22,579 nucleotides of DNA from a virus. Position numbers and translations under genes: made by a program. Below the pieces are notes generated by a model. That model saw nothing but the letters and a program-made list of their open reading frames with translations. It did not search any database and was not told the origin of the DNA. Shown here in pieces: positions 1 through 22,579 of the stretch; within the stretch, counting starts at the first letter, position 1; each line of letters starts with the position of its first letter. The stretch is taken from positions 1-22,579 of the IMG/VR virus record IMGVR_UViG_3300007345_000307, one strand, 5' to 3'.

Positions 1-5
1 TAGGT

Positions 6-188
6 ATGCCTCAGGAAGAAATTAACGAGATGATACAGCGTAATGTAGACCATCTTGAGCTTATCTTGGCTTATGAACCAGTAGATGAAGATGACTCCAC
101 ACCTGACGTAGTAGGAGACTCATCAGATAAGTCTAGCTATACAGATGCAATTGCTACAGGAAATACTTATATTTCCAATAATTCTTAA
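6..188 (+). CDS. Hypothetical small acidic protein, possibly 5'-truncated
   Basis: The 60-residue product has a helical start (PQEEINEMIQRNVDHLELIL) and a Ser/Asp-rich, probably disordered tail. The reading frame is open to the window edge, so the true start could lie upstream. No convincing ribosome-binding site (RBS) can be judged because only five bases precede the ATG. I do not recognise a family. Its place just before the head-tail connector genes suggests a small structural or assembly protein following the capsid gene, but that is context only. Confidence 0.55.
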   Translation: MPQEEINEMIQRNVDHLELILAYEPVDEDDSTPDVVGDSSDKSSYTDAIATGNTYISNNS

Positions 189-223
189 TGATGCTAAGAT
201 ATTAATTTTTACAGGAGTAATTT

Positions 224-520
224 ATGGCAGAAGCTAAAGAGAACGGAAACACTTTAACGATTGACGGAGTTGCACATGATGCAGACTCTTTCTCAGATGA
301 GGGTAAGCAACTGTTTGTTGAGTTATCTATTATTGAAGAAAAGTTAAAGCTATCCAACCAAAGGTATAACGAAGTCATTGTTGACTTAAAATCACAACAA
401 GCAGCAAAGGCTCAATATATCCAAAACATTATGAAGTTAGAGGGTATAGATGCAAACAAAGAAGATAGCGCAGAAGAAGAAACCAGTAGCGAAGAAAACA
501 GCGACAAAAAATCCAACTAA
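224..520 (+). CDS. DUF6447-like small phage protein
   Basis: The 98-residue product starts with a TLTIDG motif, followed by a SFSDEGKQL segment, a helical or coiled-coil stretch (about residues 30-75) and an acidic Glu/Ser-rich tail. The order 'TIDG..., S.S.E.K.., amphipathic helix' resembles DUF6447 proteins, small phage proteins of unknown role. This match is from memory of the family pattern. The start is supported by an AGGAG site 7-8 bases upstream of ATG. The acidic tail is encoded by DNA that also encodes the basic N-terminus of the next gene in another frame. Confidence 0.7.
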   Translation: MAEAKENGNTLTIDGVAHDADSFSDEGKQLFVELSIIEEKLKLSNQRYNEVIVDLKSQQAAKAQYIQNIMKLEGIDANKEDSAEEETSSEENSDKKSN

Positions 521-683
521 TGTAAGTGCATTAGAGTTGCACGAACAGATATGTGCGATTCGCTATGAGAACCTAGACAAGAGATTAGAATCAGGTTCAG
601 CTAGATTTGTTCGCATGGAAGCTATGATATGGGGCTTGTATGCCGTTATCGTTGGCTCTTATTTATTAGACAAGGTGGCATAA
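450..683 (+). CDS. Small membrane-anchored protein (hemolysin XhlA-like layout)
   Basis: This 77-residue protein has a Lys/Ala-rich N-terminus (about residues 3-22), a helical segment (residues 25-55) and one C-terminal membrane segment (about 58-74, IWGLYAVIVGSYLL). That layout, with an ARF-R-MEAMIWGLY pattern, resembles small XhlA-like phage proteins placed near structural or lysis genes. The start at 450 has a GAGGG-type site just upstream but lies 71 bases inside the previous gene. No ATG, GTG or TTG start that would avoid the overlap was seen before the conserved-looking part. Its stop overlaps the next ATG (TAATG). Function is unknown. Confidence 0.6.
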   Translation: MQTKKIAQKKKPVAKKTATKNPTNVSALELHEQICAIRYENLDKRLESGSARFVRMEAMIWGLYAVIVGSYLLDKVA

Positions 684-1339
684 TGGCAGGATTAGTAGTA
701 GACACAGGACCAACCCAAGAACCAGTAACTTTGCAGGAAGTCAAAGAGTATCTTAGGGTTGATGATGCAACAGACGAGAGAGTCGTAAGACCTTTCATAG
801 AAAGTGCGAGAAGATTCTGCGAAGAACATACAGGCAGAGCTTTGATGTCGCAAACCCTCATACTTTACCTTGATGCCTTTGAAGATCGGTTTGACCCTTT
901 GTGGGAAGGCGTAAGGACTGGTCCATACCTAAACTACTACAAGAACTATGTGGTCTTGCCTAGATCACCAGTAACCTCTGTAACCCACATTAAGACCTAT
1001 GATGATGCGGATGTAGCAACTACCTATGATAGTTCTAAATATTACTTAGACAGCGCGAGAGAGCCTTCTAGGGTGGTTTTAAGAACAGGCGAGACATTCC
1101 CCACAGCACTCAGAGTAGCAAACGCCATAGAGGTTAAATATGTAACTGGCTACACTTCGCAATACAACATTCCTGAACCCATAAAGCTAGGCATCATGCA
1201 ACACATAGCTTTCCTTTATGAGCATAGAGGTGATATGTATAATGCAAGTCAACCTTATCCCCCTATGTTGAGATCATTGTACGCACCCTATGTAATTCAT
1301 AGAGGGATGGGTTCATCCTCTCTAATGGCTCTCGGTTAA
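683..1339 (+). CDS. Head-tail connector protein (phiE125 gp8 / HK97 gp6-like)
   Basis: The 218-residue product opens with PVTLQEVKEYLRVDD, the typical start of gp6-like connector proteins. A helical FIESARRFCEEHTGRAL segment, a central beta region (LPRSPVTSVTHIKTYD) and a C-terminal helix-rich part with IKLGIMQHIAFLYEHRGD follow. This is the pattern of the phiE125 gp8 family, whose members form a ring between portal and tail. The length fits the family. A longer in-frame start at 629 exists, but ATG 683 has AAGGTGG upstream and abuts the preceding stop. It heads the usual order connector, closure, gp10-like, tail terminator. Confidence 0.9.
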   Translation: MAGLVVDTGPTQEPVTLQEVKEYLRVDDATDERVVRPFIESARRFCEEHTGRALMSQTLILYLDAFEDRFDPLWEGVRTGPYLNYYKNYVVLPRSPVTSVTHIKTYDDADVATTYDSSKYYLDSAREPSRVVLRTGETFPTALRVANAIEVKYVTGYTSQYNIPEPIKLGIMQHIAFLYEHRGDMYNASQPYPPMLRSLYAPYVIHRGMGSSSLMALG

Positions 1340-1340
1340 G

Positions 1341-1670
1341 ATGGCTAACAGTATCGGCAAGATGCGTTATAGGGTAAAGGTTGAGAGAGCAACCAATACT
1401 AGAGATGCAGGCGGTGGCTTATCGCAATCCTTTGGCTCTGTGGCAACCATCTACGCAAACATCAAACCCAAGAACGCCAACAGCACCTACAGACAGGGTA
1501 TGTTGCAGGAAAAGGTTACGCATGAGATCACCATACGCTACATGAAGAACATAGACACCAACAGCAAAATTACTTATGGAACAAGACAGTTTGCAGTTAA
1601 TGGCATTATCAATGTAGACGAAAGAGACAGATTCCTTACATTGCTCTGTGAAGAAGGCGTTGCAGTATGA
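1341..1670 (+). CDS. Phage head closure protein (SPP1 gp16-like)
   Basis: The 109-residue protein begins MANSIGKMRYRVKVERATNTRDAGGG and has the features of head closure (head-tail adaptor) proteins. These are an N-terminal RV-VER-T-T-D-GGG strand pair, a central IKP-N segment, a THEITIRYM strand, and a C-terminal I-NVDER-RFLTLLCEE region. Such proteins seal the connector after DNA packaging. Length and position directly after the connector fit. It starts one base after the previous stop and its own stop overlaps the next start (ATGA). Confidence 0.88.
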   Translation: MANSIGKMRYRVKVERATNTRDAGGGLSQSFGSVATIYANIKPKNANSTYRQGMLQEKVTHEITIRYMKNIDTNSKITYGTRQFAVNGIINVDERDRFLTLLCEEGVAV

Positions 1671-2098
1671 GTTTTAAAAACCTAGATGCTTTTAAAAAAA
1701 GACTGGATAAAAGGCTTGTAACCAATGCACATAGTAATGCAAAGTCTGCAGTAACAAGATCAACTATGCTTGTGCAAAATTTTGCAAAGTCTAGCATTAT
1801 GGCGGGTGGTACTGGTGAAACGGTGCAAAGATATGAACCAAGAAGAACTCATACGCAATCCAAACCATTATCTCCACCTGCAAGTGATACTGGGTTCTTG
1901 GTGAGTCAAATTACAATGGATGTAGATACAAAAGCAAACGGTAGTGTTGTAGGTCAAATTATATCTTCAGCGCCTTACTCAAAACCTTTAGAGTTTGGAA
2001 CGGTGCATATGCAACCAAGACCGTTTATGCAGCCTGCCTTAAGAAAAAATAAGTCTAAAATACTTCAAATATTTAAGAAAGAGGGCGTGATTAGATGA
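1667..2098 (+). CDS. HK97 gp10-like tail completion/morphogenesis protein
   Basis: The 143-residue product has a basic N-terminal helix and a central region ending in GFLVSQITM. Its C-terminus has APYSKPLEFGTVHMQPRPFMQPALRKN split over about residues 105-132. The Y-x-x-x-LEFGT...M-PRPFM-PAL signature is characteristic of the HK97 gp10 family, which acts at the head-tail joint. It overlaps both neighbours by ATGA, indicating translational coupling. Gene order strongly supports the assignment. Confidence 0.9.
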   Translation: MSFKNLDAFKKRLDKRLVTNAHSNAKSAVTRSTMLVQNFAKSSIMAGGTGETVQRYEPRRTHTQSKPLSPPASDTGFLVSQITMDVDTKANGSVVGQIISSAPYSKPLEFGTVHMQPRPFMQPALRKNKSKILQIFKKEGVIR

Positions 2099-2496
2099 GC
2101 ATAGGTCAATTTGCACTGCAATCTTCTATTTATACTGCACTTAATGTCAACGCAATAACTGCTACGCTTAACTGTGGTGTCTATGATGAGGTTATTGAGG
2201 GTAACAACTACCCTTTTATTACCTTAGGTGAAGAAACTGCAATAGATTACAGCACAAACAACCTAGTAGGCGCTGAAACAACTATTAATATACATATTTG
2301 GTCAAGATACAAAGGCTCAAAGCAAACCAAAGAAATTATGGACAAGGTGCATGATTTATTGCATGATGTAAGTCTAACTGTTAGCGGTGTCAATCTAATT
2401 AACCTTAGATTTGAATACAGCGACATTATGAGAGACCCTGATGGGATAACTCGGCACGGTGTCATGAGATTTCGTGCAATTACACTAGGTACTTGA
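2095..2496 (+). CDS. DUF3168 tail completion / tail terminator protein
   Basis: The 133-residue product begins with a helix (FALQSSIYTALNVNAI). It then has GVYDEV-NYPFITLGEETAIDYS and a strand with INIHIWSRYKGSKQTKEIM. The Pro-Phe-Ile-x-Leu-Gly-E segment, the I-I-H-I-WS strand and a following helix match DUF3168, the lambda gpU/HK97 gp11-like tail terminator group that caps the tail tube at the head side. It is the last gene before an 88-base gap that precedes the major tail gene. Confidence 0.87.
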   Translation: MSIGQFALQSSIYTALNVNAITATLNCGVYDEVIEGNNYPFITLGEETAIDYSTNNLVGAETTINIHIWSRYKGSKQTKEIMDKVHDLLHDVSLTVSGVNLINLRFEYSDIMRDPDGITRHGVMRFRAITLGT

Positions 2497-2516
2497 ATAA
2501 ATACCATTTACCGAAG

Positions 2517-2544
2517 TAAGCAACTGGCAGATGCCTTATTTTTT
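2517..2544 (+). terminator. Weak terminator-like hairpin before the major tail gene
   Basis: TAAG-CA (2517-2522) can pair with TG-C-CTTA (2532-2538) with one bulged base, followed by six T residues (2539-2544). The stem is short and A/T-rich, so this would be an attenuator at most. Its position, between the connector genes and the probably highly expressed major tail gene, makes it worth recording. Confidence 0.25.
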
Positions 2545-2548
2545 AATT

Positions 2549-2567
2549 AGAGGAATAAATACCCTCT
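2549..2567 (+). promoter_or_regulatory. Hairpin in the leader of the major tail gene
   Basis: AGAGG (2549-2553) and CCTCT (2563-2567) form a perfect five-pair stem around a nine-base loop. It lies just upstream of the TTAGGAG site serving ATG 2585. The 11-base word GAATAAATACC occurs twice in this gap (about 2494-2504 and 2553-2563). The function is not known; mRNA protection or translation control are possibilities. Confidence 0.25.
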
Positions 2568-2584
2568 GTATTTAGGAGTATATT

Positions 2585-2998
2585 ATGGCAGCACAAAAAG
2601 GTAGTGCTATGTTAATGAAGGTAGGCAATGGTGCTTCACCTGAAGTTTTCGCAACAATAGCAGGGCTTAGATCAACAAGCTTAACAGTAAACAATGAATC
2701 AGTAGATGTAACTAATAAGGATTCTTCAGGAAAAAGAACTTTATTGGAAGCAGGAGGTGTTCAATCAATCAGTGTTTCAGGAAGTGGCGTATTCACAGAC
2801 GGTGCATCAGAAACAACTATCAAAACAAACGCTTTAGCTGATACACAAGACAACTATCAGTTTCTAGTTCCTGACTTTGGTACTTTCACAGGTGCTTTTC
2901 AAGTAACCAGTTTAGAGTATGCAGGGGAATACAACGGTGAGGTAACCTACAGTATGTCCTTTGAATCAGCAGGCGCTATAACATTCGCAACTGTATAA
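2585..2998 (+). CDS. Major tail (tube) protein, TP901-1/Phage_tail_2 type
   Basis: The 137-residue product has an early strand with a SLTVNNESVDVTNKDSSGKR motif. The pattern SVDVTNKDS...LLEAGGVQSISVSGSGVF is diagnostic of major tail tube proteins of the TP901-1/GTA type. It ends with EYAGEYNGEVTYSMSFESAG, the conserved strand at the end of these proteins (E-S-A-G). These subunits stack into the tail tube. A good RBS (TTAGGAG) precedes the ATG, and the gene sits before the chaperone and tape-measure genes as expected. Confidence 0.93.
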   Translation: MAAQKGSAMLMKVGNGASPEVFATIAGLRSTSLTVNNESVDVTNKDSSGKRTLLEAGGVQSISVSGSGVFTDGASETTIKTNALADTQDNYQFLVPDFGTFTGAFQVTSLEYAGEYNGEVTYSMSFESAGAITFATV

Positions 2999-3002
2999 GA
3001 CT

Positions 3003-3242
3003 ATGGCTTGGGAACAAGTAAAGGTAAAAGCAGAAAAAGACACCGTTATGGGTATGATGCAGGGCGATCAACTAGATATGCCTAATGTATTAATCGGTAA
3101 GAGTGTTAAGGTTAATGGTAAAGACATCTCAATCAAATCACACATGATTGACGAGAGAGATGATATGTTAAAAATCACGCTTGCAATGGCAAGCCCAACA
3201 AAGGAGAAGTCAGATGACAAACCCACTCAAGGGACAGATTGA
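3003..3242 (+). CDS. Hypothetical protein between tail tube and tail chaperone
   Basis: The 79-residue product has alternating strands (VKVNGKDISIKSHMIDE and DMLKITLAM) suggesting a small beta fold, and ends in a polar tail. I do not recognise a family. It starts four bases after the major tail stop, without a clear RBS, and its end overlaps the next gene by 29 bases, so it is probably translated by coupling. By position it may help tail tube assembly, but there is no direct evidence. Confidence 0.6.
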   Translation: MAWEQVKVKAEKDTVMGMMQGDQLDMPNVLIGKSVKVNGKDISIKSHMIDERDDMLKITLAMASPTKEKSDDKPTQGTD

Positions 3243-3558
3243 AGTAACATTAGGTTCTGAAACCTACAAAGCTAGATTAACAATAGACAGCTTGGTAAAG
3301 ATTGAGGATGAACTAGACACAGGGATTCTTGAACTAGCACAAAATCTATCACAAGCCAAAGTTCGCATAAGAACATTATTAGTCGTTTTACGCTATGCCC
3401 TGCGAGGTGGCGGTAATGACTTTGATGAAAAAAAAGTAGGGCAAATAATATCTGATATAGGTATTGTTACTGCTTCTGCAGAGGTAGCCAAACTCTTGGT
3501 ATCTACCTTAAACGACAATGACTCAGACGAGGAAGATAAAAAAAAAGCGATAGAGTAG
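3214..3558 (+). CDS. Tail assembly chaperone, GTA gp10-like
   Basis: The 114-residue product (start ATG 3214, preceded by AAAGGAG) has an N-terminal hairpin (GQIEVTLGSETYKARLTIDSL) and a helix IEDELDTGILELAQNL. A VLRYALRGGG-N motif and a C-terminal helix IVTASAEVAKLLVSTL follow. This is the pattern of GTA gp10/phage tail assembly chaperones, which load the tape measure protein before tube polymerisation. The gene ends in Asp/Glu residues, then Lys codons in a run of nine A residues, then TAG. The next frame encodes the second chaperone part, suggesting a frameshifted long form. Confidence 0.82.
   Translation: MTNPLKGQIEVTLGSETYKARLTIDSLVKIEDELDTGILELAQNLSQAKVRIRTLLVVLRYALRGGGNDFDEKKVGQIISDIGIVTASAEVAKLLVSTLNDNDSDEEDKKKAIE
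3538..3546 (+). promoter_or_regulatory. Slippery A9 run, candidate -1 programmed frameshift site
   Basis: Nine consecutive A residues in frame as AAA AAA AAA are followed by GCG ATA GAG TAG. A -1 slip on A AAA AAA lets ribosomes continue from 3546 into an open frame running to 3764. Tail assembly chaperone genes of many long-tailed phages (lambda G/GT is the classic case) make a short and a long form this way. I saw no obvious strong downstream pseudoknot. The alternative is separate initiation at ATG 3597. Confidence 0.55.
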
Positions 3559-3764
3559 ATGAACACACGCCACCTATTATTTGGGGAGACTACTTTATGA
3601 TATGTGTTGGCATGATGAATATGAGACCTATGGACTTTTGGGATTTATCACCTAGAGAAATGTATCTATCAATAAAAGGTTTTAAGCAGTTTCATGCTGC
3701 CGATCAACAAAAACCTATGGATAGATCAGAACTTGATAATTTAATGGAGTTATACCCTGACTAA
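3546..3764 (+). CDS. Tail assembly chaperone C-terminal part (GTA gp10.1 / TAC_6-like)
   Basis: Read from the slip site, 72 further codons are open, through EHTPPIIWGDYF and then MNMRPMDFWDLSPREM. The pattern M-R-P-x-(D/E)FW-x-(L/M)(S/T)PRE resembles the small GTA gp10.1-type tail chaperone (DUF2376/Phage_TAC_6), where FW and TP-E are conserved. If not made by frameshifting, it could start at ATG 3597, which has GGGGAG eight bases upstream, giving 55 residues. The open frame upstream of that ATG, with a sensible protein sequence, favours the frameshift. Its stop overlaps the tape measure start (TAATG). Confidence 0.7.
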   Translation, partial: SDRVDEHTPPIIWGDYFMICVGMMNMRPMDFWDLSPREMYLSIKGFKQFHAADQQKPMDRSELDNLMELYPD

Positions 3765-5686
3765 TGGCTACAACAGTTGACCAGTTAATAGTAGAAATAA
3801 AAGCTGAAACCAAAAAGCTAAGAAAAGCTATGGACAGTGTAGACAATCGTCTGCAAAAAACTCAAAACAAAACAAAAAAACTTGATGGCGCATTTAGTAA
3901 GCTAGGCGGTATTTTAGCAACTATTGGTGTTGGCGCTGCATTAAAAGGAATAATTGATACTAATAGAAGATTTGAAGATTTAGAAGCAACACTTAGAGCC
4001 GTTACAGGTGGCGCAAAACAAGCAGCAGCATCTTTTAGATTAATTAGACAATTTACAGCTACTACCACATTCCAAGTTGATGAAGTTGCTGAAGCATTTA
4101 TAAAACTTTATCAAGCAGGAGTTTTGCCAACTGAAGAAGCCATGCGTGATTTTGGTAATTTGGCTGCAGGTATGGGTAGAAGTATTACTCAACTTGCACA
4201 AGCTACATTTAACGCTACAACAGGCGAAATGGAAATGCTTAAACAGTTTGGCATTGTAGCAAAGCTACAAGGCGATCAAATTTCAGCTACATTTGAAGGT
4301 CAAACAAAGGTTATTGAAAGAAGCGGTGCAGCAATTACAGAATACCTTAGAGAAATAGGTAGTCAAAGATTTGGTACAGCTTTAGCTGAAAGAGCAAAAA
4401 CAGTTAGTGGTGCTTTTTCAAACCTAGCTGATGCAACTGCAGAATTTCAAGTCCAAATAGGTGAAGCAGGTTTAAACAAAGAACTTACAGAATTTGTAAT
4501 TAAGATAAAAGATGTGGTGGTAAACCTTGAACCATTAGCAATTGCATTTGGCGCAGTTACAGCAGAGATAATTGGTGCAATGAACGCATTAATAGATTTT
4601 ACAAAATCTATGGGCAACTTCACAATGGAAGGTTTAAAAGCATCACCAATGTTAGAAAATTTTATACTGGCTGCTAGGGCTTTGCATATATTAGGTCTTG
4701 CTAAACAAGATGTAGATGATTTAAGTATGTCATTTGAAGATTTGGTCAAATTACAACCAACCTTACAACAAGCATTAAATCCAACGACCTTTGGTAGATT
4801 CACAGTTATTAATGATCTCATTGGTGATGTTGATAAAGCAAAAGATAGATTAAATGAATTAATTACAAATGATTTTGCTTTACTTAAAAGCACTTTAGAA
4901 GAAGTTGCTCAAACAAAACTACAACTTGAAATGGGAATAAATCCTGAAGCCTTTGGTACTGTAGGTAGAGATAAGGATGGCAATCTAATTGCCGATACTT
5001 TTAAAGCAAGTGATGCTCTTATACAAAAAAGAAAAAGTGAGATATTTAAAGAGCTTCTTGGTGGTTATGACACTTTTGAAGGATTAACACAGGCTATAAC
5101 AGATTATTTAGATGATACGGATGAAGTTATTGCTGCAACAGATTTAATGGCAGAATCAATAATAAAAGGCTCACAAGCATTTACTGATGATTTTGTTGAC
5201 TCATTAATGAATGGGGAAAATGCCTTAGAGAGTTTTAAAGACTTTTCAAAAAGTTTGGTTAGTGAAATTATATCTATTTTTCTTAGATTAGAAGTTGTCA
5301 ACAGAATATTAGCAAATATATTTCCAAATGTTGCAGGCATTCAATATGGTGGAATCATAAGTGATGCAGGGGTGACTACTGGCAAAAAAAGTGCAGGGGG
5401 CGGTTCTGCTTATGCTAATCAACCAATGATTGTAGGTGAAAGGGGCGCTGAATTATTTGTGCCGCATAGCGCAGGCAAAATAATGAACAACATGAACACA
5501 AAAAATTCTATGGGTGGTGGGACAACAGTAATAAATCAATCTATAAACTTTGCTACAGGTGTTGTGCCTACAGTAAGAGCAGAAGTTATAAAAATGATGC
5601 CACAGATAGCAGATGTAACAAAAGGTGCTGTAGCTGAAGCTGCAATGCGTGGTGGTAACTATAGGAGAATGTTGCAAGGTGGCTAA
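3764..5686 (+). CDS. Tail tape measure protein
   Basis: The 640-residue product starts with a coiled coil (about residues 8-42), then a Gly/Ala-rich hydrophobic stretch. A helical phage tape-measure domain (about 70-250) follows, with the FTATTTFQVDEVAEAFIKLYQAG and GNLAAGMGRS-TQLAQATF-A-TGEMEMLKQFGI signatures. The C-terminus is lambda gpH-like, with GGIISDAG and IVGERGAELFVPHSAG (about 525-575) and a Met/Gly-rich end. Tape measures set tail length; at about 0.15 nm per residue this one would span nearly 100 nm (an inference from a general rule). It is the largest gene before the tail-tip genes, in the expected place. Confidence 0.95.
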   Translation: MATTVDQLIVEIKAETKKLRKAMDSVDNRLQKTQNKTKKLDGAFSKLGGILATIGVGAALKGIIDTNRRFEDLEATLRAVTGGAKQAAASFRLIRQFTATTTFQVDEVAEAFIKLYQAGVLPTEEAMRDFGNLAAGMGRSITQLAQATFNATTGEMEMLKQFGIVAKLQGDQISATFEGQTKVIERSGAAITEYLREIGSQRFGTALAERAKTVSGAFSNLADATAEFQVQIGEAGLNKELTEFVIKIKDVVVNLEPLAIAFGAVTAEIIGAMNALIDFTKSMGNFTMEGLKASPMLENFILAARALHILGLAKQDVDDLSMSFEDLVKLQPTLQQALNPTTFGRFTVINDLIGDVDKAKDRLNELITNDFALLKSTLEEVAQTKLQLEMGINPEAFGTVGRDKDGNLIADTFKASDALIQKRKSEIFKELLGGYDTFEGLTQAITDYLDDTDEVIAATDLMAESIIKGSQAFTDDFVDSLMNGENALESFKDFSKSLVSEIISIFLRLEVVNRILANIFPNVAGIQYGGIISDAGVTTGKKSAGGGSAYANQPMIVGERGAELFVPHSAGKIMNNMNTKNSMGGGTTVINQSINFATGVVPTVRAEVIKMMPQIADVTKGAVAEAAMRGGNYRRMLQGG

Positions 5687-6548
5687 ATTAATATCAATGC
5701 CTACAAGTCCAAACTTCGTAAGAAGCAACTGGACTCTTATAAGAACAGTAGGAACTACAACGAGTCCGTTTACTGGTAAAACCAAGACTCAAGAATTTGA
5801 TGGCGTGTATTGGACAGCAGAAGTATCACTACCACCAATGCGAAGATCGCAAGCCGTTGAATGGCAGTCTTTTCTTTTAGAATTAAACGGTACAGTCAAT
5901 CACTTTAAATTTGCTGACCCTGATGCACTTACAAACACAGGAACATATAGCACAGGGCATCTTACATCTGAGCTAAGAACAAACAGTAGCTCAGTAACAC
6001 TTTCTTTTAGTGGTTCAACTATAACAGCAGGTGCTTCTACTTTTGGAAGTGCAAAGGTTGGTGATTTTATAGTAGTTACTGGTGCAACTAATGAAGATAA
6101 CAACGGAACGCATAAAATAACAACAGTAACAAGTGCAACAGTTGTCGTAACAACAAGTACATTTACCACAGAATCTAATACAGCAAGTTGCAAAGTAAGA
6201 ACTAATGTAAAGGGTGCTACTGGATTATCGCTTCTCGCTTCCACAAACGCTGCTAGTGGCACTATAAAGAAAGGAGACTACTTACAGATACAATCGGCTG
6301 CAAACACCACAGGCACGCCCACACAGATAGTGATGGTTACAGAAGATGCAACTGCTACGGCAGACGGTGCAAAGGATTTCTATGGTGTAGCCATACAACC
6401 CAAGTTAAGATCAGATTTAGCAACAGGACATTACGCAGTATTCACAAATCCAAAAGGAACATTCAGGCTCATATCTAATGAGGTAAGTTGGTCAGCAGAC
6501 CGAATATCTAACTACGGCATTAGTTTTTCTTGTATTGAGGTAATCTAA
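5679..6548 (+). CDS. Distal-tail-type phage protein
   Basis: The 289-residue product (GTG start at 5679, AKLISMPTSPNFVRSNWTL) has an N-terminal domain with PTSPNF..S.W.L, TSPFTGKTKTQEFDG-YW-A and SLPPMRRSQAVEWQSFLLELNG, then F-DPDA. This is a recurring pattern in siphovirus and GTA-type distal tail proteins. A Thr/Ser-rich beta insertion follows (about residues 80-175), then a return strand region ending ISFSCIEVI. Starts at 5649 or 5697 are also open. I prefer 5679 because it places MxxISxPTSPNF at the N-terminus as in relatives, with AGGAG upstream. It overlaps the tape measure end by eight bases. Confidence 0.75.
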   Translation: MAKLISMPTSPNFVRSNWTLIRTVGTTTSPFTGKTKTQEFDGVYWTAEVSLPPMRRSQAVEWQSFLLELNGTVNHFKFADPDALTNTGTYSTGHLTSELRTNSSSVTLSFSGSTITAGASTFGSAKVGDFIVVTGATNEDNNGTHKITTVTSATVVVTTSTFTTESNTASCKVRTNVKGATGLSLLASTNAASGTIKKGDYLQIQSAANTTGTPTQIVMVTEDATATADGAKDFYGVAIQPKLRSDLATGHYAVFTNPKGTFRLISNEVSWSADRISNYGISFSCIEVI

Positions 6549-7196
6549 ATGGCTACTAGACAAGGTTTAGATAGTTCTATCGTAAATCGTCTAGGAGCAG
6601 ACGAACAAGCTTTATTTTTTGCAGTCAAAGCAGAGTTTGATACTGATGATATTTTTGTATGGTCAGGCACAGATGATCTTGTAATAGGCTCAGATACATA
6701 TACAGGAGCAGGTAATTTATTATCAATAAGCAACTCAGAAGATAATCTTGAATTAAAGTCTAATGGATTAGTGGTTGCCCTATCAGGAATGGACACAACC
6801 ATTGTCAATTACGCACTTACAGAAAACTATCAAAATAGACCTATAACGATCTTCATGGGATATGTTATGGGGGGAACAAATGAGGTTGCAGGAACACTTA
6901 CTTTGTTTAAAGGTAGAATGACTAGCCTTGTTATAAATGACACGCCTGAAGGCAGCACAGTAACGATAGATGCAGAAAATAGACTTGTAGACCTAGACAG
7001 ACCATCTAACCTTAGATACACAAAAGAATCACAAAACTTTTTACACTCAGGCGACACAGGTTTTAACCGTGTTGCATCCTTACAAGATAAACAAATAAAT
7101 TGGGGTAAAACATCAAGCACCGCAGGTGGCGGCGGCGGTGGTAGCGGTACTAACGATCATGCAGGAAGTGGCGATCATTTAGCAAATACAAGATGA
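6549..7196 (+). CDS. DUF2163 / phage BR0599-like tail hub protein
   Basis: The 215-residue product has LFFAVKAEFDTDDIFVWSGTDDLVIGSDTYTGAGNLLSIS over about residues 22-62. It then has NGLVVALSGMD, ITIFMGYV and GRMTSLVINDTPEGSTVTIDAENRLVDLDRP (about 125-155). The W-G-G-L-I-G--YTGAG-LLSIS and SGMD motifs followed by a NRL-DL-R segment match the N-terminal part of DUF2163/BR0599 tail proteins, the baseplate-hub group of GTA-type tails. The C-terminus is Gly-rich and may be a linker. Its stop overlaps the next start (ATGA). Confidence 0.82.
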   Translation: MATRQGLDSSIVNRLGADEQALFFAVKAEFDTDDIFVWSGTDDLVIGSDTYTGAGNLLSISNSEDNLELKSNGLVVALSGMDTTIVNYALTENYQNRPITIFMGYVMGGTNEVAGTLTLFKGRMTSLVINDTPEGSTVTIDAENRLVDLDRPSNLRYTKESQNFLHSGDTGFNRVASLQDKQINWGKTSSTAGGGGGGSGTNDHAGSGDHLANTR

Positions 7197-7606
7197 AGAA
7201 ATTACCTAATTGGGAACCTATGTTTCACGACTTTGTAAAAAACAATAACTTTCCTTTTGAGTGGGGAAAGAATGATTGTTGTAAATTTAGCAATGCTCTT
7301 ATCAAACAAATTACAGGTGAAGATTTAATACCCAAGAAGCTAAAATGGAAAGACGAAGAAAGTGCTATGAAAGCCATAAAATCATATGGTGGTGATTTAG
7401 AAACAAGCATAGAAAAAGCTTGTAATGCAAAAGGTGTAGGTGAAATAAATAAAGCCTTTATGACTTGTGGTGATCTTGTTATTTACGAACAAAATGGTTC
7501 TAGCCTTGTAGGTATGTGCAATGGATTTGGAATACTTACGCCAACGGATGATGGGATAGGTGTTGTTGATAGCGAATTAGCGTATAGAGTTTGGAGATTT
7601 AATTAA
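7193..7606 (+). CDS. DUF6950-like NlpC/P60-type tail protein
   Basis: The 137-residue product contains FPFEWGKNDCCKFSNALI (residues 20-37). This WG-NDCC-F motif carries the likely nucleophilic Cys of DUF6950/NlpC-P60-like proteins that follow the hub gene in GTA-type tails. A strand with CGDLVIYEQ follows, as in the family. Such proteins are thought to trim peptidoglycan when the tail penetrates the wall. A clear catalytic His further on is not evident, so enzymatic activity is uncertain. It is coupled to its neighbours by short overlaps. Confidence 0.8.
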   Translation: MKKLPNWEPMFHDFVKNNNFPFEWGKNDCCKFSNALIKQITGEDLIPKKLKWKDEESAMKAIKSYGGDLETSIEKACNAKGVGEINKAFMTCGDLVIYEQNGSSLVGMCNGFGILTPTDDGIGVVDSELAYRVWRFN

Positions 7607-10600
7607 TGGCTAAACAGATTAAACAAGCCTTAATTGCAACTATAATAGTTATTGGTGGTGCACTGTTAGCTCCAGTATTTGGTGGTACAGCATTAGCTTC
7701 AGGTGCACTCACAGCTTTAGCAGCAACAACTTTTGCAACAACACTTGTAGCAAGTGTCATAGGAAAGATGACATCCAAGGGAATTGATGCATCTGCAGGA
7801 AATTTTGGTACAAAATTTGCAACTCGTGCACCACTTGCACCAAGACAAATTGTCTATGGAGAATGTCGTGTAGGTGGAACTATGGTTCATATAGAAACCA
7901 CAGGCACAGATAATTATTTATTACACATGGTAGTTGCTATTGCAGGGCATGAAATTGAAAGCCTAGAAACGCTTAGACTAAATGATATAGATACTACAAC
8001 CTCAACATCAACAATAAGTGGTTCAACAGTCTACACAGTAACTAATGCTGATTTTACTAACACTGAAAATGACAATAATTTTGGTAGTGGTAGATTGGTT
8101 CGTTACTCTTTTGAAGATGGTAGTCAAACAGCAGTCAATGGTTTTATGGATGCACAGCTTGGAAGCATGGGTACAACTGACAAATTTTTAGGTGTTGCTT
8201 ATGTGTATATACAAATGGTTTTTGATGCAGAAAAGTTTGGTGGTGGGATGCCTGCAGTATCATTCAAAGTTAAGGGTAAAAATATTTATGACCCACGAAC
8301 AGGTGCAAACGCAACAACGGATTTACAAAGATCAAACCCTGCTTTAATTATTAGAGATTATTTAACAGATACACAATATGGTTTAAAAGCCAAAGCATCT
8401 GAGATAAATGACACTACTAATGCAGGTGGTATTGCTTCTGCTGCAAATACTTGCGATCAAAATGTAACTTTAGCAGATGGTGTAACAACAGAAACAAGAT
8501 ATACAGCAAATGGTTTTACTAATTTTAGTGCTAACGGAAATGGTGTTTTAGAATCTGTACTTAGCTCTATGGCAGGGAAAATGTCATATGTGAATGGACA
8601 ATTTACAGTGTTTGCAGGTGCATCACAAACACCAACCTTAACAATTACTGATGATGACTTATTAGCACCAATTTCTATTTCTACAAATTCAAGCAGTGGT
8701 GATTTATACAACTCAGTGAAACCTATATATGTTGATAGAGGACTTAACTACATATCAACAGATGCAGAAGTTTATCAAGATTCAACATTCTTAAATGAAG
8801 ACACTCCTAGTGGTGAAAGCACAGCAAATTATGTAAAGCAAATGGAAACACAATTGCCATTTACTGTTACGGATACTATGGCACAAAGATTGGGTCGCAT
8901 AGCATTAAAAAGCCAAAGACAGTCAACATCTTTATCAGTTTTAGTTAGCTTGCAATTTATGAGGTGTCAACCGAATGATTGGGTGTACTTAACAAATGAA
9001 AGGCTTGGTTATACACAAAAAACTTTTGAAGTCTTGTCTACTAATATGGAAGTTATACAGGATGGGGATGTTCCAGTTATAGCAACAAGATTAGAACTTA
9101 AAGAAGTAGAAGCATCTGTATTTAACTTTGCAACAAATGATTACACCACAGGTCAAGCAGAAGGCTCTGATGTGTCAACAGGTAATTACAGTGTAACCGC
9201 ACCGTCAAACCTTTCCCTTGCACAGCAGAACGCCATTGACGGCACAACCAGTAAGGTAGACATAATTGTATCTTGGACTAACAACGCTAGTGATAAAGTT
9301 GTGCTTACTGAAATAACTTATAAGCTGAACGGAGATGCAAACTACACATCAGACTTCACAGCAGGTAAAGGTGTAACAAGCGCATCTATTCCTAATGTGG
9401 TGGTGGGTAGCACTTATAATGTCAAGATACGACACATAGATGTTAATGGTGTGGCTAGTGCTTATACAAGCGTAGTAAGTATAGCAATAGCAGAAGCAGG
9501 CACTACACCAAACGCACCAACAAATTTATCAGCAACAACTGGCGGTACAATGATTCTTGTATCTTGGACTAATCCAAATGTGACTGATCTGCGAGCAGTT
9601 AAGGTTTATAGGAAAACAACTAATTCAACTCCAACAAATGATAACGATTTGGTTGAAACAATTGCAGGTGAGCCTAATGCAATAACGACTACTTTGTTTG
9701 GAGATCAAGATGGTCTTACAGCAGGTACAACTTATTACTTTTGGGTGCGAGCAATCAATCACTCAGGGCAACACTCAAGCTTTAGTAGTTCAGTAAACGG
9801 TAACTTTGCAGCAGCAGGCGTTGCTGATGGCTCAATAACAACTCTAAAACTTGCAGCAGAAGCTGTAACTAACGCCAAAATAGCAGTTGCAGCCATACAG
9901 GGAGATGTTATTGCAGCAGGTGCAATTACAGAAGCAAAATTAGGTGTTGATTCAGTTACTGCAGCCAAAATTGCAAATAACGCAGTTGATACAGCGCAAA
10001 TAGTTTCGGATGCTATAACAGCAGCCAAAATAGCGACAAATACTATTACGAGTAATGAGATTGCTCCAACAACTATAGTGGGCGGTAATTTAGTCAATGG
10101 CACTATAGACACACTGCAAATAGCTAATGATGCTGTAACTAATGCTTTAATAGCAACAGATGCTGTTAATCAAGATTCTATTGCAGCTAATTCAGTGACA
10201 GCAACACAAATAGTTGCAGGAACAATTACAGCTAATGAAATTGCAAGTAATGCTATTACTGCCGCTAAAATAAACGCTAATGCAGTTACAACAGATAAGC
10301 TCGCAGCAAACTCCATCACAAGTGTAAAAATAGCTGCAAATCAAATTACAACAAACGAAATTGCAGCAGGAACAATAATTGCAGGCAACATAGCAACGAA
10401 TGCGATTACATCAGACAAAATAATTGCTAACGCTATAACTACAGCCAAAATTAATGCAGGAGCAATTACAGCAGACGAGATAGCATCTAATGCAATTACA
10501 ACAATTAAAATTGCTGCGAATGCAATTACAGCAAATGAACTGGCTGCAAACTCAGTAACAGCCGCAAAAATTGTCGCAAATACAATCACAGCATCTGAGA

Positions 10601-11247
10601 TAGCAACAAATACAATTACAGCAACACAAATTGCAGCAGGTGCAATAGCAACAGATGAATTGGCAGCAGATGCAGTAACGGCAGCTAAGATTGTTGCAGG
10701 CACTATTACAGCTACAGAGATAGCAAGTAACACTATTACAGCAGATAGAATTAATGTAACTGATCTAGCTTTAAACTTTGAAGCGGCGACAGTTTCAGGG
10801 GCAACAATAGGTGCTTGGCAAAATAACACAAAAAGATTAAAACTGGTGGCTGATTTAGGAACTGAAGCAGGGGTATATCATATTTTTTGTAGAGTTTTTG
10901 GTAGCACTGGGCAGGTCAAAACTTTGTCAATAGTTGCAGGTGATGGAACTTTTGGTTCAGGTGCAAGTTTTGAGCTTAGAAGCGATATTGAATATTCAGA
11001 TGATAGTGCTCCAACTATTCCAACAGCAGATCAGGGCTATGCTCAATATCATTCAGGACTTTCAGAGTATTGGTCTGCTATTGCAAGGTTTGATAGCGCA
11101 AATGAAATGGTGCAAAAAGATTTTATGGTTAGAAAAATAAGTGGCACATCAAGAACATTAAGACTTTATGTAAATGCTCAGGGAGATGGCAACAATAGAT
11201 ATTTGTCAAATGTTCAGTATGGATTCTATAAATTCTCGGAGATTTAA
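7606..11247 (+). CDS. Tail tip / host-specificity protein with FN3 domains and decad-repeat stalk
   Basis: The 1213-residue product begins with a hydrophobic segment (about residues 8-55). A phage J/GTA gp15-like region follows: APRQIVYGECRVGGTMVHIE near residues 80-100, AGHEIESLETLRLND next, and a domain around 200-260 with GMPAVSFKVKGKNIYDPRTG. Further on, AQRLGRIALKSQRQS and a PNDWVYLTNERLGY segment are typical of tip proteins. Two fibronectin type III-like domains lie at about 530-630 and 633-728. Residues 743-1052 are 31 ten-residue repeats, then a C-terminal domain of about 160 residues that could bind receptor. The protein would sit at the tail tip and contact the host. The hydrophobic N-terminus is usual for this group. 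Confidence 0.9.
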   Translation: MAKQIKQALIATIIVIGGALLAPVFGGTALASGALTALAATTFATTLVASVIGKMTSKGIDASAGNFGTKFATRAPLAPRQIVYGECRVGGTMVHIETTGTDNYLLHMVVAIAGHEIESLETLRLNDIDTTTSTSTISGSTVYTVTNADFTNTENDNNFGSGRLVRYSFEDGSQTAVNGFMDAQLGSMGTTDKFLGVAYVYIQMVFDAEKFGGGMPAVSFKVKGKNIYDPRTGANATTDLQRSNPALIIRDYLTDTQYGLKAKASEINDTTNAGGIASAANTCDQNVTLADGVTTETRYTANGFTNFSANGNGVLESVLSSMAGKMSYVNGQFTVFAGASQTPTLTITDDDLLAPISISTNSSSGDLYNSVKPIYVDRGLNYISTDAEVYQDSTFLNEDTPSGESTANYVKQMETQLPFTVTDTMAQRLGRIALKSQRQSTSLSVLVSLQFMRCQPNDWVYLTNERLGYTQKTFEVLSTNMEVIQDGDVPVIATRLELKEVEASVFNFATNDYTTGQAEGSDVSTGNYSVTAPSNLSLAQQNAIDGTTSKVDIIVSWTNNASDKVVLTEITYKLNGDANYTSDFTAGKGVTSASIPNVVVGSTYNVKIRHIDVNGVASAYTSVVSIAIAEAGTTPNAPTNLSATTGGTMILVSWTNPNVTDLRAVKVYRKTTNSTPTNDNDLVETIAGEPNAITTTLFGDQDGLTAGTTYYFWVRAINHSGQHSSFSSSVNGNFAAAGVADGSITTLKLAAEAVTNAKIAVAAIQGDVIAAGAITEAKLGVDSVTAAKIANNAVDTAQIVSDAITAAKIATNTITSNEIAPTTIVGGNLVNGTIDTLQIANDAVTNALIATDAVNQDSIAANSVTATQIVAGTITANEIASNAITAAKINANAVTTDKLAANSITSVKIAANQITTNEIAAGTIIAGNIATNAITSDKIIANAITTAKINAGAITADEIASNAITTIKIAANAITANELAANSVTAAKIVANTITASEIATNTITATQIAAGAIATDELAADAVTAAKIVAGTITATEIASNTITADRINVTDLALNFEAATVSGATIGAWQNNTKRLKLVADLGTEAGVYHIFCRVFGSTGQVKTLSIVAGDGTFGSGASFELRSDIEYSDDSAPTIPTADQGYAQYHSGLSEYWSAIARFDSANEMVQKDFMVRKISGTSRTLRLYVNAQGDGNNRYLSNVQYGFYKFSEI
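9832..10761 (+). repeat. 31 tandem ten-residue (30-base) repeats in the tail tip protein
   Basis: Residues 743-1052 of the tip protein divide without gaps into 31 decads with consensus [AST]-[IV]-T-x-x-[KEQ]-[IL]-x-[AS]-[NGD], for example AITAAKIATN and TITANEIASN. The strict ten-residue period with hydrophobic positions 2 and 7 suggests a regular elongated fold (trimeric fibre or beta-solenoid stalk). At DNA level the units diverge at third positions, so this is an old, selected repeat rather than a recent duplication. Confidence 0.92.
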
Positions 11248-11591
11248 TGGCAATACATAATTTTAATTACACTTATGCTCTTGATTCTGTAAACACGATT
11301 CCCTTAAGCATGACTGATAATACTTTAATTGTTAAAAATGTTTGTGTAGAAGTAACAGCAGTTGATCAAGCTGACAATACTCAGACAATGACTGAAAAAA
11401 TGTATGCATCTTTATCAGGTGTTTATTCTTATAAAACAGATGGATTGCCTGATGATTTTATATTAGTAGATGACTTAACAGATGCCAAAGCTATAGAATG
11501 GTATCAAGCAACAACAACAACCCAAGATTTAGATGCTTACTTTACATGGCAAATTTATGGTTGGGCAGAGGTTGACCCAACACAATCATAG
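11247..11591 (+). CDS. Small virion-type protein (DUF7936-like)
   Basis: The 114-residue product has beta-rich sequence: HNFNYTYAL, TLIVKNVCVEVTAVD, then YASLSGVYSYKTD and FILVDDLTDAKAIEWYQATT. The order 'V-NV-V-V-A-D, G-V-Y, DFI-V-DLT---AIEW' resembles small proteins common in marine myo- and siphoviruses (DUF7936-like). The match is from memory and tentative. Start ATG 11247 overlaps the tip gene stop, so it is coupled to that gene. It may be a tail accessory protein. Confidence 0.65.
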   Translation: MAIHNFNYTYALDSVNTIPLSMTDNTLIVKNVCVEVTAVDQADNTQTMTEKMYASLSGVYSYKTDGLPDDFILVDDLTDAKAIEWYQATTTTQDLDAYFTWQIYGWAEVDPTQS

Positions 11592-11600
11592 GAGAATATT

Positions 11601-11987
11601 ATGCAACAAGACGGAAGATTTAGCGGAGACATGGATAGAAACGAAGTAGAAATGGACTTAAATAAGTTCATGGCTATGATAGAAGAAATCGGTCAACTTA
11701 AAGATAAGATTAGAGAACTAGAAGATGCTACTAATGTTAATCCTTGGCAAAAAGTCATACACCTAGCAAGAGCCGTAGACTCATGGCGCATATTCCCTAG
11801 AATATTTGTGATTGTATACATCTATCTAATGTATGAATCAGTCATATGGTTTATGAATCTACCTGAGCCTAACCTTGAACAATCAGCATTAGTATCTGTA
11901 GTCGTAGGCGCTATGGGTGTTGTGTTTGGTGTTTATTCAGGCAAGTCAGGGCAAAGCAAAAATTTCAAAGGTGAAGAAGATAAGTAA
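11601..11987 (+). CDS. Holin-like membrane protein with two membrane segments
   Basis: The 128-residue product has a polar, coiled-coil N-terminal half (residues 15-45, MAMIEEIGQLKDKIRELED). Two membrane segments follow, at about 69-87 (FPRIFVIVYIYLMYESVIW) and 97-115 (LVSVVVGAMGVVFGVYSG), then a charged tail (KNFKGEEDK). Small membrane proteins of this layout after the tail genes are often holins or holin-like, and the pattern GAMGVVFGVYSGKS is familiar from marine phage genomes. A strong RBS (AGGAG, nine bases) supports the start. It is the last plus-strand gene before a convergent minus-strand pair. Confidence 0.7.
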   Translation: MQQDGRFSGDMDRNEVEMDLNKFMAMIEEIGQLKDKIRELEDATNVNPWQKVIHLARAVDSWRIFPRIFVIVYIYLMYESVIWFMNLPEPNLEQSALVSVVVGAMGVVFGVYSGKSGQSKNFKGEEDK

Positions 11988-11994
11988 AAACTAG

Positions 11995-12038
11995 AAAAAA
12001 GGGTTCACCAAATGCCGTGTACTGCGTTTTGTTTGGTG
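11995..12038 (-). terminator. Terminator for the minus-strand pair
   Basis: CACCAAA (12006-12012) and TTTGGTG (12032-12038) form a seven-pair stem extendable by wobble pairs. Read on the minus strand it is followed by AACCC and then six T residues (plus-strand A residues 11995-12000). This fits a factor-independent terminator for transcription coming from 13192 toward 12078. The loop is long (19 bases) but contains further pairing. Confidence 0.45.
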
Positions 12039-12043
12039 GGTCT

Positions 12044-12076
12044 ATGGTTTACCATTAACGGAGTTAAAGGGTTTTT
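12044..12076 (+). terminator. Weak hairpins with T run at the convergent junction
   Basis: ATGGT/ACCAT (12044-12055) and TTAAC/GTTAA (12055-12067) are adjacent small inverted repeats. A run of five T residues follows at 12072-12076. They sit between convergent genes ending at 11987 and 12078 and could weakly stop plus-strand transcription. The stems are short. Confidence 0.25.
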
Positions 12077-12077
12077 A

Positions 12078-12845
12078 TCATTCATGATCGTATGTCTTAC
12101 CATATTTGTTATTTCTTTCTACTAGTTCCAAAGCATATTGATATGCCATTTTCCAAGAGTCTGAGTGATCTGTCATTTCATCAAACCATTCTTCTCTGTA
12201 TTCATCTTCTCTAATATCCCAAACTTCACACTTAAAATATTCAAACCCACAATCGTCATCATATTCAAGCCAATCGTGTTCTTGACAAAGTTTTATTAAT
12301 TTTTGTTTAGGTGAAACTCTTGTTTTCTTAATTGGTTTTGGTAATGGCTCTTCACTGCACTTAGCAAATGGTTTTATTCTTTTAGAAAGTTTAAGAAGTT
12401 TCCATGTGTAATCAAACTCCTTAAAGTCTACATTATTTTCATTAAGACTTTTTGCTAATTCTTTAAATGTAGGTTGGTGTGGGTGATATGCTACCAATAA
12501 ACAACAATAAGCACTTACAAATTTTGGTCCGTGTATATCTTTACTTAGAAGATGTGCGTATTCATGCAAGATAACATTGTAATTTAATGCCCAATCTCTT
12601 TTAAGTAATATTCTTTTTCTTGAAGCATTACTTGTACCTCTGCCATTTGAAAAAACAACTTTAGTTTTTCTTTTTTGATCATGTATATGATAGAAACCAC
12701 TTTTATCAAAAACTATAAAAGGCAAATTATTATCTAATTTCTGTATACACTTTTTAACTTGATCTTCAGTCAGGTAACTATTCCAAGTCCACCATGGTTG
12801 CGAGTGTTCCCAATCGTAAACTTTTTTTGCTTGATAATCTCTCAC
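12078..12845 (-). CDS. Putative zinc metallopeptidase (HExxH)
   Basis: The 255-residue product has HEYAH at residues 94-98 and a third likely ligand in HGPKF (His105). It is preceded by a helix-forming WALNYNVIL and followed by FVSAYCCLLVAYH. HExxH-x6-H in a VILHEYAHLL-HG-KF context resembles small zincin-type peptidases seen in phages and actinobacteria (TIGR04338/SprT-like groups). The exact family is unsure. A Cys/His-poor acidic C-terminus with WLEYDDDCGFEYFKCEVWD follows. It starts at GTG 12845 in a GTGA overlap with the upstream gene, with AGGAG three bases before. The substrate is unknown. Confidence 0.75.
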   Translation of the reverse strand: MRDYQAKKVYDWEHSQPWWTWNSYLTEDQVKKCIQKLDNNLPFIVFDKSGFYHIHDQKRKTKVVFSNGRGTSNASRKRILLKRDWALNYNVILHEYAHLLSKDIHGPKFVSAYCCLLVAYHPHQPTFKELAKSLNENNVDFKEFDYTWKLLKLSKRIKPFAKCSEEPLPKPIKKTRVSPKQKLIKLCQEHDWLEYDDDCGFEYFKCEVWDIREDEYREEWFDEMTDHSDSWKMAYQYALELVERNNKYGKTYDHE

Positions 12846-13192
12846 TTTCTTCTCCTATATGTACCATTGGAGAATGGGTTAAAGTTTTTTGGTTTACCAT
12901 CTTTGTCTAAAATATAGTCAGAATGTCCATCTGCTTTTTTATGCAAATCTTCGTTACTGGATTTATATTTATAGATCTGATCATCTTTAATAAGATTGCA
13001 TAAATCTTTGATTTGATCATGTAAGCAGGAAGTGCCTGTTGCTTGCCATTCGTATTGTGTATGTAAAGATAGCCAGTGTGATACTGTACCTTCACCAAAA
13101 ACACCAGTGTCAGAGTAGCAGGTTTCCCAATCTACCATTTCTTTACCGTTATCTAATAACCTTACGGCTAATTTATTAATAGTTTTATTCAT
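12842..13192 (-). CDS. Hypothetical protein, first gene of the minus-strand pair
   Basis: The 116-residue product starts at ATG 13192 (MNKTINKLAVRLL) with GAGG five to six bases upstream. An in-frame ATG at 13225 lies inside the -10 box of the promoter proposed here, so the longer form is unlikely. The sequence has Trp-rich middle segments (VDWETCYSD, VSHWLSLHTQYEW), a helical part (LHDQIKDLCNLIKDD) and a basic C-terminus. I recognise no family. It is coupled to the peptidase gene by a GTGA overlap. Confidence 0.68.
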   Translation of the reverse strand: MNKTINKLAVRLLDNGKEMVDWETCYSDTGVFGEGTVSHWLSLHTQYEWQATGTSCLHDQIKDLCNLIKDDQIYKYKSSNEDLHKKADGHSDYILDKDGKPKNFNPFSNGTYRRRK

Positions 13193-13220
13193 TTTATCCT
13201 CGTTTAATTTATATAAGGGC

Positions 13221-13249
13221 ATCATAATAAAAAAAATACCTTTTGTAAA
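13221..13249 (-). promoter_or_regulatory. Sigma70-type promoter for the minus-strand pair
   Basis: On the minus strand TTTACA (plus 13244-13249) is followed after exactly 17 bases by TATGAT (plus 13221-13226). Each box matches the bacterial consensus at five of six positions. Transcription would start near 13214, giving a leader of about 22 bases before ATG 13192 with a GAGG site. This is the clearest promoter in the window. Confidence 0.65.
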
Positions 13250-13273
13250 CCCTTTTTGGAATAATTATATAAA
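13243..13273 (+). promoter_or_regulatory. Possible promoter for the curli-secretion operon
   Basis: TTGTAA (13243-13248) is followed after 17 bases by TATATA (13266-13271), overlapping a TATAAA (13268-13273). This is a weaker sigma70-like arrangement pointing at the gene starting at 13302. Its -35 box overlaps that of the minus-strand promoter, so the two directions could compete. No RBS is evident before ATG 13302. Confidence 0.35.
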
Positions 13274-13301
13274 TATTTTTATCTAGTGCTAAACTGTTTC
13301 T

Positions 13302-13595
13302 ATGGATGCTTTTACACTAATAGAAGATGTAGGGTTGCCTATAGCTAGTGGCTTGGTTATGGGCTATTTTATATTTCTTATCATGCAACAGATGATGAAC
13401 GGCTTGGTTAATAAGATTAAGACTGTAGAGGGCATTGCAAAAATGCTTATTACTAGAGCATCAATAATGAATAACGACATGATACGAATTGATACAAGCG
13501 TTTCTAGTGCCTTGAATTTGCCACCTGACCTAGATCGTATAGCAAGGGCAGAAAACTTCGTAGAGGACGGCAAGATAGATGCTAGGCGTGATTAA
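13302..13595 (+). CDS. Membrane-anchored protein, paralogue 1, head of curli-secretion operon
   Basis: The 97-residue product has one N-terminal membrane segment (about residues 8-30, VGLPIASGLVMGYFIFLIM) followed by a helical region. MGYF and NDMIRIDTSVSSAL align with LGYF and QDMIRLQQKVNTVL of the next gene, so the two look like tandem paralogues. The function is unknown. Similar small anchor-plus-coil proteins occur near lysis and secretion genes of marine phages, as far as I recall. It starts the plus-strand operon, and its stop (TAATG) is coupled to the next gene. Confidence 0.72.
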   Translation: MDAFTLIEDVGLPIASGLVMGYFIFLIMQQMMNGLVNKIKTVEGIAKMLITRASIMNNDMIRIDTSVSSALNLPPDLDRIARAENFVEDGKIDARRD

Positions 13596-13837
13596 TGGAT
13601 ATAGTCGCACTTATTGATAAGTTTGGTTTTACCACAGTCATGGTCGTTGGCTTGGGCTACTTTGTTTATTATGTGTGGATTACCATAACCAAAACCATTG
13701 ACCCTGCTGTAGCAGAAATGCAAAAGACTATTATTAGGCTTACCGATCAATTAAGGTTGTTAGATCAAGATATGATACGATTACAACAGAAAGTAAACAC
13801 TGTTTTAAAATTAAAAGATTTTGAGGAAAAAAAATGA
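13595..13837 (+). CDS. Membrane-anchored coiled-coil protein, paralogue 2
   Basis: The 80-residue product has a membrane segment (about residues 10-32, FTTVMVVGLGYFVYYVWITI) and then a coiled coil to the end, with MQKTIIRLTDQLRLLDQDMIRLQ. It resembles the preceding protein in the GYF and DMIR motifs. Such an anchor with a periplasmic or cytoplasmic coil could be a scaffold, a holin-like factor or an adaptor for the secretion pore; none is proven. It overlaps the next ATG by ATGA. Confidence 0.75.
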   Translation: MDIVALIDKFGFTTVMVVGLGYFVYYVWITITKTIDPAVAEMQKTIIRLTDQLRLLDQDMIRLQQKVNTVLKLKDFEEKK

Positions 13838-13920
13838 TTGATTTTTTAATTAACTTACTTGTTGCATTATTATCAGCAGGACTAATCATGTCTTGGTTTG
13901 ACGACAACCATCCGTTATGA
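13834..13920 (+). CDS. 28-residue membrane peptide
   Basis: The short frame encodes a single membrane helix (IDFLINLLVALLSAGLIMSW) and an acidic polar end (DDNHPL). It is precisely fitted between its neighbours: ATGA overlap with the stop of the gene before and ATGA overlap with the csgF start after, with a GAGG site seven bases upstream. This junction pattern is the main support for translation. The function is unknown. Confidence 0.6.
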   Translation: MIDFLINLLVALLSAGLIMSWFDDNHPL

Positions 13921-14390
13921 AGAAACTAAGCAACGATCAATTAATTGCTTTTGGCTTGATAGGTTTGTTGTTGACTATTTTATTTTCTTTGGCTATCAAT
14001 GCAGACGAAATGACACATAGTTTTAAAAGCCCTAGTTTCTCAGGTGTCGGCACATCCAGTCATTATTTGACCATAGAAAACCAAGAGTTCAACAGAAAGA
14101 AAGCAATTGCTGATGAGATTAAAGCCTATCAAGAAGATTTAGAAAGAGAAGCAGAAAACACCACACTGGCTAGGTTTATAAGAAACCTTGAAAGCAGGAT
14201 TTATGCACAGCTTAGTAGACAACTTGTGGATAACCTTTTTGGTGAAACACCTAACGAATCAGGAACATTAGAGTTGGAAGGCAACACTATTGAATACTCA
14301 ACAGACGGAGATTTTATAACTTTAAAAATAACGGATGCAGATGGAAACACGACTGAAATTACTTTGCCTATTGGGGATTTTTCTTTCTAG
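13917..14390 (+). CDS. csgF: CsgF-like curli assembly/transport protein
   Basis: The 157-residue product has a signal-peptide-like N-terminus (hydrophobic 10-27, likely cut after INA). The N-terminus after it contains SFKSPSFSG, matching the F-x-N-P-x-F-x-G motif of CsgF that threads into the CsgG pore. The C-terminal domain (about 82-157) has a helix ARFIRNLESRIYAQLSRQLV and strands with GTLELEGNTIEYS, FITLKITDADGNTTEITLP. This corresponds to the 'F--AI-S-I---LL' helix and 'YIVDIAN...L-V-D--TGQT--I-V' strands of the E. coli protein. E. coli CsgF is 138 residues, so this one has a longer middle. In curli systems CsgF caps the pore and links export to fibre nucleation. The adjacent csgG settles the call. 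Confidence 0.87.
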   Translation: MKKLSNDQLIAFGLIGLLLTILFSLAINADEMTHSFKSPSFSGVGTSSHYLTIENQEFNRKKAIADEIKAYQEDLEREAENTTLARFIRNLESRIYAQLSRQLVDNLFGETPNESGTLELEGNTIEYSTDGDFITLKITDADGNTTEITLPIGDFSF

Positions 14391-15171
14391 TTGCACCAAC
14401 TGGTCCATATTAGATAACTACATTCCACCAGTTAGCCTAACCAAACAGGCAGAAGTTGGAACCTTAATTAACAAAGAACTAGCAAACATTGGTAAGCCTT
14501 TTATTAAGCCTACTATAGCTGTATACCCCACAAGCTTTACAGATCAAACAGGACAGCGTAGAAGCAACAGTAGTTACGCATCTTTCTCCACAGCCATAAC
14601 CCAAGCACCTCATGCCTATCTTATTCGTGCATTGAAGCACGCAAGTGATGGAGAGTTTTTTGATGTGGTGGAAAGGGTTGGACTGGATAACCTAACCAAA
14701 GAAAGACAGCTAATCAGATCAACAAGAAAAGATTTTAAAGAAAGCAAAGACTTATTGCCCCTTACATTTGCAGGTTTGTTAATGGAAGGTGGTGTGATAG
14801 GATATGAGAGCAACATAAAGTCAGGTGGCTTAGGTGCTAGATATTTGGGCATAGGCTCAACCAAAGAGTACAGACAGGACATTGTTACCGTCTCTTTGCG
14901 TACCGTTTCTGTAAGTACAGGAAAAGTATTGACTGAAGTGTTGACCACAAAATCAATTCTTAGCGTAGCTATAAGTCAAGATGCTTTTCGTTTTGTTTCC
15001 AATGACACAGAGTTAGTGGAGATAGAAAATGGCATGGTTGAAAATGAATCTGTGAATATTGCACTTCAAAACGCAATAGAAACGGCAGTCTTAGAAACCA
15101 TACAATTAGGTTTAAAGAAAAATTTATGGAGCATAATAAATGAAGAAATACTTAATGCTATTCGTGGTTAG
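14341..15171 (+). CDS. csgG: CsgG-like outer-membrane curli secretion pore lipoprotein
   Basis: The 276-residue product (E. coli CsgG is 277) has a lipoprotein signal with lipobox LSSC (Cys18). It shares CsgG landmarks: an IAVYPTSFTDQTGQ strand, SFSTAITQAPHAYLIRAL, the ERVGLDNLTKERQLIR segment, and GGVIGYESNIKSGGLGARYLGIG (about 150-172), which is nearly the E. coli sequence. V-LRTVSVSTGKVL and a C-terminal AIETAV helix also match. CsgG forms a nonameric outer-membrane channel. The start is either ATG 14335 or 14341, both inside the end of csgF; 14341 gives the neater signal peptide. At the constriction, residues matching E. coli Tyr51 and Asn55 appear to be Ser, while Phe56 is kept. Confidence 0.94.
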   Translation: METRLKLLCLLGIFLSSCTNWSILDNYIPPVSLTKQAEVGTLINKELANIGKPFIKPTIAVYPTSFTDQTGQRRSNSSYASFSTAITQAPHAYLIRALKHASDGEFFDVVERVGLDNLTKERQLIRSTRKDFKESKDLLPLTFAGLLMEGGVIGYESNIKSGGLGARYLGIGSTKEYRQDIVTVSLRTVSVSTGKVLTEVLTTKSILSVAISQDAFRFVSNDTELVEIENGMVENESVNIALQNAIETAVLETIQLGLKKNLWSIINEEILNAIRG

Positions 15172-15838
15172 TTTTTTGTATGCAGATAATGAGGTTTATG
15201 TAGATCAAGTAGGCGCAACTTTTAACTTAGATATAGAACAACTCGGTTCATCAAACTTGATCGGTGGTGCTAATGCTGTATCAGGAACTATGACCGCACT
15301 TGATCTTGATGGTACTACAATGACTTTAGACATCAATCAAATTGGTGATAGTAATAAATTTCTAGGTGATATAACTGCTGATACCTTTACAGGTTTTTTT
15401 GAGTTTGACGGTGATAGCAATACATTCAACATACAAACTGACCCTACAAATACTTATGGTGCTGACAGTGGTAACTTTAATGTAGATGTTACTGGTAGCA
15501 GTAATACTTTTACTTTAGATGTTGCAAACAATGATCTAGCAAGCACGCTTGACCTTGACTGGATTATCCAAGGCGACAGCAATACTTTTGATTTTGATAT
15601 AGACTATGATTTGGCAACAAATTATGTAGATGTAGATGGAGATTCAAACACAATTAATTTTGACGCAGATGGATATTCAGGTGGATATTTCTATCTTGAT
15701 CACACAGGTAATTCTCGCACATTCAACATAGATCAACAGAGTACATTAGCAAGTGATTGGTTACAGATCAATTCAAATGGCAGCAGTGGTACTGTTTGTG
15801 TCATTCAAAGTGATGGCGGTACAGTTACAAGTTGTTAA
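15140..15838 (+). CDS. Curlin-like repeat protein, probable exported amyloid subunit
   Basis: The 232-residue product has a short signal peptide (MKKYLMLFVVSFLYA). Eight repeats follow, centred on G-(D/S)-S-N-x-(F/I) followed by alternating hydrophobic residues, at about residues 36, 69, 91, 119, 145, 167, 190 and 214. The spacing is mostly 22-28, close to the 22-23-residue curlin repeat, and QIGDSN resembles the curlin Q-x-G-x-x-N core. It is Asp/Asn/Ser-rich and nearly free of Lys/Arg after the signal. Two Cys (220 and 232) flank the last strand, unusual for curlins. RBS GGAG lies eight bases before ATG. Its place after csgF and csgG makes it the likely cargo. Confidence 0.82.
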   Translation: MKKYLMLFVVSFLYADNEVYVDQVGATFNLDIEQLGSSNLIGGANAVSGTMTALDLDGTTMTLDINQIGDSNKFLGDITADTFTGFFEFDGDSNTFNIQTDPTNTYGADSGNFNVDVTGSSNTFTLDVANNDLASTLDLDWIIQGDSNTFDFDIDYDLATNYVDVDGDSNTINFDADGYSGGYFYLDHTGNSRTFNIDQQSTLASDWLQINSNGSSGTVCVIQSDGGTVTSC

Positions 15839-16862
15839 TATTGGTGATGTATCAGAACTAACAGGCAACGCACAAGTATTAAGGGACAAGCCTTATAAAG
15901 CTGAGTTAGACTTCAACATTCAGCAAAATGATAATGTTGAAACCACCAATGGTCGCATAGCAATAAAGTTTCTTGACGACTCAACAGTCAAGCTTACGGA
16001 ACACTCTCAACTCACCATAGATGAGTACATCTTTGACCCCAACCCATCTAATTCTAAGCTTGCTCTAAACTTTGCAAGTGGAACTGCTAGGTTCATTACA
16101 GGACAACTAGGCAGGATAGACAAAGAAAATATAACTATCCAAACGCCTACTGCAAATATAGCCATTCGTGGAACAGACTTTACTGCTACTGTAGATGAGT
16201 TAGGTCGCAGTCTAATAATTTTATTGCCTGATGCAGACGGCATATCTAGTGGTGAAATTATGGTTACTACTGCTATGGGTACTGTATTGTTGAATAAGCC
16301 TTATGAAGCAACCACGACCACAGTATTTGAAAGTTCACCAAGCAAGCCAGTCATCTTAGATTTAACTTTAGACCTAATAGACAATATGCTTATTGTTAAA
16401 CCACCACAAGAAGATGTACTGCAAAAGGAAGAAAGCACCATATCTTCTGACAATGTTTTGGATGTAGACTTTTTAGAGTTTGATGGTCTTGATGCTGACT
16501 ACTTTGCAAAGGATGAACTAGAGTTCACTGAGCTTGATATCAACTTTCTTGATGTAAATTTCTTTGAGGACTTACTAAAGATTATAGATGAGCTTGATAA
16601 ACTGAATGAAGATGACCTTAATCAAGAGCAAACCATAACAAGGATTACTGGTACAAAAGTAGGACAAGATACTGCAACACAAATTATAACTTTGGTACAA
16701 GGTGAAGTTATTTCCCTGCGTAGACAAGTTGAACAATCCGCACAGGTTGATCTAAACTCTAGTCAAGGGTACACAGTTATATTTATACAGAACGGTGTTT
16801 CAAATACTGTTAAAATTAATGGTGGTGGCGATTCAGTGATAAAGATAGTGCAAGGCTCATGA
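15753..16862 (+). CDS. Exported FecR-domain protein with curlin-like C-terminus
   Basis: The 369-residue product (GTG 15753; ATG 15777 also possible) begins with a signal peptide ending near VMA. It then has a FecR domain at about 28-190: GDVSELTGNAQVLRD, NVETTNGRIAIKFLDDSTVKL, then ITIQTPTANIAIRGTDF, the hallmark of this fold. FecR domains are periplasmic sensing/binding modules; classical FecR also has a cytoplasmic anti-sigma part and a membrane helix, absent here. Residues 220-295 are very acidic. The last 30 residues contain FIQNGVSNTVKI and GDSVIKIVQ, resembling curlin repeats. The first 86 bases overlap the end of the curlin gene in another frame, and the stop overlaps the cyclase start (ATGA). 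Confidence 0.85.
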   Translation: MIGYRSIQMAAVVLFVSFKVMAVQLQVVNIGDVSELTGNAQVLRDKPYKAELDFNIQQNDNVETTNGRIAIKFLDDSTVKLTEHSQLTIDEYIFDPNPSNSKLALNFASGTARFITGQLGRIDKENITIQTPTANIAIRGTDFTATVDELGRSLIILLPDADGISSGEIMVTTAMGTVLLNKPYEATTTTVFESSPSKPVILDLTLDLIDNMLIVKPPQEDVLQKEESTISSDNVLDVDFLEFDGLDADYFAKDELEFTELDINFLDVNFFEDLLKIIDELDKLNEDDLNQEQTITRITGTKVGQDTATQIITLVQGEVISLRRQVEQSAQVDLNSSQGYTVIFIQNGVSNTVKINGGGDSVIKIVQGS

Positions 16863-18631
16863 AAAAAACACTTATATTCATAGCGGTTATATTTGGCTTG
16901 TCATTACCAATGGTATATCAGACAACGCCATACCAAACTTTAAAGCTTAAAACATTTGATGCTTTAATCCACAAGCAAGAACCCACAGGATTTTTTACAA
17001 TACTTAACATAAATGAAGAAGATGTTATCAAAGAAGGTGGTTATCCTTTTCCAAGATCAAGACTTGCAGAAATACAAAAAAAACTTTATGGCAATGGTGC
17101 TATCGGTGTTGGTTGGGTAATAGCTTTTACTGAAAAAGATAGGTTTGGTGGAGATGCAGATTTTGCTATGTCTATGCGTATGACCTTCCCCACAGTATTG
17201 GCTATGTTTAATAATGAAAGCAATGATTATCCACCAACTACAGGAACGGTTATTTTAGGGGAAAACATACAAGGCATAAAAGCTAATGGGGTAAGACAAA
17301 ATATACCTATGTTTCAAACATCAGCATCACAAGGGGTAGCTTCTGCACCTACTGAAGTTGATAATTTAGTACGACAAATACCTTTGCTTATGCAAACACC
17401 TGACGGATGGGTGGCTTCTTTTGGAACTGAGGTGCTAAAAGCATTAGCGCAGCAAAAGACTTACATTATAAAAGGCAGTGAAAACGGCATAGAAGAAATA
17501 TCTGTTAGGGGAATACCCCCTACAAAATTAGATAAGTTCGGCAGACAATGGATTAGTTGGGTAGATACGCCACAAACAACACTGCAAGAAATGGATGTTG
17601 AAGGCAAGTTTGTTTTTGTTGGTGTGACTGCTAAAGGTGTTATGCCACAGATAGCAACACCAGTTGGTCTTTTAGAGCCACATAAAATACAAGCTGCACT
17701 ATCGGAATCAATATTGCTTGATAGCAGTTCTTATGTACCAAACTGGAATTTAACAGGAGAATTAGGTATTTTTTTGGTTTTAGGCGCACTGACATGGCTT
17801 CTATTGAACGCTTTGGGTATAACATGGGGTTTAGTATTAACCAGTTTATTGCATTTATCTGTAGCTTATGGTGGTTACTGGATAATAAATAAGGGTATTT
17901 TGCTTGATGTTACATGGTCTTTAATCTCAGGATTTATTATTGCATCAACCGCTTTCTATTTAAGGTTTAGAGAGCAATACAAACTTAGACAACAAATCAA
18001 GAAACAATTTGAACATTACCTAGACCCAAGACAGGTCAAACAATTGCAAAAGAATCCTGATCTTTTGAAACTCGGTGGAGAGAAAAGAACCTGCACATTT
18101 TTGTTTACTGATCTAAGAGGTTTTACCGCATTGTCTGAATCTGTAACGCCTGAAAAAGTTACTTACATTATGAATAAAGTTTTGACAGCACAACAAATAG
18201 CCGTTCAAAAACATGGGGGCATGGTTGATAAGTATATAGGGGATGCAATGATGGCAATATTCAACGCTCCTTTGGACTTAAAAAATCACAGCATGGTTGC
18301 TGTAGCTTGTGCATTAGACATACTGCAAAATATCAAAGACCTTAATGAAGAATTAATATCAGAGGGTTTGCCAAGTATTGCTATTGGTATAGGTATTAAT
18401 AGTGGCGAAGCCATCATAGGCAACATGGGAAGTGAAAATAGATTTGATTACACAGCTATAGGTGATGCTGTGAACACAGCAGCTAGATTGGAAAGTGCTA
18501 CAAAAGAAAGAGAAGTTGATTTGCTTATAGGGGAGCAAACAGAAGTTTACTGTGGTTTTTATTTAGAGCCTTTAGAACCTATAATGGTTAAAGGTAAAGC
18601 AAAACCATTAAATATATTTACATGGAAATAA
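16859..18631 (+). CDS. CHASE2-domain class III adenylate cyclase
   Basis: The 590-residue membrane protein has an N-terminal signal/anchor helix (4-20) and a periplasmic CHASE2 sensor (about 25-295, with ILNINEEDV, GGYPFPRSRLAEI, GAIGVGWVIAF). Three membrane helices follow (about 301-320, 322-345, 348-368), a short linker, and a class III cyclase domain (about 408-590). Metal-binding Asp418 (FTDLRGF) and Asp462 (YIGDAMMA), substrate Lys458, Thr532 in place of the usual adenine-selecting Asp, and Asn539/Arg543 (VNTAAR) are all present. This is the class IIIb adenylate cyclase pattern, so it should be active and make cAMP. It lies in the curli-secretion operon, with overlaps on both sides. Confidence 0.93.
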   Translation: MKKTLIFIAVIFGLSLPMVYQTTPYQTLKLKTFDALIHKQEPTGFFTILNINEEDVIKEGGYPFPRSRLAEIQKKLYGNGAIGVGWVIAFTEKDRFGGDADFAMSMRMTFPTVLAMFNNESNDYPPTTGTVILGENIQGIKANGVRQNIPMFQTSASQGVASAPTEVDNLVRQIPLLMQTPDGWVASFGTEVLKALAQQKTYIIKGSENGIEEISVRGIPPTKLDKFGRQWISWVDTPQTTLQEMDVEGKFVFVGVTAKGVMPQIATPVGLLEPHKIQAALSESILLDSSSYVPNWNLTGELGIFLVLGALTWLLLNALGITWGLVLTSLLHLSVAYGGYWIINKGILLDVTWSLISGFIIASTAFYLRFREQYKLRQQIKKQFEHYLDPRQVKQLQKNPDLLKLGGEKRTCTFLFTDLRGFTALSESVTPEKVTYIMNKVLTAQQIAVQKHGGMVDKYIGDAMMAIFNAPLDLKNHSMVAVACALDILQNIKDLNEELISEGLPSIAIGIGINSGEAIIGNMGSENRFDYTAIGDAVNTAARLESATKEREVDLLIGEQTEVYCGFYLEPLEPIMVKGKAKPLNIFTWK

Positions 18632-18846
18632 AAAAATTCATTCGTTGGTTTATAAGTTTATTTCAACAACGCTATCAAGTAAGAGTCTCTTTTAACAAAG
18701 AATATGGTGATGCAGACGACAAGGTTTATGTATGCAAAAAAATTCTTGTGCAAAAAGAAAACCATCTTAAATTTCGCAATTTAGACAATAAAGTTATAGA
18801 GTATAGAAGTGCAGGTGGACTAAATTACATTATTGAGGATATGTAA
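18622..18846 (+). CDS. Hypothetical 74-residue protein after the cyclase
   Basis: The product is basic at its N-terminus (EIKKFIRWFISLFQQRYQVR), which could lie along a membrane as an amphipathic helix. A small beta region follows (DKVYVCKKILVQKENHLKFRN, VIEYRSAGGLNYIIEDM). I recognise no family. The start overlaps the end of the cyclase gene by ten bases without a visible RBS, suggesting translational coupling. Its stop overlaps the next ATG (TAATG). It may be a cytoplasmic partner of the cyclase or secretion genes, which is inference only. Confidence 0.65.
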   Translation: MEIKKFIRWFISLFQQRYQVRVSFNKEYGDADDKVYVCKKILVQKENHLKFRNLDNKVIEYRSAGGLNYIIEDM

Positions 18847-19241
18847 TGCAACAGATTCTAGTTGGAATTATTATTATGCTAGGTTTAGCTACTTACTATT
18901 TCTATAGTCAAAATCAAATACTTACAGCCAACAATGCAGCGTTAGAGGGCGCAGTTGCAACACAAGAAGAAGCCATAGCATCCATACAAGCTGACTTTGA
19001 ATTGCAAACACAACAACTGCAAGACCTGACAGTCAAAAGCCAAGCTGCACAAAAAGAATTGAATAGATATACACAGTTTATACAAAACTACGAGTTAGCA
19101 TCTAAGATACTTGCTGACCCAGTAGAAATGGAGAGGAAAATAAATAATGGTACAAAGCATATCATGGAAAACATTGAGCAAATCAGCAGTGATGTTGACG
19201 GTCTTGATGATGGCTTACAGTTGCAGCCTACTTCCGACTAG
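18846..19241 (+). CDS. Rz-like inner-membrane spanin candidate
   Basis: The 131-residue product has one N-terminal membrane anchor (about residues 4-20) followed by a long coiled coil (about 25-85, with AALEGAVATQEEAIASIQADFELQ and QDLTVKSQAAQKELNRY) and a polar tail. This anchor-plus-coil layout is that of i-spanins, which span the periplasm to fuse membranes at lysis. The following gene overlaps it by 95 bases in another frame, as is common for Rz/Rz1 pairs, and a lysozyme lies about 0.9 kb downstream. The GAGG before ATG supports the start. Confidence 0.68.
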   Translation: MQQILVGIIIMLGLATYYFYSQNQILTANNAALEGAVATQEEAIASIQADFELQTQQLQDLTVKSQAAQKELNRYTQFIQNYELASKILADPVEMERKINNGTKHIMENIEQISSDVDGLDDGLQLQPTSD

Positions 19242-19536
19242 AGAAATACAGGTAAGCGCCAAACCTATTGAAAGAAAGATAGTTCAACCTGTCATGCCTA
19301 GAGAAATTGACCTAAGGGAATTGCAGTGGATGACTGTTACGCCTGATAACTGGGAAGATCAATTGGCAAGAATAGAGCAACAAGAAGGTGAGTTAGTGTT
19401 CCTTGCTATGACGATTCCTGACTATGAAGTCATGGCATACAATATGCAAGAGATCAAAAGATACATTACAGAACTAAAGGATGTAGTTGTTTACTACCGA
19501 AAAGTAACAACTGAAAACCTTTCAATAGAAGAATAA
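19147..19536 (+). CDS. Possible outer-membrane spanin partner or lipoprotein
   Basis: The 129-residue product has a signal-like N-terminus (residues 9-25, SKSAVMLTVLMMAYSC). The Cys25 could be lipidated, although AYSC is not an ideal lipobox. Pro-rich sequence follows (SAKPIERKIVQPVMPREIDLREL), then a domain with WMTVTPDNWEDQLARIEQQ and a helical end. Overlap in a different frame with the Rz-like gene and a Pro-rich post-Cys region suggest an Rz1-type o-spanin. It is longer than typical Rz1, closer to unimolecular or LysC-variant lengths. RBS GGAGAGG precedes the start by about ten bases. Confidence 0.6.
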   Translation: MVQSISWKTLSKSAVMLTVLMMAYSCSLLPTREIQVSAKPIERKIVQPVMPREIDLRELQWMTVTPDNWEDQLARIEQQEGELVFLAMTIPDYEVMAYNMQEIKRYITELKDVVVYYRKVTTENLSIEE

Positions 19537-19572
19537 ATCTGATAGCCTTAAATTTTCATATAGGAGAATAAT

Positions 19573-19734
19573 ATGGGAATGATAGGAGAATGGATAGGAA
19601 TAATCACAGGAGTAGTATGTTTAGCATCTATTATCTGTGCATTAACTCCGACTCCGAAAGATGATGCAATGATCGGAAAGTTCTATAAATTTTTAGAACT
19701 TATGGCATTGAACATTGGAAAAGCTAAACAGTAA
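19573..19734 (+). CDS. 53-residue membrane protein, holin-like
   Basis: The short frame has a membrane helix (WIGIITGVVCLASIICAL) followed by TPTPKDDAMIGKFYKFLELMALNIGKAK. The 'ALTPTPKDD---GK-YK-LE--ALNIGKAK' pattern is familiar from small phage proteins close to lysis genes. I recall it as recurrent, without a known function. An excellent RBS (TAGGAG) supports translation. It lies between the spanin-like pair and the nuclease gene. Confidence 0.72.
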   Translation: MGMIGEWIGIITGVVCLASIICALTPTPKDDAMIGKFYKFLELMALNIGKAKQ

Positions 19735-19741
19735 AAACCAA

Positions 19742-19757
19742 AGGTGCAGAAGCACCT
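19742..19757 (+). terminator. Small hairpin before the nuclease gene
   Basis: AGGTGC and GCACCT form a perfect six-pair stem closed by an AGAA loop, followed by ATTTAATTT. It ends nine bases before ATG 19767, which lacks a visible RBS. It could be a weak terminator after the membrane gene or a structure affecting translation of the nuclease gene. Confidence 0.35.
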
Positions 19758-19766
19758 ATTTAATTT

Positions 19767-20162
19767 ATGGCAAATACAGTTACACCATTCGTTTATAACG
19801 CAATCTTAGAAAGGGTCGTAGATGGCGACACCGTTGATGTTACTCTTGACTTGGGCTTCTCTGTCCATCTAAAAAAACAACGCTGCAGGTTGGCAGGCAT
19901 AGATACGCCTGAGTCAAGAACTCGCAACCTAGAAGAAAAAGCATTAGGTTTAAAAGCAAAAGAAAGACTAAAAGAACTATGCGTGGGGTCATTTAAAATA
20001 CAATCATTAGGAAAAGGTAAATATGGCAGAATACTTGCAATCCCTTATACGGAAGATGGTCAAGACATTTGTCAAATGCTTATCAAAGAAGGTCACGCAG
20101 TTGAATACTGGGGTGGAACTAAAAAAGCAAAAGTCAGAGATGACGGAACTTGGGGTGAATAA
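19767..20162 (+). CDS. Thermonuclease-like (SNase fold) nuclease
   Basis: The 131-residue product carries the staphylococcal nuclease motifs: RVVDGDTVDVTL (Asp21), RLAGIDTPES (Arg41, Asp46, Glu49) and KYGRILA (Arg88), matching the metal and catalytic residues. A LIKEGHAVEYWGG helix-loop closes the fold. There is no signal peptide, so it should act in the cytoplasm, where it might cut host DNA or RNA late in infection. The length is typical of a single SNase domain. One base separates its stop from the lysozyme ATG, indicating co-expression. Confidence 0.92.
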   Translation: MANTVTPFVYNAILERVVDGDTVDVTLDLGFSVHLKKQRCRLAGIDTPESRTRNLEEKALGLKAKERLKELCVGSFKIQSLGKGKYGRILAIPYTEDGQDICQMLIKEGHAVEYWGGTKKAKVRDDGTWGE

Positions 20163-20163
20163 T

Positions 20164-20607
20164 ATGCATATATCAGATGAAGGAATTTCATTAGTTAAAA
20201 AGTTTGAAGGCTGTAAGTTAGAAGCATATCAATGTGCTGCAGGTGTTTGGACTATAGGCTATGGCTCAACGCATGGTGTACAGAAAGGAGATGTTTGGTC
20301 GCAAGAAAAAGCAGAAGTTATGCTTATTGACGAACTAGAAGAATACGGCAAGTATGTAGAAGAATTAGTAACTCTACCTCTCAATCAATGTCAATTTGAT
20401 GCTCTTGCTTCATGGACATTTAACTTAGGACCAAGCAACTTGCAGAGCAGCACAATGCTTAAGGTTTTAAATTCAGGCGATTATGAGGGTGTTCCAAATC
20501 AAATAAAGAGATGGAATAAAGTTAGCGGTCAGGTAAATGATGGTTTGATTCGTAGACGAGAAGCAGAAGCATTGTTATTTGAGGGTAAGCATTGGGAACA
20601 TATCTAG
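20164..20607 (+). CDS. T4-type lysozyme endolysin (glycoside hydrolase 24)
   Basis: The 147-residue product has the GH24 catalytic pattern E-8-(D/C)-5-T in KKFEGCKLEAYQCAAGVWTIGYG: Glu, Cys and Thr at the expected spacing. It also has LPLNQCQFDALASWTFNLG and IRRREAEALLF, all typical of phage lysozymes. It cleaves the sugar backbone of peptidoglycan. No N-terminal signal-anchor helix is seen from ATG 20164, so release would need a holin. A longer frame from 20023 exists but only overlaps the nuclease gene. GGGGTGA upstream of ATG serves as RBS. Confidence 0.95.
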   Translation: MHISDEGISLVKKFEGCKLEAYQCAAGVWTIGYGSTHGVQKGDVWSQEKAEVMLIDELEEYGKYVEELVTLPLNQCQFDALASWTFNLGPSNLQSSTMLKVLNSGDYEGVPNQIKRWNKVSGQVNDGLIRRREAEALLFEGKHWEHI

Positions 20608-20823
20608 ATGGCTCTAAGCAAGACACAGAACAAAAGGCTTGGGGTGATACTAAGTGTTATGTTCAAAGAAGAAACGCCACAGGAGCTACTACAGGATGTC
20701 ATACGGCATGGTTTCGTAGAGAAAGTTGATAATACTTTTCAACTCACAGATAAAGGCATTGATGAAAAAAACCGACTTTGCACCCTTAGTGGACTTAATA
20801 TCAAGTATTCAAGCGAAAAATAA
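20608..20823 (+). CDS. Hypothetical protein, possible small winged-helix fold
   Basis: The 71-residue product starts directly after the lysozyme stop. Helical segments TQNKRLGVILSVMF and TPQELLQDVIRHGFVEKV are followed by a strand-like DNTFQLTDKGIDEKNRL. The 'G(F/L)V---D--F-LT-KG' pattern resembles the recognition half of small winged-helix proteins, so DNA binding is possible but unproven. It ends one base before the convergent oxygenase gene. Confidence 0.65.
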   Translation: MALSKTQNKRLGVILSVMFKEETPQELLQDVIRHGFVEKVDNTFQLTDKGIDEKNRLCTLSGLNIKYSSEK

Positions 20824-20824
20824 T

Positions 20825-21382
20825 CTAAATCCAGTCAGCACCTTCGTACCATCCAACAAGGCTGAATCTCTCGCCCTTAGTTACCTTAGTGACTCTGTGA
20901 TAAAGAAAAGAAGGAAACACTAGGATTGTTCCTTTTTCTCTTAGCTTCTTTTGATCTAGTTTGCCTATATCTTTACTAAACTCAAAGTCTCCACCGACAT
21001 AATCAATACTGTCTGATAGTTGAACTGTAATGCTTAACTTACGCTGTGAACTATTATCGTAGATGTTTGAATCCATGTGATAGTCATAGAAGTCACCCTT
21101 GCCATACTTAGCTATTTGAAACTCAAAGTATCTATTTAATTGCACACCAAAGCATTCACGATTTGCCATAGTTATATAAGGCTCAATAATTCTATTAAGA
21201 TATATCCCATGTTTAGAATCAAAACTACAAGGCAGAACATTAGATGATCTTACGGACTTATCAATATTAGCTACATTTCCTACCTTTGCTTCTTTGGTTT
21301 TGCCTTCAAGGTATAAAGACTTAATTGCTTCACAATATTCTTCACTGAGTTCTGCTTGCCATGAATAGCAGTAGGTGTTCAT
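20825..21382 (-). CDS. 2-oxoglutarate/Fe(II)-dependent oxygenase (PKHD-type)
   Basis: The 185-residue product has the facial triad HxD...H: His102 and Asp104 (YDYHMDSN) and His162 (FLYHRVTKV), with the 2-oxoglutarate-binding Arg172 (GERFSLVGW). YVGGDFEF and GTILVFPSFL are typical of the double-stranded beta-helix of prolyl 4-hydroxylase/PKHD-type enzymes. Such oxygenases are common in marine phages; the substrate is unknown. It is the last gene of the minus-strand run and ends one base from the convergent plus-strand gene. Confidence 0.92.
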   Translation of the reverse strand: MNTYCYSWQAELSEEYCEAIKSLYLEGKTKEAKVGNVANIDKSVRSSNVLPCSFDSKHGIYLNRIIEPYITMANRECFGVQLNRYFEFQIAKYGKGDFYDYHMDSNIYDNSSQRKLSITVQLSDSIDYVGGDFEFSKDIGKLDQKKLREKGTILVFPSFLYHRVTKVTKGERFSLVGWYEGADWI

Positions 21383-21477
21383 TAAGTTCGTGCTCTAAAT
21401 AAATACAAAAGGTTTCTAATAGTTTGTTTAGGTAAATGTTGAAGATGCTTCGGTATTTTTACTCCCCTAACTATCAC
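21382..21477 (-). CDS. 31-residue basic peptide, GTG start
   Basis: A GTG at 21477 is preceded by GGAG at eight bases. It opens a 31-codon frame (starting VIVRGVKIPKHLQHLPKQTI) whose TAA overlaps the oxygenase ATG (TAATG), and whose start overlaps the end of the 63-residue gene by 11 bases. The product is basic, with a helical end (RNLLYLFRART). The fit to both neighbours is the main evidence. No family is recognised. Confidence 0.5.
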   Translation of the reverse strand: MIVRGVKIPKHLQHLPKQTIRNLLYLFRART

Positions 21478-21658
21478 TTTTTATTCTCCACATTTTTATT
21501 GATTTATAAATAACCAAAGACAAGCTTATGCCCAACAAAAAAGCAGGTAGAAGTATTTGCCATTGCACACTTTCAACAAATAGGTAATCCAACCAATACT
21601 CTAAACCATGTTCTTGCCAATATTCTATATTCCAAAATGTTTCTCTAAATATAAACAT
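21467..21658 (-). CDS. 63-residue membrane protein
   Basis: The product has an aromatic, acidic N-terminal half (ETFWNIEYWQEHGLEYWLDY) and one membrane helix (about residues 33-51, WQILLPAFLLGISLSLVIY), then a basic end (KMWRIKSDS). GAGG lies eight bases before ATG, which directly follows the TAA of the gene before. No family is recognised. It is part of a minus-strand run of small membrane proteins. Confidence 0.6.
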   Translation of the reverse strand: MFIFRETFWNIEYWQEHGLEYWLDYLFVESVQWQILLPAFLLGISLSLVIYKSIKMWRIKSDS

Positions 21659-21769
21659 TTACATTTCCTCGTCTATATCAGACTTGCTGAAAGCATATGC
21701 AGGTAAAACTATACAAAGTAGTAAACCTATTGCTCTCGCTAGTTCAAATATTATTAATTCAATAGTCAT
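21659..21769 (-). CDS. 36-residue membrane peptide
   Basis: The frame encodes one hydrophobic segment (IELIIFELARAIGLLLCIVLPAYA split around residues 3-26) and an acidic end (KSDIDEEM). The AYA motif could be a signal-peptidase site, giving a secreted ten-residue tail, but a membrane anchor is as likely. It overlaps the gene before by 11 bases, and its TAA abuts the next ATG. GGGGT lies upstream of the ATG. Confidence 0.5.
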   Translation of the reverse strand: MTIELIIFELARAIGLLLCIVLPAYAFSKSDIDEEM

Positions 21770-21902
21770 TATCTTTACCCCACTTACAGTTAATTATGTC
21801 CTCTAACTCATTAGCCGTATTTTCATTAATTATAAAATCAATAATAATCCAAGCCATCATCCATATTGCTACTGGCAATATAATCCAAAATAAATAATTC
21901 AT
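21759..21902 (-). CDS. 47-residue membrane peptide
   Basis: The product has a Trp-rich membrane helix at the N-terminus (NYLFWIILPVAIWMMAWIII) and an acidic tail (ENTANELEDIINCKW). A strong RBS (AAGGGGGA) lies seven bases before the ATG. Its start overlaps the stop of the gene before (ATGA). The function is unknown. Confidence 0.55.
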   Translation of the reverse strand: MNYLFWIILPVAIWMMAWIIIDFIINENTANELEDIINCKWGKDNDY

Positions 21903-21997
21903 AGTTCCCCCTTAATCCATAAAATCATTTGTAAAAATATAGCACAAGCACCATATAGTGCTAAAAATCCTATTACTAAATATATAAATGCTTCCAT
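21899..21997 (-). CDS. 32-residue membrane peptide
   Basis: Nearly the whole product is one membrane helix (EAFIYLVIGFLALYGACAIF). The start overlaps the preceding stop (TAATG) and the stop overlaps the next ATG (ATGA). AGAGAGGG lies about ten bases upstream. The double coupling supports it despite its size. Confidence 0.5.
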   Translation of the reverse strand: MEAFIYLVIGFLALYGACAIFLQMILWIKGEL

Positions 21998-22182
21998 TAG
22001 TGTAATACCCTCTCTCTACAGCCATTCTTCATAAATTCTTGAAGATCATGCCAATCTTTTAAGGTTAAAATATCTGCTACTTCGTGAATAGGCATACTCA
22101 TAAAGTCTGTTTGATATTTAATAGATAACTTAGCCACCTTGCGTTCCAAGGGTGACATATCTTTGAACTCATTATCTGACAT
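21997..22182 (-). CDS. Hypothetical 61-residue soluble protein
   Basis: The product is helical and charged (FKDMSPLERKVAKLSIKYQT, then HEVADILTLKDWHDLQEFM), with no membrane segment. It might be a small regulatory or host-takeover protein, but no family is recognised. GAGAGG lies six bases before ATG. It overlaps the upstream gene by 11 bases and the downstream start by one base. Confidence 0.62.
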   Translation of the reverse strand: MSDNEFKDMSPLERKVAKLSIKYQTDFMSMPIHEVADILTLKDWHDLQEFMKNGCRERVLH

Positions 22183-22348
22183 TTTCTACCTCTCTAGATT
22201 TATAAGAAGCAGTTTGACCAGTAGACCATATTTGATCTACTCGTTTTTCTGCATCTGATTTTTTATTGTAAGTTGCTATTTTTTTATGCTCTCCATATCT
22301 TCCGATATGTGCAAAATACTGGTAGACGTCATAAACAATAGTTTTCAT
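22172..22348 (-). CDS. Hypothetical 58-residue protein
   Basis: The product begins KTIVYDVYQYFAHIGRYGEH, and its helix KKSDAEKRVDQIWS is followed by a polar end. The 'strand, Tyr-rich turn, helix' order suggests a compact alpha/beta mini-fold. No family is recognised. GAGG lies seven bases upstream of the ATG, and the gene overlaps both neighbours (ATGA before, 11 bases after). Confidence 0.6.
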   Translation of the reverse strand: MKTIVYDVYQYFAHIGRYGEHKKIATYNKKSDAEKRVDQIWSTGQTASYKSREVENVR

Positions 22349-22578
22349 GCTTGTACCTCATTATATATAAAACCACTTAGGTTAAAATTATCTATAACAA
22401 CTGTGTCACCCCATGTTTCATAAATTTTTTCTCCATGTCTGCCGTTACCCATGGGTACTAAGAAATAAAATTTATCATTTATAAGGTCATGTAAAACATC
22501 ACCACTAGATGTGCTTCTTTTACCCTCAGGATGCCAAGATTCATCTATGTTTTGTGTTTGTGCAAATGCTTCGGATAA
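22345..22578 (-). CDS. Hypothetical protein, 5' end beyond the window
   Basis: An open frame of 77 codons runs from the window edge to TGA, without a start near the edge, so it is a C-terminal part. It contains ESWHPEGKRSTSSGDVLHDL, a strand FYFLVPMG-GRHGEKIYETWGD and an ending NFNLSGFIYNEVQA. An internal ATG in VPMGNG is unlikely to be the start because the frame upstream is continuous. No family is recognised. It is coupled to the next gene by ATGA. Confidence 0.55.
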   Translation of the reverse strand, partial: LSEAFAQTQNIDESWHPEGKRSTSSGDVLHDLINDKFYFLVPMGNGRHGEKIYETWGDTVVIDNFNLSGFIYNEVQA

Positions 22579-22579
22579 A

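Follow-up and report, generated by a model that had tools for sequence, protein, structure and literature searches.

A predicted curli-type secretion cassette beside the lysis genes of a siphovirus-type contig, and the tie between its FecR-domain allele and an optional adenylate cyclase

Curli export in Escherichia coli is encoded by csgBAC-csgDEFG, where homologues of CsgG and CsgF and a curlin-repeat substrate are accompanied by CsgE, CsgB, CsgC and CsgD; to our knowledge, this system includes neither a FecR-domain protein nor a cyclase. Phage type VIII secretion modules have been published for HTVC023P-type podoviral and for myoviral pelagiphages, with the order (upstream small genes)-CsgF-CsgG-CsgA/B-FecR-(CsgA/B)-cyclase, without CsgE, CsgC and CsgD and with transfer between phage families, according to the accessible parts of that report (PMC9599517). 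The same parts propose an alphaproteobacterial origin, and read FecR as iron-responsive and the upstream proteins as histidine kinases. Curli genes are also known from HTVC008M and Melnitz, going by the available portions of the two reports (PMC7029224, PMC9004378). Because the module type is thus on record in pelagiphage myo- and podoviruses, the core of the locus described here is of a known kind, and the related pelagiphage clusters named in an earlier sequence-only reading are borne out by the myo- and podovirus modules of PMC9599517.

The window analysed, 22,579 nucleotides of a virus record (IMGVR_UViG_3300007345_000307), encodes csgF, csgG, a curlin-repeat cargo, an exported FecR-domain protein and a CHASE2 adenylate cyclase at 13917-18631 of a siphovirus-type contig (Table 1). 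The named proteins lie where the sequence-only reading had placed them, in a siphovirus-like tail and lysis layout, and the phage-borne curli export module with FecR and CHASE2-cyclase stands. Its extent does not: eight overlapping genes had been claimed, but a 79-base gap separates 13837 from 13917, and three of the eight (the pair at 13302-13837 and the gene at 18622-18846) recur in relatives that lack the cassette or the cyclase and therefore belong with the surrounding genes, so that the module proper runs from csgF to the cyclase. All three had been called small membrane proteins, a name that the pair keeps; the 74-aa protein is, by eye, not clearly one.

Table 1. Coordinates of the cassette and the neighbouring lysis genes in the window.
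Feature	Position	Strand	Evidence or remark
Small protein 1, 97 aa	13302..13595	+	phrog_18771; by eye, a single hydrophobic helix at the N terminus and then a helical tail; lysis-cassette neighbour
Small protein 2, 80 aa	13595..13837	+	Same PHROG as small protein 1 (phrog_18771); final gene 5' of the cassette
CsgF	13917..14390	+	PF10614, 6.6e-18
CsgG outer-membrane pore	14335..15171	+	PF03783, 8.7e-48
Curlin-repeat cargo	15140..15838	+	Profile match to PDB 8c50; predicted all-beta
Exported FecR-domain protein	15753..16862	+	PF04773, 4.7e-11
CHASE2 adenylate cyclase, optional module member	16859..18631	+	CHASE2 3.2e-25, Guanylate_cyc 1.9e-20; catalytic motifs
74-aa protein, goes with the spanins	18622..18846	+	Present in cyclase-less relatives L010, L014
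Rz-like spanin	18846..19241	+	
Rz1-like spanin	19147..19536	+	
53-aa lysis-cassette protein	19573..19734	+	Single hydrophobic helix, by eye; no Pfam match
SNase-domain nuclease	19767..20162	+	
Phage lysozyme (endolysin)	20023..20607	+	

CsgG matches PDB CsgG at 2e-43, and its lipoprotein-like Cys20 is invariant in all 15 aligned relatives. CsgF is 49% identical to the CsgF of a gammaproteobacterial contig (L078); a four-row profile of it reaches PDB CsgF at E 0.11 only, and its Pfam match is above the cut-off. Profiles for CsgG, CsgF, FecR, CHASE2 and Guanylate_cyc all matched, but the Pfam curlin repeat (PF07012) did not match the cargo at E up to 1, and NCBIfam CsgB matched it at 0.019 only. 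A cargo profile from 15 relatives matches 8c50, a 'Curlin associated repeat-containing protein', at 3.1e-8, and 16 of the 24 bacterial csg loci have an ORF that the phage cargo profile matches (E up to 0.01 per locus). The cargo model is all-beta (pLDDT 90); a PDB fold search with it gave no match under E 0.001, and the CsgA fibril 8enq, which came 22nd, behind other beta-solenoids (Z 9.7, rmsd 8.7), was rejected as too weak alone. The absence of CsgE, CsgB, CsgC and CsgD claimed earlier agrees with our scans: Pfam gave no CsgE, CsgC or CsgD for the 20 window proteins scanned, and CsgB was not found. With a CsgG pore, CsgF and a curlin-repeat substrate encoded together, the locus is, judged from sequence, a type VIII secretion system.

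The window is a phage contig and not a chimeric assembly: a 20,469-base stretch of the 44,135-base record L031 matches 25 of its 26 queries, each at 100% (the 26th, the tail tube, lies outside that stretch), and relatives have the same junctions, L012, L019 and L066 keeping the gene order from p128 through the cyclase to Rz and L010 differing by the absence of the cyclase. The core csgF-csgG-cargo-fecR is a four-gene block flanked by the two small membrane proteins and lysis genes (spanins), and it is present or absent as a whole in two contig pairs (L364, empty, and L065; L295, empty, and L146). The small proteins and lysis genes are kept without the cassette in seven distinct relatives (among 130 loci, some contigs repeated). 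This site is not universal, since the HTVC008M and Melnitz modules lie apart from annotated lysis genes and 20 of 60 long loci have no lysis gene within 6.5 kb downstream. Promoter and terminator counts were no higher than in shuffles, so late expression is read from position. The two small proteins correspond by position to the 'histidine kinases' named in the accessible parts of PMC9599517. With E up to 1, neither Pfam (both proteins, and 13 rows of small protein 2) nor NCBIfam (both, and three relatives) gave a HisKA or HATPase_c match; no holin family matched them, and they sit beside spanins and lysozyme also where the cassette is missing; the kinase label of the cassette neighbours is probably a mislabelling.

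The FecR-domain protein consists of a signal helix, the FecR domain (about 28-205), a low-confidence stretch (211-294) and a C-terminal beta domain (about 300-369) ending, by eye, in a curlin-like motif, in a model of moderate quality only (mean pLDDT 71, pTM 0.51). The bacterial FecR of L078 has no clear C-terminal curlin-like motif. The FecR domain superimposes on PupR 6ovk (Z 16.1, rmsd 2.3, 135 residues), and its first half (aligned range 27-121) resembles the adhesin 'cell surface anchoring domain' 5ix9 over 72 of 76 residues at Z 7.2, a value in the range of common arrangements. Neither the FecR profile nor the last 75 residues of the protein matched PDB sequences and the PDB, respectively. 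No cytoplasmic anti-sigma domain lies 5' of the FecR domain, which is preceded by just a helix of ~20 residues. In 15 of the 16 bacterial loci opened, the open piece runs for 92-137 residues before the FecR domain begins, and frames over 1,000 aa occur in 11 of the 16; this placement and the 5ix9 resemblance both fit an anchor role, and we infer that the protein, without an anti-sigma part, looks like an anchor rather than an iron regulator. Of 14 bacterial loci taken for FecR without curli, 10 showed FecR by our ORF rule and none csgF or csgG. At one of them (L353) the FecR gene directly adjoins a CHASE2-cyclase gene, and the pair may therefore serve more widely; at L359 the cyclase is ~2.6 kb off.

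On balance we favour, by a modest degree, a phage cassette for type VIII (curli-type) secretion that lies in the late lysis operon, exports a curlin-like fibre with an anchor and has, as an optional sensor, a cyclase that reads FecR. Late in infection, the curlin-like beta-solenoid would leave through CsgG-CsgF pores formed in the outer membrane of the host, the fibre staying attached to the cell. The FecR-domain protein might act as anchor and nucleator, its FecR domain on the periplasmic side connected to the C-terminal curlin-like beta domain through an unstructured linker of sufficient length to thread the pore, and might in this way replace CsgB and CsgE, neither of which was found. The CHASE2 cyclase, where present, would then sense across the inner membrane what state the FecR domain is in and produce cAMP. 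What the fibre is good for is a guess: perhaps it keeps debris or sister cells close to the burst, or blocks further adsorption. In the cultured relative Melnitz, the available portion of the report mentions that clumping was not seen (PMC9004378).

The cyclase alignment shows Asp418, Asp462, Lys458, Asp536, Asn539 and Arg543, which we take to be the metal- and adenine-binding residues, and together with the CHASE2 domain they mark the protein as a predicted class III adenylate cyclase. Its presence is tied to the FecR-domain allele. Columns with |MCC| of at least 0.9 for cyclase presence number 10 of 178 in the FecR domain and 0 of 162 in the C-terminal half (best 0.645), whose coding sequence separates the FecR domain from the cyclase gene and so lies nearer the cyclase; the best values for CsgF, CsgG and cargo columns are 0.49, 0.42 and 0.47. 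In loci outside the 98-locus trees, Pro132 with Leu87 occurs in 98 of 99 distinct cyclase-bearing FecR sequences, and the cyclase-less ones carry Val87 (34/34) and Asn132 (32) or Ser132 (2); the one departure among these is a cyclase-bearing locus with Gly132/Val87. In a separate comparison, L122 combines Asp132 with a cyclase. Two of the FecR scans used cyclase-less queries, which enriches cyclase-less loci in these residue and column counts, and the column analysis also includes the locus set of the trees. Cyclase presence requires two changes on the FecR-domain tree and six on the C-terminal-half tree (98 loci), and six each on the CsgG and cargo trees (92 loci), all of them quick trees with no bootstrap, with long-branch warnings and with few independent events.

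This coupling lends support to the idea, put forward from sequence, that the cluster has its own sensory arm. We tentatively propose, as a possibility that we hold below even chances, that the CHASE2 cyclase has the FecR domain at the fibre base as its direct ligand, that cAMP in the infected cell would report fibre export, and that the cassette comes in two matched versions, with a cyclase-type or a self-sufficient FecR. History alone might produce the same pattern, if one FecR-domain allele hitch-hiked with cyclase loss or gain and recombination spread it; the module does recombine, and the few changes on the FecR-domain tree leave few independent events. However, the intervening C-terminal half is untied, as are CsgF, CsgG and cargo, and we consider this account rather unlikely.

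A different possibility is that the CsgG-CsgF pore itself matters, permeabilising the outer membrane or timing lysis in concert with spanins, lysozyme and the small membrane proteins, and that cargo and FecR are pore plugs. The placement in the lysis cassette and the lysis role proposed for Melnitz in the accessible part of PMC9004378 speak for it. The viral locus sets (the best 80 of the matches listed per scan; profiles built from loci they then count; 12 of L004-L159 from genome assemblies; duplicates L086=L019, L087=L023, L088=L032) argue against it, because, among the matches listed, every locus that extends far enough retains cargo (129 of 129) and FecR (117 of 117), and because cargo, FecR and cyclase are under purifying selection (dN/dS 0.02-0.20, window against seven loci where dS was estimable, many dS above 1). 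Spanins, moreover, already breach the outer membrane, and in the seven cassette-less relatives the small proteins and lysis genes remain. We consider this account improbable, and the bare pore for uptake or lysis suggested earlier less probable. The fibre or pore might instead mask the infected cell's phage receptor and exclude superinfection, and exchange between backbones that possibly share hosts (10 backbone changes on the CsgG tree, 92 loci) would suit this, but the late-operon position is late for exclusion and a receptor link was not found, leaving it as improbable as the pore. The reading in PMC9599517 of FecR as a regulator responsive to iron, with histidine kinases for upstream proteins, agrees with the FecR-domain match and is nonetheless very improbable, given a FecR domain that follows a signal helix without an anti-sigma part, no sigma factor among 29 window proteins scanned (Pfam or PHROGs), and upstream proteins of 97 and 80 aa with no kinase match.

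As to the host, CsgF occurs in 2 of 197 genomes of a Pelagibacter MAG's family, once on a phage contig (L085) and once on L182, which holds a complete phage-type module; from these and from exchange with podovirus-type contigs we guess at SAR11. Curli-type cassettes are common in marine phage contigs, with at least 596 CsgG-encoding stretches in one scan, and what is added here is the siphovirus backbone, the removable core beside lysis genes, the doubt about the kinase and iron-regulator labels, and the residues that tell cyclase-bearing from cyclase-less loci. A vague notion of curli in phages thereby gains concrete candidates: a protein that anchors, a pair made of FecR and CHASE2, and expression late in infection.

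Relative to the modules of PMC9599517, in its accessible parts, the locus is alike in gene order, in the absence of CsgE, CsgC and CsgD and in inter-family transfer; it differs in its siphovirus backbone, its removable core beside lysis genes, the lack of a second cargo, our reading of the small proteins and FecR, and a nearest cellular locus that is gammaproteobacterial (small sample). A CsgG search of the phage collection yielded none of the published podovirus genomes. Backbone and accessory content had both been thought possibly new: the backbone may be new to print, no siphovirus report having been found among the matches listed, but FecR and cyclase are in the published myo- and podovirus modules. 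HTVC008M and Melnitz share the order, with both small proteins, at 29-47% protein identity; theirs are Kyanoviridae (myophage) backbones, with the module not beside annotated lysis genes and an extra gene between fecR and cyclase (curlin-repeat annotated in Melnitz, hypothetical in HTVC008M). For bacterial CsgF genomes, 20 regions from 20 of 28 genomes were opened. L078 (Gammaproteobacteria MAG, JAUILI010000001.1), a metabolic-gene contig with three curlin-like ORFs and with no upstream small proteins and no cyclase found, has csgF-csgG-cargo-cargo-fecR, and its CsgF and CsgG profile scores are the highest among 24 bacterial loci.

The window, one virus record of 22,579 bases, carries in its left part a long non-contractile tail module. 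To the right of it lie a pair of genes on the minus strand, a pair of small proteins on the plus strand, the curli-type block and then genes for spanins, an SNase and a lysozyme. With the tail module identified to the left of the curli-type block and spanins and lysozyme to its right, the siphovirus-like tail/lysis layout proposed in the sequence-only reading stands. Its calls of CsgF, CsgG, FecR and a CHASE2-cyclase were upheld by Pfam profile search, all of these, including the cyclase domain, passing the cut-offs, and its curlin-like cargo gained support from a profile match to a curlin-repeat protein (PDB 8c50, 3.1e-8). The cargo is predicted to be all-beta (pLDDT 90) and its invariant alignment columns include the repeat Gln, Gly and Asn; in CsgG, a cysteine at a lipoprotein-like site is conserved in 15 of 15 aligned relatives. 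Outside the block, the 128-aa protein is a holin candidate present in many relatives, the 255-aa protein has a below-threshold SprT-like match, and the oxygenase gene is retained in several close relatives. The minus-strand pair was seen, among the tabulated relatives, only in the window's own locus (L001) and L031.

Features of the window outside the curli-type block
Feature	Position	Strand	Remarks
Tail module genes			head-tail adaptor, tail terminator, tail tube, tape measure (640 aa), distal tail protein, central fibre J (1213 aa)
Repeats in fibre J	9700-10900		short, degenerate repeats over a long stretch; ITA, AKI and NEIA-like units in alternation (by eye)
128-aa protein	11601-11987		directly after tail genes; phrog_10198 (no function given); hydrophobic stretches by eye
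Two genes, 255 aa and 127 aa	12078-13225	minus	between 128-aa protein and small proteins
2OG-Fe(II) oxygenase	20825-21382	minus	PF13640, 1.9e-15; after lysozyme

The CsgG scan returned 70 viral loci and an alignment-based scan at least 596 related stretches, of which the best 80 were kept. Wherever the genes are visible their order is csgF-csgG-cargo-fecR, with the cyclase next in most. Over loci L004-L159, cargo was retained in 129/129, FecR in 117/117 and the cyclase in 63/82; a phrog_18771-type small protein precedes csgF in 119 of the 121 loci that leave room for it (the two exceptions, L078 and L084, are both from genome assemblies), and a lysis gene lies within 6.5 kb downstream in 40 of 60. 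The module rides on siphovirus-like backbones, on podovirus-like ones (marked by a tail protein akin to those of HTVC023P and HTVC027P, among others), on a third type with its own terminase and portal, and on two myophages. The CsgG tree requires 11 changes of backbone among the labelled rows, 75 or more of the 147 rows (78 in the tree analysis) having no backbone assigned. Phage-type contigs with the module (L074, L075, L076, L085, L182) have been binned into bacterial assemblies, namely of Maricaulis, Neomarinimicrobiota, Pelagibacter and one genome of the same family, and are a trap for claims that Maricaulis, Neomarinimicrobiota or Pelagibacter possess curli.

Behind the module, both in the window and in close relatives, lie a 74-aa gene and then the spanins. 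Ten cyclase-less loci were opened, and the gene after FecR was the 74-aa gene in two and Rz or an Rz-like ORF in seven; in cyclase-less L027, a 160-aa ORF and then lysozyme follow FecR. The second small protein, used as a query, led to 130 loci in which 1200 bases or more follow it (certain contigs are counted twice); curli genes are present in 120 and absent from 10 (seven distinct contigs, five with an identical second small protein). In these curli-less loci the small-protein pair runs into spanin and lysozyme genes, or lysozyme alone in L290. L364, which lacks the cassette, and L065, which has it, match in both flanks (87% and 85%); the two matches overlap by 11 bases at the joint, and the extra ~2.94 kb in L065 runs from csgF to fecR. 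L295 and L146 repeat this pattern (flanks 85% and 91%), except that 204 bases of L295 have no match. These empty sites and the curli-less loci indicate that the four-gene core is gained or lost as a block. The small proteins are part of the lysis cassette, at least in the lineages with empty sites. They may also be linked to the curli genes, since in the phage collection relatives of the first were found in six records and no others, and all six encode CsgG and FecR as well.

The cyclase is tied to one part of FecR. Across 92 loci in which CsgG, cargo and FecR are all present, including 17 that lack the cyclase, the changes in cyclase presence needed were 6 on the CsgG tree, 6 on the cargo tree and 3 on the FecR tree; when FecR was split (98 viral loci), the FecR domain needed 2 and the C-terminal half 6. 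In the 98-locus set, 79 of the 80 loci with a cyclase carry Pro132 (the exception, L122, has Asp), and all 18 viral cyclase-less loci carry Asn132; bacterial L078 is cyclase-less yet has Pro132. A second set was drawn from loci outside the first, leaving out duplicates and 26 loci whose FecR already occurs unchanged in the first set; it gave Pro132 with Leu87 in 98 of 99 cyclase loci (Gly/Val in one), and Val87 in 34/34 cyclase-less loci, with Asn132 in 32 and Ser132 in 2. The two sets together yield 227 distinct FecR sequences (173 with the cyclase, 54 without). In these, |MCC| 0.9 was reached by 10 of 178 FecR-domain columns and by none of the 162 columns of the C-terminal half, where the top value was 0.645; the best single columns of CsgF, CsgG and cargo reached 0.49, 0.42 and 0.47. 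Simple linkage does not account for this tie, since the C-terminal half lies closer to the cyclase gene than the FecR domain does. With few independent events and with sequences that are related to one another, the tie is a strong association rather than proof of contact.

The FecR model (mean pLDDT 71) starts with a signal-like helix; next come a FecR fold (PupR 6ovk, Z 16.1, rmsd 2.3 over 135 residues), a low-confidence stretch at 211-294 and a small C-terminal beta domain. The protein lacks the anti-sigma part. At E 1e-20 the FecR profile finds matches in 72 of the 289 genomes that make up the class to which the Maricaulis MAG belongs; the matches in that MAG itself are phage contigs. In 15 of 16 bacterial FecR loci opened (14 from this class survey, 2 from another search), the open piece runs for 92-137 residues before the domain starts, and in 11 of the 16 the domain lies in a frame of >1,000 aa. 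Together with a weak anchor-domain structural match, this position, these long frames and the missing anti-sigma part would favour an anchor rather than an iron regulator.

Between the window and podovirus-type L023, dS is 0.51 for FecR, 0.39 for the cyclase and 0.76 for cargo, against 1.86 for csgF, 3.01 for csgG and 1.92 for lysozyme, a contrast that reflects recent exchange of cargo-fecR-cyclase between backbones. Against L012, dS is 0.10-0.36 for csgG, cargo, fecR and csgF, 0.67 for the cyclase, 0.65 for lysozyme and 1.2-2.8 for the small proteins, the 74-aa protein and Rz. That parts of the module are far less divergent synonymously than most flanking genes in these comparisons points to recent recombination, both among siphoviruses and between them and podovirus-type contigs. 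For cargo, FecR and cyclase, dN/dS does not exceed 0.20; no core gene goes above 0.36, the value for csgF against L012.

The module is real, widespread and selectively maintained, and of a kind already known from PMC9599517, PMC9004378 and PMC7029224. PMC9599517, on such modules in pelagiphages, places its origin in Alphaproteobacteria, whereas the nearest cellular locus here, L078, lies among ordinary metabolic genes on a contig of a gammaproteobacterial assembly. Among 24 bacterial csg loci L078 alone matches the phage FecR profile, and it scores best for CsgF (186.5 bits; next 73.5) and CsgG (317 bits; next 262); the bacterial sample behind this is small, with CsgF in 5/289 genomes of one class (including the MAG with phage contigs) and 28/293 of one order. 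The same paper describes a 'histidine kinase, sometimes two' in the module; the genes so described match the window's small proteins in place and number, and profile searches found no kinase domain in the latter. Of the earlier suggestion that backbone and content may be new, the backbone part holds so far as no report of the module on a siphovirus backbone was found among the matches listed in the open-licence literature, nor any mention of a position in a lysis cassette or of a tie between FecR and the cyclase; the kind of module was already known. New beside the known systems are a removable core next to lysis genes, a corrected reading of its neighbours and of FecR, and a FecR-cyclase pairing that comes in two versions.
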